From Desulfatitalea tepidiphila (GTDB lineage: Bacteria > Desulfobacterota > Desulfobacteria > Desulfobacterales > Desulfosarcinaceae): a DNA stretch of 64,000 nucleotides. Shown here in pieces: positions 1 to 64,000 of the stretch. The position numbers and the translations under genes are program-made. A model generated the notes under the pieces. That model was not told where the DNA came from, did no database searches, and worked only from the letters and a program-made list of their open reading frames with translations. Position 1 is the first letter of the stretch. Each line of letters begins with the position of its first letter. The DNA is taken from positions 1,736,001 through 1,800,000 of the forward strand of contig NZ_BCAG01000003.1 in assembly GCF_001293685.1 (NCBI RefSeq). Direction: 5' to 3'.

Positions 1-627
1 GGTCAGCACGGTTGCGGCCACCGGGATCCTGATGCCTGCGGCGACGATGGCGTCCATCGCAACGGTGCCGATCTTTATAGAGATGGTCGCGGCCGTCCAT
101 GCCGTGGCTGCGGCCAGGGCAAACGCCACGCCGTGGGGTCCTCCTGTTTGAGTGGGTATAGGATCCGGTGTACGTTTGTCCTTGGCGGCTATCAAGTAGA
201 TACCGCAAACCACCAGCACGGCGCCGGCAGCAGTCAGCCAGGTGAAGGCTTCCCCCAGGACGACCACGGCGACGATCGTGGCCATGATGGGAAAAGAGCA
301 CTGGGCGATGGTAAAAGCCTTTGATGCATCGATCAAAGATAGGCTCTTCATGTACAAGGTGTCTCCGACCGCCATGGCAATTACACCCGATGACGCGACC
401 AGTAGAAACGGAACTAGTGGGGTATCGATGAGCGCGCCGGCCCGGCCCGAGATCCCGATAATCATCAGCAAGAGCAGGGAACCCACCCACAACCGAATGG
501 TGTTAAGCGTGAAGATATCGATTTTGGCAACGATCATCTTGATTATGATGGTGCTGGTGGCCCAGGCCAGGGCGGTAATCAAGGCGATGCCAACACCCAA
601 TAGGTCATTAATACCAGTTGCGGGCAA
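1..627 (-). CDS. DMT-superfamily (EamA-type) transporter, 3' end beyond window
   Basis: The reading frame is open to the window edge, so only the first 209 residues are seen. It is very hydrophobic, with repeated membrane segments and an internal repeat typical of EamA-domain drug/metabolite exporters. Features include the stretch GDTLYMKSLSLIDASKA and the helix ending VVVLGEAFTW, the usual EamA 'LGE' motif at the end of helix 4. No in-frame ATG exists after the upstream stop. A TTG at 627 is chosen because a purine-rich AAGGGGAAGGA sits seven bases before it. It lies 39 bp downstream of the SGNH hydrolase on the same strand, so the two are probably co-transcribed. The substrate cannot be told. 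Confidence 0.85.
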   Translation of the reverse strand, partial: MPATGINDLLGVGIALITALAWATSTIIIKMIVAKIDIFTLNTIRLWVGSLLLLMIIGISGRAGALIDTPLVPFLLVASSGVIAMAVGDTLYMKSLSLIDASKAFTIAQCSFPIMATIVAVVVLGEAFTWLTAAGAVLVVCGIYLIAAKDKRTPDPIPTQTGGPHGVAFALAAATAWTAATISIKIGTVAMDAIVAAGIRIPVAATVLT

Positions 628-666
628 CGACAGTTCCTTCCCCTTGATGAATGCGCATGTATGATC

Positions 667-1389
667 TCAAGCCGATGTTGCGGTGACCTCCCGTATAATG
701 CCTTCAAGGTGCCTGGCCCAATGCGAATACGCCGCAGGACCCGGGTGAAATCCATCGGCGGCCATGAAAGCCGGTTCCGGAGGAAAGCCGGGAGACACCA
801 CTCGGCAGGCGGGACGACCAGCCAAATGCTGTTCCAATGCAAAGTTCAAACGCCTGGCGCGCTCGCCCAGGTACCATCTCAATGGCTGCGGCAGCGCTGG
901 AAACAGATGCATCGGCGGGATGCTGGACAGCAGGATGTGCCGGCAATCGAGTTGACTTGTCGCAATATCGATAAGCTTTTCATGGCGGGAGATCCAATTT
1001 TTCACGGGGGTTCCCCGGGTGACGTCGTTGACACCCACGGACGCTACGAGGACATCCACCTTTTTGGGCGTCGCCGCCTCGAGAAGGGCCACCACATCCT
1101 TTATGGTGCGGCCAGTCTGGGCATCCAGCTTCCAGGTGACCCTGAAATTCCCGCCGAGAAAATAAACGAGTTGACCCGACAAGGCCTGGCGCTGACACCC
1201 TGCCCCCACACCCGAGGCCGCCGAGTCGCCGATGATCAACAGACGCAGGTCCCGTCCGGAGCCGAAAATGCCAGAGCGATCACCCGACGGCTCGGGAAGT
1301 CTGGGGGTCACCCGGCGCACATGAATTGCCTGAGCGAGCAGCACGGGCATCATAAAGATTGCAAAAGCGTTTCCATAGCCCCGCATCAT
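667..1389 (-). CDS. SGNH/GDSL-family hydrolase
   Basis: A 240-residue protein with an N-terminal hydrophobic segment (signal peptide or anchor). It has the family's catalytic blocks in order: block I IGDSAASGVG with the nucleophile Ser, block III GVNDVTRG with the oxyanion Asn, and block V DGFHPG with the Asp/His pair near the C-terminus. Such enzymes hydrolyse ester bonds of lipids, acylated sugars or peptidoglycan; the substrate is not predictable here. The start is supported by AGAGG about eight bases upstream. It is upstream gene of the transporter in a likely two-gene unit. A large ORF on the opposite strand is its shadow. Confidence 0.88.
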   Translation of the reverse strand: MMRGYGNAFAIFMMPVLLAQAIHVRRVTPRLPEPSGDRSGIFGSGRDLRLLIIGDSAASGVGAGCQRQALSGQLVYFLGGNFRVTWKLDAQTGRTIKDVVALLEAATPKKVDVLVASVGVNDVTRGTPVKNWISRHEKLIDIATSQLDCRHILLSSIPPMHLFPALPQPLRWYLGERARRLNFALEQHLAGRPACRVVSPGFPPEPAFMAADGFHPGPAAYSHWARHLEGIIREVTATSA

Positions 1390-1671
1390 CGCATTGCCTC
1401 TGGTATCTCGAACTGCTTATGTTTAGATAGTCTTAGCATCCGACTGGGTTCCTCGAGGTTGCAACCGATTGGATTGGCTTAGCAAACTCAAGGCCGGCAA
1501 GAAGCGATTGGTGGATCTTCCTCTCTTCTTGCCTGAAGAGATGGCCGAATACTGCCATCAGGGTGCCGGGAGAGGGCCGGGGTGATCTGGAGGCGGCGCC
1601 GGGCGGGGGGTCGGGGCGGGGTTGCGCATGCACCAAACCCAGGCGAAAATCCCCCTATATTCCCCTATAAG
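1390..1671. other. Intergenic stretch without a convincing gene
   Basis: About 280 bases between the SGNH hydrolase and the tRNA-Leu terminator. It includes a G-rich run around 1580-1622. Only short ORFs without family resemblance or ribosome-binding sites are present. Confidence 0.5.
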
Positions 1672-1708
1672 AAAGAGCGACCCCAGTAACTTTCTGAAAT
1701 CGCTCTTT
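1672..1708 (-). terminator. Probable intrinsic terminator after tRNA-Leu
   Basis: On the minus strand, AAAGAGCGA and TCGCTCTTT form a perfect 9-bp stem around a 19-base loop. The stem ends in a short T-rich tract (CTTTCTT). It lies 12 bases past the tRNA 3' end. Confidence 0.65.
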
Positions 1709-1719
1709 ATATTAGCGTT

Positions 1720-1806
1720 TGGTGCCGAAGGGGAGACTCGAACTCCCACCGCCGTACGGCGACTAGACCCTGAACCTAGCGCGTCTACCAGTTCCGCCAC
1801 TTCGGC
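1720..1806 (-). tRNA. tRNA-Leu (anticodon CAG)
   Basis: An 87-base class II tRNA read from 1806 to 1720. The acceptor GCCGAAG pairs with CTTCGGC. The D-arm contains GGTAGACGCG and the anticodon stem CTAGG/TCTAG carries loop TTCAGGG (CAG). The long variable arm and the T-arm GGGAGTTCGAGTCTCCC are present, and the 3' ACCA end is encoded. It has its own promoter and terminator. Confidence 0.96.
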
Positions 1807-1853
1807 TGCTGCTGGCAACCATCAAGAAGGTTGCTTTCGTGCAGAGGATGCAT

Positions 1854-1882
1854 TACATATATGGATTCGATTTGGGTGTCAA
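1854..1882 (-). promoter_or_regulatory. Sigma-70 promoter for tRNA-Leu
   Basis: On the minus strand there is a perfect -35 TTGACA (1877-1882), a 17-base spacer and a -10 TATGTA (1854-1859). Transcription would start near 1847, about 40 bases before the mature tRNA 5' end. Confidence 0.65.
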
Positions 1883-1904
1883 GATCTAAAATCGTGCATA
1901 TTGG

Positions 1905-2852
1905 ATGAACATAATGGAAATTGTATCTCGTTTGGAGGCGATCCAGGAGCCGTTCCACAATGCCGTCATCACCATCGGAAACTTTGACGGTGTTCACATC
2001 GGGCACCAGGCGCTGTTCCACACGGTAGTGGAAAAAGCGCACCATATCGGCGGCAAGGCGATTGCCATGACGTTTGATCCGCATCCCATGAAAGTGCTCG
2101 CTCCAAAACGGCAACCGCCGAAGATCACCCTGGCCGAACAAAAGGCCGAATTGATCGCCAAGACCGGAATGGATGTGATGATCAGTATTCCGTTCACCAA
2201 ATCATTTGCTTCGATTCCGGCCCGGAGTTTTGTCGAAGACGTACTGTTTAAAAAGGTCGGCATGCGCGCCATCGTCGTCGGCAAAGATTACTCGTTCGGA
2301 CGCGACCGCGAAGGCAACTTGGAGATGCTCCGCGCCATGTCCGAGGAACTCGGGTTTGAAGTGATCGTTGTGGATTGGATCCAGGGCAATGGCAAGAGAG
2401 ATCGCATCAGCAGCACGCAGATCCGCAAGTTGGTGATGGCAGGGAAAATGGAAGAAGCCAGGCGAATGCTGGGCCGGTACTATCAAATACGCGGCATCGT
2501 GGCCGGGGGCCGCAACCGGGGCGGTCGGCTGTTGGGTTTCCCTACTGCCAACCTCAACCTCCAGGATGAGTTGTGCCCAAAACAGGGCATCTATGCCGTG
2601 ACCGTCGAGCACGATGGAAAGAGCTACCAGGGAGTGGCCAACATCGGTTACAGTCCCACCTTTGACGATCGTCTCTTTACCATAGAGGTCCATATTATGG
2701 ATTTTAACCAAGACATCTACAGTGACCGCATACGTGTCAACTTCATTCAACGTTTGCGCGACGAAATCAAATTTGAAAGCATCGATGCCCTTGCGGCGCA
2801 AATCAAAAAAGATGTGGATCATGCGCGCAGTATTCTGGCCAGCCTGCTATAA
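1905..2852 (+). CDS. ribF: Bifunctional riboflavin kinase/FAD synthetase
   Basis: A protein of 315 residues, normal for RibF. It phosphorylates riboflavin to FMN and adenylylates FMN to FAD. The N-terminal nucleotidyltransferase half shows TIGNFDGVHIGHQ and FDPHPMKV, followed by SSTQIRKLV (the ISSTxIR motif). The C-terminal flavokinase half shows GGRNRGGRLLGFPTANL and ends with the family's 'RD' region (FIQRLRDEIKF). A start three codons later (1914) is equally possible; neither has a strong ribosome-binding site. It is first gene of ribF-def-fmt-rsmB. Confidence 0.96.
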   Translation: MNIMEIVSRLEAIQEPFHNAVITIGNFDGVHIGHQALFHTVVEKAHHIGGKAIAMTFDPHPMKVLAPKRQPPKITLAEQKAELIAKTGMDVMISIPFTKSFASIPARSFVEDVLFKKVGMRAIVVGKDYSFGRDREGNLEMLRAMSEELGFEVIVVDWIQGNGKRDRISSTQIRKLVMAGKMEEARRMLGRYYQIRGIVAGGRNRGGRLLGFPTANLNLQDELCPKQGIYAVTVEHDGKSYQGVANIGYSPTFDDRLFTIEVHIMDFNQDIYSDRIRVNFIQRLRDEIKFESIDALAAQIKKDVDHARSILASLL

Positions 2853-2950
2853 CAAAAATCGCCGCTTGGATTTTTCTGACGACCAGAGGGACGCCCGAAC
2901 AGTTCATGGTGCGTGTCGCTGTTATCTATATTTTTAAAGGAGCTCTTTAA

Positions 2951-3466
2951 GTGAGCACGCTTGAAATCATCACCTATCCCCACGAGCTTTTGAAAAGCGC
3001 CGCCCAGCCGGTCGAACAGATCGATGGCAAACTTCAATCCCTCATCGACAAAATGGCCGAAACCATGTACGAGGCGCCGGGGATTGGCCTGGCCGCCGTA
3101 CAGGTCAATGTGGACCAGAGCCTTTTGATCTACGACCTCGCGCCCAGGGAAGAACGACGGGATTTACAGGTCTTGATCAATCCTAGAATCATCGAACGTG
3201 AAGGGGACATCATTTCCGAAAACGAAGGTTGCCTGAGTGTCCCGGACTTCAGGGCCGATGTGAAACGTTCGGGCCGTATTCTGGTCGAGGGCTTTGATCG
3301 GGAGGGCAAACCGCTTCGTTTCGAATCCGAGGGCATGCTGGCCATCGTATTGCAGCATGAAATCGACCACCTGAATGGAACCCTTTTTATCGATCGCATC
3401 AGCAAGCTGAAACGTCAACTCTACACCCGGCGTATCCAGAAAATGATCAAACATCAGAATCAATGA
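2951..3466 (+). CDS. def: Peptide deformylase
   Basis: A 171-residue metalloenzyme that removes the N-formyl group from nascent proteins at the ribosome exit. All three signature motifs are visible: GIGLAAVQV (motif 1), EGCLSVPD (motif 2, metal-binding Cys) and QHEIDHLNG (motif 3, HExxH). The start is GTG with a good AGGAGC site upstream. It overlaps fmt by four bases (ATGA), which suggests translational coupling; the two act at opposite ends of the formylation cycle. Confidence 0.97.
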   Translation: MSTLEIITYPHELLKSAAQPVEQIDGKLQSLIDKMAETMYEAPGIGLAAVQVNVDQSLLIYDLAPREERRDLQVLINPRIIEREGDIISENEGCLSVPDFRADVKRSGRILVEGFDREGKPLRFESEGMLAIVLQHEIDHLNGTLFIDRISKLKRQLYTRRIQKMIKHQNQ

Positions 3467-4407
3467 CGCCTTCTCCCGTTATCGTCTTTATGGGCACCCC
3501 GGATTTTTCGGTGCCGTGCCTGTTGGCGCTGCATGAAGCGGGTCACGCGCTGCCATTGGTCGTCACCCAACCCGATCGTCCCAAGGGACGCGGCCGCAGC
3601 CTTGCCCCTCCACCCGTAAAAATGGCAGCCGAAGGTATAGGCCTTGCCGTCGAACAACCCGTTACGGTGCGCGATGAGGGGTTTATTGAGAGGATCAGGG
3701 CTGTGGCACCCGATTTCCTGGTGGTTGTGGCCTTCGGTCAGATCCTTCCGAAAGCTCTCTTGGATATCCCCCGCAGGGGCGCCGTCAACGTACACGCATC
3801 CCTGCTGCCCAAATACCGGGGGCCGGCCCCTATTCAGTGGGCAATGATCCGGGGGGAGACTGAAACCGGCGTCACGACCATGTTGATGGACATCGGCGTG
3901 GACACCGGGGACATTCTGCTCCAGAGATCCACGATCATCGGGCCGGAAGATACGGCCGACAGCATGCATACGCGTCTTTCGCACATGGGTTCTCGATTGT
4001 TGGTCGAGACCATACACGGCATGTGGCAAGGCACCTTGTATCCCCGCGCCCAACCGGCCGTCGGTGCGACGTATGCACCGATGTTAAAAAAAGATGACGG
4101 GCGCATCGATTGGCGTGGACAGCCCGGAAAAATTGACATATTCATCCGTGCCATGACCCCGTGGCCTGGCGCCTTTTGCTTTCTCGGGGAACGACGCCTG
4201 AAGGTCATCAGCGCCCGTCCGCTGCCCGGTGTCACCCACCAGGAAGCACCCGGAACGATCATTCCCGGTTTCCCGGACGAATTGCGAGTGGCATGCGAGG
4301 ACGGCGCCGTATTGATAACCGAACTTCAGGGCGCTTCAGGAAAGCGCCTGCGAACCGCGGATTTCCTGCGCGGCCATCCCATTGCACCGGGTACACGGCT
4401 CACATGA
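3463..4407 (+). CDS. fmt: Methionyl-tRNA formyltransferase
   Basis: A 314-residue enzyme that transfers a formyl group from 10-formyl-THF to initiator Met-tRNA. The N-terminal formyltransferase fold begins VFMGTPDFSVPCL. It contains NVHASLLPKYRGPAPIQWA with the catalytic Asn-His and an SLLPxxRG loop, then GVTTMLMDIGVDTGDIL. The C-terminal OB-like tRNA-binding domain follows (IDWRGQPGKIDIFIRAMTPW). The start overlaps the def stop (ATGA). Confidence 0.97.
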   Translation: MTPSPVIVFMGTPDFSVPCLLALHEAGHALPLVVTQPDRPKGRGRSLAPPPVKMAAEGIGLAVEQPVTVRDEGFIERIRAVAPDFLVVVAFGQILPKALLDIPRRGAVNVHASLLPKYRGPAPIQWAMIRGETETGVTTMLMDIGVDTGDILLQRSTIIGPEDTADSMHTRLSHMGSRLLVETIHGMWQGTLYPRAQPAVGATYAPMLKKDDGRIDWRGQPGKIDIFIRAMTPWPGAFCFLGERRLKVISARPLPGVTHQEAPGTIIPGFPDELRVACEDGAVLITELQGASGKRLRTADFLRGHPIAPGTRLT

Positions 4408-4435
4408 ATGCCGTCGCCTGCCACGGACCCACCTT

Positions 4436-5788
4436 ATGAAGAATGCCCGCCAGGTTGCCCTCGATATTCTCGATCGTCTTCAACGAGGGGATCAACCACT
4501 GGACTATTGGCTGGAGAAGGCCGAACCGCAGATCGCTGAATTGAAGCGTCAAGATCGGGCCCTCGTCCATGCCCTGGTCTATGGTACCATGCGATGGAAA
4601 GGTCGATTGGATTTCATCATCGATCAACTGGCCCAAAAAACTGCCAAAATCGATCCCCTTGTGCGCACCATTCTTGAAATGGCGCTGTTTCAGATGAACC
4701 ATCTGGATCGTGTACCTGATTCGGCCGTTGTTCATACAGCCGTCGACCTCGCCAAAACCAACGGGCGGAAATGGGCGGCCGGCTTTGTCAACGGCCTGCT
4801 GCGACGTTCTACCGCAGCGCCCGACCCGATCCGGTGGCCTGGAGAAAAAGCAGCTCCCCACGAAGCCTTGAGCATCGAAATAGCATTGCCGGCCTGGCTG
4901 ACCCGGCGCTGGACCGAACGCTATGGACTGGACCAGACCCACCTGCTGGGCAGCGCGATCAACACCATTCCCCGGGTTACCCTTCGTACCAACACGCTCA
5001 AGACCGATCGTTCGGATTTGATGCGACGCATCGAAGCCGAAGCCCAAACAGTCACGGCCACCCGATACAGCCCGGAGGGGATCCAAATTGCATCCTTGAC
5101 CCGTCCCCTCAGCCAGTGGCCGGCGTATCGGGACGGCTGGTTTCAGGTGCAGGACGAGGCGGCTCAGTTGATTTCCCACCTGCTCGCCCCCGTGCCCGGC
5201 GAGACGGTCTGGGATGCATGTGCCGGTCTGGGCACGAAAACCGCTCATGTCGCGCAACTGATGAACAACCAGGGCGTGATTGTGGCTTCCGATGTCCATC
5301 CGCATCGACTGGCGCACTTAAAGGCTGACATGCAGCGTCTCGGGGTCGCCATCGTCACCCCGCGTGTCATGGACCTGACCGGAATATCAGGCGGCGCCGC
5401 ACTGCCCGAATTCGACCGCATTCTAGTCGATGCGCCCTGCTCGGGTCTGGGCGTGCTGCAAAAAAATCCGGACGGCAAATGGCGCGTCTCCGAAGCGGAT
5501 ATTTCACGATCGGCCCAACGCCAAAAGGCCATTCTCGAACGGGTCGCCCCCCACCTGCGGCCAGGCGGCCGTCTGGTTTATGCAGTCTGCAGTTTCGAGC
5601 CCGAGGAAAATGAAGGCGTTATCGAAGCTTTTTTGCAAAAACACCCTGAGTTTGCTATAGATAATCCAAAAATCGCCGGCACGGCGAAGGCCAACCGGTT
5701 CATCACGCCGCAAGGATATTTCAAAACCCTGCCCCACCTCGAGGGAATGGATGGTTTCTTCGCGGCGTTGTTGATCAAAGCCCCCTGA
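4436..5788 (+). CDS. rsmB: 16S rRNA (cytosine-967-C5) methyltransferase
   Basis: A 450-residue RsmB/Sun-type enzyme from the preferred ATG at 4436. An upstream ATG at 4382 lies inside fmt and adds 18 unrelated residues. The N-terminal NusB-like RNA-binding domain (about 1-140) is followed by a Rossmann methyltransferase domain. That domain has the SAM loop WDACAGLGTKTAHVAQ and the two m5C cysteines in DAPCSGLGVL and YAVCSFEPEENE. It modifies C967 of 16S rRNA. It is last in ribF-def-fmt-rsmB and starts 28 bases after fmt. Confidence 0.95.
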   Translation: MKNARQVALDILDRLQRGDQPLDYWLEKAEPQIAELKRQDRALVHALVYGTMRWKGRLDFIIDQLAQKTAKIDPLVRTILEMALFQMNHLDRVPDSAVVHTAVDLAKTNGRKWAAGFVNGLLRRSTAAPDPIRWPGEKAAPHEALSIEIALPAWLTRRWTERYGLDQTHLLGSAINTIPRVTLRTNTLKTDRSDLMRRIEAEAQTVTATRYSPEGIQIASLTRPLSQWPAYRDGWFQVQDEAAQLISHLLAPVPGETVWDACAGLGTKTAHVAQLMNNQGVIVASDVHPHRLAHLKADMQRLGVAIVTPRVMDLTGISGGAALPEFDRILVDAPCSGLGVLQKNPDGKWRVSEADISRSAQRQKAILERVAPHLRPGGRLVYAVCSFEPEENEGVIEAFLQKHPEFAIDNPKIAGTAKANRFITPQGYFKTLPHLEGMDGFFAALLIKAP

Positions 5789-5870
5789 TGCGGCACAACC
5801 GGCCATCCGTGGGACCGAGGGGATTCGGCGCACAAAAACTGAACAATTGCCGTTAATAAACAGACCAAAA

Positions 5871-5910
5871 GCAGATATCGGGCCTATCGGCCATTTGTGG
5901 ACGAACACGA
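5871..5910 (+). repeat. Solo right end of the 145-bp palindromic element (copy A)
   Basis: About 40 bases resembling the right end of the full elements at 37913-38057 and 45191-45335. The shared core is GATATCGGGC, then CGGCCATTTGTGGACG. It ends 21 bases before the gspF start codon. The rest of the element is not visible next to it. Confidence 0.7.
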
Positions 5911-5931
5911 GATCACGCGGGATGTCAACCC

Positions 5932-7161
5932 ATGCCAGTCTATGATTACACGGCCTACGATGCCAAAGGCAAAACCATTTCGGGAATCATCGATGCCGAC
6001 GGCGCCGCGGCCGCGCGTCAGAAAATCAGGACTTCCGGGTATTACCCGGTGGAGCTTCGGGAGGTCGTCGACGGGGTGGCCCAAGCCGGCGATCGCGGCC
6101 GACGCCCCTTTGCCCAGCGGTTCACGCGAATCCGGCCCGTGGAAGTCTCTATCATGACGCGGCAACTGGCCACCCTGATCGGCGCGGGATTTCCCCTTGT
6201 GTCCGCTCTGGATTCCCTGATCTCCCAGACCAACAAGCCTGCCTTGAAAAAGGTCGTGGCCGGCATCAAGGAGTCCGTCGTCGAAGGGACCCCTTTTGCA
6301 AAGGCCCTGGGCAAATACCCCAACATCTTTTCCTCGATCTATGTCAACATGGTCGATGCGGGAGAGTCTTCCGGTACCCTGGAAATTGTATTGGAGCGTC
6401 TCGCCGACATCATGGAAAAGCAGGAAGCACTGAAGAATCGCATGATCACGGCGATGATCTACCCTATACTGATCCTGATGATCAGCGCCGTGATCATCTC
6501 GTTCATGCTGATCTATGTGACGCCCAAGATCATGTCCATGTTTGAAAGCCTGAAACAGGAACTGCCCCTGCCGACACAGATCCTGATCGCCATCAGCGAG
6601 TTCTTTCAATCCTATTGGTGGGCCCTGGTGTTGTTGGTCATTGCGGCCTTGCTTGGCCTGCGGGCCATCGGTAAAAGCAAGGAGGGGCGCCGATGGATGG
6701 ATACCCACGTGCTCGGCATGCCGCTGTTTGGCTCCCTGATCCGCCGCATGGCGGCCGCTCGATTTTCAAGGACGCTTGGATCTCTGCTTGAAAACGGGAT
6801 CTCCATGCTGCCGGCCCTGGGCATTGTGCAAAACATCGTGGGAAATGTCTTTATCAGCCAGTCGATCGCCAACGCCTCCGAAGAGGTCGGTAAAGGTCAG
6901 GGGCTGGGAAAGTCCCTGGACAAGGACGGTGCGTTCCCACCGATGGCGATCCAAATGATCCAGGTGGGCGAACAAAGCGGCAATTTGGAGGAGATGCTCA
7001 ACAAGGTCGCCGATGTGTTCGAAAAAGAAGTCGAAACCACGGCCATGCGCCTCACGGCTCTGGTGGAGCCGGTCATGATACTTGTGATGGCCTGCCTGGT
7101 CACCTTCATCGTGCTGGCTATATGCCTGCCCATCTTTGAAATGAACCAGCTTATACGTTAG
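5932..7161 (+). CDS. gspF: Type II secretion inner-membrane platform protein GspF
   Basis: A 409-residue polytopic inner-membrane protein of the PilC/GspF family. The N-terminal leader region (MPVYDYTAYDAKGKTISG) is followed by two T2SSF domains. Each domain has an FxxxL/LIxxGxPL-type motif (TRQLATLIGAGFPLVSALD; SRTLGSLLENGISMLPAL) and large hydrophobic segments near 170-195, 225-245 and 375-400. It anchors the GspE ATPase and the pseudopilus. It is first gene of the cluster, 143 bases after rsmB, with a solo repeat end just upstream. Confidence 0.96.
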   Translation: MPVYDYTAYDAKGKTISGIIDADGAAAARQKIRTSGYYPVELREVVDGVAQAGDRGRRPFAQRFTRIRPVEVSIMTRQLATLIGAGFPLVSALDSLISQTNKPALKKVVAGIKESVVEGTPFAKALGKYPNIFSSIYVNMVDAGESSGTLEIVLERLADIMEKQEALKNRMITAMIYPILILMISAVIISFMLIYVTPKIMSMFESLKQELPLPTQILIAISEFFQSYWWALVLLVIAALLGLRAIGKSKEGRRWMDTHVLGMPLFGSLIRRMAAARFSRTLGSLLENGISMLPALGIVQNIVGNVFISQSIANASEEVGKGQGLGKSLDKDGAFPPMAIQMIQVGEQSGNLEEMLNKVADVFEKEVETTAMRLTALVEPVMILVMACLVTFIVLAICLPIFEMNQLIR

Positions 7162-7213
7162 TCCGACGCCCATACGATGGGGTTGAACAGCAAACGGAGG
7201 ATACAAAGGAAAA

Positions 7214-7666
7214 ATGAAAGCGATACGATTAGATCGAAACAACCAGGGTTTCTCGCTCATCGAGCTGATGGTGGTGATTCTCATTCTCGGCTTGTTGATC
7301 GGCATCGTGGGCCCGAGATTGATCGGTCGAACCGACGACGCCAAAGTCAGCACCGCAAAGATTCAAATCGAAAGCCTGGTCTCTGCACTCAAAATGTACA
7401 AACTGGACAACGGCACCTATCCGAGCACCGAACAGGGACTCGAGGCGCTCGTGACGATGCCCCAAGGCGGCGATACCCCCAAAAAATGGAAGAAAGGCGG
7501 CTACCTGGAAAAGGGTTCGGTGCCGAAAGACCCCTGGGGCAACGATTATATCTACCTGTTTCCGGGCGCCCACGATGACTTTGACATCGTCTCGTATGGC
7601 GCAGACGGCGTGGCCGGCGGGGAAGAGTACAACAAAGATATCACCAGCTGGTCCCTGAATGAATAA
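7214..7666 (+). CDS. gspG: Type II secretion major pseudopilin GspG
   Basis: A 150-residue pseudopilin. A short basic leader ends in NQG, followed by FSLIELMVVILILGLLIG, the type IV prepilin cleavage site with Glu+5 and the polymerisation helix. The mature part has the GspG hallmarks TYPSTEQGLEALV, DPWGNDYIYLFPG and a C-terminal FDIVSYGADG calcium-binding region. It forms the shaft of the pseudopilus that pushes exoproteins through GspD. AGGA sites lie just before the ATG. Confidence 0.97.
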   Translation: MKAIRLDRNNQGFSLIELMVVILILGLLIGIVGPRLIGRTDDAKVSTAKIQIESLVSALKMYKLDNGTYPSTEQGLEALVTMPQGGDTPKKWKKGGYLEKGSVPKDPWGNDYIYLFPGAHDDFDIVSYGADGVAGGEEYNKDITSWSLNE

Positions 7667-8252
7667 CTGCCTTCACCTGCCGTTGGCGATGACGCATCGC
7701 CAGGCCACTCCGAATTCCATGCCCCGTGCCAAGGCGTCGCCCGTCCAGGGATGCCATGGAGATGGGCCAGGAGGGTTTACCCTGATGGAGTTGATGGTGG
7801 TCATGTTACTGATGACCATCGTCATGTCCGTCGCCGTCCCCAGGTTGGGCGAGGGGATGCTGCAAAATCCACAAAAACATCTCAACCGCTGGATGGTCAA
7901 TACCGTGCGCACCCTGCGCGCCATGGCCATGGAAAAGCAAGTCATCCAACTCCTCGTGCTGGACCTGGACGAGCAACGCATGTGGGTTGCCGATGCGCAG
8001 ATGGATGAAATGGCCATGGCGGCGGCCGCGGAAAAGGCCTTCAAATTGCCGGATTCCATCAAATTGGTTGGCGTGGCGTTCCCCGAAGCGGATCGGGCCA
8101 CATCCGGCAAGGTCACCCTGCAGTTTTACCCCAGCGGTTATGCGGATCAGGCGTTGGTGCATGTACAATACGCCGACAACATTCGTTTCTCATATAAAAT
8201 CGAGCCATTGCTGCCAAAGGTGAAACGTCTCGAACAATGGGTCACCTATTAA
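7659..8252 (+). CDS. gspH: Type II secretion minor pseudopilin GspH
   Basis: A prepilin-like protein of up to 197 residues with GGFTLMELMVVMLLMTIVM after an unusually long leader (about 38 residues from the ATG at 7659). Internal starts at 7689 or 7719 would give a more usual leader. The 7659 ATG overlaps the gspG stop, consistent with coupling. The downstream part is a divergent beta-rich domain, as expected for GspH, a component near the pseudopilus tip. Confidence 0.85.
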   Translation: MNNCLHLPLAMTHRQATPNSMPRAKASPVQGCHGDGPGGFTLMELMVVMLLMTIVMSVAVPRLGEGMLQNPQKHLNRWMVNTVRTLRAMAMEKQVIQLLVLDLDEQRMWVADAQMDEMAMAAAAEKAFKLPDSIKLVGVAFPEADRATSGKVTLQFYPSGYADQALVHVQYADNIRFSYKIEPLLPKVKRLEQWVTY

Positions 8253-8656
8253 TAGAAGATCGTCCGCCTCAGAAAGAGGCGATCCATCGTATGGGTTTTT
8301 CCCTGATCGAGGTGCTGGTCGCACTGGCGATCCTCACGATCGCGCTGACCAGTGTCTATCGGCTTCAAAGCCTCACCTATTCGATGACCGCGGAGGCCCG
8401 CTTCCACACCGTTGCGCCCAAACTGGCCCAGGAGCGGCTGGCCGCCATCGAGCGGGAAGGGTTGAAAAATGGGTCCGATAACTCGGGAGACTTCGGGCAA
8501 GCCTATCCGGGCTACGGCTGGACCGTGAGGATGGAGGACGTGCCGTCCGATGTGATCACCAGTGACAATCAGCGTCTCACCCGCATCGATGTGACCATCA
8601 GGCATAACGAAGAACGCAGCTATCTCCTCAGGACCTATCGGTTTCATGTGCAATAA
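8237..8656 (+). CDS. gspI: Type II secretion minor pseudopilin GspI
   Basis: A 139-residue pseudopilin. A leader of 20 residues ends MG, followed by FSLIEVLVALAILTIAL. The FSLIEVLVALAI signature is typical of GspI, which seeds the tip complex with GspJ and GspK. The start overlaps the gspH end by 16 bases. An internal ATG at 8291 would leave no leader, so the longer form is preferred. Confidence 0.92.
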   Translation: MGHLLIEDRPPQKEAIHRMGFSLIEVLVALAILTIALTSVYRLQSLTYSMTAEARFHTVAPKLAQERLAAIEREGLKNGSDNSGDFGQAYPGYGWTVRMEDVPSDVITSDNQRLTRIDVTIRHNEERSYLLRTYRFHVQ

Positions 8657-9368
8657 AGCCAAACGCCAGGCCAAATATTCGGCCAAATCCAAATCGATCG
8701 GCCGGGGCGCTTTCACCCTGCTCGAAATCCTCGTGGCGATGTTCATTCTTACCCTGATCATGGGATTGGTGTTCGGATCGTTCAACGGCGTCTTTTCAAA
8801 TGCCGACCGCTTGAATGCCAGCGGCGATCTTTACGAAATGGCCGATGTCTGCCTGGGCCGGATGATCGACGACCTTCAGGCCATTCATGTGTTGCAGGCC
8901 CCTCGGCATAAGACGCCGGACATGGACGAAACACCGGACATTTTTCGCGTCGTGGGGACGAACGAAATCATGGGGGGGTACGCTTTCGCCACACTGCGCT
9001 TCACCTCTCTGGCAGGTCTGGCGGCCGATGAAAATGGCGGCGGCATCTTCGAAATCGTCTACTATGTCCAGGGGGACGACGATGGTGTGTACCGTCTCTA
9101 CAGGGCGGAAAATCGTTACCCTTATCCGGAATTCGAACCCAAAGAGACGGATCCAGTCGTGTGCGAACAACTGTTATCGCTCAAATTGACCTATTACGAC
9201 AAAGAGGGCCGTGAATTCGAGGCGTGGGACTCGGATAACGATGATTACGAATACAGCACCCCCCGGGCCATCCGGATCGAACTCAGGCTGGGCAGCGAGG
9301 AAAATGCATATGAATTCCAGACCGGCATCAGCCTGGCGGTTTTCCGTGATGTTTCACCCAAGCGATGA
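8646..9368 (+). CDS. gspJ: Type II secretion minor pseudopilin GspJ
   Basis: A 240-residue pseudopilin with a basic leader and the cleavage region GRGA/FTLLEILVAMFILTLIMG. Residue -1 is Ala instead of the usual Gly, which prepilin peptidase can often tolerate. The C-terminal half contains a PREI-like segment (STPRAIRIELRLGSEENAYEF) matching GspJ, part of the tip trimer. It overlaps the end of gspI by 11 bases. Confidence 0.92.
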   Translation: MCNKAKRQAKYSAKSKSIGRGAFTLLEILVAMFILTLIMGLVFGSFNGVFSNADRLNASGDLYEMADVCLGRMIDDLQAIHVLQAPRHKTPDMDETPDIFRVVGTNEIMGGYAFATLRFTSLAGLAADENGGGIFEIVYYVQGDDDGVYRLYRAENRYPYPEFEPKETDPVVCEQLLSLKLTYYDKEGREFEAWDSDNDDYEYSTPRAIRIELRLGSEENAYEFQTGISLAVFRDVSPKR

Positions 9369-9371
9369 GCC

Positions 9372-10463
9372 ATGAACGAGCGCATCTTGAGAAAACGTAG
9401 TGGCATGGCCGTCATTCTCGCGTTGACCACCATTTTGCTGGTGGTAACGGCGGCGCTGGAGCTGCACATGAACGCCCGCGAAACCATGCTGCAATCCGCT
9501 GTCAAACGAGATCGGATCACCCTGATGCAAATGGGTGCTTCCGGCGTCCACCTGGCCATGGCCCTGCTGATCAAGGACAGGTTGGAATCGGAAAGCGATT
9601 CGCTGCAGGAGGACTGGGCCGACGAAGAAGTCATTGCCGGACTGCTCGAAGAAATTCCATTCGAGCGGGGTACGTTGGAGGTAAAAATCTTCGACGAAAT
9701 GGGTAAAATCCAGATCAATGCCCTGGTGCAGTTCCCCGAGGGACAGCAGTTCAACACCGTCCAGCGTGCGCTGTGGGAGCGCTTCGCCCTGGGCATGCTG
9801 GCCGCCCTCGAAAACCTGGAAGGCGCCGGAGATATTGAGGAAACCGATCCAGCGACGATTATCAACGCCATGAAGGATTGGCTGGACTCGGGAGACGATG
9901 ATGCCATCACCGGGCTCAGCGGGGCTGAATCGGATTACTACGAAAGCCTCGATCCGCCTTACGCATGCAAGAACGGACCGTTCGATCATCTCTCGGAGGT
10001 CGCCTTGGTCAAAGGCATTACCTCTGTTCTCTTTTCGGGTCTGGGGGGCAGTGCCGGCCTCGAACAATATGTGACGGTCTATGGTGCCGAAGAGGCCGGC
10101 GAAGAAAAATTCACCTTCCCGGGAAAGATCAACATCAACACCGCCGAACTGCCGGTTCTTTCCGCCATGCTGCCCCTGGAAAGCGCCGACTTCGCGCCGC
10201 TGTTGATCGAGCACCGGGAGGCGACCAGTGGATCCCTCTACATCAATGACCTGACCCGACCGGACTGGTATCGCAGCGTGCCGGGGTTGTCCGGCACCAC
10301 CATCGACACCGGCCTCGTCACCGTGGCGACCCACGTTTTCCGCATCGTGGCCACGGCCGCCATCGATAAATCCCAAGTGAAAACCACGGCCGTGGTCGAA
10401 CGCAACAAACCGTCAGAAACCGAACCGTGGCAATGCAAGGTCTTGAATTGGAAGGTTGAATAG
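9372..10463 (+). CDS. gspK: Type II secretion pseudopilus tip protein GspK
   Basis: A 363-residue protein with an N-terminal basic leader (NERILRKRSG) and a hydrophobic helix (MAVILALTTILLVVTAALEL). A large globular domain follows with IQINALVQF, a DWLDSGDDDA calcium-loop-like segment and KININTAELPVLSAMLP, the SAM-like subdomain of GspK. It caps the pseudopilus. It starts three bases after gspJ. Confidence 0.93.
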   Translation: MNERILRKRSGMAVILALTTILLVVTAALELHMNARETMLQSAVKRDRITLMQMGASGVHLAMALLIKDRLESESDSLQEDWADEEVIAGLLEEIPFERGTLEVKIFDEMGKIQINALVQFPEGQQFNTVQRALWERFALGMLAALENLEGAGDIEETDPATIINAMKDWLDSGDDDAITGLSGAESDYYESLDPPYACKNGPFDHLSEVALVKGITSVLFSGLGGSAGLEQYVTVYGAEEAGEEKFTFPGKININTAELPVLSAMLPLESADFAPLLIEHREATSGSLYINDLTRPDWYRSVPGLSGTTIDTGLVTVATHVFRIVATAAIDKSQVKTTAVVERNKPSETEPWQCKVLNWKVE

Positions 10464-10595
10464 CTTATATACATCTTAAATACACGGATTTGGAATCGAT
10501 ACAGCGAAGCTGGCCATAACCGGAGGCATCACATCGGACCGGAAGTGCGGCGGGTAATGGAAGCCAGCCGACACCTTCCGGGTTGAAGAAAACGC

Positions 10596-12041
10596 ATGAG
10601 CCGTCAAGTCCTCGCCATAGATATTCGTCACCAGTCGATCGCCGCGGTGCTTTTAAGTGCAGGCCTTAAGAGTACATCCATCGTTGCGTGTCAGCGCGTG
10701 CCCATCGACACGGCCGAAGAAAACCAGAAGGCCCTCGCGTCGGCTTTGACGACCCTCACCCGCCAGTTTTCGATGACGACCCCCGATGTCGTGGTCGGCT
10801 TACCGGCCGATCAAGCGATTTACCGCAATATTCAGGTGCCGTTCAAAGAAGAAAAAAAAATCAGGCAGGTGCTGCCCTTTGAGTTGGAACCCAATCTTCC
10901 CGTCCCGGTGGACCGTCTGGTCATCGATTATATCGCCACCGACGACACGAGCATTGGCACGCTTCTGACCGCAGCCATCGATCGCCAGCATGTCGATGAT
11001 GCCATCGAAGCCCTTGAAACCGTCGGCCTGCGACCGCAACTGATCGTACCGGGGGATTTTCCGTTGGCCTCGGCCATCCTCTCTTTCGGGGATCAGGTTC
11101 CGGATCAGGCGCTTTTTTTGTCTCTGGACACGGACACCGCCACGCTCTTTCTGTTGGATCGAAAGAACATCACCCTGGCCAGATCCATGGTGGCCAACCC
11201 AACCATGGGCTCCGGACTGGACAACCTGGCTTCAAAAATTCGACAGACGCTCATCGCCTCCGCCGAAAGCGCCGCCGAAGGGTTTGATCCCCATATCCTT
11301 TACATCGGCGGCCCGGCATGCGCAGACCCGACCGTGGTCGAGCGGTTGGCGGCCGCCATGGAAATGCAACCCCAACCGGTCGATTTGCAGCGGATGACGT
11401 CGATCGAGGATGCCGGTGCCGTGACTGAACAATGGTCGGCGCCGCTGATGGATGGTGCCTTGGCCTTGGCCATGGTGGAGATCGAGCGATTGCCCTGCCC
11501 GGCTTTCCATCGCACCGGGTCGGCTCTCCGTAATTACTGGACCGCTTACCGGCAATATATCCGGATGCCGGCCATTTTAATGGCGATGGTCCTGCTTTTG
11601 GGGCTGGGGGGCGTTTTCATCGAAAACCACCTGCTTCAAAACCAGGTGGATGCCCTGGACCGCCAGATCGAGGAGATTTTCAAAGAGACATTTCCACAAA
11701 CCCGGCGAGTCGGTGACGCCGCCGATCAAATGAGAAGCGAACTGAAAAAACACCGCACTGGAAGTATCGATGTTGCCGAGGATGTACCACAGGTCAAAAC
11801 GATCGACATCTTGATGCAACTCAGCCGTTCGATTCCCAAGGAGATCGAGGTTCTGTTCACCCGTCTGGTGCTGGGCGGGGATGGGTTGACCTTATCCGGC
11901 GAAACGACCGCTTTCAACGTGGTGGATGAAATTAAAAATGCATTGGAGCAAAACGGCATGTTCCAGGCGGTGACCATCGCTTCGGCCAACATGGAGAAAT
12001 CGGGCAGCAAAGTTCGTTTCATATTAAAGTTGACACTATGA
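10596..12041 (+). CDS. gspL: Type II secretion inner-membrane protein GspL (actin-like)
   Basis: A 481-residue protein. The cytoplasmic actin/PilM-like domain begins VLAIDIRHQSIAAVLL and contains VVGLPADQAIYRNIQVPF. One membrane helix lies near 325-345 (MPAILMAMVLLLGLGGVFI). A coiled region and a periplasmic ferredoxin-like domain complete the GspL layout. GspL binds the GspE ATPase and pairs with GspM. It follows a 132-base gap after gspK and overlaps gspM by four bases. Confidence 0.9.
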   Translation: MSRQVLAIDIRHQSIAAVLLSAGLKSTSIVACQRVPIDTAEENQKALASALTTLTRQFSMTTPDVVVGLPADQAIYRNIQVPFKEEKKIRQVLPFELEPNLPVPVDRLVIDYIATDDTSIGTLLTAAIDRQHVDDAIEALETVGLRPQLIVPGDFPLASAILSFGDQVPDQALFLSLDTDTATLFLLDRKNITLARSMVANPTMGSGLDNLASKIRQTLIASAESAAEGFDPHILYIGGPACADPTVVERLAAAMEMQPQPVDLQRMTSIEDAGAVTEQWSAPLMDGALALAMVEIERLPCPAFHRTGSALRNYWTAYRQYIRMPAILMAMVLLLGLGGVFIENHLLQNQVDALDRQIEEIFKETFPQTRRVGDAADQMRSELKKHRTGSIDVAEDVPQVKTIDILMQLSRSIPKEIEVLFTRLVLGGDGLTLSGETTAFNVVDEIKNALEQNGMFQAVTIASANMEKSGSKVRFILKLTL

Positions 12042-12616
12042 CTTCTTTCTCGTTGAAATCGGCGGCTGCCTCGATACGTGCGCTCACGTTGCCGTTCAAT
12101 CTGCAACGGCGCGATAAAATCGCTTTGTCCATTGCAGGCGCGGCACTGCTGCTGTTTATCTTTCTGCAGCTCATCATTTTTCCCATCCTCGACCGGGGTG
12201 AACGGCTGCAAAACCAGATCAAGGCCAAGCAGAAAACGTTGCAGGAGATAAAACAGCTCCAGGCCGAGTTTCAATCCCTGACCCAAAACGTGCGGAACAG
12301 CCAGGCTCAACTCGACACGCGGGCCAAAGGATTCCGGCTCTTCTCCTTTCTGGACGACCTGGCTGGCAAAGGCAATATCAAGCCCAATATCATTTACATG
12401 AAACCGTCGACCACGAATCTCAAAAACAGTCCCTATTCCCTCTCGATGGTGGAGATGAAAATCGACGGGCTGACGATGGAACAACTGCTCAACTTCCTGC
12501 ACGGTGTCGAAAGCTCGCCCAACATGGTATGGATCAAGCGCATCTCCATCTCCAGGGGCGAAAAGGAAGATGACGTGTTAAATGCAACCTTACAAGTGGA
12601 AACTTACCAGTCTTAA
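12038..12616 (+). CDS. gspM: Type II secretion protein GspM
   Basis: A 192-residue bitopic protein with one membrane helix near 35-52 (ALSIAGAALLLFIFLQLIIF). A coiled-coil (LQNQIKAKQKTLQEIKQLQA) and a periplasmic ferredoxin-like domain follow. This layout, the ATGA overlap with gspL and the gene order identify GspM, the partner of GspL in the assembly platform. Sequence conservation in the family is weak, so the call rests partly on context. Confidence 0.87.
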   Translation: MTSFSLKSAAASIRALTLPFNLQRRDKIALSIAGAALLLFIFLQLIIFPILDRGERLQNQIKAKQKTLQEIKQLQAEFQSLTQNVRNSQAQLDTRAKGFRLFSFLDDLAGKGNIKPNIIYMKPSTTNLKNSPYSLSMVEMKIDGLTMEQLLNFLHGVESSPNMVWIKRISISRGEKEDDVLNATLQVETYQS

Positions 12617-12619
12617 GCG

Positions 12620-13489
12620 ATGATCATGTCCAAAAAGACATTTCTCTATGTTCTCTTTGCTCTGGCGGCGGTGCTTGTCTTTCTCTACCTGCGCTTTCCG
12701 TCCCAGACGGCACGTGATCTGATCGTCACCCGGATCGCCCAGGCACAGCCGGGGTTGCAAGTGACCGCAGACGGCGCCTATCCGGTCTTTCCGCCGGGGA
12801 TCCGACTGGCACCGCTCGGATTGGCTTACGATGACATCCCCATCGTTCGCATGGCCTATTTGAGGATTGTACCCGGCTTGATCTCCTTATTCCGCCAGCA
12901 GAAAGAGATGCACTTCAGTGGGCCTATCGGATCCGGATCCCTCAAAGGACGCGCTGACATGCTCCTCGACGAGCGGCAACCCAAAATCAATGTCGCCATA
13001 ACCCTGGCGCGGGTTCCGGTCGAATCCATGGAGTTTTTGAACCTCTGGCCTCAATATAAACTGTTAGGGGAGATGAATTCCCAAATCGATTTCGACAACC
13101 GCAAGGGCGCCGATGGATCCACGGCCGTCAATATGGATATCTCGCCGGCCAGAATTGTTTTCAACACCCCGCTCCTGGGCATCGAGCAGATGGATTTCAA
13201 CCAGATCTTGGCGGAAATGACCGTTACCCCACGCATGCTCCAAATCACCCGCTGCGAAGCCCTTGGCGCTCAGATCGAGGGGAAAATAACGGGGTCGATC
13301 GTTTTCCGGGAGCCCTTACAAAACAGCAGGATCACCTTGTCGTGCGTGCTGAAACCCCAACCCGCCTTTGCCGCCGAACATAAGAGCGACATGCTCGGTA
13401 CGTTGCTGGGTTCGGAATCCGCCCAAAAGAGAGGGGTCGTTTTTCGAATCAGTGGCACCCTGGGAAACCCAAGCTATGTGGTACGATAA
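12620..13489 (+). CDS. gspN: Type II secretion protein GspN (AsmA-like)
   Basis: A 289-residue protein with one N-terminal membrane anchor (TFLYVLFALAAVLVFLYLRF). A beta-rich AsmA/GspN-type periplasmic domain follows, with repeated GxGxLKG-like strands (GSGSLKGRADML) and a C-terminal RISGTLGNPSYVV. GspN is variable and dispensable in some systems. The form without a long C-terminal extension is common beside gspC in related clusters. It overlaps gspC by 14 bases. Confidence 0.85.
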   Translation: MIMSKKTFLYVLFALAAVLVFLYLRFPSQTARDLIVTRIAQAQPGLQVTADGAYPVFPPGIRLAPLGLAYDDIPIVRMAYLRIVPGLISLFRQQKEMHFSGPIGSGSLKGRADMLLDERQPKINVAITLARVPVESMEFLNLWPQYKLLGEMNSQIDFDNRKGADGSTAVNMDISPARIVFNTPLLGIEQMDFNQILAEMTVTPRMLQITRCEALGAQIEGKITGSIVFREPLQNSRITLSCVLKPQPAFAAEHKSDMLGTLLGSESAQKRGVVFRISGTLGNPSYVVR

Positions 13490-14360
13490 AATCATTTCCG
13501 TTCAACGGATCTCTACCCTCGCCAATCTGGTGCTGATCGCCATGGTGGCTTATATCGGCGTCGGTTTGTGTTACCAATGGATCGGTTTGAAAATCCAGCC
13601 CAAGGCACCCATCGATGAGGCCATGGTGCCCTCGGACAATCAAGGTCGGACGGAATCCCGGCCGGTTTCATTTTACCAGCCTGTCGTCGACCGCGATCTT
13701 TTCAAGACTCGGAAAGCGGTCGCCACCAGACCCCAAGCCAAGCCGGTGGATCTTGAAGGCCTCGAAGAAACACAGCTCAATCTCAAACTCTGGGGCACGG
13801 TTTCGGGCGATATCAAAACCGCCTACGCCGTCATCGAGGACTTGCAAAAACGGGAACAGAACCTCTACCGGGTGGGCGACAGCGTTCAGGATGCCACCGT
13901 GAAGATGATCCTGAGGGAGAAAGTGGTGCTGACTGTGGCCGGAAGGGACGAGGTGCTGGCCATGGAAGAGATGAGCCAGGCCGGTTCGACAACCGCGCGG
14001 CCCGCTCTACCGGCAGCCCAGATGCCGCGCCCTTTTCCAAACGCCCCGCCCAGGGAACAAAGGATTTCCATTCAACGCAGCATGATCGACGAATCATTAC
14101 AGGATGTGAACAAACTGATGAGCGAAATCGCCATCCGTCCCCACGAAGAAGGCTTGTCGCTGAGCAATATCAAACCCAATTCGGTATTCAGACGCATGGG
14201 GCTGCGCAACGGGGATATTCTGCTTGGCATCAATGGAAAAGAGATTCGCTCGGTTGAGGATGCCATGCAATTATACGACGGTCTCCGATCGGCTTCCGAG
14301 GTCCAGGTTCAGCTCAAGCGGCGGGGGCAGGAGCGTTCGATCAGTTATAATATTCGGTAG
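13476..14360 (+). CDS. gspC: Type II secretion protein GspC (HR and PDZ domains)
   Basis: A 294-residue protein from the ATG at 13476 (MWYDKIISV). A longer frame from 13368 is out of context inside gspN. A membrane helix (about 14-32) is followed by an HR domain (LNLKLWGTVSGD and KTAYAVIED) that contacts the GspD N-domains. The C-terminal PDZ domain (SNIKPNSVFRRMGLRNGDIL) is implicated in substrate handling. GspC links the inner-membrane platform to the secretin, which is the next gene. Confidence 0.92.
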   Translation: MWYDKIISVQRISTLANLVLIAMVAYIGVGLCYQWIGLKIQPKAPIDEAMVPSDNQGRTESRPVSFYQPVVDRDLFKTRKAVATRPQAKPVDLEGLEETQLNLKLWGTVSGDIKTAYAVIEDLQKREQNLYRVGDSVQDATVKMILREKVVLTVAGRDEVLAMEEMSQAGSTTARPALPAAQMPRPFPNAPPREQRISIQRSMIDESLQDVNKLMSEIAIRPHEEGLSLSNIKPNSVFRRMGLRNGDILLGINGKEIRSVEDAMQLYDGLRSASEVQVQLKRRGQERSISYNIR

Positions 14361-14383
14361 TTATTATATAATTTAAATTTCTG

Positions 14384-14427
14384 GCAACACCGATATCGGG
14401 CCAATTGGCCATTTGTGGACGGGCACG
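14384..14427 (+). repeat. Solo right end of the 145-bp palindromic element (copy B)
   Basis: GCAACACCGATATCGGGCC followed by AATTGGCCATTTGTGGACGG is nearly identical to the right end of the full elements at 37913 and 45191. It sits in the gspC-gspD gap, 72 bases before the ATG of gspD (39 before the alternative GTG). Confidence 0.75.
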
Positions 14428-14499
14428 AAAATCAATTGAAACCCATATGGACACGCAGCGTTCGGCGTGACAACGCATAAAACGGATGAATTGACGCCT

Positions 14500-17121
14500 A
14501 TGAAACCTGACACACGAATATACGCCTTATGTGCGATGGTCACGATGATCTGCGTCGCCGCCGGCCTGTGGGCAGCGTCGCCGGTCCGGGCACAGCAGCC
14601 ATCGAGCCCCGGCACCCCGCCTGGGGCAAACGCCCAGCCGCCGGCCGTCAAGAGAAGCGGCGAGCAGTTGGTCTCCATCGACTTCAACAATGTGGACATC
14701 GGTGTTCTGATCAAATTCATCAGCGACCTGACCAAGAGGAACTTCATCGTCGATGATAAGGTTCGGGGGAAGGTCACCATCATTTCGCCGGGCAAAATCA
14801 CGGTCGCCGAGGCGTATCGGGTCTTCGAGTCGGTGCTGGAAGTATATGGCTATACGACTGTTCCCAGCGGCAGCATCACCAAAATCGTACCATCGCCGGA
14901 AGCGCGCTCCAAAAGCATCAAGACCCGCCTCCAGGAAGAGGCCGGAACGGCCGACGATGCGGTCATCACGCAGATCATCCCCTTACGTTACGCCGACCCC
15001 AACGAAATCAAAAACCTCTTTACACCCCTGGTTTCCAGAAACAGCGTCATCCAGGCATATGCCCCCACCAACACCTTGATCATCACCGACGTACACTCCA
15101 ACATCAAGCGCCTGCTCAGCATTCTCAAGGCCATCGATATCACGGGCGTCGGACAACAGATCGCCATCATCCCCGTGGAAAACGCCAGCGCGGCCAAGAT
15201 GGTGACGCTGTTGCAATCGGTCTTCAAACCTTCGGCCGCCAGAGGCCGAACCGCCGGTGCCAGGGATATCACCTTTGTCGCCGACGAACGCACCAATTCC
15301 ATCGTGGTGTTGGCCAGCGAAGGCGAAGTGGACAACATCCGGCAGTTGATTGCCAGCCTGGACGAGGACACGCCCAAGGGCCAGGGCAACATCAATGTCT
15401 ACTACCTCGAGCATGCCACGGCCGAAGATATCGCCAAGGTGCTGCAGGATATTCCCCAAAAAAGCGGCGACGCCCAGCAGACCGGCAAACCCACTGAACC
15501 GGTGGTATCGAGCAAGGTCCGCATTACGGCCGACAAGGCCACCAACAGCCTGATCATCACCGCCGAACCCGACGATTACCTGGTACTCGAGGCGATCATC
15601 AAAAAAATCGATATCCCGCGGGCCATGGTCTATATTGAAGCGTTGATCATGGAGGTCAATGTCACCAAAGACTTTGAACTGGGCACCGAGTGGCGCATCG
15701 GAGAAGATTCTTCCATCGACGGCAAAGATGTTGTTTACGGCGGCGGCTTCAGCGGCGAATCGTCGATCATCAGCGGCACGACGGCAGGCACGACCTTCGT
15801 CCCCACGCTGCCGTCGGGGTTCGCCCTCGGCGTTTTCGGAGAGGCGCTGAGCATTTCGGGCATCACCTTTCCCAGCATCCAGGCCGTGGTGAACGCCTAT
15901 AAGAAAGACCGCGACGTGCGCATCCTGTCGACCCCACAGATCCTGACCACTGACAACCAGGAGGCCAAGATCTACGTGGGTAAAAACATCCCCTTTCAAA
16001 CCACCGCCACCCTGTCCACATCGAGCGCCGGTGAAGTCTACAACTCGTTCGAGTACCGCGACGTCGGCAAAACCCTCAAGATCACCCCGCAGATCAGTAA
16101 GGACCGCATGGTCCGCCTCCTGCTCTCATTGGAGGTCACGGCCCTGGAGTCGAGCGTGGATAACCGCCCCACCACTCTCAAACGCACCATCGAAACCACC
16201 GCCATCGTTCGCGACGGCCACTCGGTGGTTCTCGGCGGCTTGATCGACGATACCCAGGGGGCCACGGTTTACAAGGTCCCTTGCCTGGGCGATATTCCAG
16301 GCATAGGGTATCTCTTCAGCACCCGTTCCACCGGATTCGACAAGTCAAATCTGTATGTCTTTATGACTCCACGAGTCATTCAGAAGCCCGATGAAATAAA
16401 AGCGGTGTCTCGCGACAAACGGGAAGAAATCGAAAAACTGCGCAGCAAAAACATCGATCTGTTCGACCGCAACGATCCACCGCCAATGGAAGAGCTGCAG
16501 ATACCGGCACCGGAGGGGGAGTTGAATGAAGCGCCGGCGGACCGCCAATCCATGGCCCCGGTCGATTCAGACGGGCAGAATCCTCCCTCCGCGACCGGCG
16601 AGGCGCAGATCGTTCCAACCAAATCGTCCAGTGGGATCGAAGAGCAGGTGCCGGCCGGCAACACCACCCAGCCGGATGTTACGGTTCCGAGCGCACTGGA
16701 CGCCCGAGCGTCCGCTGTTTCGCCAACCGACATCGAAAATACGGCAAACACCTCCGCTTCGGTCCCAAGCGTGCCAGGCCCGGAAGTCGCCACCGCACAG
16801 GAATCGACCCGAGACGCCCGTGCCAGGGGTGCCGCCGCTTCGTTAAATGATCGTGCAGGGAGTGAAAAACCCATTGCCGATACGAGTACCATCGCAGGGT
16901 ACACGCTGCAGGTGGCCTCCGTCCTGGACCCGGACAAGGCCGCCGAGCTGCTGCAGGAACTCACCGGAAAAGGGTATGCCGCCTATACGGTGCGTTCCGA
17001 GATCAACGGAAAAACCTGGTATCGGTTGCGGATCGGATATTTTGCCAGTCAGACCGACGCCGAACAGATGATTCAGCGGCTCAGGACCGACGCGTATGAT
17101 CCCATTCTGATAAAGTTATAG
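14500..17121 (+). CDS. gspD: Type II secretion outer-membrane secretin GspD with C-terminal SPOR-like domain
   Basis: An 873-residue protein from the ATG at 14500; a GTG at 14467 would add 11 residues. A signal peptide (LCAMVTMICVAAGLWAASPVRA) is followed by the N0-N3 domains, including ISIDFNNVDIGVLIKFISDL-like N0 and several NTLIITD/TNSIVVLA KH-type repeats. The secretin core follows (ALIMEVNVTKDFELGTEW; VGKNIPFQT; TETTAIVRDGHSVVLGGL-like). A Pro/Ser/Thr-rich linker of about 150 residues then leads to a SPOR-like domain (last 74 residues, GYTLQVASVLDP to DPILIKL). SPOR domains bind denuded septal peptidoglycan, and this addition is not usual for GspD. In the operon it is followed ten bases later by gspE. 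Confidence 0.95.
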   Translation: MKPDTRIYALCAMVTMICVAAGLWAASPVRAQQPSSPGTPPGANAQPPAVKRSGEQLVSIDFNNVDIGVLIKFISDLTKRNFIVDDKVRGKVTIISPGKITVAEAYRVFESVLEVYGYTTVPSGSITKIVPSPEARSKSIKTRLQEEAGTADDAVITQIIPLRYADPNEIKNLFTPLVSRNSVIQAYAPTNTLIITDVHSNIKRLLSILKAIDITGVGQQIAIIPVENASAAKMVTLLQSVFKPSAARGRTAGARDITFVADERTNSIVVLASEGEVDNIRQLIASLDEDTPKGQGNINVYYLEHATAEDIAKVLQDIPQKSGDAQQTGKPTEPVVSSKVRITADKATNSLIITAEPDDYLVLEAIIKKIDIPRAMVYIEALIMEVNVTKDFELGTEWRIGEDSSIDGKDVVYGGGFSGESSIISGTTAGTTFVPTLPSGFALGVFGEALSISGITFPSIQAVVNAYKKDRDVRILSTPQILTTDNQEAKIYVGKNIPFQTTATLSTSSAGEVYNSFEYRDVGKTLKITPQISKDRMVRLLLSLEVTALESSVDNRPTTLKRTIETTAIVRDGHSVVLGGLIDDTQGATVYKVPCLGDIPGIGYLFSTRSTGFDKSNLYVFMTPRVIQKPDEIKAVSRDKREEIEKLRSKNIDLFDRNDPPPMEELQIPAPEGELNEAPADRQSMAPVDSDGQNPPSATGEAQIVPTKSSSGIEEQVPAGNTTQPDVTVPSALDARASAVSPTDIENTANTSASVPSVPGPEVATAQESTRDARARGAAASLNDRAGSEKPIADTSTIAGYTLQVASVLDPDKAAELLQELTGKGYAAYTVRSEINGKTWYRLRIGYFASQTDAEQMIQRLRTDAYDPILIKL

Positions 17122-17130
17122 TGAACCCCC

Positions 17131-18870
17131 ATGGAACTGAACCATATTCTCAAACATCGTTTCGGCATCGCGGAAGATGCGCTCTCCGATGCCCGCCACC
17201 TGCAGCAGGAAAAAGGCGGCCGCCTGGGTGACATTCTGTTGCAGCGTGAAGCGATCACCGAGACCCAACTGTTGGAAGCGCTGAGCATCCAATATGAAAT
17301 TCCGTTCTGGCCGGAACTGCCCATGGAAAACATCATGGGCGGCGATTTCGCCAAGAAAATCTCGATCCAGTTTCTCAAGCGGCACCACATGGTCCCCTTG
17401 CTGGTCCCCAACCCAGCCAGAGTCCCCCAGGCCGATGCGCCTGCAACGGAAGAGGCAAGGACGCAGGACGCCGCCTTCATCGTTGCGGTCAACGATCCAG
17501 GCAACTTCAATGCGGTGGACGATCTGGTCCGTCTTCTGAATTTGGACAATTACCGACTGGTGCTCTCGACCAAACAAGCCATCCTGGCCGCCATCAACCT
17601 CTCTTTCGATCTGAACCAGGATTCCGCACAGCAGCTGGTACAGAACATGGAGGACGAGAGCGACATTATCAGCCAGATCGAAGATACCGCCGATCTGCTG
17701 GAAGACACCAGCGACGCCCCCATCATCAAACTGGTCAACCATATCCTCTCCCAGTCCATCAAGGCGCGTGCCAGCGATATCCACATCGAGCCCTACCAGG
17801 ACAGCTTCAAAGTGCGCTACCGGGTGGATGGCATTCTTTACGACCTGTTATCGCCGCCCAAGTGGATTCAACCGGCCCTGACATCGCGCATCAAGGTCAT
17901 GTCCAAACTCAACATCGCCGAAAAACGGCTGCCCCAGGACGGCCGCTTCGAGGTCCGCATCGGCTCCCAGATGATCGATGTGCGCGTATCGACCCTGCCC
18001 ACCTCGTTCGGCGAACGGGTGGTCATGCGCTTGCTGAACAAGTCATCCTCGATATTCCAGCTGAACGAAATCGGCCTCTCCACAGTCCAGCTGAAACAGA
18101 TCAAGGACCTGGTGAGCTCTCCCAATGGCATCATCCTGGTGACCGGCCCCACCGGAAGCGGCAAAACCACGACCCTGTATTCGGTGCTCTCTTCGATCAA
18201 CACGCCGGACATCAATATCATTACCATCGAAGATCCGGTGGAGTACCAGCTCAAGGGCATCAGCCAGATACAGGTCAACCCCAAGATCGAATTGACCTTT
18301 GCGCGGGGTTTGCGGTCCATTGTACGCCAGGATCCGGACGTGATTCTCATCGGGGAGATCCGCGATCGGGAAACCGCCGAAATCGCGGTGCAGTCGGCCC
18401 TGACCGGCCATCTGGTCTTCTCGACGCTGCACACCAACGACTCGGCCAGTGCCATCACACGCCTGGTGGATATCGGGGTCGAACCGTTCCTGATCTCTTC
18501 GTCTTTACTCGCCGTCATCGCCCAGCGCCTGGTCCGCGTGCTTTGCGAGCACTGCAAGGAGCCCTACAAACCCGATATGGAGTTGCAGACACTGGGCGTG
18601 CGCCCCGATCGACTTGGCAAGTATACCTTTTACCGGGCCAAGGGGTGTGACAAATGTTTTCATACCGGATATCGCGGCCGTATCGGTATTTACGAGATCA
18701 TGATCATGGGCCACAAACTCAAGACACTGATCCAGCGCACCTTCGATTCATACCAGATCAAGCAGGAAGCGTTGAAGCTGGGAATGGTCACCTTGCGACG
18801 CGACGGCATCGAAAAGGTGCTCCGCGGCATCACCACCATCGAAGAGGTGATCCGCGTCACTCAAAAATAG
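17131..18870 (+). CDS. gspE: Type II secretion ATPase GspE
   Basis: A 579-residue secretion NTPase. An N1E/T2SSE_N domain (HRFGIAEDALSDAR) is followed by a catalytic core. The core has Walker A VTGPTGSGKTTTLYS, the Asp box (IITIEDPVEYQL), Walker B (PDVILIGEIRDRETA) and the His box (GHLVFSTLHTND). The C-terminal zinc-binding CxxC pairs LCEHCKEPY and GCDKCFHTGYRGR are characteristic of GspE/PilB. It powers pseudopilus extension and docks on GspL/GspF. It is last gene of the type II secretion operon. Confidence 0.97.
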   Translation: MELNHILKHRFGIAEDALSDARHLQQEKGGRLGDILLQREAITETQLLEALSIQYEIPFWPELPMENIMGGDFAKKISIQFLKRHHMVPLLVPNPARVPQADAPATEEARTQDAAFIVAVNDPGNFNAVDDLVRLLNLDNYRLVLSTKQAILAAINLSFDLNQDSAQQLVQNMEDESDIISQIEDTADLLEDTSDAPIIKLVNHILSQSIKARASDIHIEPYQDSFKVRYRVDGILYDLLSPPKWIQPALTSRIKVMSKLNIAEKRLPQDGRFEVRIGSQMIDVRVSTLPTSFGERVVMRLLNKSSSIFQLNEIGLSTVQLKQIKDLVSSPNGIILVTGPTGSGKTTTLYSVLSSINTPDINIITIEDPVEYQLKGISQIQVNPKIELTFARGLRSIVRQDPDVILIGEIRDRETAEIAVQSALTGHLVFSTLHTNDSASAITRLVDIGVEPFLISSSLLAVIAQRLVRVLCEHCKEPYKPDMELQTLGVRPDRLGKYTFYRAKGCDKCFHTGYRGRIGIYEIMIMGHKLKTLIQRTFDSYQIKQEALKLGMVTLRRDGIEKVLRGITTIEEVIRVTQK

Positions 18871-18900
18871 CCTTTTCTGCTTTGTACTTTACTTCAAACC

Positions 18901-19338
18901 ATGATGAAAATGAGACGTTTCATGACACCCCCGCACCCATCGCTGCCGCGCATCACCGGATGGATCGTCTTTTTGCTGGCCGCCGCGTGCGGCCTGCCGC
19001 CCCTGCTTCTGGCCGATGGGATTTTTGACCCGCCCAAGCGGCAAACCGGTTCGATCCCTGGAAACGAACGGCCGGCTGCGGTCACACCCATCGGCCTTTA
19101 CCAGAGGATTATCTCCAGAGCCGACGGAGACCGCTGCCCCATGTATCCCAGCTGCTCCCACTATGCGAAAGAGGCCTTTGCGAAGGAAGGTCTTTTGATC
19201 GGATGGATCCTGACCTGCGACCGGCTTTTGCGCTGCGGCCGGGACGAGACACGGTTGGCGGCCAAAGTGACCCAAAACGGCACGGTTTCCAGTTATGACC
19301 CACTATACGCCAACACCTTCTGGTGGGATGAGCCTTAA
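18901..19338 (+). CDS. YidD-like membrane protein insertion factor domain protein
   Basis: A 145-residue protein with an N-terminal hydrophobic segment (ITGWIVFLLAAACGLPPLLLA). A YidD/DUF37-like core follows: LYQRIISR, RCPMYPSCSHYAKEAF (the C-x-F/YxPSCS-x-Y pattern) and GLLIGWILTCDRLLRCGR. Classical YidD is about 80 residues and lacks the long N-terminal extension and secretion signal, so this may be a periplasmic or envelope relative with a different job. It lies 30 bases after gspE and 3 before the TPR protein. Confidence 0.8.
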   Translation: MMKMRRFMTPPHPSLPRITGWIVFLLAAACGLPPLLLADGIFDPPKRQTGSIPGNERPAAVTPIGLYQRIISRADGDRCPMYPSCSHYAKEAFAKEGLLIGWILTCDRLLRCGRDETRLAAKVTQNGTVSSYDPLYANTFWWDEP

Positions 19339-19341
19339 AAG

Positions 19342-20304
19342 ATGCCGATCAAGCCGCCATTTCCTGTCGATCTGTGCTTGAGGCAGTGCCTGTGGATCGT
19401 TTTCTCCACTTGCCTGACCGTGTCCATCTCGTGTGCCGATGCGATCGTGATCGACGCCGAGCAGCAATATCGTTATGCCGAAAAGCTTTACGAGGAGCAG
19501 CAGTATCGGCGCGCGGCCGAGGAATTTGACCGCTTCACCCACTTTTTCCCCACTCATCCCGACCGGCGCACAGCTGGGTTCAAAGCCGGCACATCTCTTT
19601 TCCAAGCGGGCGACAGCGACACAGCCTTGCGACGGTTCAATCAACTGACCCAGGTGGATCCGCTGGATGACATCGCCGTCGAATCCTTCTTCATGATGAC
19701 CGAATGCCATCTTTATCGTAAGGAACATGGCCGCGCGATACTGCAGATGCACAACCTGATCGCGCTATCCGACCATCCCCAGGTGAAGGATCGTGCCTTG
19801 GCGCGAATGGGCTGGATTCATGTCGACCAGATGGAATGGGAAGAGGCCAGAGGGGCATTCCGCCGCATGTCGGCCGCAGCACGCGCGGACACCCGGATGG
19901 AACGATTGGACAGCGGCCTCGAACAGGCTTCCCGCATTCCCCGAAAAAACCCTTCGCTTGCCGGTATGCTCTCTGTTATTCCCGGTGCGGGTCAACTCTA
20001 CACGGAACGATACGAAGACGCCCTTATGGCATTTTTGGTCAATGGCGCGCTGATGTGGGCCGCATATGAATCGTTCGACCAGGACCTCAATGCCCTCGGT
20101 GGGCTGCTGTCGTTTGTCAGTCTCGGATTCTACGCGAGCAATATCTACGGGGCCATGTCAGGTGCCCATAAGTACAATCTCCGGCAGAAGCAACGTTATG
20201 CCGACCAACTCCGGCAGGACTATCTGGATGGCCTTCCTTCTGACCCCTTAACGCAAGGCCGATCCGGCGACCGATTTATTCTGGCCTTTCGCATTCCTTT
20301 CTGA
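19342..20304 (+). CDS. TPR-repeat protein with C-terminal membrane segments
   Basis: A 320-residue protein with a signal-like N-terminus (LWIVFSTCLTVSISCADA). Tetratricopeptide-like repeats span about 40-200 (QYRYAEKLYEEQQYRRAAEEF; SLFQAGDSDTALRRF). A C-terminal region carries two or three membrane helices (SLAGMLSVIPGAGQLYTERY, AFLVNGALMWAAYESF, GGLLSFVSLGFYASNIYGA). The GAGQ(L/F)Y pattern recurs in small membrane proteins of unknown role. It is probably co-transcribed with the YidD-like gene and the PASTA gene. Function unknown; an envelope role is inferred. Confidence 0.75.
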   Translation: MPIKPPFPVDLCLRQCLWIVFSTCLTVSISCADAIVIDAEQQYRYAEKLYEEQQYRRAAEEFDRFTHFFPTHPDRRTAGFKAGTSLFQAGDSDTALRRFNQLTQVDPLDDIAVESFFMMTECHLYRKEHGRAILQMHNLIALSDHPQVKDRALARMGWIHVDQMEWEEARGAFRRMSAAARADTRMERLDSGLEQASRIPRKNPSLAGMLSVIPGAGQLYTERYEDALMAFLVNGALMWAAYESFDQDLNALGGLLSFVSLGFYASNIYGAMSGAHKYNLRQKQRYADQLRQDYLDGLPSDPLTQGRSGDRFILAFRIPF

Positions 20305-20317
20305 AGGATAACGCCTG

Positions 20318-21274
20318 GTGTTGAAACGATTGATGACCTTCTCGATTCTGGTCCTTTTGTTCATCATGGCGGCCGGCATCGGCACCTATCTGACCGTAAA
20401 TTTGCTTATTCGCAGTGAAAATGTGGTCGTGGTCCCCGATCTGGAAGGCAAGGAGGTGGTCTATGCGCTGGAAATTCTCAGCGATCTCAAACTCAACACC
20501 AAGGTAAAAGCCTCGCAATACGACCCCATAGTGCCCAAGCATCATGTGATTGCACAAGATCCGGAGCCAGGTACCGAAATCAAACAGGGACGGGACGTGC
20601 GACTTGTCATTTCAAGAGGCGCCCAGGCCGTGGTGCTGCCCAATCTGACCGGCATGAGTGTGGCCCAGGCCCGCATCCTTCTGGCCGAAAACGATTTGGG
20701 CATCGGCCATTTGAGCCACACCAGCGATGCTATCAGACCCAAAGAAGAGATCCTGGCCCAATCCCCGCCCGGCGGCGCGACCCGGTTGCGAGGAAGCGAC
20801 ATTGACCTGCTGATCAGTGCCGGGCCGCCTCCAACGACGATCACTATGGCCGACTTGCAGGGGTTGACCTTGAACCAGGCCATCGCCGTTCTGGAGTCCC
20901 ACCATCTGCTGACCGGCCAGATCCGCTACCTTAGGGACCCGTCCAAACCCGACGACATGGTGGTGGCCCATCATCCCAAGTCTGGATATCCAGTGAATAC
21001 CGGCACCAGCGTCGATCTGTCGGTCAACCAGCAAAGCGGCTACGCCACTGGGGAACAACGGGATGGCGTCGTCCTCTTCCGGCATCGGGCGCCCAACGGT
21101 TTCTTGAGACAGCATGTCCGCATTATTGTCGTGCGTCTGCTGTCCACGATCGAGATGTTCAACGGATTCGTCCGCCCCGGACGCGACGTCTGGCTTTTAA
21201 TACCGTACGATCAACCCATGACGATCCTGCGTTACGTGGATGATGAACTGGTGGAGACACAACGTTACCAGTGA
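20318..21274 (+). CDS. PASTA-domain membrane-anchored protein
   Basis: A 318-residue protein with one N-terminal membrane helix (MTFSILVLLFIMAAGIGTYL). Three PASTA domains of about 65 residues follow, each starting with a V/LPxLxG-type motif (VVVPDLEGKEVVYALEIL; VVLPNLTGMSVAQARILL; ITMADLQGLTLNQAIAVL) and ending in G-D/T-x-V-x-L-x-S/N. About 100 less characterised residues remain at the C-terminus. PASTA domains sense peptidoglycan fragments. No kinase or transpeptidase domain is attached. The start is GTG with GGA upstream; rpe lies downstream past a large palindrome. Confidence 0.88.
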   Translation: MLKRLMTFSILVLLFIMAAGIGTYLTVNLLIRSENVVVVPDLEGKEVVYALEILSDLKLNTKVKASQYDPIVPKHHVIAQDPEPGTEIKQGRDVRLVISRGAQAVVLPNLTGMSVAQARILLAENDLGIGHLSHTSDAIRPKEEILAQSPPGGATRLRGSDIDLLISAGPPPTTITMADLQGLTLNQAIAVLESHHLLTGQIRYLRDPSKPDDMVVAHHPKSGYPVNTGTSVDLSVNQQSGYATGEQRDGVVLFRHRAPNGFLRQHVRIIVVRLLSTIEMFNGFVRPGRDVWLLIPYDQPMTILRYVDDELVETQRYQ

Positions 21275-21334
21275 GGCATCAATTCTATCGGAGTGTGATT
21301 CATCCTGAAGGGCATCCTTTCCAGGCATGGTTTG

Positions 21335-21580
21335 TTAACAAAAATTCACATGGCAACGGTATTGGCAGGCCCGGGTGGGGCAGGTGGCCAGGGCCACGTA
21401 CGCCAGCGGTCAATAGTGCCGGTTGAATGCAAACGGCGGACAAGCGGCCCAGACTGTTTGAGCACAGCGAGTTTCTGGGCCGCCCGCCGTGCATTTTACC
21501 GGCACTTGACCGCTGGCGTGTGGCATCGGCCACCTGTTCCACCCGGGACGAGTTTAATGAATAGTATTTAGTTGGAATCG
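21335..21580 (+). repeat. Giant hairpin repeat, copy 1
   Basis: About 245 bases forming an imperfect palindrome. Outer arms begin GGGCAGGTGGCCAGGGCCAC and return as GGCATCGGCCACCTGTTCC; middle arms are AGCGGTCAATAGTGCCGGT and ACCGGCACTTGACCGCTGG. An inner stem GCGGCCCAGA/TCTGGGCCGC has a loop of about 20 bases. It is nearly identical to copy 2 at 45478 in the same orientation. It fills most of the 500-base PASTA-rpe gap; the remaining 190 bases before rpe hold no gene I can see. Confidence 0.85.
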
Positions 21581-21773
21581 GGGCCAAAGAGGCATAGTCA
21601 TGACATCGGGTTGGGAGCGAGTTCCATTTGCCATTTGACAATCGGCGGTCTGTGCGGCAATAAAATGCGGCCAGGATAGCCTGAAAGACCATCCAGAAGC
21701 GCCACACTTCTTTTTGTGAGGATGCTGGCGGGATGGCATGTCTGACATCATCTGCATAAAGGAGATTTCGTAA

Positions 21774-22424
21774 ATGCCTTTGATCGCCCCATCCATTCTG
21801 TCAGCGGATTTTTCGAAACTTGGCGCGGAAGTTCAAGCTGTGGAGGCGGCAGGCGCCGACTGGATTCATATCGATGTCATGGATGGCCATTTTGTTCCCA
21901 ATATCACCATGGGCCCCCTCGTCGTCGAAGCGGTCCGGCGCTCCACGGCCCTGCCGCTGGATGTGCATTTGATGATCGAAAACCCGGATCAATATGTGGC
22001 CGAATTCTCAAAGGCGGGGGCCGATTACATTTCCGTTCAGGTGGAGACCTGCACGCACCTGCACCGAACCCTCCATCTCATCAAAGAGCACAGCGTGAAG
22101 GCAGGCGCCGTGCTGAATCCGGCCACGCCCCTGACGGCGCTGGACTGGGTACTCGACGATCTGGATCTGGTGCTGGTGATGAGCGTCAATCCTGGCTTCG
22201 GTGGGCAGAAATTTATTGCCAGCAGCCTCGAAAAAATTCGCGCCCTGCGCCGGCTGATCGATGAAAACCACCTGAAAACGTTGATTCAAGTCGATGGGGG
22301 CGTAAACCGCGGAACGGTCGGCGACATCACCCGGGCCGGGGCAGACGTGCTGGTCGCCGGATCGGCCATATTCGGCAGCGATGATTACCAGGCCACCATC
22401 GCCGAGTTGAAAGCTGCACACTAA
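21774..22424 (+). CDS. rpe: Ribulose-phosphate 3-epimerase
   Basis: A TIM-barrel enzyme of 216 residues that interconverts ribulose-5-P and xylulose-5-P. Signatures include [33 protein letters not shown] (metal and catalytic Asp, His), [24 protein letters not shown] and QVDGGVN (second catalytic Asp). It has an AGGAG site upstream of the ATG. aroQ follows 17 bases later. Confidence 0.97.
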
Positions 22425-22441
22425 AGTGAAGGACTACAGTC

Positions 22442-22909
22442 ATGAACACCCCGAATAGCGGCCATCAGGTCCTGGTCATCCACGGTCCCAATCTGAATAT
22501 GCTCGGCTTGCGAGAGCCCGGCATTTACGGGTCCACCCGGCTCGATGAAATAGATGCCCAGCTAAAAGCGCTGGGCAGACAATGGGGAATTACCGTCCAT
22601 TGCTTTCAGTCCAACCACGAGGGGGCCATCGTGGATCGGATCCAATCGGCCGCCACCATCATGGGTGGCCTGATCATCAATCCGGCTGCCTACACCCATA
22701 CCAGCATCGCCATACGCGACGCGCTGTTGCTGCTGCCGATCCCGATCATCGAGGTGCATCTGTCCAATATTCACAAAAGAGAGCCGTTCCGACGCCATTC
22801 CTTTGTCTCTGATGTAGCTACCGGACAGATCGTAGGCCTCGGTGTAAACGGGTACTATCTGGCGTTGCGCGCGATTGCCGATATCATCGGCGCAACTGCC
22901 AGCACTTGA
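22442..22909 (+). CDS. aroQ: Type II 3-dehydroquinate dehydratase
   Basis: A 155-residue dodecameric dehydroquinase of the shikimate pathway. Motifs: [19 protein letters not shown] with the active-site Tyr loop, [30 protein letters not shown] (catalytic His region) and [18 protein letters not shown] (catalytic His and Arg). It is directly downstream of rpe, and convergent with the cold-shock gene. Confidence 0.97.
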
Positions 22910-22951
22910 CGGCGGCGTAAGAAGCCCAAAATTAAACACCGGATCATGCAG

Positions 22952-23152
22952 CTATAACTTGCGCACTTTTTCCGCTTCCGGACCCCGTTTGGTCATGGCA
23001 ATTTCAAACAGAACCTTGTCGCCTCGCCGAAGCGTACGAAATCCTTCCATTTCTATGGACCTGTGATGGACGAAAAACTGATCCCCTTCGTCCGTCTCGA
23101 TAAATCCGTATCCCTGCTCCTCGTTAAAAGAGCGAACGATTCCAACTGCCAT
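22952..23152 (-). CDS. Cold-shock domain protein (CspA family)
   Basis: A 66-residue single cold-shock domain. It has the RNA-binding motifs EQGYGFIET (RNP1, normally KGFGFI) and QFFVHHRSI (RNP2), and the usual end GPEAEKVRKL. Tyr replaces the central Phe of RNP1. It binds single-stranded RNA/DNA. It is 26 bases downstream of the flavoprotein gene on the same strand, with a GAGG site before the ATG. Confidence 0.93.
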   Translation of the reverse strand: MAVGIVRSFNEEQGYGFIETDEGDQFFVHHRSIEMEGFRTLRRGDKVLFEIAMTKRGPEAEKVRKL

Positions 23153-23178
23153 GCCCCCAATCCTCGCTGCACATGGGT

Positions 23179-24813
23179 TTAAGACGCCTTGTCCTGCTTC
23201 CAGTAGGGATTGATGATATCTTCAAAAATCGTCATGGCCGCCGCTGCCCCCTGTCCCGTGGCGGTAACGATCTGTTTGTATCCGCCCTCGACATCACCGG
23301 CCGAGTAGATGCCGGGGACATTGGTCCGATGAAAGGCATCGTGCCGAATATAACCATCCTCGTTCAACTCGATACCGATTTTCTTCGCCAAAGCAACGGC
23401 CGGCTGATAACCGATGGCAATAAAGACGCCGTCCACGGCCATCTCCGTCGTTTCTCCGGTCTGGGAGTTAAACAGCGTCACCCGTTCAACCCGTTCTTTT
23501 CCGTCGATGGCCTTTACTTCCGTATTCCATATCACGGGAATATCGTTCTGAGGCAATTGATTGGCCAGCACATCCTGCGCCCTCAGCTTGTCTCGCCGGT
23601 GTACCAGGGTCACTTGAACGCCCATATGCTTCAGGTAAAGTGCTTCGGTCACCGCCGAATTGCCGCCGCCGACCATGATGACCTTGCGTCCCTTGAACAG
23701 GGGGCCGTCGCACGTGGCACAATAACTGACGCCACGACCCGAGAAGCGCTGTTCGCCCGTTACGCCCAGATGTCGATGGGTGGCGCCGGTCGCCAGAAGA
23801 ATGGTCTTGGTCCGGAAAGTGCGTCGCGTGGTCGCCACTTCCATGATCTCGCCCGGTTTGATGTCCAGCACCTCTTCGCCCTGAAAAATCTGGACATACT
23901 GCAGGGCATGGCTGACCATGATGTCGACCAGCGTTTTACCGCCCACCTGGGCAAATCCGGGATAGTTTTCCACCACCGGGGTCAGCGCCACCTGGCCGCC
24001 CAGCGCTTCCCTTTCGACCACCGCAGTCTTCAACCCGCTGCGAACGGTATAGATGCCGGCCGTCAAGCCAGCCGGCCCCCCGCCCACGATGAGAACGTCG
24101 ACATCCACCACCTTGGCCGTGCTTTCGGGTATGAAAATCGTTTGAGGTTCCAGCTTCAACAGAGATGAGAGAAACACCTCCTCCTGCTGGGCGCCCTGGC
24201 CGATCAGCACATCATTGGCATAGGCCTGGGGAACGCTGTGCGCCTCGTACTGTTCAGCCAGATCAGGACGACATTGAATATCGATAATTTCAAGGGCAAT
24301 CATGTCCGGGCGTTCGATGGCCGCCTTCAGTCCATTGACCGCCTGCTGAGGACAATAGGGACATGTCGGGCTGACGAAGATCTTGACGGTTCGCGGGGTG
24401 TCCAACCTTCGGATCACCTGAAGCGATTGATCGCTCAAATCGCTCTTGCCCATGCCCACCAGCAGCATGGCCTCGAGAAAAGATCGTCCCTCTTCTCCCA
24501 TGGGTGCCCCCATCCATCGGATATTGTATCGCTCCGGATCGATTAAAAGTGTCGGCGAACTGTCCACTTTCCATTTCCGGGCCATTTCGTGATCCAGATA
24601 ATACTCCTTGATCTTGATTTTATCGGTCAGCTCGCGAAATGCGCGAACCACTTGGCGGCAGGCGTCCACATAGACGTCGTCTCTGCCTTTTTGCACAAAA
24701 AGGAAGAGCGGGATCTCGTTGGGAAGTGACGCAAAGGTCTGTTGCAGTTGACGGATAAAGGCTTGTTGCGTATTGCGATTCGCTTCGCCGGTTTGATTCG
24801 TTCCTGGGGCCAT
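23179..24813 (-). CDS. AhpF-like flavoprotein: tandem thioredoxin folds fused to thioredoxin reductase
   Basis: A 544-residue protein from the ATG at 24813, chosen because GGAAGGAG stands ahead of it; a codon at 24855 lacks a site. Residues 1-220 are two thioredoxin-like folds, the second with CPYC (151-154). Residues 237 onward are a thioredoxin-reductase core with the FAD loop VDVLIVGGGPAG, redox CATC (in SYCATCDGPLF), NAD(P)H loop MVGGGNSAV and the C-terminal GIYSAGDVEGG. The layout matches AhpF, the reductase of peroxiredoxin AhpC, but no ahpC is in the window. It could equally reduce another thiol partner. Confidence 0.85.
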   Translation of the reverse strand: MAPGTNQTGEANRNTQQAFIRQLQQTFASLPNEIPLFLFVQKGRDDVYVDACRQVVRAFRELTDKIKIKEYYLDHEMARKWKVDSSPTLLIDPERYNIRWMGAPMGEEGRSFLEAMLLVGMGKSDLSDQSLQVIRRLDTPRTVKIFVSPTCPYCPQQAVNGLKAAIERPDMIALEIIDIQCRPDLAEQYEAHSVPQAYANDVLIGQGAQQEEVFLSSLLKLEPQTIFIPESTAKVVDVDVLIVGGGPAGLTAGIYTVRSGLKTAVVEREALGGQVALTPVVENYPGFAQVGGKTLVDIMVSHALQYVQIFQGEEVLDIKPGEIMEVATTRRTFRTKTILLATGATHRHLGVTGEQRFSGRGVSYCATCDGPLFKGRKVIMVGGGNSAVTEALYLKHMGVQVTLVHRRDKLRAQDVLANQLPQNDIPVIWNTEVKAIDGKERVERVTLFNSQTGETTEMAVDGVFIAIGYQPAVALAKKIGIELNEDGYIRHDAFHRTNVPGIYSAGDVEGGYKQIVTATGQGAAAAMTIFEDIINPYWKQDKAS

Positions 24814-25156
24814 GCTCGAACTCCTTCCTTTTTTCAATACCTTATCGAAATTCAAACGGCCATAAGATGGGATGCCGCAACGCCGTTGTCAACTCCTGGG
24901 TACAAAACCCGGAGCAATGGCGGTCGATCATGTGCCCGGGTTTTCTTGAAGGTCAAGAGAGACATTTTTGATCTCTTTTTGATTTGTGGATCTTGATATT
25001 CTTCGCCACCGTTGCTAATCAATTAAAGTTAGCGAATGGCGAAACAATCCGTCAAGACGGAATATCGCCCGCAGCTGAAAATTTCCCGAGACTGCGGCAC
25101 AATGGCTTGAAACCCAATGGTTTGATACCCAATGGATCAAAAATAGATCGTCCAAG
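24814..25156. other. Divergent intergenic region
   Basis: A spacer of 340 bases between the flavoprotein (minus) and yvcK (plus). It must hold both promoters, but no convincing -35/-10 pair was found. A short direct repeat (ACCCAATGG twice, near 25110-25135) precedes yvcK. Confidence 0.5.
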
Positions 25157-26161
25157 ATGCCAGACATAAAAATCACCCACCCCCAGCGGATTGTCACCAT
25201 CGGCGGCGGCAGTGGCCAATTCGCCCTCCTTTCCGCACTGCGTGACATGGAGGGCATTTCGATCACCGCCGTGGTTTCGATGATGGACAGCGGTGGCAGC
25301 ACCGGACGACTTCGTGACGAACTCGGCACCCTGCCGCCGGGAGACATTCTGAAGTGTATCGTCGCCCTTTCGCCCCACCAATCGTTTTCCAGAGCCATTC
25401 TACAGAAACGCTTTCAGAAAGACCGCCGTCTCAAGGGGCATAATGCGGGCAATATGCTGTTGACCATGCTATCGCGGTATACAGGCAGCTTTCCCAGCGG
25501 CGTAGCGGCCCTTTCGGAAATACTCGATGCCCAAGGCACCATCCTGCCCGTGACCACCGACCAAGCCACCCTCGTGGCCGAGTTGACCGATGGCCAGCGG
25601 ATTTTCGGCGAGCAGGCCATCGACGTGCCGCGCGGACACCAGCGGGAGAAAATATGTGATGTATTTCTGGTGCCGCACCACACCGACACCATACACGTCC
25701 ATCCCCCGGTGGTATCGGCAATTGCCGCCGCAGACTACGTGGTCATCGGTCCGGGCGACCTGTTCACCAGCATCATCCCCAATCTCATCGTTCCAGGGGT
25801 GGCTGAAGCACTCCGCAAGGCCTCCGCAAAGCTCATCTACATCATCAACATCATGACCAAATATGGTGAGACCCACAATTTCAACGCCAGGGATTTTGTC
25901 GAACGTCTGGAGAATTACATCGGCAAAAGCGTCGATGGCATCGTCTACAATACCAGCAGGCCCGAAGATGCCACCTGTGAAGCCTATCGGACTCAGAAAT
26001 CGGATTATGTCACCCTGGACCGGCACGATCCCTTCTGGCATCGACGCGTGCTCTACGAGGCGGATTTGCTGGACAGCGACGGCAAGGTGGTGCGACACGA
26101 TTCGCGCAAATTGGCCGGCATGTTTGCATCGATCTTTTTTCCCGGAAAGGATGGCGCCTGA
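25157..26161 (+). CDS. yvcK: YvcK/GlmR (CofD-like) gluconeogenesis/cell-envelope factor
   Basis: A 334-residue protein of the YvcK branch of the CofD fold. Motifs: IVTIGGGSGQFALLSALRD, VVSMMDSGGSTGRLRDELG, GHNAGNMLLTML and YVVIGPGDLFTSIIPNL. In Bacillus and mycobacteria this family binds UDP-GlcNAc and tunes carbon flow into cell-wall precursors. It overlaps the next gene by one base (TGATG), so the pair is probably coupled. Confidence 0.93.
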   Translation: MPDIKITHPQRIVTIGGGSGQFALLSALRDMEGISITAVVSMMDSGGSTGRLRDELGTLPPGDILKCIVALSPHQSFSRAILQKRFQKDRRLKGHNAGNMLLTMLSRYTGSFPSGVAALSEILDAQGTILPVTTDQATLVAELTDGQRIFGEQAIDVPRGHQREKICDVFLVPHHTDTIHVHPPVVSAIAAADYVVIGPGDLFTSIIPNLIVPGVAEALRKASAKLIYIINIMTKYGETHNFNARDFVERLENYIGKSVDGIVYNTSRPEDATCEAYRTQKSDYVTLDRHDPFWHRRVLYEADLLDSDGKVVRHDSRKLAGMFASIFFPGKDGA

Positions 26162-26709
26162 TGCCCGCCATCCGATCAGTAGCAACGGGCACATCCAAGC
26201 GGCCGTTCATCGTCGGGGTGATGGGCGGCGCCCAGGCGGATGAAGCCGCGATGCGCACGGCCTATCGTCTGGGCGAATTGATTGCCGGACGCGGCTGGGT
26301 ATTGCTCAACGGCGGTCGCAATGCAGGGGTCATGGACGCCTCTGCAAGAGGAGCGGCCGAGCATGGCGGGTTGACCATCGGTATTCTACCGGATGCCACC
26401 CCCGACCAGGCGAGCGCCTATGTCCGGGTGCCGATCTGCACCGGCATGGGCAGCGCGCGCAATTCGATCAACGTGTTGAGCAGCGATGTCGTCGTAGCCT
26501 GCCCGGGCGGCGCAGGCACGCTCTCGGAAATTGCGCTGGCCCTCAAGCACGGCAAATCGGTCATCACCATTGGCTATGACGCAAGGCCCTGCTTCGGCAA
26601 CGACGATTACGCGCATCGGTTGTTCGAAGCTGCCAGTGCAGAAGAGGCCGTCGCAATTATTGAAAAGCGTTTTTCCCTGACTGAAGAAGAATCCATTCGG
26701 CTCGGTTGA
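26161..26709 (+). CDS. TIGR00725-type SLOG-family (LOG/MoCo-carrier-like) protein
   Basis: A 182-residue Rossmann-type nucleotide-binding protein. It begins FIVGVMGGAQADEAAMRTAYRLG and contains LLNGGRNAGVMDASARGA, TGMGSARNSINVLSSDVVV and CPGGAGTLSEIALALKHGK, the PGGxGT motif of LOG/SLOG folds. Members bind nucleotides or act as molybdenum-cofactor carriers; a precise role is not set. Its 3' end overlaps the convergent ispD by 53 bases. Confidence 0.88.
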   Translation: MPAIRSVATGTSKRPFIVGVMGGAQADEAAMRTAYRLGELIAGRGWVLLNGGRNAGVMDASARGAAEHGGLTIGILPDATPDQASAYVRVPICTGMGSARNSINVLSSDVVVACPGGAGTLSEIALALKHGKSVITIGYDARPCFGNDDYAHRLFEAASAEEAVAIIEKRFSLTEEESIRLG

Positions 26710-27361
26710 GATCGTCCGGTGTGGTGATTTTAATGTTGTGGACGTCGCCGGTGATGGTGTGAACGTCGTATCCCAGCCGCTCCACAAGGCTGGCGTCGTC
26801 GGTCGCTTGCCACCCCTTTTCAAGCGCCATCTGATGTGCAGTCTGGATCAATTGCAAGTCAAATGCCTGGGGGGTCTGGATGGACCGCAGGGTATCCCGC
26901 GGCAAGGTGCCGCGGATGATGCCGGAATCGTCGATCTGTTTGATGGTGTCCGTCACCTCAACTGCCGGTATGCACGCCCGCCAACGTTTTGCCCCCGATA
27001 TGCAGGCCGCGATCAGTCGGCCGGAAACGAAGGGCCGCACGCCGTCATGAATCAGTACAATGGCGTATTCCCCGTTTCCGATGGCTTTAAGTCCATTGTA
27101 AACGGAGTCCTGCCGGCTCACGCCTCCCGCCACGACGGTCACACCGTGATGCAACCCGGCTTCTGCGACGATCGTATGTCTGCAAAATTCAATCTCCGCT
27201 TCGGGAACCGCCAGAACGATATCGTCGATTTGCCGGCATCCATCGAATGCCTTCAAGGTCCACTGAAGAACGGGACGGCCGCCTATTTCCATGTACTGCT
27301 TTCGCCGGGCGCCGCCCATGCGCTTCCCCTGCCCGGCGGCCACGATCAAAGCGGTAATCAT
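26657..27361 (-). CDS. ispD: 2-C-methyl-D-erythritol 4-phosphate cytidylyltransferase
   Basis: A 234-residue enzyme of the MEP isoprenoid pathway that couples MEP to CTP. Motifs: ITALIVAAGQGKRMGGARRKQY (nucleotide loop), VLIHDGVRPFVS, VEVTDTIKQ, LRSIQTPQAFDL and ATDDASLVERLG. The start is the ATG at 27361, in an ATGA overlap with the stop of the preceding HPr-domain gene. A longer frame upstream is only read-through of that gene. Its tail overlaps the convergent SLOG gene. Confidence 0.95.
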   Translation of the reverse strand: MITALIVAAGQGKRMGGARRKQYMEIGGRPVLQWTLKAFDGCRQIDDIVLAVPEAEIEFCRHTIVAEAGLHHGVTVVAGGVSRQDSVYNGLKAIGNGEYAIVLIHDGVRPFVSGRLIAACISGAKRWRACIPAVEVTDTIKQIDDSGIIRGTLPRDTLRSIQTPQAFDLQLIQTAHQMALEKGWQATDDASLVERLGYDVHTITGDVHNIKITTPDDLNRAEWILLQSGKNAFQ

Positions 27362-28680
27362 CGCAGGTATTTCAACTCTTTGGGCAGCGGGACGCCCTTT
27401 CCCATGGTATCCTCTCCGTAATTGGCGGCGGCCAGCACCTCGATGTCTTTCAGCGCCCTGACATCGCCTTCGAAGGCGACCCGGGTGATGTTTTCCTTTT
27501 GTATCTTTCCGCCGGCCCATTGGATGTCCAGTACACTGCTGGCATCGAAGCGATCATCGCCGATGACCAGTTCGACCTGGCCGCCGTAGTATTGGACGAT
27601 CTTGGCCACCAACAGGCTCGGGCGGCTGTGAAACCCGAGCTGCATGGGAATACTCACTTCAATCCGACCGCGCTCGATGTTTTCATTCAAGATTTGGTGG
27701 GCCACTTCCTTGCCGGTGCCCAGATAGTGGCAGGCATAGTAAAGACCGTAGTTCACCGTGACCTTGAGCAAGTCATCCGGGTCGACCAACGAGGAGAGCC
27801 GATCCTGTACCTGTTTGTAAATGTTCTTATATCCGGCATGATGCAAATGGCGTTCATAGAAATGCAGCAGGCGCCCCATCATCTGAAGCAGATGGAAGAC
27901 GACCGAAAAATAGCTCCGCAGCTGTTTCAGCTTCCGGTCTCCAAAACGAAAACCACCGTGAATAACATAGGTGTCGAAAGAGGACTGCAAATTGTGAACG
28001 ACCATTTCAAACCGGCGTACTTCGACTTCATTCACTTTCGCCGGTACAAGATTTCGGATTTCTTCGACGTTATATGGCTCATAGAAGCCCAGCTGGTCGA
28101 ACCTCGAGGAGATCCCCAGAAATTCACTGGCGATATTGACGATGTGCTTCTTTTGTACGTCTTTGGCCTGGTCTTCGATGCTGTAGGGAAGCATTTCGGT
28201 CGTGGTCGTTCCCGGAAAATCCTCGGGACCGAACCTGCTTTCGGGGATGGGGATATTCAGCTGTCGGGCCTCATCGATGATGACCGGCGCCAATTTCATG
28301 AGAGATGCATTTAAAAAAGCCGATCCCTGATGCCCGCTGGCGCGAAATTCCTCGCTTTCCGGCAGATCGTAAAAAATGAGCCGATTGGCGATGTGTTTTT
28401 GGGAATAGGCCCCCAGGCTGAGGTGCCTGACGGCTGCGGCCAATTCGCGATAAAAGTACCATTCCGCGCTGTTTTTGGCCCCGTGAAAATCCAAAAAATC
28501 CTCCAACACCTGGGACGTGGAGATCAGCTCGGAGTAGAGTTTTTTGGTAAATACATAGCCGGGCAGAGACCCACTGGACAGATAGATGCAGCATTTCAAA
28601 TAATCGTGCGAAAAGAGACGCACCTTTTCGGCAAAAGAGATCTCACAATAATTACTATCGTCGTTGTATTGCGTTTCCAT
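27358..28680 (-). CDS. Large protein with C-terminal HPr-like domain
   Basis: A 440-residue protein. The C-terminal ~85 residues match the HPr phosphocarrier fold: IPMQLGFHSRPSLLVAKIV, with His351 at the place of HPr His15, then SSVLDIQWAGGKI, in place of the Ser46 region. The N-terminal 340 residues are helical and not recognised. The start sits directly on the sufB/D stop, and its stop overlaps ispD, so it belongs to a sufC-sufB/D-HPr-ispD unit. Neither EI, EIIA nor HprK is visible here. A regulatory phosphoprotein or sensor is inferred, not shown. Confidence 0.75.
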   Translation of the reverse strand: METQYNDDSNYCEISFAEKVRLFSHDYLKCCIYLSSGSLPGYVFTKKLYSELISTSQVLEDFLDFHGAKNSAEWYFYRELAAAVRHLSLGAYSQKHIANRLIFYDLPESEEFRASGHQGSAFLNASLMKLAPVIIDEARQLNIPIPESRFGPEDFPGTTTTEMLPYSIEDQAKDVQKKHIVNIASEFLGISSRFDQLGFYEPYNVEEIRNLVPAKVNEVEVRRFEMVVHNLQSSFDTYVIHGGFRFGDRKLKQLRSYFSVVFHLLQMMGRLLHFYERHLHHAGYKNIYKQVQDRLSSLVDPDDLLKVTVNYGLYYACHYLGTGKEVAHQILNENIERGRIEVSIPMQLGFHSRPSLLVAKIVQYYGGQVELVIGDDRFDASSVLDIQWAGGKIQKENITRVAFEGDVRALKDIEVLAAANYGEDTMGKGVPLPKELKYLR

Positions 28681-29871
28681 TTACATCATATCTTTTTGGG
28701 TCTCATTGATGATCTTGTCGATGTTCTGTCTCAAACCGGGCGGCAATCCTTCGATATCCACATTCATAAATCCGCGCACGATCATGGATATGGCCTCTTC
28801 CTCGTTGACCCCCCGCGCCATCAGGTATTCGATGTCGCCCCGGTCGATTTTGCCGACGGCGGCCTCGTGGGACATTTCCACGCCCGGCACATAACCGCGC
28901 AACTCGGGAATGGCGTGCATCAATCCCTCTTTGAGGATGAGGCCCTTGCACTCCAAATGGGCTTTGATGCCCGGCGCTTTGCCCACCAGTTCTCCCCTGG
29001 CCACAATCGTGCCGCCGGCTGCAATAGCGCGTGAAATGATCTCCGCACGCGTCCCTGGGGCACTCAATATGACGCGGGACCCGACATCCATGAGGCACCC
29101 CTTGTTGGCCACCAGCACACTGTTGAAACGCGCCACGGCACCCTCTCCGGCCAAATGGGTGACGGGATTCATCTGCAAGGACCCCACCGGTTTGAGGGAG
29201 ATATAGTTGGAGACAAATTCTCCTCCGGCTTCGACATGCACATGGGTCCTGGGCCGGACATTGACCTTCTCCCCCCACTCGTGGATCATGGTGAAATGGA
29301 GTTTTGCCCCCTTTTTGACATAGAACTCGGACACGCCCACATGCAAACCGGATAGTAAATGCGCAGAACTGGCACAGCCCGTAATGACCTGCAGGTAGGA
29401 ACCCTCTTCGGCAATAACCACGTTATGCACATTCTGGGAAAACCGCTCTTTGGCGATGTAAAGGCAGGACTGGACGGGGTCCTTGACCTGGGCGCCTGGT
29501 TCTGTTCGGATAAAATAACCCTCATGTGGTGCGGATTTGGCACGGCTGGTAAAGGCATCTTTACCCGGATCAATGTACCGCCACAGGTAATCGGCCAACC
29601 AGGAGTGTTTGGACAGTGCCTTTGAGATGGACATGACCTCAACGCCTTCCTGGCGCGCATGCGAGTGAATGACCGACATGTCTTTTTGGATAAATGTCCC
29701 GGCACGTCCGATTTCGGCTGTATCGATGCCTACATCGAGAAACCGGCTGGCATCCTCGGCCTGGATTTGATCCAAACTCTCCACATAGGCATGCGTCTCC
29801 GCTTCCACGTCATATTGGTTGACATCCACATCGGCCGGATTTTTCTCTATGTCAGCATTTCCATTTGACAT
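28681..29871 (-). CDS. SufB/SufD-family Fe-S assembly scaffold protein
   Basis: A 396-residue protein of the SufBD beta-helix family. C-terminal signatures include ALIEGxG-type turns (LAGEGAVARFNSVLVA), GTRAEIISRAIAAGGT and a typical end (YVPGVEMSHEAAVGKIDRGDIEYL) with MARGVNEEEAISMIVRGF. The start is the ATG at 29871, overlapping the sufC end by 25 bases. With one scaffold gene only, it presumably forms a homodimer on a SufC dimer, as in the minimal SufBC/SMS systems of anaerobes. No sufS, sufE or sufU is adjacent. Confidence 0.9.
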   Translation of the reverse strand: MSNGNADIEKNPADVDVNQYDVEAETHAYVESLDQIQAEDASRFLDVGIDTAEIGRAGTFIQKDMSVIHSHARQEGVEVMSISKALSKHSWLADYLWRYIDPGKDAFTSRAKSAPHEGYFIRTEPGAQVKDPVQSCLYIAKERFSQNVHNVVIAEEGSYLQVITGCASSAHLLSGLHVGVSEFYVKKGAKLHFTMIHEWGEKVNVRPRTHVHVEAGGEFVSNYISLKPVGSLQMNPVTHLAGEGAVARFNSVLVANKGCLMDVGSRVILSAPGTRAEIISRAIAAGGTIVARGELVGKAPGIKAHLECKGLILKEGLMHAIPELRGYVPGVEMSHEAAVGKIDRGDIEYLMARGVNEEEAISMIVRGFMNVDIEGLPPGLRQNIDKIINETQKDMM

Positions 29872-30623
29872 CGAACACACTCCTCGTAACCGTATTCCCC
29901 GATCCATTTGAGAATTTCGCGGGCGTTGCGGGTGCAACACAAAACGCCGTTGTATAAGACCTGCCCTTTGTCTGCAGTAATATAATCCAATATGTGACCG
30001 GTATGGGTGATGATCAAGGCAGATTTGCTACGCTCGGCGATGGTGGCGCGGTGGGATTTCCCCTTCATGTATGTAACGCCCCGATGTAACAATGAATTAA
30101 TCGTCTCTCCGATCAACGCCATGTTTTCCAGATCCACGCCTGATTCCGGTTCATCCAGCAGGACAAGGTCCGGATCCTGGGCCTTGAGCTGCAGCAGCTC
30201 GCTACGCTTGATCTCTCCGCCGGAAAACTTGTGGTTGACATCCCGATCCAGAAAACTCGAAAAGTTTACTTCCGCCGCTAACCGTTCGATATCGATCGTG
30301 CGGCCGCTCTGTTTGGCGCATACGTTGACCAGGTCCCGAGTTTTCAGTCCATTGATCGTCGGCGGCCGTTGGACCGATACCCCGATGCCCATGCGCGCTC
30401 TTTCGTCTATGGGCATATGGGTGATGTCCACCCCCTTGAACACGATTCTGCCATGGGTCACCATATAACCGGAAAACCCCATGATGGTCATCATCAGGCT
30501 GGTTTTACCGGACCCATTGGGACCGAAAAGGAGATGGGTCTCACCCTCGGGAATCTCCATATTCACATTGCTCAGTATTCTTTTTCCCCCGACTTCGACC
30601 TGCAGTTCTTCTATGAGTAACAT
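29847..30623 (-). CDS. sufC: SufC-type ABC ATPase for Fe-S cluster assembly
   Basis: A 258-residue ABC ATPase from the ATG at 30623, with AGAGGTGA upstream. It has Walker A LLFGPNGSGKTSLM, a Q-loop region, the signature NHKFSGGEIKRSELLQL (SufC-type FSGGE.KR) and Walker B PDLVLLDEPESGVDLEN. SufC drives SufB-type scaffold opening for cluster assembly and release. It is first in the unit with the SufB/D gene. Confidence 0.95.
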   Translation of the reverse strand: MLLIEELQVEVGGKRILSNVNMEIPEGETHLLFGPNGSGKTSLMMTIMGFSGYMVTHGRIVFKGVDITHMPIDERARMGIGVSVQRPPTINGLKTRDLVNVCAKQSGRTIDIERLAAEVNFSSFLDRDVNHKFSGGEIKRSELLQLKAQDPDLVLLDEPESGVDLENMALIGETINSLLHRGVTYMKGKSHRATIAERSKSALIITHTGHILDYITADKGQVLYNGVLCCTRNAREILKWIGEYGYEECVRCQMEMLT

Positions 30624-30749
30624 GGGATCACCTCTTACCCACTCCACTGGTTTGCCGATCCCTCTTCCGAGGCATTGGCATCCCCTGGTTTTCCTGGCCC
30701 TGCGCCGATCAGTATCGCAGACTCCAGGTTATCGATGGCATTAAGAAAG

Positions 30750-31130
<381 letters not shown>

Positions 31131-31156
31131 CATTTCCTCCTCTTCTCAAAAAGAGA

Positions 31157-31912
31157 TCAATCATCCTCTATGATCTCTGTCGGGTCTATCATTGCCGCTG
31201 GGTAGATCAATCGCTGGCACACCGGGCACATCTCCAGGCTGTTCATCCGCATCAGTTCGATGTACGCCTGGGGTGGAAGATTCATTCGGCATACCTGACA
31301 TACCCCATCAACGACCGCTGCAACCGCGACCCCATGACCTTGTTGGAGGGCCCGATTGTATATCTTCTGCATTTTTGCATCCAGCGAGGCCCAAACGGTA
31401 TGACGCCTTTCATCGAGCGCATCGAACACGCTGCGGTGACTGTCCGCTTCGGCACGAATGGAGGCCTGATTCTCCTCGATCTCTTTCTGCATGTCGACCA
31501 AATCGGCCTTGAGAACGGCCACCTGTTTCTCGGCCGCTTCGATGGCCTCCAACGCCGTCAGCATCTGATCCTGAACAATGGACGCTTTAAGCTTCAAATC
31601 GTCGATCTCTTTGAGCGTGCTCTGGTATTCCTTGTTGGTTTTGACTGCATGCAGCTTTTGTTCGCTCTTTAAAACAGACGATTCGATGGTTTTCAGCTCG
31701 GACTCGTCCCGGCGGTATTGTTTCCTCAGATCTTCCAGGTGGCGCAACCCGTCGTCGACCTGTGCCTCGAACGACACGAGTTGCCGGCCCAGTGAATCCA
31801 CCCGCTCCGACACTCCCGACAAGAACTTTTCGATAGATGCCCGTTGGGTGTCTATCCGTTGCAGGGCAGCCAATATGGCGAGACTCTCTTTAATGCTTGT
31901 GGTCATCATCAT
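31157..31912 (-). CDS. Coiled-coil protein with C-terminal C4 zinc ribbon (CT398-like)
   Basis: A 251-residue protein. Residues about 10-180 form long coiled-coil helices. The C-terminus has a CxxC...CxxC ribbon (CQVCRMNLPPQ, about 20 residues, then MCPVCQRLIYP) typical of the zf-RING_7/CT398-like family. The family's exact role is unknown, though it is often found beside Nif3-like genes, as here. It is 45 bases downstream of that gene on the same strand. Confidence 0.88.
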   Translation of the reverse strand: MMMTTSIKESLAILAALQRIDTQRASIEKFLSGVSERVDSLGRQLVSFEAQVDDGLRHLEDLRKQYRRDESELKTIESSVLKSEQKLHAVKTNKEYQSTLKEIDDLKLKASIVQDQMLTALEAIEAAEKQVAVLKADLVDMQKEIEENQASIRAEADSHRSVFDALDERRHTVWASLDAKMQKIYNRALQQGHGVAVAAVVDGVCQVCRMNLPPQAYIELMRMNSLEMCPVCQRLIYPAAMIDPTEIIEDD

Positions 31913-31957
31913 GTCTCTTTCACTGAAGCCTTCACAACCAGGCTCGTGGGCAAGTGC

Positions 31958-32803
31958 CTATTCAATCCACTTGAAAGGATCACGTTCGATGCGACAGGGT
32001 TCGATGTCAACCGACCAGCCTGCATGGCGGGCCGCCTGCCTCAAATGGGCGACCAACGGATCGATGAAAATGTGCTCCGATGCAAAATGGCCCACATCGA
32101 TCATCGCCCGGCCATCATCTTCGACCCTTCTGGCGTCATGATATCGCAGATCGCCGGTCAGGTAGACCTGGGCGTCGCTGTCGAGAAACGCATCGAGTAA
32201 ACTCGATCCCGAACCGGAACAGACCGCGATGCGATCGACCATCGATTCGGGCTCCCCGACGATTTTCACGGCCCGAAGCTTGAACCGGATCCTGATCCTA
32301 TGGGCCAACTCAGCCAGGGTCAGCGGCTGCGCCAATCGCCCGAGGCGTCCCATTCCAGCCGTCGCCCCGCCCTGCCCGCCGGCTTCGCTGGCATCCAAAG
32401 GCACCATCGGCACGAGATCGTGAAGTCCGATGAGGCCGGCCAAAATATGATTCAGCCCTTCTGATGCACTGTCCAGGTTGGTATGGGCCGAATAGATAGC
32501 CATACGGCCGGTCAGGGCAGTCTCGACGATTTTACCGACGGGCGTTTCCACATCTATGGACCGCAACGGTTTGAAAAGCAAGGGGTGGTGAGTAACAAGT
32601 AGATCGACTTTTTGGTCGGCCGCCTCCCGTACCACCTCCAGAAGCGGATCCAAGGCGATCCAGACCTTTTTGACCGGCCATTGCAAGGAACCCACCTGCA
32701 GGCCGCAGTTGTCCCATTGCTCAGCCAATACAGGCGGCGCAAGGTCTTCGATCACACTGACGATATCGCCGGCCACGGGCTGAATGGCGGAATCTGTGCT
32801 CAT
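31958..32803 (-). CDS. Nif3-like dinuclear metal-centre hexameric protein
   Basis: A 281-residue protein of the Nif3/YbgI/DUF34 family. Motifs: LAEQWDNCGLQVGS, VDLLVTHHPLLFKP (metal-binding His pair), YSAHTNLDSASEGLNHIL, CSGSGSSLLDAFLDS and YLTGDLRYHDARR, with a late VGHFASEHI. The family forms toroidal hexamers with two metals per subunit. Proposed roles include GTP cyclohydrolase-like chemistry or metal insertion, none proven here. Confidence 0.93.
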   Translation of the reverse strand: MSTDSAIQPVAGDIVSVIEDLAPPVLAEQWDNCGLQVGSLQWPVKKVWIALDPLLEVVREAADQKVDLLVTHHPLLFKPLRSIDVETPVGKIVETALTGRMAIYSAHTNLDSASEGLNHILAGLIGLHDLVPMVPLDASEAGGQGGATAGMGRLGRLAQPLTLAELAHRIRIRFKLRAVKIVGEPESMVDRIAVCSGSGSSLLDAFLDSDAQVYLTGDLRYHDARRVEDDGRAMIDVGHFASEHIFIDPLVAHLRQAARHAGWSVDIEPCRIERDPFKWIE

Positions 32804-33024
32804 GCGGCGCTCTCCTTTTTGGCACTGGCTCTATATCATTTTAAACATCTATTGCAATGACATATTGAAATCGACCGACCGGAGGAAAAACCGCCCTCCA
32901 TGCCCGGCCCCTATCTGGACAACGGGTGGCAAAAGCGAAACGGTGTGCTGGGAGACCCGGTGATCGGGCTTTTGAAGGGAAGACGAAGCGCAGCTTGGAC
33001 AAAGCAAATGATCAGAACGAAAAG

Positions 33025-33097
33025 TGGGCCCACCTGGGCTCGAACCAGGGACCGACCGGTTATGAGCCGGTGGCTCTACCAACTGAGCTATGGGCCC
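33025..33097 (-). tRNA. tRNA-Met (anticodon CAT)
   Basis: A 73-base tRNA from 33097 to 33025. The acceptor GGGCCCA pairs with TGGGCCC. The D-arm is GCTCAGTTGGTAGAGC, the anticodon arm ACCGG-CTCATAA-CCGGT, and the T-arm CCTGGTTCGAGCCCAGG. CCA is not encoded. CAT leaves elongator Met or lysidine-modified Ile2 possible; it is not an initiator (acceptor 1-72 is paired). It lies 51 bases after rpoD. Confidence 0.93.
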
Positions 33098-33148
33098 TTT
33101 GAAAATGCAGGCTTCTATTATCGGTCGCCTGCCGCTTTGTCAAGCATC

Positions 33149-35038
<1,890 letters not shown>

Positions 35039-35062
35039 TTGAATGAGCCTCCTGCACACTGC

Positions 35063-36847
35063 TTACGAATTGATCAATCCCCTTGCCGCCTGTCGTTGTT
35101 TCTCCATCAGCAACGTTTCCACCAATTCCCTGTCATTATTTTTTTCAGCGAGCTCTATCTTGCGCTGCAAATCCTGTGTGATCCGTCGTTTGGACCGGGA
35201 TTCGAATTGTGCGAGCACGCGCTCGCATCCTTGCCGGTCCCACCGGCATTCTGTCATGGCCAGCTGGGCCACGAGGTTTCTGTAGTGCGGATCTTCGATC
35301 GCCGATACAAGATTCGATGTACGTTCTTGTTCGATATTGCCCTGATTCGCGATCATCTGCCCAATCAGTTTCAGTTTGGCATCTTCGAAGGCATCCAGCA
35401 GATTCCTTCCGATGATCTCCGAAATCATCGGCGGGTAGCAGAGCATCATCCCAATGATTTGCAGCTCGAGACGGCTTGCCTCCGGCATCGACACCCCCGG
35501 TCGAACGTTCGTTTGAGACCGTCCAGATCCCTGAAGCTTTCCCGCCGCTTGGCGGATCTTCTCCAGCAGCGCCGTCTCATCGATGTCGAGTCGTTCAGAG
35601 AGCTGCTTGATATATAACGTTCGCACCACAGCGTCCTGGACCGATGCCAATACCTCCTGGACGTCGTTAATGACCCGAATTTTACCCTCCAGGGTCAGAC
35701 CGTGCCGTTTGATCGCCGCTTCCATGAGGAACTGCACCATTCCCAGGCCGTTATCGGCGAATTTCAGAAAATCATCAGGGCCGAATTCTCTCAAAAAGGT
35801 ATCCGGATCATGCCCCGTCGGCAAAACGATCACGCGGGCATCCAGGAATCCTTCCTCAAAAATCGGCACGCTGCGTTGGGCGGCCTTAATGCCTGCCTGG
35901 TCCGAATCAAATACCAGGTAGACCCTGCCCTCCTGGCCGACCATCCCCTTCAGTGCCTGCACATGCTCCGGTGTCAGGGCCGTGCCCAGGGTCGCCACAC
36001 TGTTTTCCAGACCATACAAATGCATGGCCAATACGTCAAAATAGCCCTCGACGACGAAAACCCGACCCGAAGCACGGGCGGCCTGATTGGCCTTCTGAAT
36101 ACCGTAAAGTCCCCTTCCCTTGTTAAAAATCGGGGTTTCAGGCGAATTGAGATACTTCGGCTTTTCGTCGGTCATGATCCGTCCGCCGAATCCCAACACC
36201 TGCTGGTTGACATTCATGATCGGGAACAGCACACGGTCGCGAAACCGATCGTAATACCCATTGCCGTCCTTACGGGGGATGACCAGCCCCGCCTTTTCCA
36301 ACAGCGTCGCGGGTACGTTTTTGCCACTGAAATAGTTGAGTAGACCATCCCATCGGGGCGGTGCATACCCCAATTGATAACCGGTGATGATCTTGCGGGT
36401 CATCCCCCGCCCGATCAGGTAGCTCATCGCCTTGGCGCCCTTTTGGGCGTCCGTGAGATTCGCATGGAAAAAATGCATGGCCATCTCGTTGATGCGAAAG
36501 AGCTTTTCCTTCTCGCTGGCCTGGATTTTCTGGGCGGGCGTGAGCTGATCATCGGGCACCTCGATGCCATATTTTCCCGCAACCGCGCGAACCGCGTCGG
36601 GGAATGAAAGCCCCTCTTTCTGCATCAAAAAACTGAAGACATTCCCGCCCACATGACATCCGAAACAATAGAACATCTGCTTTTCGGGGCTTACGGTAAA
36701 GGAGGGAGTTTTCTCGGCATGAAATGGACACAATCCCAAATGGTTACGACCTGCCTTTTTAAGTACGACGTATTCTGAAATCACATCGACAATATTGGCG
36801 GCATTTTTTATTCTCTGGATTGTGTCGTCTGGAATAGAACGTACCAA
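35063..36847 (-). CDS. dnaG: DNA primase
   Basis: A 594-residue primase with a TTG start at 36847, supported by GGAGG about ten bases upstream. The N-terminal CHC2 zinc finger reads CPFHAEKTPSF then FYCFGCHVGG. The TOPRIM core contains VFVVEGYFDVLAMHLYG (motif Glu) and YLVFDSDQAGIKAA (DxD-type). A helical C-terminal DnaB-interacting domain follows. It makes replication primers. It is upstream of rpoD in the macromolecular synthesis arrangement; the usual rpsU first gene is absent. Confidence 0.97.
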   Translation of the reverse strand: MVRSIPDDTIQRIKNAANIVDVISEYVVLKKAGRNHLGLCPFHAEKTPSFTVSPEKQMFYCFGCHVGGNVFSFLMQKEGLSFPDAVRAVAGKYGIEVPDDQLTPAQKIQASEKEKLFRINEMAMHFFHANLTDAQKGAKAMSYLIGRGMTRKIITGYQLGYAPPRWDGLLNYFSGKNVPATLLEKAGLVIPRKDGNGYYDRFRDRVLFPIMNVNQQVLGFGGRIMTDEKPKYLNSPETPIFNKGRGLYGIQKANQAARASGRVFVVEGYFDVLAMHLYGLENSVATLGTALTPEHVQALKGMVGQEGRVYLVFDSDQAGIKAAQRSVPIFEEGFLDARVIVLPTGHDPDTFLREFGPDDFLKFADNGLGMVQFLMEAAIKRHGLTLEGKIRVINDVQEVLASVQDAVVRTLYIKQLSERLDIDETALLEKIRQAAGKLQGSGRSQTNVRPGVSMPEASRLELQIIGMMLCYPPMISEIIGRNLLDAFEDAKLKLIGQMIANQGNIEQERTSNLVSAIEDPHYRNLVAQLAMTECRWDRQGCERVLAQFESRSKRRITQDLQRKIELAEKNNDRELVETLLMEKQRQAARGLINS

Positions 36848-37014
36848 GAACCGCGCCCTCCATTCTGACGGACCAGGGTCAAGCCTTAAACCAGGGCAGG
36901 AGCATCGATTGATGCCGGTTCGAATCGTATTAAGGGTCCGCCAAGGGACCGAATTCTGTTTGTTTCAAAGCTGTCGCCGGCATGGGCACACCATCCTGAA
37001 AATTAAAATTCGCG

Positions 37015-37043
37015 ATACTATCCAATCCGCGAAGCTCTGTCAA
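37015..37043 (-). promoter_or_regulatory. Strong sigma-70 promoter for dnaG-rpoD
   Basis: On the minus strand there is a perfect TTGACA (37038-37043), exactly 17 bases and TAGTAT (37015-37020). The predicted start near 37008 gives a 5' leader of about 160 bases before dnaG. The rest of the 260-base hisB-dnaG gap shows nothing else clear. Confidence 0.7.
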
Positions 37044-37107
37044 TAGTCCGCTTGAAACGCGAATATAATCACGATTCAAATCGATGTAACCGTCATCGAA
37101 GGATTTT

Positions 37108-37695
37108 TTACATCGTGCCCTTGGACGAAGGCACCCCTTTGACGCTGCTGTCCATTGACGACGCCTGACGCAGAGCGCGTCCCAGGCCCTTGAAAGCCGC
37201 TTCGATCATATGGTGCCAATTATCCCCATATGCAAAATGCAGGTGCAGGTTCAAGCCTGCTTTATATGCAAATGCCCTGAAAAACTCCGACGCGAGAGTC
37301 GTGTCGAAATCGTTCTGACGAGGTACGCGCTCCGGTAAAAGGAACTTAAGGTAGGGCCTGTTGGATAAATCGATGATGACCGTTGTCAGGGCATCGTCCA
37401 TGGGGATGGCCGCGTAGCCGTATCTGCATATGCCGCGGCGATCTCCAAGCGCCTGACTGAGCGCATCCCCCAAAACCAGACCGACATCCTCGACCGTATG
37501 GTGAAAATCCACCTGGATATCACCCCGGGCCGCGATTTCGAGATCCAATTGCCCATGCACCGCCAGCAATGTCAGCATGTGATCGAAAAAACCGATCCCC
37601 GTGTCGATTTCATAGAATCCGGTGCCATCCAGGTTCAATTTGATGCGGATCTGGGTCTCCTTGGTCTTTCGTTCAAGTTCGGCGTTGCGCTTCAT
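37108..37695 (-). CDS. hisB: Imidazoleglycerol-phosphate dehydratase
   Basis: A monofunctional 195-residue enzyme of histidine synthesis. The manganese-binding signatures are clear: GIGFFDHMLTLLAVHG, FHHTVEDVGLVLGDAL, GLNLHLHFAYGDNWHHMIEAAFKGLGRAL-type (split here as LHFAYGDNWHHMIEAAF and KGLGRALRQA). Usual family length is 195-200. No other his gene is adjacent. It is transcribed toward dnaG but separated by 260 bases including the dnaG promoter. Confidence 0.96.
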   Translation of the reverse strand: MKRNAELERKTKETQIRIKLNLDGTGFYEIDTGIGFFDHMLTLLAVHGQLDLEIAARGDIQVDFHHTVEDVGLVLGDALSQALGDRRGICRYGYAAIPMDDALTTVIIDLSNRPYLKFLLPERVPRQNDFDTTLASEFFRAFAYKAGLNLHLHFAYGDNWHHMIEAAFKGLGRALRQASSMDSSVKGVPSSKGTM

Positions 37696-37912
37696 GAATC
37701 ATCCTTTTATATGGAAGATTTTGGTGCTGGCAGGCTGGCATCTGTTTTCCGACGCATCGTGGGTATTCTTCTAACCCATTGTGTTTTATAAAGCAAGTGG
37801 ATAGCCGGACCGTTCCAGACCAAAAGAAGAGGGTTGATTTCATTCCTCCGTACCAGTAAGTCGGAGCGGTTGCTTCCAAAACGCGGTGCGTCGCTTTTGA
37901 AGGCATGCTAAA

Positions 37913-38057
37913 CAGTGTCCGTCCACAAATAGGCAAATTGGGTCGAGATCAAGGCGCGCGGGAAATTTAACCGCAGGCATATGGTCGATATTCCGAGGAT
38001 TGAATTTTTCGCGCAACGCCGATATCGGGCCAATTGGTCATTTGTGGATGGGCACTG
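37913..38057 (+). repeat. 145-bp MITE-like palindromic element (full copy C)
   Basis: The element starts CAGTGTCCGTCCACAAAT and ends ATTTGTGGATGGGCACTG, giving imperfect terminal inverted repeats that extend to about 40 bases. The interior holds further inverted arms (AAATTTAACCGC versus GATTGAATTTTTCGCGC). The copy at 45191-45335 is the same length and about as similar as a recent duplicate, but inverted. It ends 23 bases before the YcaO start codon, and carries no ORF. Confidence 0.88.
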
Positions 38058-38080
38058 AATAATTTCAGGAGACACGAACG

Positions 38081-39820
38081 ATGAAAATGAATCCCATCCA
38101 CCTCAACGATGCCCACAAAACCTACCAGCATGACCAGGATAAGGTCATGACGCCCGAAACCACCATTGCCCGCTTCAAGCAGCGGCTCGCCGAAAGCGGG
38201 CTGCATATCCTCGAGGACATTGTGCGCATCGACAACGGTCGTCTCGGCATTCCGGTCTACTTCAGCGTGTGCGGCGACGAGGCGCGGGAAATCATAGGTA
38301 AAAACAAACAGATGGGAAAAGGTGCCACGCCGCTTCAGTCCCAGGCCAGCGCGGTCATGGAATTGGGGGAGCGATTCAGCCTTTTCAGTTTCATGCGCGA
38401 CGGTGACAATTTTATGACCGCTCCGCGAAACGCCCTTCGTGAACCGGCAATGAGTCTTGACCAGATCGCGCTTTCCGTTTCAGACCAATCGGAGGATCTG
38501 CCGATCGCCCTCGATATCTTCGATACGTTGCCGCTCAAATGGACCTGGTCCTATAACCTGACCTTGGACAGGTCCGTGCTCGTACCGTTTGACTGGTTCT
38601 GGACCATCAACGAGTTCAACGGCTCTTCGGCCGGCAACTGTGTCGAGGAGGCCGTCTGCCAGGGCATATGCGAAGTGGTCGAACGCCATGTATCTGCCCT
38701 GGTCAGCAGAAATCGGCTAAAGGTGCCGCGCATTGCAGAACATTCCATCAAAGACCCTGTGGCGCTGGAATTGTTGTCCAAATTTAAACAGGCTGGAGTT
38801 GAACTGTGCCTGTCTGATTTCACTCTTGAAATGGGCATCCCCTCCATTGCTGCGCTGGCCTGGGACCCGGGGACGTTCCCTGAAAAAAGCGAAATCGTCT
38901 GGACCGCCGGCACCACACCGAACCCGGCCAAAGCGCTCTGCCGTGCTCTGACGGAAGTCGCCCAACTGGCGGGCGATTTCAACAGCGGCGGAAATTACGT
39001 GGCCAGTGGGCTGCCAAAATTCAACGCGTTGGCGCAAGCCGATTATGTCATCGATCCAGGGCATGACATCGAATTACATAAATTGCCGGATTTGAGCGAT
39101 ATCAACATTAAAATCGAAGTCCAGCGCCTGGTCGGCACCCTGGCTGAAAAAGGGATGCAGGTCAACGTGATCGATGTTCACCACCCAAAGCTCAAGATTC
39201 CTGCCTTTTACACCATCATTCCCGGCGCCCTGTTCCGAGAGCGCGCGGCGCAACCGACGGTCGCCATGATCTGTGCGAAAATCATCTATCAAAACTTCGC
39301 CCCGGCATCGGCAAGAAAGGCGTTGCTGGACATGGAAAAAAAATTACCGAATAAGTACTACCTCCATTTCTACCTGTCCCAGATCGACCTGAACACAGGA
39401 AATTATCCCGGGGCGATCGCCCGGCTGAACCGGGCCGTTGAGCTGGGGCCTGGGAACGAAGATCTGGCTAGTATTTATACGTATTTAGGGGTGTGTCACA
39501 AGGAGCTGGGTAACTATGGAGAAGCGCTGGCGGCATTGAATCATGCCGATGGAATCGACTCCGAGCGCACCGACACACTCAACTTGATGGGTGTATGCCA
39601 TTACAAGTTGTCCGCTTTTGAGGAGGCTATTGCCAGCTTTAAACGGGTCGTCGCCTTGAATCCGAGCTCGGCCATCGATTATGCCAACCTGGGGGTGAAC
39701 TACCGCGCCATCGGCGACAAGGCCAGAGCCATCGAATATTTTCAACTGGCCCTGAGCCTGGATCCCAACATCGAGTTCGCACAGAGCCATCTGGCGGAAT
39801 TGGGGGGTGCGCCGAAATAA
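38081..39820 (+). CDS. YcaO-domain protein with C-terminal TPR repeats
   Basis: A 579-residue protein. Residues about 60-400 are a YcaO domain: GKGATPLQSQASAVMELGER (ATP/Mg-binding Glu region), NSSAGN-like FNGSSAGNCVEEAVCQGICE and VERHVSALVSR. TTPNPAKALCRALTEVAQL follows. Residues about 420-575 hold three or four TPRs (TYLGVCHKELGNYGEALAAL; NLMGVCHYKLSAFEEAIASF; ANLGVNYRAIGDKARAIEYF). YcaO enzymes phosphorylate amide backbones with ATP to make azolines, thioamides or related groups. Length and TPR tail resemble E. coli YcaO, linked to RimO-dependent S12 methylthiolation. No precursor peptide or TfuA is adjacent. AGGAGA precedes the ATG. Confidence 0.9.
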   Translation: MKMNPIHLNDAHKTYQHDQDKVMTPETTIARFKQRLAESGLHILEDIVRIDNGRLGIPVYFSVCGDEAREIIGKNKQMGKGATPLQSQASAVMELGERFSLFSFMRDGDNFMTAPRNALREPAMSLDQIALSVSDQSEDLPIALDIFDTLPLKWTWSYNLTLDRSVLVPFDWFWTINEFNGSSAGNCVEEAVCQGICEVVERHVSALVSRNRLKVPRIAEHSIKDPVALELLSKFKQAGVELCLSDFTLEMGIPSIAALAWDPGTFPEKSEIVWTAGTTPNPAKALCRALTEVAQLAGDFNSGGNYVASGLPKFNALAQADYVIDPGHDIELHKLPDLSDINIKIEVQRLVGTLAEKGMQVNVIDVHHPKLKIPAFYTIIPGALFRERAAQPTVAMICAKIIYQNFAPASARKALLDMEKKLPNKYYLHFYLSQIDLNTGNYPGAIARLNRAVELGPGNEDLASIYTYLGVCHKELGNYGEALAALNHADGIDSERTDTLNLMGVCHYKLSAFEEAIASFKRVVALNPSSAIDYANLGVNYRAIGDKARAIEYFQLALSLDPNIEFAQSHLAELGGAPK

Positions 39821-39822
39821 CG

Positions 39823-40623
39823 TTATTCCGTGCTATCCGCCAAGATGCCAAACTTTTCCAGGAGCTCATCGGCCAGGTTTCTATAATCCACCGACCCAAA
39901 ACTGCCTTTGCGGTAGAAAACGACCGGCCGGCAGACATCGGCGCTCTCCGCAATGGTGGTGTTGGCTCGCACGGCCGTGCGAAATACCAGATCCCGGTAA
40001 TTCTCATCCGTTTTCAACTGATCGAGAATCCGCTGACTCACGCGCGTGCGAGAATCATAAAATGTCGGTACGATGCCCAGAATGGAAATGTACGGATTGA
40101 TGGTTTCCTTTACCGCAGAGATGGTATCGAACAGTTCTTCAAGGGCGGCATAGGCGTAAGGATGAGTCTGGCACGGCACCAACACATGCCGGGCATAGGT
40201 AAAAACATTGACCGTCAACAGGGACAGACTGGGTGGCGTATCCAGAAGGACGAAGTCATACTCCTCGGGTAAATCCGCCAGGGCTTCCTTGAGCAGGTTT
40301 TCTCTTCCGACCACATCCGCCAGCTCGACTTCCGACCCGGAAAGATCGACATGGGATGGCAGTAAATCCAGTCCCTGCCAGGCGGTTTGGACAATCGCCT
40401 CGGCCGCCTTCGCCGGCGATTCCCGATCGAGGATGTCATACACCGTCGGGGCACCTTCTTCCGGCTCAACCCCCAACCCTTTGGTCGCGTTCGCCTGGGG
40501 ATCCATGTCGACCAGCAGCACCTTCTGCTGCTTAAGCGAAAGAGCCGCGCCCAGGTTGATGACCGTGACGGTTTTGCCAACGCCCCCTTTTTCGTTCGCA
40601 ACAGCAATGGTCCGAGTCTTCAT
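39823..40623 (-). CDS. ParA/Soj-family ATPase
   Basis: A 266-residue ATPase with the deviant Walker A NEKGGVGKTVTVINLG, Walker A' VLLVDMDPQANATKGLG and Walker B YDFVLLDTPPSLSLLTVN. A typical C-terminus (TRVSQRILDQLK) is present. Such proteins form dynamic, ATP-dependent dimers on DNA or membranes and position cargo. No parB or parS is adjacent; instead it follows a dynamin-like GTPase by 12 bases. It is convergent with ycaO (2-base gap). A cell-positioning job together with the GTPase is inferred. Confidence 0.93.
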   Translation of the reverse strand: MKTRTIAVANEKGGVGKTVTVINLGAALSLKQQKVLLVDMDPQANATKGLGVEPEEGAPTVYDILDRESPAKAAEAIVQTAWQGLDLLPSHVDLSGSEVELADVVGRENLLKEALADLPEEYDFVLLDTPPSLSLLTVNVFTYARHVLVPCQTHPYAYAALEELFDTISAVKETINPYISILGIVPTFYDSRTRVSQRILDQLKTDENYRDLVFRTAVRANTTIAESADVCRPVVFYRKGSFGSVDYRNLADELLEKFGILADSTE

Positions 40624-40635
40624 TCTCTGCTCCTC

Positions 40636-42888
40636 CTAATGTGTGTCAACGATCAATTTCCCTACATCCCCGCGGATCCCCTCCAGTTTTCCAAGCACCT
40701 CGGCGACAGCCTCCTCGATGACTTGCAAGGCCTGGTCGGTGCGCGCTTTGTCCTCGTGCTGATCTTCAACCGTACCAACGATGCCCTTCAAATCGCCCAG
40801 ATAGGCGCCGAATTGTTCGGTAAGCGTTTCGTGCAAACGGTTTCCCGCCATTTCGGTCAGTCGCTGCACGTACTGGAACTTGATATTCTCCTTATAGTCT
40901 CTAAAATGAGCTTCGATGGAACGCTCGGTTTCGGACTTCATTCTGCGGATGCCATCCTTCAGCGCCTTGAGTTCCTCGACCCTTTTTGAATCGATCGACT
41001 GACGCAACAGCTTGCGAATGAGACGGGCCAAAGAGTAAAAACCAAGCCGCATGACGGCCTCGGTTTTGATGTAGGCGCCATATCTCATGGTGGCGGCAGC
41101 CGGCGGCAGCGTGATGCCGTTCATCTGCTTGACATTTTCGAGCTCGTCAAATGGTCGCAAAGCGCCTTTGACCGACGAACCGGGAATACCCATCTGCCTG
41201 AGCACTTCGTCGAAGCGTTCCAATGCATCGACCACCATGGCCTCATAAGGCTCTCCGATCATGTGGAGCTCTTCCTGTAAACGCTTCTCCACCTGCTGAA
41301 TCTCCCCCATGATATCCGGGTTCACCTTTTCGGCCATGAATCCGTCCACGGCCTGCTTCAGATCCTGAAAAACGAGATAGAGGGTGTGGGTGAAACCCGA
41401 ATTGGCCAGTTGTTCCTGGTAATGGGACAAGTCGATCTGGTATTCACGAACAAAGGCGCCGACCTTTTTGACAATCGGTCCGCTGGACGGATCGAGAAAT
41501 CGGTCCACCTCTTTTTTCAGGTCCTGGCTGAGTTTACGGGCGGCGCCGTTGAGGGTGGTTTGAATCAAAGATTGAACTTGCAGCATGTGCAGTTGATGCA
41601 TCTGCAATTTTTCCACCATGGCACGCGCTTCCCCGGCGTCCCGCCGAAAAAGGTCCCGATGGAGCTGGACCCACTGGTTGAGCCCGTTGGCCGTCAAGTT
41701 CATATGCGACAGCTGGTTTTGGAGCAGCAGCGCCCAGCGCTCGCGCGACAACTTGTTCTCCAAAAACGAAGTCAATCGAGCCGTTTCCTGGTTTGAAAAC
41801 GCGACCAGTTCCTCTGCCTTGCGCCACTGCTCCAGCCGATCCTGGTCTCTGGGGCTCAGCGGTGAACGCGATCGATCGAACAGGTTATACAGGGCTGAAA
41901 TGGTGAATATCTCAGGCGCCTCGACGACCAGCGACAACTCCTCCCGAACGCGTTTGACCAGGGTTTGCAGGTCCTCCAGGCTGTCGTGTTCGCTCAGATC
42001 GCAATTGCAGACAAACAGCATATTGCCGGCAATGCCCATTCTCTTGATGATGGATAAGAAGCGGATATCGGCCTGGCGCAACCCGGTCCGGCTGCTGATG
42101 ACGTAAACGATCAAATGCGCTTTGAGTAAATAATCCTGAATCATCGCGAGGTGAAGCGGATTGGGCGAGTCGCTGCCCTGGCAATCCGCCAACTCGATGT
42201 CTCGCTTCAGGATATCCCCGGGGACAGACAATTGCACATCCTTGAGATAGACGGCCAACGCGTCGCTGCCGACGAAATCGCGATGATCGGCAAATTGCCC
42301 ATTATCGAATTCACGTGTCGAACTATCGGCCGAAATATACGACTGGATCTGCTCATAGCCTTTGACGTAGGAGGAAAGCAGCACCCCGTTTGCATTGAGA
42401 CGGTCCTGGGAAATACGCATCTCGTGATCCAAGGCATCCAATGCCTTGGCCAGGTCTTCCCGATCCTGGGTTCGGCGGATGTCGAAATCATGATGCTCGG
42501 TGCGCCACTCTTCTGTAGGGAAAAGCACCAAAGCGTGTTTGATCTCCTCGTTTACTTCATCCCATGATTTAAAATAGAGGCGTGCACGCAGTAGCTCGCC
42601 CTGACGGACCCGGGTCACGAACGAGGTGACCACGCCGGCACCCCGTTTGAGGTAATCATCACTCAACAGAGCATTGACCAGAGTACTTTTACCCGACTTG
42701 ATGGCGCCGACCGCGGCTATCCGAACCACATGCTCCCGCAAATGGCTGTCGATGTTGCCACACGATCGCTTCCATTGTTCGAAAACGGCCTGGTTCCCGT
42801 CGAGAATCGTTTCCGCCCGCTCGATCAATGCTTGCACTTCATGGTTGATATCGAGCATTGCTTCCTTGTATTTTTCGTAAGCATCCAT
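40636..42888 (-). CDS. Bacterial dynamin-like GTPase
   Basis: A 750-residue protein. The N-terminal GTPase domain has G1 AAVGAIKSGKSTLVNALL (P-loop about 61-68), a Thr/Ser switch (VVTSFVTRVRQGE), G3 ELADCQGSDSPN (DxxG) and a G4-like FVCNCDLSEHD. Long helical stretches (about 400-740, GNRLHETLTEQF, ALQVIEEAVAEVLGKLEG) suggest dynamin stalk helices. An amphipathic/hydrophobic patch (FYSLARLIRKLLRQS) could touch membranes. It is first gene of a two-gene unit with parA. Membrane remodelling or tethering is the family expectation; the specific role is unknown. Confidence 0.85.
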   Translation of the reverse strand: MDAYEKYKEAMLDINHEVQALIERAETILDGNQAVFEQWKRSCGNIDSHLREHVVRIAAVGAIKSGKSTLVNALLSDDYLKRGAGVVTSFVTRVRQGELLRARLYFKSWDEVNEEIKHALVLFPTEEWRTEHHDFDIRRTQDREDLAKALDALDHEMRISQDRLNANGVLLSSYVKGYEQIQSYISADSSTREFDNGQFADHRDFVGSDALAVYLKDVQLSVPGDILKRDIELADCQGSDSPNPLHLAMIQDYLLKAHLIVYVISSRTGLRQADIRFLSIIKRMGIAGNMLFVCNCDLSEHDSLEDLQTLVKRVREELSLVVEAPEIFTISALYNLFDRSRSPLSPRDQDRLEQWRKAEELVAFSNQETARLTSFLENKLSRERWALLLQNQLSHMNLTANGLNQWVQLHRDLFRRDAGEARAMVEKLQMHQLHMLQVQSLIQTTLNGAARKLSQDLKKEVDRFLDPSSGPIVKKVGAFVREYQIDLSHYQEQLANSGFTHTLYLVFQDLKQAVDGFMAEKVNPDIMGEIQQVEKRLQEELHMIGEPYEAMVVDALERFDEVLRQMGIPGSSVKGALRPFDELENVKQMNGITLPPAAATMRYGAYIKTEAVMRLGFYSLARLIRKLLRQSIDSKRVEELKALKDGIRRMKSETERSIEAHFRDYKENIKFQYVQRLTEMAGNRLHETLTEQFGAYLGDLKGIVGTVEDQHEDKARTDQALQVIEEAVAEVLGKLEGIRGDVGKLIVDTH

Positions 42889-43095
42889 TCATCCATCCGC
42901 CATAGGCATAGTTGAGCCCTCAGAATAGGTAACACTTCAATCCTGCAGCATATAGCAACGCTCGCATACCCTTGTCAAAACCTTAACCTTTGCCACGTTC
43001 GGTGTGCTATCCTCGGGCTAACCTCGGGCTATCCTCGAATTGATCGGCAAGTCCCGGCCCGACCAAATATAATGGTTTGTTAATTCTATGATTTT

Positions 43096-43332
43096 ATGAT
43101 ATTAAGATCTTCAATCGATCGGAGATGGAGACCTGATAAGGCGCCATTCAAATTATGCGAGGACTGCAAATTCATGTCTGAAAAGAATCCCGAGTGCCCC
43201 TTGTATAACCCTTTAAACTGCAAGGAATATTACAATCCGAAACTGTGCGCTTTCGTGCGTAAAGATAAAATGTGCTTGAAAAAGAAAAAGCCCAAGCAAA
43301 AGCATAAAATATCAGAGGACGAGGATGAATGA
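43096..43332 (+). CDS. Small Cys/Lys-rich protein of unknown function
   Basis: A 78-residue basic protein with six regularly placed cysteines (LCEDCKFM, ECPLYNP, LNCKEYY, LCAFVRK, KMCLKKKKP). A Lys-rich then acidic tail (KISEDEDE) follows. The Cys pattern suggests a small zinc or metal knuckle. No ribosome-binding site precedes the first ATG; an internal ATG at codon 27 has GAGG upstream but would lose the CxxC. A short GCTATCCTCGGG-type direct repeat lies upstream near 43010-43038. I do not recognise the family. Confidence 0.6.
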   Translation: MILRSSIDRRWRPDKAPFKLCEDCKFMSEKNPECPLYNPLNCKEYYNPKLCAFVRKDKMCLKKKKPKQKHKISEDEDE

Positions 43333-43462
43333 TTCATTGTCCGAGGTTTTTCCCCATGCGCTCTAACCCCCATTTTTAGTTCAAAAGCATTCCGCCATCG
43401 CCATCCCCCATCCAGCCATAACAACCTCTCCCTTGTCGATCATGATCGAGGATACGCGCAAC

Positions 43463-44032
43463 TCAGGCATGCCCGCCGCTGTCGGAAAGCAGCTGCGGAT
43501 CGATGCCCAATCGACGGATGGCGCGTTCCCACTTCTCTTCCTCAGGGCATTTGAAAATGATCTCATCATCACATTCGCTGACCAGCCATGCATTCTGTGA
43601 GAGCTCCCATTCAAGTTGACCGGGAGCCCATCCGGCGCATCCGAGGCAGACCAGAAAATCGCCCGGCCCCACGCCCTTGGCAATGGCTTCCAGGATGGCG
43701 ATCGAATTGCTCAGGGCCAGGGTGTCATTGATCTTGAGGCTCGTACCCCAGTCGAGGGGCGGGCCATGGAGGACGAATAGTTCATTCGAATGAACCGGCC
43801 CACCGACGTGGACGGGGATGGATGCAGCGCCTTCCACCGACACCATGCCCAACTCGTCGAAAATCATCTTGCCATTCAGTCCATCATGGAGTTGGTTGAT
43901 CACTATGCCGACCGCCCCCTCATCGGTGTGCTCTGAAATGCACGTCACGGATTGACGAAAATTGGGATCCTGGAGGGCCGGCATGGCCATGATGAAACAA
44001 CCTTTGAACGAAGTGGGTTTAAAATCATCCAT
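43463..44032 (-). CDS. YqgE/AlgH family protein (UPF0301)
   Basis: A 189-residue protein matching DUF179: FKGCFIMAMPALQDPNFRQSVTCI, GAVGIVINQLHDG, PVHVGGPVHSNELFVLHG and FLVCLGCAGWAPGQLEWEL with ENAWL-like SQNAWLV. The family is widely conserved, adopts a compact alpha/beta fold, and was linked to alginate regulation in Pseudomonas; its biochemical role is unresolved. It stands alone between two spacers. Confidence 0.94.
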   Translation of the reverse strand: MDDFKPTSFKGCFIMAMPALQDPNFRQSVTCISEHTDEGAVGIVINQLHDGLNGKMIFDELGMVSVEGAASIPVHVGGPVHSNELFVLHGPPLDWGTSLKINDTLALSNSIAILEAIAKGVGPGDFLVCLGCAGWAPGQLEWELSQNAWLVSECDDEIIFKCPEEEKWERAIRRLGIDPQLLSDSGGHA

Positions 44033-44138
44033 CTCGAAAGCGACTTTCTTTGGGGTTGGGTTAGGTTTCTTATATCAGATAAGGGCGATAAAGAAAACTT
44101 GGGGGGTATTGAATACTTCAGGCTGGACGTCGTCACCT

Positions 44139-45146
44139 TCAGTTGCCCACGCGGTGTGACCAGACCAATGCCAGGTGAAGATTGAAATCCGGAGCGGTTT
44201 GGGTGAAGAGGTCTTCACAGAATGCGACCTCGACACTCACGCGCTCGCTCAGAATCCGTCTGAATCCCAAGGTGAGTTCTACCGCGCCGTCGTCCAGAAG
44301 GGAAATGCCGGTTTCCTCTATGGGTGTGGAAGAGTAATTGAGCTGTGCGTACCAGCGCCAACGGGGCCCGGCGATATAGGACGCTCCGCCAAAAAGGCTG
44401 AAGCTCTCCTTTGCGGACACATCCGCGCCGCGGGTTTCAGGATCGGCGTGCCAAATATAACCCGGCATTAGATAAAACGCCCAACGCCTTCCCTCCCACT
44501 GGGTCGGCACAAAGAGACCGGCGTCAACACGGCCGCTGCCGTATCCCCGCTTTTCATCGCCGATCGGCAATTTGATGCTGCCCACCAACGAACCGATCCA
44601 GCTGCCGGATCCATTGATCTCGAACAGATGCATTTGGCCGGAAAGAGTAGCGTCCGCCCAACTGAAGCCATCCGTATCGCCTTGAATCCAGGTGCGTCCG
44701 TTCTTGCGCATCTCGTAGGCAAAACGGTTGTCCGGCCGCTCTTCCCGGCCGTAATTGGAAAACCCGAAAGCATCGTGATAGTTTTCGAGAAATCCGTCCA
44801 GGAAACCGCTGTTCATGCTTACCAGGGGCACCTGGACGCCGATGGAAAACTTCCGTGTCAAGCCATATACCATGGATACGTCTACCACACCCAACTCCAT
44901 ATCCACCAGGGCCGACCAACCGTCTTGCCGTTCGTTGACATAGACGCTGCTGTAATCGACGGCGATGGTGGTTTGAAATGCGCCCTTTGCGGGCAAGCGG
45001 GCATCGGTGGGCCTCGGGGTCAAAAAAATCAAGTGGAGTGGAAACCGGTTCTGAACTTGCAGGGGACCTTGAGCCTGCGCACCGGCGGCACTTCCGAACA
45101 GGATCAGTACGATCACGCAGCGGATCAAGCCATTCATGGGTCGCAT
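44139..45146 (-). CDS. DUF3187 outer-membrane beta-barrel-like protein
   Basis: A 335-residue protein from the ATG at 45146, where a good signal peptide begins (LIRCVIVLILFGSAAGAQAQ). A start at 45206 would lie within the inserted 145-bp repeat and is rejected. The mature part has alternating beta-strand patterns with many aromatic residues, KLPIGDEKRGYGSGRVDAG and a C-terminal strand ending in VWSHRVGN. This matches DUF3187 and outer-membrane barrels. Function unknown. Confidence 0.82.
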   Translation of the reverse strand: MRPMNGLIRCVIVLILFGSAAGAQAQGPLQVQNRFPLHLIFLTPRPTDARLPAKGAFQTTIAVDYSSVYVNERQDGWSALVDMELGVVDVSMVYGLTRKFSIGVQVPLVSMNSGFLDGFLENYHDAFGFSNYGREERPDNRFAYEMRKNGRTWIQGDTDGFSWADATLSGQMHLFEINGSGSWIGSLVGSIKLPIGDEKRGYGSGRVDAGLFVPTQWEGRRWAFYLMPGYIWHADPETRGADVSAKESFSLFGGASYIAGPRWRWYAQLNYSSTPIEETGISLLDDGAVELTLGFRRILSERVSVEVAFCEDLFTQTAPDFNLHLALVWSHRVGN

Positions 45147-45190
45147 AAGGATAAGACCTGTGCATGGGAGAATCGCGTCCAGTAAAGCCT

Positions 45191-45335
45191 CAGTGCCCAT
45201 CCACAAATGTCCAATTGGCCCGATATCGGCGTTGCACGAAAAATTTAATCCTCGGAATATCCGTCATATGCCTGCGGTCAAATTTTTCGTGCGCCTTGAT
45301 CTCGACCCAATTTGCCTATTTGTGGACGGACACTG
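45191..45335 (-). repeat. 145-bp MITE-like palindromic element (full copy D)
   Basis: The reverse complement of copy C at 37913-38057, with equal length and only scattered differences. The ends are CAGTGCCCATCCACAAAT and ATTTGTGGACGGACACTG. Inner arms CACGAAAAATTTAA and TCAAATTTTTCGTG make the entire element a long imperfect hairpin. It lies directly upstream of the DUF3187 gene, so it may be part of that transcript's start. Confidence 0.9.
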
Positions 45336-45477
45336 TTATGCCTCAAACCACAGCCAGGGCAAAACCGCAAGCCGAATGACGGTCGACATTGTGCTGATTG
45401 GAGATTTGTGAATGGTCAGCAACAGCAATTTCAAAATGAACATGATTCGTCCGAAGGGGATACCTTCCAGAAGTCGT

Positions 45478-45727
45478 TTGATAAAAAAACTCGCAAGGCA
45501 ACGGTTATGGCAGGCGCGGGTGGGGCAGGTGGCCAGGGCCACATACGCCTTCGGTCAATAGTGCCGGTTTAATGCAAACGGCGGAAAAGCGGCCCAGACT
45601 GTTTGAGCGCAGCGAGTTTCTGGGCCGCCCGCCGTGCATTTTACCGGCACTTGACCGCTTGGCGTGTGGCATCGGCCACCTGTTCCACCCGGGCCGGATT
45701 AAAGGAATACTATTTATTTAGAATCGC
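45478..45727 (+). repeat. Giant hairpin repeat, copy 2
   Basis: Nearly identical to copy 1 at 21335 across the outer arms, the GCGGCCCAGACTGTTTGAGC inner arm, loop and right flank (ACTATTTATTTAGAATCG). It lies immediately upstream of the ilv promoter region. Small ORFs across it are products of the palindrome and are not genes. Confidence 0.87.
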
Positions 45728-45746
45728 TGGGACACGAATTAAAAGC

Positions 45747-45775
45747 TTGACAGCTTAGGGGCATATTGTTAAAGA
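45747..45775 (+). promoter_or_regulatory. Possible promoter for the ilv leader and operon
   Basis: A perfect TTGACA (45747-45752) is followed by 17 bases and a weak TAAAGA (45770-45775). It is about 28 bases before the leader-peptide start. A TATAAT at 45797-45802 is too near the leader ATG to be used for it. Confidence 0.35.
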
Positions 45776-45803
45776 CCGCTAAATTGCTCAGGTGACTATA
45801 ATT

Positions 45804-45902
45804 ATGAATTTCATCGCCATCCGACTTATTCTCGTCGAAATTATTATTCTCGTACTCGGTGTCCTTGAGAACACCGGGTCCAGGGGGGCGATAATGGTGT
45901 AA
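45804..45902 (+). CDS. ilvL: Ile/Leu/Val-rich leader peptide of the ilv operon
   Basis: A 32-codon ORF with AGGTGA eight bases before its ATG. Residues 4-21 contain 14 branched-chain residues out of 18 (six Ile, five Leu, three Val), including a run of three Ile. The stop is at 45900-45902. It fits a ribosome-stalling leader in attenuation: stalling when charged tRNA-Ile, -Leu or -Val is scarce would leave the 45885-45894 arm free to form an antiterminator. It is followed by the terminator at 45926-45965 and then ilvD. Confidence 0.88.
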   Translation: MNFIAIRLILVEIIILVLGVLENTGSRGAIMV

Positions 45903-45925
45903 GATAAATCCCCGGTGAAACCAAC

Positions 45926-45965
45926 AATCCGTTATCGGCCCCACGTCGATAACGGATTTTTTTTT
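45926..45965 (+). terminator. Attenuator terminator upstream of ilvD
   Basis: A perfect 12-bp stem, AATCCGTTATCG (45926-45937) with CGATAACGGATT (45947-45958), a 9-base loop and a run of Ts to 45965. It ends 15 bases before the ilvD ATG. Its 5' arm can instead pair with GGGGCGATAA (45885-45894) in the leader ORF (ten pairs with one bulge), an antiterminator. Confidence 0.9.
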
Positions 45966-45980
45966 GGAGGAAAGCAGCCC

Positions 45981-47660
45981 ATGAAAAGCAGCCAGGTCAA
46001 AGAAGGCATCGAACGCGCCCCCCATCGTGCATTGCTCAAGGCATGCGGCTATACCGATGCGGAAATCAAACGCCCCCTCATCGGCGTCGCCAATTCGGCC
46101 AACACGGTGGTTCCAGGCCATGTCCATCTGAACACCCTCGCCGACGCCGTCAAGGCCGGCATTTACATGGCCGGCGGCACCCCAGTGGAGTTCGGCGTCA
46201 TCGGCGTCTGCGATGGCATCGCCATGAACCATGAGGGAATGAAGTATTCTTTGGCCAGCCGTGAACTCATCGCCGACTCCGTCGAAATCATGGCCAGGGC
46301 CCATGGGCTCGACGCCCTGGTGCTGATCCCCAACTGCGACAAGATCGTTCCGGGCATGCTGATGGCAGCCGCCCGTCTCGACCTGCCGGCCATCTTCGTC
46401 AGCGGCGGTGCCATGCTCGCAGGCCGCCATCCCAATCAGCCCAACGGTCCCAAAATCGACCTGATCACCGTGTTCGAATCCGTGGGGGCGGTTCGATCCG
46501 GACGCATGAGCGAAGCCGAACTGGCCGAAGTGGAAGACGCCGCCTGCCCGACCTGCGGTTCGTGTTCCGGCATGTTCACCGCCAACTCCATGAACTGCCT
46601 GACCGAAGCCATCGGCATGGGGCTGCCGGGCAACGGCACCATTCCAGCCGTCATGTCGGCCCGCACACGATTGGCCAAACTGGCCGGCATGCAAATCCTC
46701 ACCCTGTGGAAAGAGCAGATCACACCGAGCCGCATCATGACGCCGCAGGCATTTGCCAACGCCCTGGCCGTGGATATGGCACTGGGCTGTTCGACCAACA
46801 CCGTGTTGCATCTCTCCGCCATCGCCCAGGAAGCGGGTGTTCCCTTTGACCTGAACCAGATTAACGAGATCAGCGGCCGAACGCCCCATTTGTGCTCGAT
46901 GAGCCCGGGCGGAAGCCATCATATCGAAGATCTGAATCGCGCCGGCGGCATCCAGGCGGTGATCAAAGAGTTGGCCAAAGGCGGCTTCATCGACGAAACC
47001 TGCATCACGGCCACCGCCAGAACCGTGGGCGAAAACATCCAAAATGCCGACATAAAAGATCCGGAAGTGATCCGTTCACTGGGCAATCCTTACCATCAAA
47101 CCGGCGGTCTGGCCGTGCTTTATGGCAATCTGGCGCCCAATGGCTGCGTGGTCAAACAAACGGCGGTGCGTGAAGAGATGCTGCGGCATCAGGGACCGGC
47201 CAGAGTATTCGATTCCGAGGACGATGCCACGAAGGCCATTCTGGACGGTCATATCAAAGGCGGCGATGTGGTCGTGGTGCGCTACGAAGGGCCCAAGGGC
47301 GGACCGGGCATGCGTGAAATGCTGACGCCGACCTCGGCCATCGCCGGCATGCAGCTCGACGGACAGGTGGCCCTGTTGACCGACGGCCGATTTTCCGGCG
47401 GGACGCGCGGCGCCGCCATCGGCCACATCTCTCCCGAAGCGGCCCAAGGCGGACCTATCGCCCTGGTCGAAGAAGGAGATCACATCGCCATCGACATTCC
47501 CGCCAGAAAGATCGTGCTTAAAGTTGAAGACACCGTATTGGAGGAACGGCGCAGCCGATGGCAGCCGCCGGAACCCAAAATTCGGACGGGCTATCTTTCG
47601 CGCTACGCGCAACTCGTCGGGTCGGCCGATTGCGGCGCGGTCTTCAGTGCGAAATCATAG
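45981..47660 (+). CDS. ilvD: Dihydroxy-acid dehydratase
   Basis: A 559-residue enzyme from the ATG at 45981 with GGAGGAAAG upstream; an upstream ATG at 45915 would read through the terminator. It dehydrates dihydroxy acids to 2-keto acids in valine/isoleucine synthesis. Cluster cysteines are present in [10 protein letters not shown] and in [16 protein letters not shown], and the C-terminal [20 protein letters not shown] is typical. It is first structural gene of the ilv-cim-leu operon and is controlled by the attenuator. Confidence 0.97.
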
Positions 47661-47692
47661 AATCCCACTCATAGGATAAAACGGGTGATAAA

Positions 47693-49378
47693 ATGGAACT
47701 GACAGGTGCACAAATTTTGATGACCATCCTCAAAGAGGAAGGCGTGGACACGATCTTCGGATTTCCGGGAGGCGCCGTCATCGACTTGTATGACGAGTTG
47801 ATCCGCAGCGACCTGCGACACATCCTGGTGCGGCACGAACAGGGCGCGGTGCACGCCGCGGACGGCTATGCCAGGGCTTCGGGCAAGGTCGGCGTCTGTC
47901 TTGTCACCTCAGGACCCGGCGCCACGAACACGGTCACGGGTATCGCCACGGCCTACATGGACTCCATTCCGCTGGTCATCATCACCGGCCAGGTTCCCAC
48001 ACAGCTCATCGGCAACGACGCCTTTCAGGAAGTGGACATCGTGGGCATCACGCGGCCCTGCACCAAACACAACTACCTGGTCAATCATGTCGAAGACCTG
48101 GCCAGGATATTGAAAGAGGCCTTCCACATCGCGCGCAGTGGACGTCCCGGGCCCGTTCTGGTGGACATTCCCAAGAATATCGGCGTGGCCAAAACAGACT
48201 ACCAGCCGATCACGGAAGTGAATATCAAGTCCTACAACCCGACCTATCATCCCAACACCAAACAGCTCAAAAAAGCGCTGAACCTGCTGAAAGCCGCCCA
48301 GCGGCCGCTCATCTTCAGCGGAGGCGGTGTCATTCTATCCAAGGCGTCCGACGAGTTGGCCGATTTGGCCCATCGACTCAAGATTCCAGTCACCAGCTCG
48401 TTGATGGGGCTGGGTGCATTTCCGGGTTCAGATCCGCTCTGGCTTGGCATGCTGGGCATGCACGGCACCTATCGGGCCAACATGGCGGTCTCCCAATGCG
48501 ATCTGATGGTTGCCGTGGGCGTGCGTTTCGACGACCGCGTCACTGGCAAAACCGACTGCTTTGCGAGCGGGGCCAAGATCATTCATATCGATATCGATCC
48601 CACCTCGATCCGCAAAAACATACCGGTCACCGTTCCGGTGGTCGGAGATTGTCGCAGCAGCCTGACCGAACTCAACCGTATGATCGTCGAGGAAGGGATT
48701 CAAGCCGACGAAACCACGCGCAGGGGGTGGCTGGATCAAATCGTCTTCTGGCGGGATGAGCACAAGCTGGCCTACGAACAGAAGGAGACCATCAAGCCCC
48801 AGTTCGTCATCGAAAAGCTCTACGAGTTGACCCGTGGCCAGGCCATCGTCACCACGGAAGTGGGGCAAAACCAGATGTGGGCGGCCCAATTCTACCATTT
48901 CGATCGCCCCCAGCAGTTCATCACGTCGGGCGGCCTGGGCACCATGGGATTCGGGCTGCCGGCCGCCATCGGCGCCCAAGTGGCTTTTCCGGAAAAAATG
49001 GTAGTCGACATCGCCGGGGACGGCAGCATTCAGATGAATATCCAGGAGATGGCCACTGCGGTTCAATACAACCTGCCGGTCAAGGTGGTCATTCTCAATA
49101 ACCGCTGCCTGGGCATGGTGCGCCAGTGGCAAGAGCTTTTTTACGATAAACGCTACGCCCACACGATTTTGGAACACGCACCGGATTTCGTTAAATTGGC
49201 CGAAGCGTTCGGCGCCAGGGGACTCCGCGCCTCGCACCCTGACGAAGTAGAGGCGACGCTGGCCGAAGGTCTGGAGACCAAAGGCCCGGTGATCATGGAG
49301 TTCATCGTGGCTTCCGAAGAGTGCGTCTATCCCATGGTACCGGCCGGCAAGGCGATCACGGACATGTTGTTGGTCTAG
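47693..49378 (+). CDS. ilvB: Acetolactate synthase, large (catalytic) subunit
   Basis: A 561-residue TPP enzyme. Motifs: VDTIFGFPGGAVIDLYDEL, RHEQGAVHAADGYARASGK (catalytic Glu), GPGATNTVTGIATAYMDSIP and the TPP/Mg motif VDIAGDGSIQMNIQEM with NNRCLGMV. It condenses pyruvate with pyruvate or 2-ketobutyrate. It is 32 bases downstream of ilvD and upstream of its regulatory subunit. Confidence 0.97.
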   Translation: MELTGAQILMTILKEEGVDTIFGFPGGAVIDLYDELIRSDLRHILVRHEQGAVHAADGYARASGKVGVCLVTSGPGATNTVTGIATAYMDSIPLVIITGQVPTQLIGNDAFQEVDIVGITRPCTKHNYLVNHVEDLARILKEAFHIARSGRPGPVLVDIPKNIGVAKTDYQPITEVNIKSYNPTYHPNTKQLKKALNLLKAAQRPLIFSGGGVILSKASDELADLAHRLKIPVTSSLMGLGAFPGSDPLWLGMLGMHGTYRANMAVSQCDLMVAVGVRFDDRVTGKTDCFASGAKIIHIDIDPTSIRKNIPVTVPVVGDCRSSLTELNRMIVEEGIQADETTRRGWLDQIVFWRDEHKLAYEQKETIKPQFVIEKLYELTRGQAIVTTEVGQNQMWAAQFYHFDRPQQFITSGGLGTMGFGLPAAIGAQVAFPEKMVVDIAGDGSIQMNIQEMATAVQYNLPVKVVILNNRCLGMVRQWQELFYDKRYAHTILEHAPDFVKLAEAFGARGLRASHPDEVEATLAEGLETKGPVIMEFIVASEECVYPMVPAGKAITDMLLV

Positions 49379-49479
49379 CCCTGGGTGCATCTTTTGAGCA
49401 GATGCGACCCGGGAACATATGCATCAATACCGGCCCATGCCGGTCCAAACCGACAAGCAGCAGAAAACGAGAACCGACC

Positions 49480-49977
49480 ATGAACTCAAACAAACATACC
49501 TTGACCATGTTGGTCGACAACGAACCGGGCGTTCTATCCCGTGTGGTGGGACTGTTCAGCGGCAGAGGATTCAACATCGACAGTCTGTGCGTAGCCGAAA
49601 CCCTGGATCCCAAAGTATCGCGCGTCACGATCGTCACCCAGGCCAACAAACCGCTCCTCGAACAAATCGAAAAGCAATTGCGCAAACTCATCAATGTCGT
49701 CAAGCTGCGCGACATGTCCGATGATCGTGCCGTTCGCAGGGAAATGGCCCTGATCTGCGTGCACGCGCGGCCCGAAAACCGCGACGAGATTCTGCGGCTC
49801 GTCAATTTATTTCGCGCAAAAGTCATCGACGTGGCCTCCAATTACTACACCATCGAGGCCAGCGGAGACGCAGATAAGATGACCGCCCTCATCGGTCTTT
49901 TAAAACCCATGGGCATCAAAAAAATCGCCCGCACCGGCACGGTGGCTTTGTATCGTGAACCCAAGCGCGGCATATAA
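49480..49977 (+). CDS. ilvN: Acetolactate synthase, small (regulatory) subunit
   Basis: A 165-residue subunit from the ATG at 49480; the frame upstream reads out of ilvB and is not used. The N-terminal ACT domain starts HTLTMLVDNEPGVLSRVVGLF with RGFNIDSLCVA and is followed by an ALS_ss_C domain (RREMALICVHA; MGIKKIARTGTVAL). It binds valine and gives feedback control of IlvB. It lies between ilvB and ilvC in the operon. Confidence 0.95.
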   Translation: MNSNKHTLTMLVDNEPGVLSRVVGLFSGRGFNIDSLCVAETLDPKVSRVTIVTQANKPLLEQIEKQLRKLINVVKLRDMSDDRAVRREMALICVHARPENRDEILRLVNLFRAKVIDVASNYYTIEASGDADKMTALIGLLKPMGIKKIARTGTVALYREPKRGI

Positions 49978-50113
49978 CTTATGAATCGTTACAACACCGG
50001 CCGACCACATGGCACCGGTTCATCTATTTTATAGTGTTTCAGGTTCACAATGTTTCAGGTTCATCACGTATCCGGGCCAGCAGGCCCATCCCAATCATTT
50101 GAAGGAGAAAAAA

Positions 50114-51172
50114 ATGGCAAAAATCGATTTCGGCGGTGTCGTAGAAGAGGTTATCACTTCTGAAGAATTTACCCTCGAAAAGGCCCGCCAGGTCCTGGCA
50201 AACGAAACCATCGTGGTCTTGGGTTATGGCGTACAGGGCCCGGCCCAGGCACTGAATATGCGCGACAACGGCTTCAACGTCATCGTGGGGCAGCGCGAAG
50301 GCAACAAGTCCTGCTGGGACAAAGCCGTCGCCGACGGCTTCGTGCCCGGAAAGACCCTGTTCCCCATCGAAGAAGCGGCCAGGCGGGGAACCCTCATCCA
50401 ATACCTGCTCTCCGATGCCGGCCAGATGGCCACCTGGCCCCAGATCAAACAATGTTTGAATCCCGGAGACGCCCTCTACTTTTCCCATGGCTTTTCCATC
50501 GTCTACAAAGACCAGACCCACATCATCCCGCCCAAGGATGTCGATGTGATCCTCGTGGCGCCCAAGGGCTCGGGCCGCAATGTGCGTCTGAATTTTCTGG
50601 ACGGCAGCGGCATCAACTCGAGCTACGCCGTGTTCCAGGATGCCACCGGCCGTGCCGCCGAGCGCACCATTGCCGCGGGCATTGCCATCGGTTCGGGATA
50701 TCTGTTCCCCACCACTTTCGAAAAAGAGGTGTTCAGCGATCTGACCGGCGAGCGCGGTGTGCTGATGGGATGTCTGGCCGGTGTGATGGAGGCCCAATAC
50801 ACGCTCTTGCGCAAACATGGTCACAGCCCGAGCGAAGCCTTCAATGAGACCGTCGAGGAGTTGACCCAGAGTCTGATCCGGCTGGTGGCCGAAAACGGCA
50901 TGGACTGGATGTATGCCAACTGCAGCACCACGGCCCAGCGAGGCGCGTTGGATTGGGCGCCCAAGTTCCGCAAAGCCGTGGAGCCCGTATTCGACGATCT
51001 TTATGAAAGCGTGGCCAACGGCACCGAAACCCGGCGCGTTCTGGATGTCAACACTGCCCCGGACTACCGGGAAAAACTCAACGCCGAACTGAAAATCATC
51101 GGCGACAGCGAAATGTGGCGGGCCGGGCGTGCGGTTCGCAGTCTGCGGCCGGAGAACCGCGCAAAAAAATAG
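50114..51172 (+). CDS. ilvC: Ketol-acid reductoisomerase
   Basis: A 352-residue enzyme from the ATG at 50114 with AAGGAG upstream. The Rossmann loop reads VVLGYGVQGPAQALNMRDNG (GxGxxG) and the KARI core contains LVAPKGSGRNVR and DLTGERGVLMGCLAGVMEAQ with metal-binding Asp/Glu. The C-terminal knot has ANCSTTAQRGALDW. It rearranges and reduces acetohydroxy acids. The 136-base gap before it contains a tandem TGTTTCAGGTTCA pair near 50035-50063. Confidence 0.95.
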   Translation: MAKIDFGGVVEEVITSEEFTLEKARQVLANETIVVLGYGVQGPAQALNMRDNGFNVIVGQREGNKSCWDKAVADGFVPGKTLFPIEEAARRGTLIQYLLSDAGQMATWPQIKQCLNPGDALYFSHGFSIVYKDQTHIIPPKDVDVILVAPKGSGRNVRLNFLDGSGINSSYAVFQDATGRAAERTIAAGIAIGSGYLFPTTFEKEVFSDLTGERGVLMGCLAGVMEAQYTLLRKHGHSPSEAFNETVEELTQSLIRLVAENGMDWMYANCSTTAQRGALDWAPKFRKAVEPVFDDLYESVANGTETRRVLDVNTAPDYREKLNAELKIIGDSEMWRAGRAVRSLRPENRAKK

Positions 51173-51184
51173 GATAGGAAAATC

Positions 51185-52777
51185 ATGAAACAGGTGCTCA
51201 TCTACGACACCACGCTTCGGGACGGCAGTCAGGGTGAAAACATCAACTTCTCGTCGGAGGAGATGATCAAAATCGCCAAAAGGCTCGATCAGACCGGGGT
51301 TCACTATATCGAAGGCGGGTGGCCGGGATCCAATTTAAGGGATGCCCGTTTCTTCGAACTGGCCCGCAGGGAAAAATTCACCCACGCACGCCTTACCGCG
51401 TTCGGTTCGACACGCAAAGCCAACACGGCCGCCGAAGAGGATCCCAATCTCAAGGCCTTGATCGACTGCCAGGCGCCGGCCGTGGCCATTGTCGGCAAAT
51501 CCTGGCCCCTGCATGTCGAAGAGGTGATGGGCAATACACGAGAAGAGAACCTGGCCATGATCCAGGAGAGCGTAGCGCTTCTAAAATCCCACGGCCGGGA
51601 GGTCATCTACGATGCCGAGCACTTTTTTGACGCCTGCAAAGAAGATGCACCCTACGCCCTTGAAACCCTCTTCGCGGCGGCCCGGGCCGGCGCCGATGTC
51701 CTGGTGTTGTGCGATACCAACGGCGGCACCCTGCCCCACGACATCGAATCGATCGTGGGTCAAATCCATCAGGAGTTGACCGCTAACGGCATCGAACCTC
51801 GCCTGGGCATTCATGCCCACAACGACTGCGGCTTGGCCGTGGCCAACACCATTGCCGCACTGCGTGCCGGTGCGGTTCTGGCCCAGGGAACCGTAAACGG
51901 ATATGGGGAACGCTGCGGCAACGCCGACCTGATCACCGTCATCCCGCTGTTGAGTCTTAAAATGGGGATGCGCACCATTCCCGAAGATAAATTCGTGCAC
52001 TTGAAGAACCTGTCCCGTTTTGTCAGCGAAACGGCCAACATCGTGCCGCTCAATTCCAGACCCTTCGTGGGGCGCAGCGCCTTTGCGCACAAAGGCGGAC
52101 TGCACGTCAATGCCATCATGAAAGTGCCGCGGGCTTACGAACACATGGACCCGGCGCTGGTCGGCAATCAACGCCGCGTGCTGGTATCGGACCTGGGAGG
52201 CAGGAGCAACATCATCTACAAGGCCAAAGAGCTGGGGGTCGAACTGGGCGGCAATGGCTTCGACAGCCATCAGATCGCCGCAGAGATCAAGGCGCTCGAA
52301 GATAAAGGGTATCAATTCGATGTGGCCGATGGCTCCATGAAGATCCTGCTGCAGAAATTCACGGAACAGTTCGTCCCGCTCTTCGCGCTGGAGAAGTTCC
52401 GGGTCTCCATCGAAAAAGACAAAGATCAACCTTGCCGGGCCTACGCCACCATCAAGATCAATGTGGGGGGTACCTCAGAAATCACCGCCGCCGAAGGAAA
52501 GGGACCGGTGAGCGCCCTAGACAACGCCTTGCGCAAGGCACTGGCCAAATTCTATCCCGATCTGGGGAGTATGGGTCTGGTGGATTTCAAGGTGCGCGTC
52601 ATCGACGGCCGAAGCGGCACCCAAGCCAAGGTGCGCGTGTTTATCGAATCCCGGGACAGCGACGATATCTGGAGCACCATCGGCGTCTCGGAAGACATCA
52701 TTGAAGCGAGTTGGCAGGCCCTGGCCGACAGCTTCCAGTACAAGCTGGCCAAACAGGAGGAATCCAACCCATTATGA
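51185..52777 (+). CDS. cimA: (R)-citramalate synthase
   Basis: A 530-residue enzyme of the DRE-TIM family. The start LIYDTTLRDGSQGENINFS is the CimA-type version of the DTTLRDG motif, differing from the LeuA version in the next gene. HAHNDCGLAVANTIAAL, QGTVNGYGERCGNADL and FAHKGGLHVNAI follow, as does a C-terminal LeuA_dimer allosteric domain (about 400-520). It condenses pyruvate and acetyl-CoA to citramalate, a threonine-independent route to 2-ketobutyrate for isoleucine. ilvA is not present here. Confidence 0.93.
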   Translation: MKQVLIYDTTLRDGSQGENINFSSEEMIKIAKRLDQTGVHYIEGGWPGSNLRDARFFELARREKFTHARLTAFGSTRKANTAAEEDPNLKALIDCQAPAVAIVGKSWPLHVEEVMGNTREENLAMIQESVALLKSHGREVIYDAEHFFDACKEDAPYALETLFAAARAGADVLVLCDTNGGTLPHDIESIVGQIHQELTANGIEPRLGIHAHNDCGLAVANTIAALRAGAVLAQGTVNGYGERCGNADLITVIPLLSLKMGMRTIPEDKFVHLKNLSRFVSETANIVPLNSRPFVGRSAFAHKGGLHVNAIMKVPRAYEHMDPALVGNQRRVLVSDLGGRSNIIYKAKELGVELGGNGFDSHQIAAEIKALEDKGYQFDVADGSMKILLQKFTEQFVPLFALEKFRVSIEKDKDQPCRAYATIKINVGGTSEITAAEGKGPVSALDNALRKALAKFYPDLGSMGLVDFKVRVIDGRSGTQAKVRVFIESRDSDDIWSTIGVSEDIIEASWQALADSFQYKLAKQEESNPL

Positions 52778-52806
52778 ACAGCCCCATGAGAAAGGCAGGA
52801 CCTCAC

Positions 52807-52920
52807 GCCGCAGGGACATCTCCCCTGCGGCCCATGCTTTCGTTTCGTTCATGTGAGTGAATCGAAGCGCATCGGTCCGGCAGGTGGACCGGATCCAACC
52901 TGACACATGATGAACGAAAC
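52807..52920 (+). promoter_or_regulatory. Structured spacer between cimA and leuA
   Basis: Within the 162-base gap lie a 9-bp hairpin GCCGCAGGG/CCCTGCGGC (52807-52831) and a longer stem. In the longer stem, GTTTCGTTCAT (52842-52852) pairs with ATGAACGAAAC (52910-52920), enclosing an inner CGGTCC/GGACCG stem. There is no T-run. It ends 19 bases before the leuA ATG, so an RNA-level control or processing site is possible. Confidence 0.5.
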
Positions 52921-52939
52921 AGACGACTGAGGTAAAAAA

Positions 52940-54478
52940 ATGACCGAACTGGTTAAAATTTTCGACACGACGTTGCGCGACGGCGAGCAATCGCCCGGTG
53001 CAAGTATGAACACGGCGGAGAAGTTGCGACTGGCCATCCAACTGGAAAAGTTGGGTGTGGATATCATCGAAGCCGGTTTTCCGGCAGCCTCGGAAGGCGA
53101 TTTTGATGCCGTCTCCCAAATTGCCGGCCGACTCAAGGTAACGGAAGTCGCCGGATTGGCCCGAGCCGACAAAGCGGACATCGACTGCGCCTGGGGCGCC
53201 ATCAAAGATGCCGCCAAACCCAGGATCCACACCTTTCTGGCCACTTCCGACATCCACCTGGAATACAAGCTGCGGATGAATCGTGATCAGGTGCTGGCCC
53301 AAGTCAAGGATGCCGTGACCTACGCCAAAAGCCTGACCGACAACGTGGAGTTTTCTGCGGAAGACGGCTCCCGCAGCGACCGCGATTTTCTCTGTAAAGT
53401 CTTCGAAGCCGCCATCGCGGCCGGTGCGACCACGGTCAACCTGCCCGACACGGTCGGCTATGCCATTCCCAATGAGTTTGCCGACCTGGTCCAATATGTC
53501 ATGCAGCATACGCCGAACATCCACAAGGCGATCGTCAGCATCCATTGCCACAACGATCTGGGTCTGGCCACGGCCAATACCCTGGCCGCCCTGGCGGTCG
53601 GTGCCCGGCAAGCCGAGGTGACGGTCAACGGCATCGGCGAACGGGCCGGCAACACCTCCCTGGAAGAGGTGGTGATGGCCTTGCGGACACGCAACAACTA
53701 CATGCCGCTGCACACCAACATCAAGACCGAGCACATTTACCCCACCAGTCGATTGGTCAGCATGATCACCGGTATCATGGTACAGCCCAACAAGGCCATC
53801 GTGGGCGCCAATGCCTTCTCCCACGAAGCCGGCATCCACCAGGACGGCGTACTCAAGAATCCCATGACGTACGAAATCATGAAACCGGAAACCATCGGCC
53901 TGAACGCCAACAAACTGGTGCTGGGCAAACACTCGGGCCGCCATGCCTTGCGGGAGCATCTCAAGGATCTGGGCTACGATCTGTCCGACGAAGAACTGCG
54001 CCTGGTCTTCGATAAATTCAAGGCCCTGGCCGACAAAAAGAAACATGTGGTCGACGAGGACCTGGAAGCCATCGTCACCGAAGGCGTCCTGCGCACCACG
54101 GAAACCTTCTCCCTGGAGTACCTGCATGTTTCGGCAGGTACCACCGTCATGCCCATGGCCAGCGTGCAGCTCTCCATCAACGGCCGCTCGATCAAAGGCG
54201 CCGGATACGGTAATGGTCCCATCGACGCCGCCTACAACACTATTGCCAAGCTCACCCACACCGAATCCGAACTGCTGCGCTTCACGGTCAGCGCCTTGAC
54301 CGGCGGCACCGATGCCCAGGGTGAAGTGACCGTGAGGCTCAAGGAAAATGGACTGGTGGCCCTCGGCCGGGGATCGGACCCCGACATCATCACGGCCAGC
54401 GCCCTTGCGTATATCAATGGCTTGAACCGCATGGAGTACCTGAAATCCCACCCGATAGAACGCGCCCAAAGTTTGTAG
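52940..54478 (+). CDS. leuA: 2-isopropylmalate synthase
   Basis: A 512-residue enzyme that commits carbon to leucine. Motifs: [54 protein letters not shown] and [15 protein letters not shown]. The C-terminal regulatory domain (about 385-505) senses leucine. GAGGTAAAAAA precedes the ATG. It is last gene of the operon, followed by a hairpin terminator; leuB, leuC and leuD are not in the window. Confidence 0.97.
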
Positions 54479-54483
54479 CAGCT

Positions 54484-54515
54484 AAAAAGCCCCCGTCCCA
54501 TCGGGCCGGGGGCTT
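54484..54515. terminator. Terminator between convergent leuA and chemoreceptor genes
   Basis: AAGCCCCCG and CGGGGGCTT form a GC-rich stem. On the minus strand it is followed by a run of five Ts, a good terminator for the chemoreceptor gene. On the plus strand the T-tract is short, so leuA termination is less certain. Confidence 0.75.
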
Positions 54516-54549
54516 ATGACATGAAATATCTGCTTGATCAGGGCTGCGA

Positions 54550-56238
54550 TCACACCTTGAAGCTGTTGACCACCGTATTGAGCTTTTGAGCGATGGATCG
54601 AAGATCTTCGGCGCTGACCTTGACTTGACCGCTGCTGTTGGCCATCTCGCTGGCCGACTGGTTCACCAGGCCGACGTCTTGAGCGATCTGCGTAGCCACC
54701 GAAGAGCTCTGACTGACGTTTTCGTTGACCTCCTGGATGCCGTTGGATGCCTGGGCGATGTTATTGGCGATTTCCTGGGTGGCCGAGGATTGCTGCTCGA
54801 CTGCCGCCGCAATGGTGCCGACGATATCGTTGATGGTTTTGATGACCTTGGAGATCTCATCGATTCCCGAAACCGCTCCGGTCGTGCTGGACTGGATATT
54901 GGCGATCTTGCCCTTGATATCCAATGTGGCCTCCGACGTCTGCTTGGCCAGCTCCTTGATCTCGTTGGCCACCACGGCAAAGCCCTTGCCCGCTTCGCCG
55001 GCGCGCGCCGCCTCGATGGTGGCGTTCAATGCCAACAAGTTGACCTGCTCGGAAATGTCGGTAATGGTCTCGACCACTTTGCCGACACCGGCGGCGGCCT
55101 GCCCCAGGGCATCCATCTGCTCGGAAGAGGCCACAGCCGTATTCACGGCGCCATCGGAAATTTTTCGAGCTTTCTCGGCATTCTGGGCGATTTCGTTTAT
55201 CGTGGAGCTCATCTCCTCGGCCGATGCGGCCACGACACCGGCATTGGTGCTCGACTGTTCCATGGCCGCCGCCACATTGTTGATGTTGGCGCTCATCTCT
55301 TCGACTGCTGCCGCGACGGTATTCGACTTGCCGAACATATCTTCGGCACTGGTCGACATATGCTTGGACAGCTCAGCCAGGGTACCTGAGGCGTTGTCCA
55401 GGGTGGCCGCATTCCCGGCCATCTCCTTGATCATTCCCTGCAGCTTGTCCATAAAGGTGTTGAACCAACCGGCCAGATCCCCCAACTCGTCTTTGGAGAC
55501 ATCGTCCAGGCGCTTGGTCAGATCACCCTCGCCTTGGGCGATATCTTTCAGACCAAAGACCATGGCATTGACCGGACGGGTGATCATGCGCGCAATGGAC
55601 CATGCCAGCAGCACGCCGACGGCCACGCCCAAGGCCACGACCAATAGCAGTATGGTCACGGCGGATCTGTATGTGCTCTGGGCATTCGCGCTGGCTTTCT
55701 CGGCCAGGGCCAGATTGATTTCGGTCAGCTTGTCCAGTTGGTTCCGCATCTGCTCGAAATGTTCTTTTGCCTTTCCAAGGGTCAACGCCTGGGCCTGCTG
55801 AATCGACTCCGCTGTCCCCTTTCGAGCCAAGTCCACCACTTTGCGGGACTCCAGCTGCCACTTTTTTCTGGCCTCATCGTAAACCGGAAACAGCGCCTTC
55901 TCCTCTGCGGTCTGGGCCAGGGCCACATATTTGTTCCAACGCGAATCCGACTGCTTCAGGTTGGTATCGTATTCTTCGACGAACTGCTTGAAGAGCTCGG
56001 ATTTTGGATCGGTGAAGATCATGGACCGCTCGGCCACCAGCAACTGCTGCAAATCGCGATCAGCCTCGATCAAAAAGTCGATGCTCGGCATCTGAATCCC
56101 GTAAATCGCCTTTAAATCAGTTTGAACCCCTCGAACGCTGCGATAACCGGTGTAACCGATCACCGCCATGAACACGACCATGATGCCGAAGCCGGCCAAC
56201 AACTTGACTCTGATTTTCAAATTTTTGATGAATGCCAT
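54550..56238 (-). CDS. Methyl-accepting chemotaxis protein
   Basis: A 562-residue receptor with an N-terminal membrane helix (about 11-30, [20 protein letters not shown]). A periplasmic four-helix-bundle sensor (about 35-190) and a second helix ([20 protein letters not shown]) follow. A HAMP domain with [20 protein letters not shown] and a long signalling coiled-coil with the CheA/CheW tip [20 protein letters not shown] come next. No C-terminal CheR pentapeptide is seen. The ligand is not predictable. It is convergent with leuA. Confidence 0.95.
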
Positions 56239-56320
56239 TCCCCACCCCTTGAGTTCGATGATATCAACCGCTATGATGCTTATCAGTATTGCCTATTATC
56301 TAGAAAAGTTGAGCGATTTT

Positions 56321-57085
56321 ATGGAAACACCAATAGAAAAATTGGCAGGGTTGAGAACCATGATAGACGAAAGCCGGCGATTGGTCGTGTTCACCGGCGC
56401 CGGCATCAGCACCGAATCGGGCATTCCCGATTTCAGGAGCAAGGGGGGCATCTGGACGCAATACAAGCCGATCGACTTCCGGGATTTCATGGCCGATGAA
56501 GAGCAGCGACGGGCGTCTTGGCGCATGAAGTTCGCCACGGAACGCCTGATCGCCGATGCCAGCCCCAACGCCGGACACCTCGCCATCGCCCAACTCTACC
56601 GATCGGGCAAGCTCACTGGCGTAATCACCCAGAATATCGACGGGCTGCATCAGGCCTCGGGCATCCCGGACGAGGCGGTCATCGAACTGCACGGCAACAG
56701 CACCTACGCCGTATGTCTCGACTGCGGCAAGCGATATGAACTGGACCACATCCGCAGCATTTTCCTTCCCGACGAAACCCTGCCGCATTGCGACGCCTGC
56801 GGCGGGATCATCAAGACCGCCACCATCTCCTTCGGTCAGTCGATGCCCGTGCGTGAGATGAAGTTGGCCGAAGAACACGCCCTGGCATGCGACCTGTTCA
56901 TTGCCGTCGGCTCGTCCCTGGTCGTCTATCCTGCGGCCGGATTCCCTCTTTTAGCCAAGCGCAATGGCGCAAGACTGGTGATCATCAACCGTGATCCCAC
57001 AGAGCTGGATCGCTATGCAGATCTGGTGATCCATGCCGAGATCGGCGAGACGTTCAAGGCGGTTCTGGGAGTGGACGAAGGATAG
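56321..57085 (+). CDS. NAD-dependent protein deacylase (sirtuin)
   Basis: A 254-residue Sir2 protein from the ATG at 56321; earlier ATGs lie inside the opposing chemoreceptor gene. Motifs: [18 protein letters not shown] (NAD loop), [24 protein letters not shown] (catalytic His), zinc pairs CLDCG and CDACGG, and [15 protein letters not shown]. It removes acyl groups from lysines, for example on acetyl-CoA synthetase. It is divergent to the chemoreceptor. Confidence 0.93.
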
Positions 57086-57112
57086 GTGTGCCCGTCCACG
57101 GCTGCACGGCAT

Positions 57113-57362
57113 TTGACAGAAAATTCGCAAGGCATCGGCAATGGCAGGCGTGTGTGGAACAGGTGGCCGATGCCACACGCCAAGCGGTCAAGTGCCGCTA
57201 AGAATGCACGGCGGGCGGCCCAGAAACTCGCTGCGCTCAAACAGTCTGGGCCGCTTGTCCGCCGTTTGCATTCGAGCGGCACTAGGACCGCAGGCGTACG
57301 TGGCCCTGGCCACCTGCTCCACAAACGCCGAGTCTATTGTAAAGCATTCAGTTAAAATCGCG
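57113..57362 (-). repeat. Giant hairpin repeat, copy 3 (core inverted)
   Basis: The palindromic core (about 57150-57325) matches the reverse complement of copies 1 and 2: it starts AACAGGTGGCCGATGCCACA and has GGGCGGCCCAGAAACTCGCT before the CAAACAGTCTGGGCCGC arm. The outer flanks (AAAATTCGCAAGGCATCGGC left; AGTCTATTGTAAAGCATTCAG right) keep the orientation of the other copies. The right flank runs to the pyrD stop codon. Confidence 0.82.
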
Positions 57363-58275
57363 GGATCTCGATGCTGCCGACAAGCTCCCTCACCGAGGCG
57401 ATTCCCTTTTCACGAAGATAGTCTTCGATACCGTCGATGATCTCCATGGTGCAACGCGGGTTCACGAAATTGGCCGTACCGACCTGCACCGCACTGGCGC
57501 CGGCGATGATAAACTCCAGGGCATCTTCGGCGTTCATGATGCCGCCGATGCCGATCACGGGCACATCGACCGCCTGGGCGACCTGCCAGACCATGCGCAG
57601 CGCCACCGGTTTGATGGCCGGCCCTGAAAGGCCACCGGTGATGTTGGCCAGTCTGGGGCGGCGGGTATGAATGTCAACGGCCATTCCGGTGAGGGTGTTG
57701 ATCAGTGAAACGGCGTCTGCACCCCCATCGACGACGCTGCGCGCGATCAGGGTGACGTCGGTGACGTTGGGTGAAAGCTTGACGATCAGCGGCCCCTGGT
57801 AACGGCGCCGCACCGCTTGAGTGACTTTTTGGGCAGTGTGGGCATCGGCACCGAAGGCCACCCCACCCTGCTTGACGTTCGGGCACGAGATGTTGACCTC
57901 GATGCCGGAAATCCCTTCAATGCCGTCGAGCCTGGCCGCCAGTTCGGCATAGGATTCGATATCGGTTCCATAAATATTGGCCAGCACCGGCGCCTCGAGT
58001 TTTGCCAGGTACGGCAATTTTTCCCTGATAAAGGCATCGACGCCCACATTTTCAAGACCGATGGCATTGAGCATCCCGCAGGCGGTTTCCACGATGCGCG
58101 GCGGGGGATTGCCCTTCGAAGGTGCCAGCGACAATCCTTTGACCACAACCGCGCCCAGTCGATCCAGGGACAGCAGGGACTCGAACTCTTTGGCATACCC
58201 GAAGGTGCCGGAAGCGGTCATGACCGGGTTTTTCAGCCTCAACCGCCCCATATCGACAGACAGATCAGGATTCAT
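57352..58275 (-). CDS. pyrD: Dihydroorotate dehydrogenase, class 1B catalytic subunit
   Basis: A 307-residue flavoprotein of pyrimidine synthesis. Motifs: LKNPVMTASGTFGYAKEF, ANIYGTDIESYAELAARL and the catalytic-Cys segment GIEVNISCPNVKQGG that marks class 1B. GLSGPAIKPVALRMVWQVA and PVIGIGGIMNAEDALEF follow. Class 1B enzymes normally pair with the Fe-S/FAD subunit PyrK; pyrK is not adjacent here. Its 3' end abuts a giant hairpin repeat. Confidence 0.95.
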   Translation of the reverse strand: MNPDLSVDMGRLRLKNPVMTASGTFGYAKEFESLLSLDRLGAVVVKGLSLAPSKGNPPPRIVETACGMLNAIGLENVGVDAFIREKLPYLAKLEAPVLANIYGTDIESYAELAARLDGIEGISGIEVNISCPNVKQGGVAFGADAHTAQKVTQAVRRRYQGPLIVKLSPNVTDVTLIARSVVDGGADAVSLINTLTGMAVDIHTRRPRLANITGGLSGPAIKPVALRMVWQVAQAVDVPVIGIGGIMNAEDALEFIIAGASAVQVGTANFVNPRCTMEIIDGIEDYLREKGIASVRELVGSIEIPRF

Positions 58276-58584
58276 TCAGTTTTCCAATCGTTTTGCCACG
58301 CAAAGTGGCGCCACACTCATCTATTGAAGGGTTAACCTGGTGAAGGGATAGCCTGGCGCATCAAAGCGATTTAATATACCTCATGGCTGTACCCTAGCGC
58401 AATACCATCTATGGAGCGATCCATTCGCTTTTAATATAGAATACGGATGCTTGCCTTCCTATTACGCCTTGAGGCCGAATCCATAAATATCCCTGAACGA
58501 CCGTAAAGTTCCGAACAAAGGGGGCGATAGTACCTATGAGCCGATACGGCCTTAGTGACCATTTTCGAAAACAGGTATTGCGCC
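58276..58584. other. Intergenic region upstream of the diguanylate cyclase
   Basis: A 310-base divergent spacer between pyrD and the GGDEF gene, with AT-rich patches containing TTTAATATA twice (near 58370 and 58435). It resembles no riboswitch I know; a GACGCAAAG-like fragment near 58298 lacks the other GEMM parts. No gene seen. Confidence 0.5.
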
Positions 58585-59682
58585 ATGATCAAACTTCTCA
58601 AACGCGGGGATAAACCTTTATCGGAAAACAACTCCGACGCCGTGATTCAGTCGGCGACGGATATAAAAGAACGCGCTGAGATGTTGTTTCGAAGCGTCGA
58701 TGTACTCTTGCATTTTTTAAAGGCCTTTGCCCTCGATATCAAAGAGATCAATGCGGAACGATACAAGCAGGAGGTCCAGGAGTTAAACGATCTGTATCAT
58801 TCCGACGAACGTTCGAAGCGCATCGAGATGCACTTCGAGCGCCAAAAGGAGCGTATTCTCGCATTCATCGAGCGTCAACGCAGCTATGTCCATGACAAAG
58901 AGAAAGAGCTCCGCGACATCATCGATCTGCTGACCAAGGCCATGGCCAACCTGAACGTGGAAAACCTGGAATTCTATCGCCGCATTCACGACCAGGGCGA
59001 AAAGATGATCGAGATCAGCGGGCTCGATGACATCAAAAAGATTAAAAACGCCCTCAAGGTCGAGGTCGAGCAGATGTGGGAAATGGTCGAGCTCAAGCAG
59101 GACCAGGAAAAACGTCAGATTCAATCATTGGCCAATCAGGTCCATACCCTGCAAGCCGAATTGGCAGCCGCCAAAAAGAAATCCATGACAGACGGTCTTA
59201 CCGGAGTATACAATCGCCACGCCCTGGATCACTATCTTGCGGAGAGAATCGATCGCAACCGTATGGTTCATGAGGACTTCAGCCTGATGATGGTCGACAT
59301 TGACAACTTTAAGCAGATCAATGACAAATATGGCCACCTGATCGGAGACAGGGTGCTGGTGGCGCTGGCTCAAAAATGCCATGGCGCCATACGGGGGGAT
59401 GATTTTCTGGCGCGCTACGGTGGCGAAGAATTCACCATTATTCTGGAAGGAACGAGCTTTCGGAACGCGCTCAAAAAAGCGCGCACCATTTGTACCAGTG
59501 TCGCTGCAGTGCGTTATGCCACCAGCGAAGTTCAAAAGGATGATTATTTGAGCATGACGGTCAGCATTGGCATGACCCAGTTTAAAAAAGGCGACACGCC
59601 CGAAAAGCTGGTCGCCCGTGCGGACAAGGCCTTGTACGAAGCGAAACGCAAGGGGAAAAATTGCGTGGTCGGCCAGAGATGA
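58585..59682 (+). CDS. Diguanylate cyclase (GGDEF domain)
   Basis: A 365-residue protein from the ATG at 58585 (a GTG at 58555 adds ten residues). The N-terminal ~190 residues are helical with heptads and no membrane segment, probably an input or dimerisation module. The GGDEF domain starts KSMTDGLTGVYNRHAL and has the active site RYGGEEF. An RGDD inhibitory I-site lies exactly five residues before it, so product feedback is likely. It makes c-di-GMP from GTP in the cytoplasm. Confidence 0.94.
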   Translation: MIKLLKRGDKPLSENNSDAVIQSATDIKERAEMLFRSVDVLLHFLKAFALDIKEINAERYKQEVQELNDLYHSDERSKRIEMHFERQKERILAFIERQRSYVHDKEKELRDIIDLLTKAMANLNVENLEFYRRIHDQGEKMIEISGLDDIKKIKNALKVEVEQMWEMVELKQDQEKRQIQSLANQVHTLQAELAAAKKKSMTDGLTGVYNRHALDHYLAERIDRNRMVHEDFSLMMVDIDNFKQINDKYGHLIGDRVLVALAQKCHGAIRGDDFLARYGGEEFTIILEGTSFRNALKKARTICTSVAAVRYATSEVQKDDYLSMTVSIGMTQFKKGDTPEKLVARADKALYEAKRKGKNCVVGQR

Positions 59683-59884
59683 CCGCCACTTCAAAACTGG
59701 ATGTACCATCGGCATATTTTTGACGATTCTGACAATGATCGTCTTCCTGCAGCATCTCCGCCGCCAAACGGATCATTGACAAATCTGTGGCGGCCGATTA
59801 GTTTTACCAGTTGCGCACGGACGGCAGAGCTTTTGCATCACCCTGCGCCAGCGCAGTCTGAGACCACTCCAGGAGGAGCCCTTA

Positions 59885-60802
59885 ATGTCCATCAGTGATC
59901 GTGTTCGATTTGAGAAACCTGATCTTGAAATCCTGAATCAAACGCATACCGTAGTGGATCTTCATTTCCACTCGACCTATTCCGACGGACTGAATCGTAT
60001 TGACAAGATTGCCGCCAAAGTTCGCAAATTGGGTATCGGCATCGCCATCACCGATCACAATGAGATTCGTGGGGCGCTGGAAATCGATCAATATGATGAT
60101 ATTTTTTCCATCCCCGGCATCGAATTGACGGTCGCCGAAGGATCGCATTTGCTCGTCTATTTTTATGAGACAGCCGAATTGATACGATTTTACGAGCGCG
60201 AGGTGGTGCCTCACATGGGCGCCGGCGTCATGAGTTCCCTGAGTCTCACCATGGCCCAGGCCATAGAAAAAAGCCGCCGTTACCGATGTGTCGTTATTTT
60301 CGCCCACCCATACTGCGCCATGTACACCGGCGTCTGTAACGTGCAATTCTCGCCAGGTGAGCTGCAGCATTTGCTGGCCCTGGGCGACGGCGTCGAATCG
60401 ATCAATGCCAACAATCTGAATCGCTGGAACCTCAAATGCACGGTTTTGGGATTCAATCTCGACAAAGCTATGGTGGGCGGCAGTGACGGGCACGCCTTAA
60501 ATCACATGGGACGAGCGGTGAGCTACGCGAAATGCGCCCGAACGCGGGAGGACTTTCTGGATGCCATCAAGAGCAAGCGCAACCAGGTCGTTGGCAAGGA
60601 GATCACCTTCCTGCGCAAAGTGACCACCAACAGTCTCAAGCTGCGCTCGAATATCGGCAACTGCCCGGACCTCATTGAAAAAAACATTCGCTATGGCCGC
60701 AAGGTGATTCAGTTCAAGTCGTGCGCCCTGCGCGACCAAATGAAAAGACGCATCGAACACCACTTCAGACAGGAGCGTTTGCGCAGCTACTTCGGCATCT
60801 GA
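59885..60802 (+). CDS. PHP-domain metal-dependent phosphoesterase
   Basis: A 305-residue PHP protein. Motifs in order: VVDLHFHSTYSDGLNRI (HxH), GIAITDHNEIRGALE, IPGIELTV (metal Glu), VVIFAHPYC (His) and VGGSDGHALNHMG (Asp-x-His). Family members hydrolyse phosphate esters, for example 3',5'-nucleoside bisphosphates (RnaseAM/TrpH type); the substrate is not set. The C-terminal ~80 residues are basic. It has AGGAGGAG upstream of the ATG, and follows the diguanylate cyclase after 200 bases with no gene. Confidence 0.92.
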   Translation: MSISDRVRFEKPDLEILNQTHTVVDLHFHSTYSDGLNRIDKIAAKVRKLGIGIAITDHNEIRGALEIDQYDDIFSIPGIELTVAEGSHLLVYFYETAELIRFYEREVVPHMGAGVMSSLSLTMAQAIEKSRRYRCVVIFAHPYCAMYTGVCNVQFSPGELQHLLALGDGVESINANNLNRWNLKCTVLGFNLDKAMVGGSDGHALNHMGRAVSYAKCARTREDFLDAIKSKRNQVVGKEITFLRKVTTNSLKLRSNIGNCPDLIEKNIRYGRKVIQFKSCALRDQMKRRIEHHFRQERLRSYFGI

Positions 60803-60822
60803 AAACCGAGCGTATACAAAGG

Positions 60823-60879
60823 ATCAAATTTCGCGCAACGCGGATATCGGGTCAACTGGCCATTTGTGGCCGGGTACTA
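60823..60879 (+). repeat. Solo right end of the 145-bp palindromic element (copy E)
   Basis: CAAATTTCGCGCAACGCGGA and TATCGGGTCAACTGGCCATTT, then GTGGCCGGGTACT, follow the inner and right parts of copy C. It lies between the PHP gene and the end of the convergent efpL, reaching the efpL stop codon. Confidence 0.65.
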
Positions 60880-61443
60880 ACGGACCCGGCTCATAAACTT
60901 ACCCGTTTCCGTATTGATGCGGACCCGATCGCCGGGAGCCATATATTCGGGCACCAGCACCACCCGGCCATTGGACAGGGTCGCGGGCTTGTTGCGGTTG
61001 GTGGCCGTCGCCCCCTTGATGACCGGTGCGGTCTCCACGATTTCAAATTCCACGGAAGCCGGGAGCTCGATGGCGGCCAACTGACCTTCGAGCATCAATG
61101 CGGTCAACCCTTCCATATTATCCAGCAACCAGTCCTTCTGCTCTACCAACTGGTCCACATGAAGGCTGTACTGCTCGTAGTTTTCCGCATCCATGAAATG
61201 AAAGGTGTCCTGGTCCGAATAGAGATAGGTCATCGGCCGCCTTTCGAGGACCAGCTCTTCCAGCACATCGTTGCTTTTATACGTCTGCTCCAGATTCTGG
61301 CCGCCGGGAATCGTGGTGAAACGAACTCGGTAAAGTGTATTGGCACCCCGAGCGGAAGGCGTTTGCATATCGATATCGCGCACTTGACAGGCAACGCCAT
61401 TAATGCTGACCACATTGCCTTTGCGCAGCTGTGATGCTTTCAC
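60877..61443 (-). CDS. EF-P-like translation factor EfpL (YeiP type)
   Basis: A 188-residue, three-domain EF-P paralogue. The N-terminal KOW-like domain has an Arg-tipped loop (MQTPSARGANTLYRVRF) where canonical EF-P carries a modifiable Lys, the feature of YeiP/EfpL. An OB domain (MTYLYSDQDTFHFMDAENYE) and a C-terminal domain (LPASVEFEIVETAPVIKG, ending PGDRVRINTETGKFMSRVR) follow. It relieves ribosome stalling at polyproline and related motifs. No modification enzyme (epmA, epmB) is nearby, consistent with an unmodified tip. A purine-rich AAGAAGGAG precedes the start. Confidence 0.93.
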   Translation of the reverse strand: MKASQLRKGNVVSINGVACQVRDIDMQTPSARGANTLYRVRFTTIPGGQNLEQTYKSNDVLEELVLERRPMTYLYSDQDTFHFMDAENYEQYSLHVDQLVEQKDWLLDNMEGLTALMLEGQLAAIELPASVEFEIVETAPVIKGATATNRNKPATLSNGRVVLVPEYMAPGDRVRINTETGKFMSRVR

Positions 61444-61729
61444 GTGAGGTTACTCCTTCTTATACGGTTCGAACCCATGATGGTTTCGTCAAAAGCCGGG
61501 TGGATCAAATATCATAGCCCGCGTAACAGATAAAACGAAATCTGTACCCACGCCTCTATCGTTTTGGTAGCACATCTTTCAAAAATGTCCTGTTTTATTT
61601 CATTATTGAAAGCTCTTCGGGATAGCCCATCGACCATATCCGCCCCGGTAAGGGTTCATGTGCGCGCTATATTGACTTTCGGGGGGCTTGAAAATTTTTT
61701 CAATAAATGCACAAAGTGGGCATGTGTGT

Positions 61730-61774
61730 TGCATCGATTATTTTAGGATTCTTTCCAAGCGAAGAATCGATGCA
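61730..61774. other. Alternative hairpins upstream of the DUF6794-like gene
   Basis: TGCATCGATT (61730-61739) and AATCGATGCA (61765-61774) form a perfect 10-bp stem. GATTCTT (61748-61754) and AAGAATC (61762-61768) form a competing 7-bp stem sharing the right arm. They lie in a 370-base spacer between efpL and the next gene, 43 bases before its ATG. The rest of the spacer shows no gene. Confidence 0.5.
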
Positions 61775-61817
61775 ATTGCATGAAAGAACGTGATCAAAAG
61801 GAGCGTTAGAACCAGGA

Positions 61818-62129
61818 ATGATTGACCGTTTTCAGAGATTCAGACTGCCAAGGACTGTCGACGAGGCTGTCGACATATTGATATCCGATTTGACGACCCA
61901 GCAGATGAATACTATGGGCCACATGAGCGACGAGGCGTTCGACCAACTGTGCAGGCAACTGACCCCTCACTTGCAACACGACTTTGGTTTGTGGAGAGGC
62001 AATGACCGATTGCTGATGGATTGCTTCGATAAGGTCGACAACCATACCGACACGGACCCGATGCGTATCATTTTGGAGCGCATGCGTGAACGCCTCAAAG
62101 TGGATCACGGGGTATTCATCGCCACATAG
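61818..62129 (+). CDS. Small DUF6794-like protein
   Basis: A 103-residue soluble protein resembling DUF6794: LPRTVDEAVDILISDLT, a central LQHDFGLWRGNDRLLMDCF (the FGLW segment) and DNHTDTDPMRIILERMRERL. The N-terminal 'P.T.dEAv..L' start is a family trait. The function is unknown. It stands alone, with AGGAATG immediately before the start and a hairpin upstream. Confidence 0.72.
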   Translation: MIDRFQRFRLPRTVDEAVDILISDLTTQQMNTMGHMSDEAFDQLCRQLTPHLQHDFGLWRGNDRLLMDCFDKVDNHTDTDPMRIILERMRERLKVDHGVFIAT

Positions 62130-62342
62130 GTCAAGGATTCACTTAAGCTATCGTTTACATTATGTAAAATTTATTGACAGGGATATGTTTGCGCCTTTTT
62201 GAAGCCTTCTCGCCATTCAATATTTTTTACATTTATTTCTGATAGTTAATCAACATTTTCAAAATTCAGAAACAGGCATCGAGTTTGCTCAGATCATTTT
62301 GAAGATTTGGATGTTATCTAAAAACCGATGAGCCTTGCGTCT
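62130..62342. other. AT-rich spacer with inverted repeat, upstream of histidine kinase
   Basis: This region is much richer in A/T than its neighbours. TTTACAT-T-ATGTAAA (62154-62168) is a 7-1-7 inverted repeat that could be an operator. A TTGACA follows at about 62174 without a clear -10. No gene seen. Confidence 0.4.
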
Positions 62343-64000
62343 ATGAACCCTACCGAACGTATCAAACTGTTGTCCATGGCAGGCATGTTGACGCTGGCCA
62401 CCTCCCTGACAATCTATTTCCACGCGGTACTGCAGAGCGGATTGGTCTTTACCCATCTTTTTTACATTCCTGTGATTCTCGGCGCTTTATGGTGGGGTCG
62501 CAAGGGATTGAGCATCGCCATTTACCTGGGACTCATGCTGACGGTGTGCCACTGGGCATTAAGACCCGATATGGCAGGCCCCAATGACCATTTCAGAGCC
62601 GTCATGTTTGTCGTGGTCTCGTTGCTGGTCTTGATGATGCGCAAGAAAATTCTCGCCTCCGAAGCAGCCTTAAAGCAACAGTCATCGGAATTGCAGCAAC
62701 GGGTGCAGGCCCTGAGCTGCCTTTACGCCATAAACCGCCTGAGGGAAAAAAGCACCCTTTCCTTGCCGGATATTTTCCGAAAAACGATCCATCTGTTGGA
62801 AGAGGTCGGTTTCGGGGGAGGGTCAGCCCGAGCGCGTATCACCTATGAGGGGCGCGCATTCGGAAACGAAACGCCATCGGATTATTCTTTCAGCTTTTCG
62901 AGCCCCATCATCCTGGGGCAACAGGTTTCGGGGAAACTCGATCTGGGCCTTTGTGAGAAACCATCGGTGGACACGGCCACCTTTTTCGATAATGCCCGGG
63001 AATTGACAGAAGAAGTAGCCAGAAGGCTGGCCATCATTATCGATCACGAAAACGCCCGCTCCGAACTGGAACGCCACCGGCATCACATGGAAACATTGGT
63101 GCAGGAGCGGACGGAAGAGCTGATCGTGGTCAATCGGCGGCTCAGGGAAGAGATTGCCGAACGCCTGAAAACAGAACTTTCATTGCGGGAGTCGGAATAC
63201 AAGTACCGACTCCTGTTTGAAAACGCCAATGAAGCGATCTATATATCCCAGGAGGATCGCATCCTGTTCCCGAATCCCGCACTGACCAAACTGAGCGGAT
63301 ACAGCGGCGAGCAATTGCTGGGGCGTGAATTCATAACCCTGGTACACCCCGATGATGCCGACATGGTCTACCATCACTACCGTCGACGTATAGAGGGTGG
63401 CAGCGTCCCCAATACCTACGCATTTCGTCTGGTAACAGCCAATGGCGCCACTTGCTGGGTTGAAATCAACGCCGTGGCGATCGAATGGCGGGAGAAACCC
63501 GCTACCCTGAACTTTCTGAGAGATATCTCCTCCCGCAAAAAAATCGAAGCCACCCTTGGACAGATTCAGAAAATGGAAGCCATCGGCGTTCTGGCGGCCG
63601 GTATTGCACACAAATTCAACAACGCGCTCGCAAGCATCACCGGCAGCATCGATCTTCTCAAACTCTGCTTTCCAGACCACCCGGAGGTCACAAGATATTG
63701 CCAGACCATGTTTCACTCCGTAGAGACCATGACCGGATTGACACGACAACTCCTGGCCTATGCCCGCGGCGGCAAATACCAGGCGCGGCGTCAACAGCTC
63801 TCGGCCCTGACGATGGAAACACTTCAGATGCTCGACGCACCCAAGGACAAAAACATACAGATCGAAACCCTGTTTGCACCGAATACACCCGACATCGAAG
63901 GCGATGCCGTCCAGCTTCGCATGGTTCTCCAGGCGATCCTCAGCAATTCTGCTGAAGCGGTGCAAACCGGCGGTCGCATTCGAATTCACGCCTTTCGATG
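62343..64000 (+). CDS. PAS-domain sensor histidine kinase, 3' end beyond window
   Basis: An open frame to the window end (about 552 residues seen). Starts at 62328 and 62343 are in frame; neither has a strong ribosome-binding site. The N-terminus has three or four membrane helices (LFYIPVILGALWWG; FRAVMFVVVSLLVLMM). A GAF-like region (about 140-240), a coiled-coil (MET LVQERTEELIVVNRRL-type) and a PAS domain (YRLLFENANEAIYISQEDRI) follow. The phospho-acceptor segment is VLAAGIAHKFNNALASITG and an N-box is AILSNSAEAV at the edge. The H-box has Lys after His. It is likely a two-component or hybrid sensor; the signal is unknown. Confidence 0.9.
   Translation, partial: MNPTERIKLLSMAGMLTLATSLTIYFHAVLQSGLVFTHLFYIPVILGALWWGRKGLSIAIYLGLMLTVCHWALRPDMAGPNDHFRAVMFVVVSLLVLMMRKKILASEAALKQQSSELQQRVQALSCLYAINRLREKSTLSLPDIFRKTIHLLEEVGFGGGSARARITYEGRAFGNETPSDYSFSFSSPIILGQQVSGKLDLGLCEKPSVDTATFFDNARELTEEVARRLAIIIDHENARSELERHRHHMETLVQERTEELIVVNRRLREEIAERLKTELSLRESEYKYRLLFENANEAIYISQEDRILFPNPALTKLSGYSGEQLLGREFITLVHPDDADMVYHHYRRRIEGGSVPNTYAFRLVTANGATCWVEINAVAIEWREKPATLNFLRDISSRKKIEATLGQIQKMEAIGVLAAGIAHKFNNALASITGSIDLLKLCFPDHPEVTRYCQTMFHSVETMTGLTRQLLAYARGGKYQARRQQLSALTMETLQMLDAPKDKNIQIETLFAPNTPDIEGDAVQLRMVLQAILSNSAEAVQTGGRIRIHAFR

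Follow-up and report, generated by a model that had tools for sequence, protein, structure and literature searches.

How is an operon for the synthesis of isoleucine, leucine and valine controlled in Desulfatitalea tepidiphila? The window, by which we mean the whole stretch of 64,000 nucleotides analysed here, carries the genes ilvD (45981..47660, NCBIfam TIGR00110), ilvB (47693..49378, TIGR00118), ilvN (49480..49977, NF008864 and TIGR00119; the query began 6 nt before the ATG), ilvC (50114..51172, TIGR00465), cimA for citramalate synthase (51185..52777, TIGR00977) and leuA (52940..54478, TIGR00973), all on the plus strand, as are the features below unless stated otherwise. The six genes score above the NCBIfam cut-offs, which confirms the operon as named in an earlier reading made from the letters of the window alone (the sequence-only reading). 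That reading placed a ribosome-mediated transcription attenuator in front of ilvD, the first gene of the controlled operon. We are highly confident that the element is such an attenuator, on the strength of comparing the leader, the terminator, the antiterminator, a hairpin termed P1 and the geometry of stop and stall positions between genomes and, to a lesser degree, a pairing of leader codons termed region 1:X. Translation of the leader, pausing and a response to starvation are predicted from these comparisons.

An Ile/Leu/Val-rich leader ORF is conserved upstream of ilvD

The leader peptide ORF (45804..45902), taken from the ORF list and the sequence, comprises 32 codons from its ATG to the stop codon TAA at 45900..45902, where a ribosome would cover the antiterminator strand X described below. 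Ile, Leu or Val make up 14 of the 18 residues at positions 4-21 of the translated peptide. Among the 842 distinct stop codons that close ORFs of 20-60 codons on both strands of the window, the leader's is the sole one with at least 14 such residues in 18. A ribosome-binding site, AGGTGA (45790..45795), lies 8 nt 5' of the ATG and forms an anti-Shine-Dalgarno duplex of -8.1 kcal/mol; the ORF, its composition and its ribosome-binding site are thus as the sequence-only reading had them. Upstream of it we found a predicted promoter-like sequence, TTGACA-17-TAAAGA (45747..45775), which that reading did not include and which our automatic promoter rule missed because the rule demands T as the final -10 base. 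Transcription would start near 45782, and TTGACA is found 56-58 nt 5' of the leader ATG in the eight same-genus sequences printed. G002, another genome of the genus, has the same sequence in front of its ilvD. Farther upstream, positions 45555-45655 form a long imperfect hairpin (fold z -8.6), which is a copy of a dispersed palindromic repeat: the genome contains 107 occurrences of a 30-base motif within it when up to 3 mismatches are allowed (reversed-pattern control, 0), and two further listed copies lie in the window at about 21454 and 57215.

We then asked how widely the leader occurs, counting ORFs of 14-60 codons with at least 9 Ile, Leu or Val in 12 residues no more than 300 nt from ilvD. 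Such an ORF was present at 64 of the 71 ilvD orthologues (at least 66% identity) of the order Desulfobacterales versus 2 of 68 control upstream regions (from loci L042-L111, mostly other phyla or classes), so that the conservation of the leader, which the sequence-only reading had proposed as a check, was borne out. By the same criterion, no leader ORF was found at the 11 loci of the order whose ilvD-like gene is a distant one. As for the seven orthologues that were missed, L142 and L152 are near misses with scores of 7 and 8, the leader of L179 sits farther upstream of ilvD, and that of L134 is truncated; L145, L146 and L149 have no element before ilvD because cimA precedes ilvD in these three loci. 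The complete order ilvD-B-N-C-cimA-leuA was seen in 45 of the 71 order loci, many of the rest ending early at contig ends or at the limits of the stretch examined; an ilvC match between ilvB and cimA is absent in seven, one of which (L144) also has no match for ilvB and ilvN.

The two control loci with a leader invite a remark of their own. Both lie outside the order. L093 has an Ile/Leu/Val-rich leader ORF upstream of ilvD; L108 (5273-5425) has, besides such a leader, a terminator that differs in sequence and a strand able to pair with this terminator (-20.3 kcal/mol). Both are possibly independent attenuators.

A hairpin kept while the ORF or its Ile/Leu/Val codons are lost is what the sequence-only reading had taken to speak against it. 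We found this in one of the 71 order orthologues, L134 of genome G067, and in none of the others. The same genome has a second match to our covariance model (see below), L320, before ilvB, and its ORF is likewise poor in Ile, Leu and Val. Poor leaders at both sites of G067 count against the attenuator; the two terminator-like matches with short or Ile/Leu/Val-poor ORFs are possibly decaying attenuators.

For tests on the leaders themselves we used 103 sequences, 69 and 16 from the order and 18 from other orders, leaving out L264, four plain terminators and the ten further R1 loci described below. Their Shine-Dalgarno pairing averages -3.26 kcal/mol versus -2.18 in shuffled sequences and reaches -4 kcal/mol or below in 35 of the 103 (null 18%); it is better than chance, yet weak in many leaders, a further point against the attenuator.

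Terminator and antiterminator compete for a common strand and covary

An intrinsic terminator (45926..45965) follows the leader, with 14 pairs between 45926-45939 and 45945-45958 and a T-run at 45957-45965 that ends 15 bases before the ilvD ATG at 45981. The sequence-only reading had described it as a perfect helix of 12 bp; its existence, T-run and spacing hold, while its length is 14 pairs. Its predicted 3' arm, 45945-45958, is termed E (region 4). The 5' strand of the antiterminator, X (region 2, 45884..45897), falls within the last codons of the leader ORF, beside the stop codon, and its 3' strand, D (region 3, 45929..45942), is made up of bases from the terminator's 5' arm and loop. Pairs form between 45884-45887 and 45939-45942 and between 45889-45897 and 45929-45937, giving a duplex of -24.4 kcal/mol. 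An antiterminator that consumes the 5' arm of the terminator had thus been recognized correctly, although the extent then given (45885-45894 with 45932-45942) was too short.

We examined both helices in alignment A1 of 69 sequences, which had been chosen for carrying the element. L003 (whose ilvD is 100% identical to, and whose leader is the same as, that of the window), L134, L141, L145, L146 and L149 had been dropped from it, and L035, L039, L040 and L041 gained. In the terminator, 96.4% of cells pair and 7 of 14 pairs are changed on both sides; in the antiterminator, 83.3% of cells pair and 9 of 15 pairs are changed on both sides, the two tests not being independent since D is common to both helices. 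For every covariation measure, no more than 10 of 500 shuffles did as well and slid versions of the helices scored lower, and with this the covariation that the sequence-only reading had suggested looking for was found in both. Moreover, X pairs better with its own D than with swapped ones (0/200 permutations as good). Single cases of compensation are GGGCAGGTAGCGG with CCGTTACTTGCCC in L140 and GGTCGGTAATGG with CCGTTACCGACC in L319/L321.

RNAalifold, run unaided, recovered the terminator alone from A1 and nothing from alignment A3; because it found neither P1 nor X:D, both rest on structures that we had named beforehand. A pairing GGGG/CCCC of X with 45910-45913, possible in the eight genus members of alignment A2, never varies and was set aside as uninformative. 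The terminator lies 16-147 nt from ilvD in the 67 loci measured, which fits transcriptional control better than translational control.

An inner hairpin and the leader codons likely complete the layout in the order

Between the leader codons and X we identified a hairpin that the sequence-only reading did not contain, P1 (45854..45879; 45854-45862 with 45871-45879), by folding, covariation and recoding tests. Its 5' arm overlaps the last Leu/Gly/Val codons, and it is enclosed by the pairing of region 1 with X. The 44 nt before X fold with a mean z of -3.13 over the 103 leaders (z below -1.5 in 81). In the window, P1 by itself has a moderate z of -2.3, and a 76-nt stretch containing it does not fold more stably than its shuffles (z 0.10). 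Of the P1 cells in the alignment, 76.6% pair and 82 carry changes on both sides, versus 37 in shuffles (0/500 as high); double changes occur in 12 pairs, a number that 17/500 shuffles reach too. In 63 of 85 order leaders (51/69 and 12/16), no more than 3 of 60 synonymous recodings were as stable as the native P1; the 18 leaders from other orders gave no such support (0/18). P1 would probably act as a hairpin at which RNA polymerase pauses near X.

That function had originally been offered for a third helix, 45872-45878 with 45911-45917. The perfect 7-bp match is present in the window (-14.6 kcal/mol), and five of eight genus members support it (at most 5/100 shuffles as good). As a general part of the element we rejected it, and its proposed role as a pause hairpin is not supported: its mean z over the 103 leaders is -0.10, with at most 5/100 shuffles as good in only 10 of them. 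On sequence comparison, its 5' strand makes better sense as the 3' arm of P1.

Region 1, which is also new, consists of the Ile13-Ile14-Ile15-Leu16 codons (45840..45851) and, judging from folds and a swap test, would pair with X before D is made. Folds that include X and not D pair X with upstream codons around P1, by at least six pairs, in 66/69 and 14/16 order leaders and in 9/18 others. In the order, region 1 pairs with its own X at -12.44 kcal/mol versus -11.28 kcal/mol with the X of other leaders (0/200 permutations as good; negative control 75/200), a test that common ancestry may inflate and that still gave 0/200 without the two nearest clades. Among the 18 leaders from other orders, own pairs did no better than swapped ones in this test (95/200). 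Compared with synonymous recodings, the gain is small (mean z -0.79 and -0.64; 13/85 at the 3-of-60 level). Region 1:X likely completes the classic four-segment layout (1:2, 2:3, 3:4) in this order, and the pairing of leader codons with X strengthens the E. coli-like logic that the sequence-only reading had proposed. A further idea, that an untranslated leader is ON since P1 shares no strand with the antiterminator, was dropped: the folds behind it ended before X, and folds including X pair it with leader codons.

The element precedes branched-chain operons within and beyond the order

A covariance model of the attenuator, R1, matches the 5.6-Mb genome of the window once and 254 of 291 genomes of the order. 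Across the phylum it matches 40 of 297 sampled genomes, 10 of which belong to the order, a tally that includes false positives because the E-values of plain terminators overlap those of true sites (L274, L278). Four such plain terminators without an Ile/Leu/Val-rich ORF (L268, L269, L288, L289; E 3e-4 to 6e-6) were rejected. Taken over the order and other orders together, matches lie before operons that begin with ilvD, ilvB, cimA or leuA. Among 39 sites fetched, 35 combine an Ile/Leu/Val-rich ORF with a following branched-chain gene, namely ilvB (14), cimA (1), ilvD (1) or, in one case, ilvC about 1.1 kb on for sites in the order, and cimA (14), leuA (2) or ilvB (2) for sites outside it. Seven of ten further R1 loci have leader and gene; L314 has a leader and no gene found, its match lying 75 bases from a contig end, L320 has ilvB with the poor leader mentioned above, and L323 has neither. 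Four genomes (G334, G478, G503, G545) carry two elements each before separate branched-chain loci, and in G069, one of the genomes of the three loci with cimA ahead of ilvD, the element is located about 0.3 kb upstream of the cimA match.

R1 found no match in 37 order genomes; 11 of the 20 checked have no ilvB match of at least 60% identity. Three genomes of family f64 (G092, G133, G164) have ilvB and no R1 match, and in G092, where cimA stands before ilvD, a second search found no element either. A distant DNA search of plasmids returned no record covering 80% of the query.

Two reading frames place the leader stop codon at the antiterminator strand

We classified the reading frame of the stop codon relative to X in 68 order leaders. 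The stop falls inside X in 42 (two of them just before it), just after X in 25 and in the third frame in one. Both main frames occur within the genus of the window, and parsimony on the ilvD tree, from which L122 with its short ilvD was left out, gives 12 changes between them, a soft figure given that only 12 of the 65 branches are starred.

These frames bear on the possibility that the ORF product itself functions as a small hydrophobic membrane peptide, perhaps type I toxin-like, whose mRNA the terminator ends. Short hydrophobic peptides rich in Ile, Leu and Val exist, and the leader peptide is very hydrophobic. The C-terminus, however, is read in different frames within one genus while the RNA motif stays constant, X covaries with the terminator arm, and the ORF is tied to branched-chain operons (35/39 sites versus 0/11 distant ilvD-like loci), so that we regard a membrane peptide as very improbable.

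The attenuator, by comparison, predicts a definite place for the stop codon. We assumed a ribosome footprint that extends from -22 to +14 about the A-site codon. On this assumption, at least 70% of X is hidden by a ribosome at the stop in 102 of the 103 leaders, and 1423 of 1525 Ile/Leu/Val codons leave X free when occupied (73 of the other 102 lie at or after the start of X), with the caveat that such footprint tests impose the geometry they score. When the ribosome was modelled as a block to folding, the antiterminator (at least seven X:D pairs) formed in 0/103 leaders with the ribosome at the stop. It formed on average at 95%, 94% and 77% of the upstream Ile/Leu/Val stall positions in the 69 and the 16 order leaders and in the 18 leaders from other orders, respectively. 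For the window, stalling at codons 2-24 allows X:D (p at least 0.95), and a position from codon 25 to the stop does not (p at most 0.08).

Without a ribosome, X:D folds in 77/103 leaders when D is present. In a transcript ending after X, upstream pairing holds X in 84/85 order leaders without a ribosome and still does so at 804 of 1158 stall positions, which means that in the model stalling alone does not free X before D is made. The outcome would thus depend on X:D displacing the upstream pairings of X. For the window, the model at equilibrium of the full-length RNA favours the terminator in every case (p(D:E) at least 0.95), which means that the switch has to be kinetic.

The terminator is contained in the lowest-energy fold of the whole leader, which would also suit a constitutive terminator, placed between promoter and ilvD to lower expression without sensing. 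Against this stand the conserved leader ORF, the covarying antiterminator and the placing of the stop codon at X, and we consider it highly unlikely.

Relation to known leader elements

Riboswitches and T-boxes control branched-chain genes elsewhere. Rfam returned no match at the gathering score for the window leader and 18 related loci, and chance-level matches only at relaxed thresholds (window leader and one relative); for T-boxes there was none at the gathering threshold in the window and the 18 loci, and the window leader gave none with E values allowed up to 10. That a T-box, or a riboswitch binding a metabolite or ppGpp, acts on the same terminator is extremely improbable given these searches and a conserved core made up of leader codons, P1, X, D and E, even though weak riboswitch candidates have been named before ilvD and ilvB (PMC8632094). 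The Rfam search of the window also returned, on the minus strand, a class A RNase P RNA (30750-31125) and two tRNA genes (33025-33097 and 1723-1806).

The E. coli ilvGMEDA and ilvBN leaders are leader-peptide attenuators as well. In leader-peptide attenuation in E. coli, a leader with regulatory codons goes together with an early hairpin and with alternative antiterminator and terminator structures, and a ribosome at the stop codon favours termination (PMC1183508). The element described here has in common with the E. coli trp, his, ilvGMEDA and ilvBN attenuators a leader ORF of regulatory codons, an early hairpin with a likely region 1 within these codons, an antiterminator that competes with a terminator, and a stop codon at which a ribosome would favour termination. 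It differs in phylum and gene order, with no sequence relation shown, in the long inner hairpin P1 nested in region 1:2, and in a leader stop that two different frames place within or next to the antiterminator strand.

Among other elements, the Corynebacterium ilvBNC attenuator (ilvB-II motif), for which reporter and mutant tests are published, also combines a branched-chain leader ORF with an early hairpin, antiterminator and terminator; its peptides usually have 15-17 residues, and its representatives come from one genus and lie before ilvB (PMC10272879, PMC11857589). The ilvB-OMG and Leptospira ilvB motifs are likewise proposed branched-chain leader-ORF attenuators, with 41 and 7 described representatives that are Thr-rich too (PMC10272879). 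The Veillonella ilvD motif (WRC-18-2) is a cis element before ilvD, some examples with a potential terminator, and is described as a weak riboswitch candidate of one genus (PMC8632094). Our family matches no amino acid leader family at the gathering score in the Rfam copy searched, which may lack ilvB-OMG and ilvB-II. A literature search by title and start of abstract found no such element described in this phylum among the papers listed; an earlier mention is possible, for example in the proteobacterial survey of Vitreschak et al. (2004) or in a 2017 motif paper.

A working model for attenuation

Conservation and covariation of leader, terminator and antiterminator support the attenuator reading, and we propose the following model. 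Region 1, formed by Ile/Leu/Val codons, would pair with X around P1, and P1 would probably make RNA polymerase pause near X. With ample charged Ile-, Leu- and Val-tRNA, the ribosome would reach the stop codon in or just beside X and cover X; D would then be free to form the terminator with E, and transcription would end before the first gene. With scarce charged tRNA, the ribosome would stall on Ile/Leu/Val codons and occupy region 1, leaving X to pair with D ahead of the synthesis of E; transcription would then go on. Were no ribosome present, X could be held by region 1, and if the trp system is a guide, termination would be favoured. Taken together, the comparisons point to a real and well-conserved attenuator of a known kind, with predicted regulation, in a family that is apparently undescribed.

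More tentatively, and with somewhat less than even confidence, we suggest a phylum-wide family in which one strand (consensus GGGGNTGATAATGGCNTAA) serves as antiterminator strand, as partner of Ile/Leu codons and as a cassette offering stops in two of three frames, with selection on the leader codons acting on pairing in addition to coding. Certain leader codons look like the terminator strand CCGTTATCAGCC, an example being ACCTTATTAGCC in L163. If the strand does have these three jobs, leaders can switch frame with control kept, and if codons are selected for pairing, recurrent peptide motifs may reflect selection on RNA, not on protein. One RNA motif read in two frames offers a natural series that separates RNA from peptide selection. 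R1 can be used for annotation, and in a group of environmental anaerobes for which our searches turned up no described mechanism, the attenuator is a likely means of controlling branched-chain synthesis, the citramalate route to isoleucine included.
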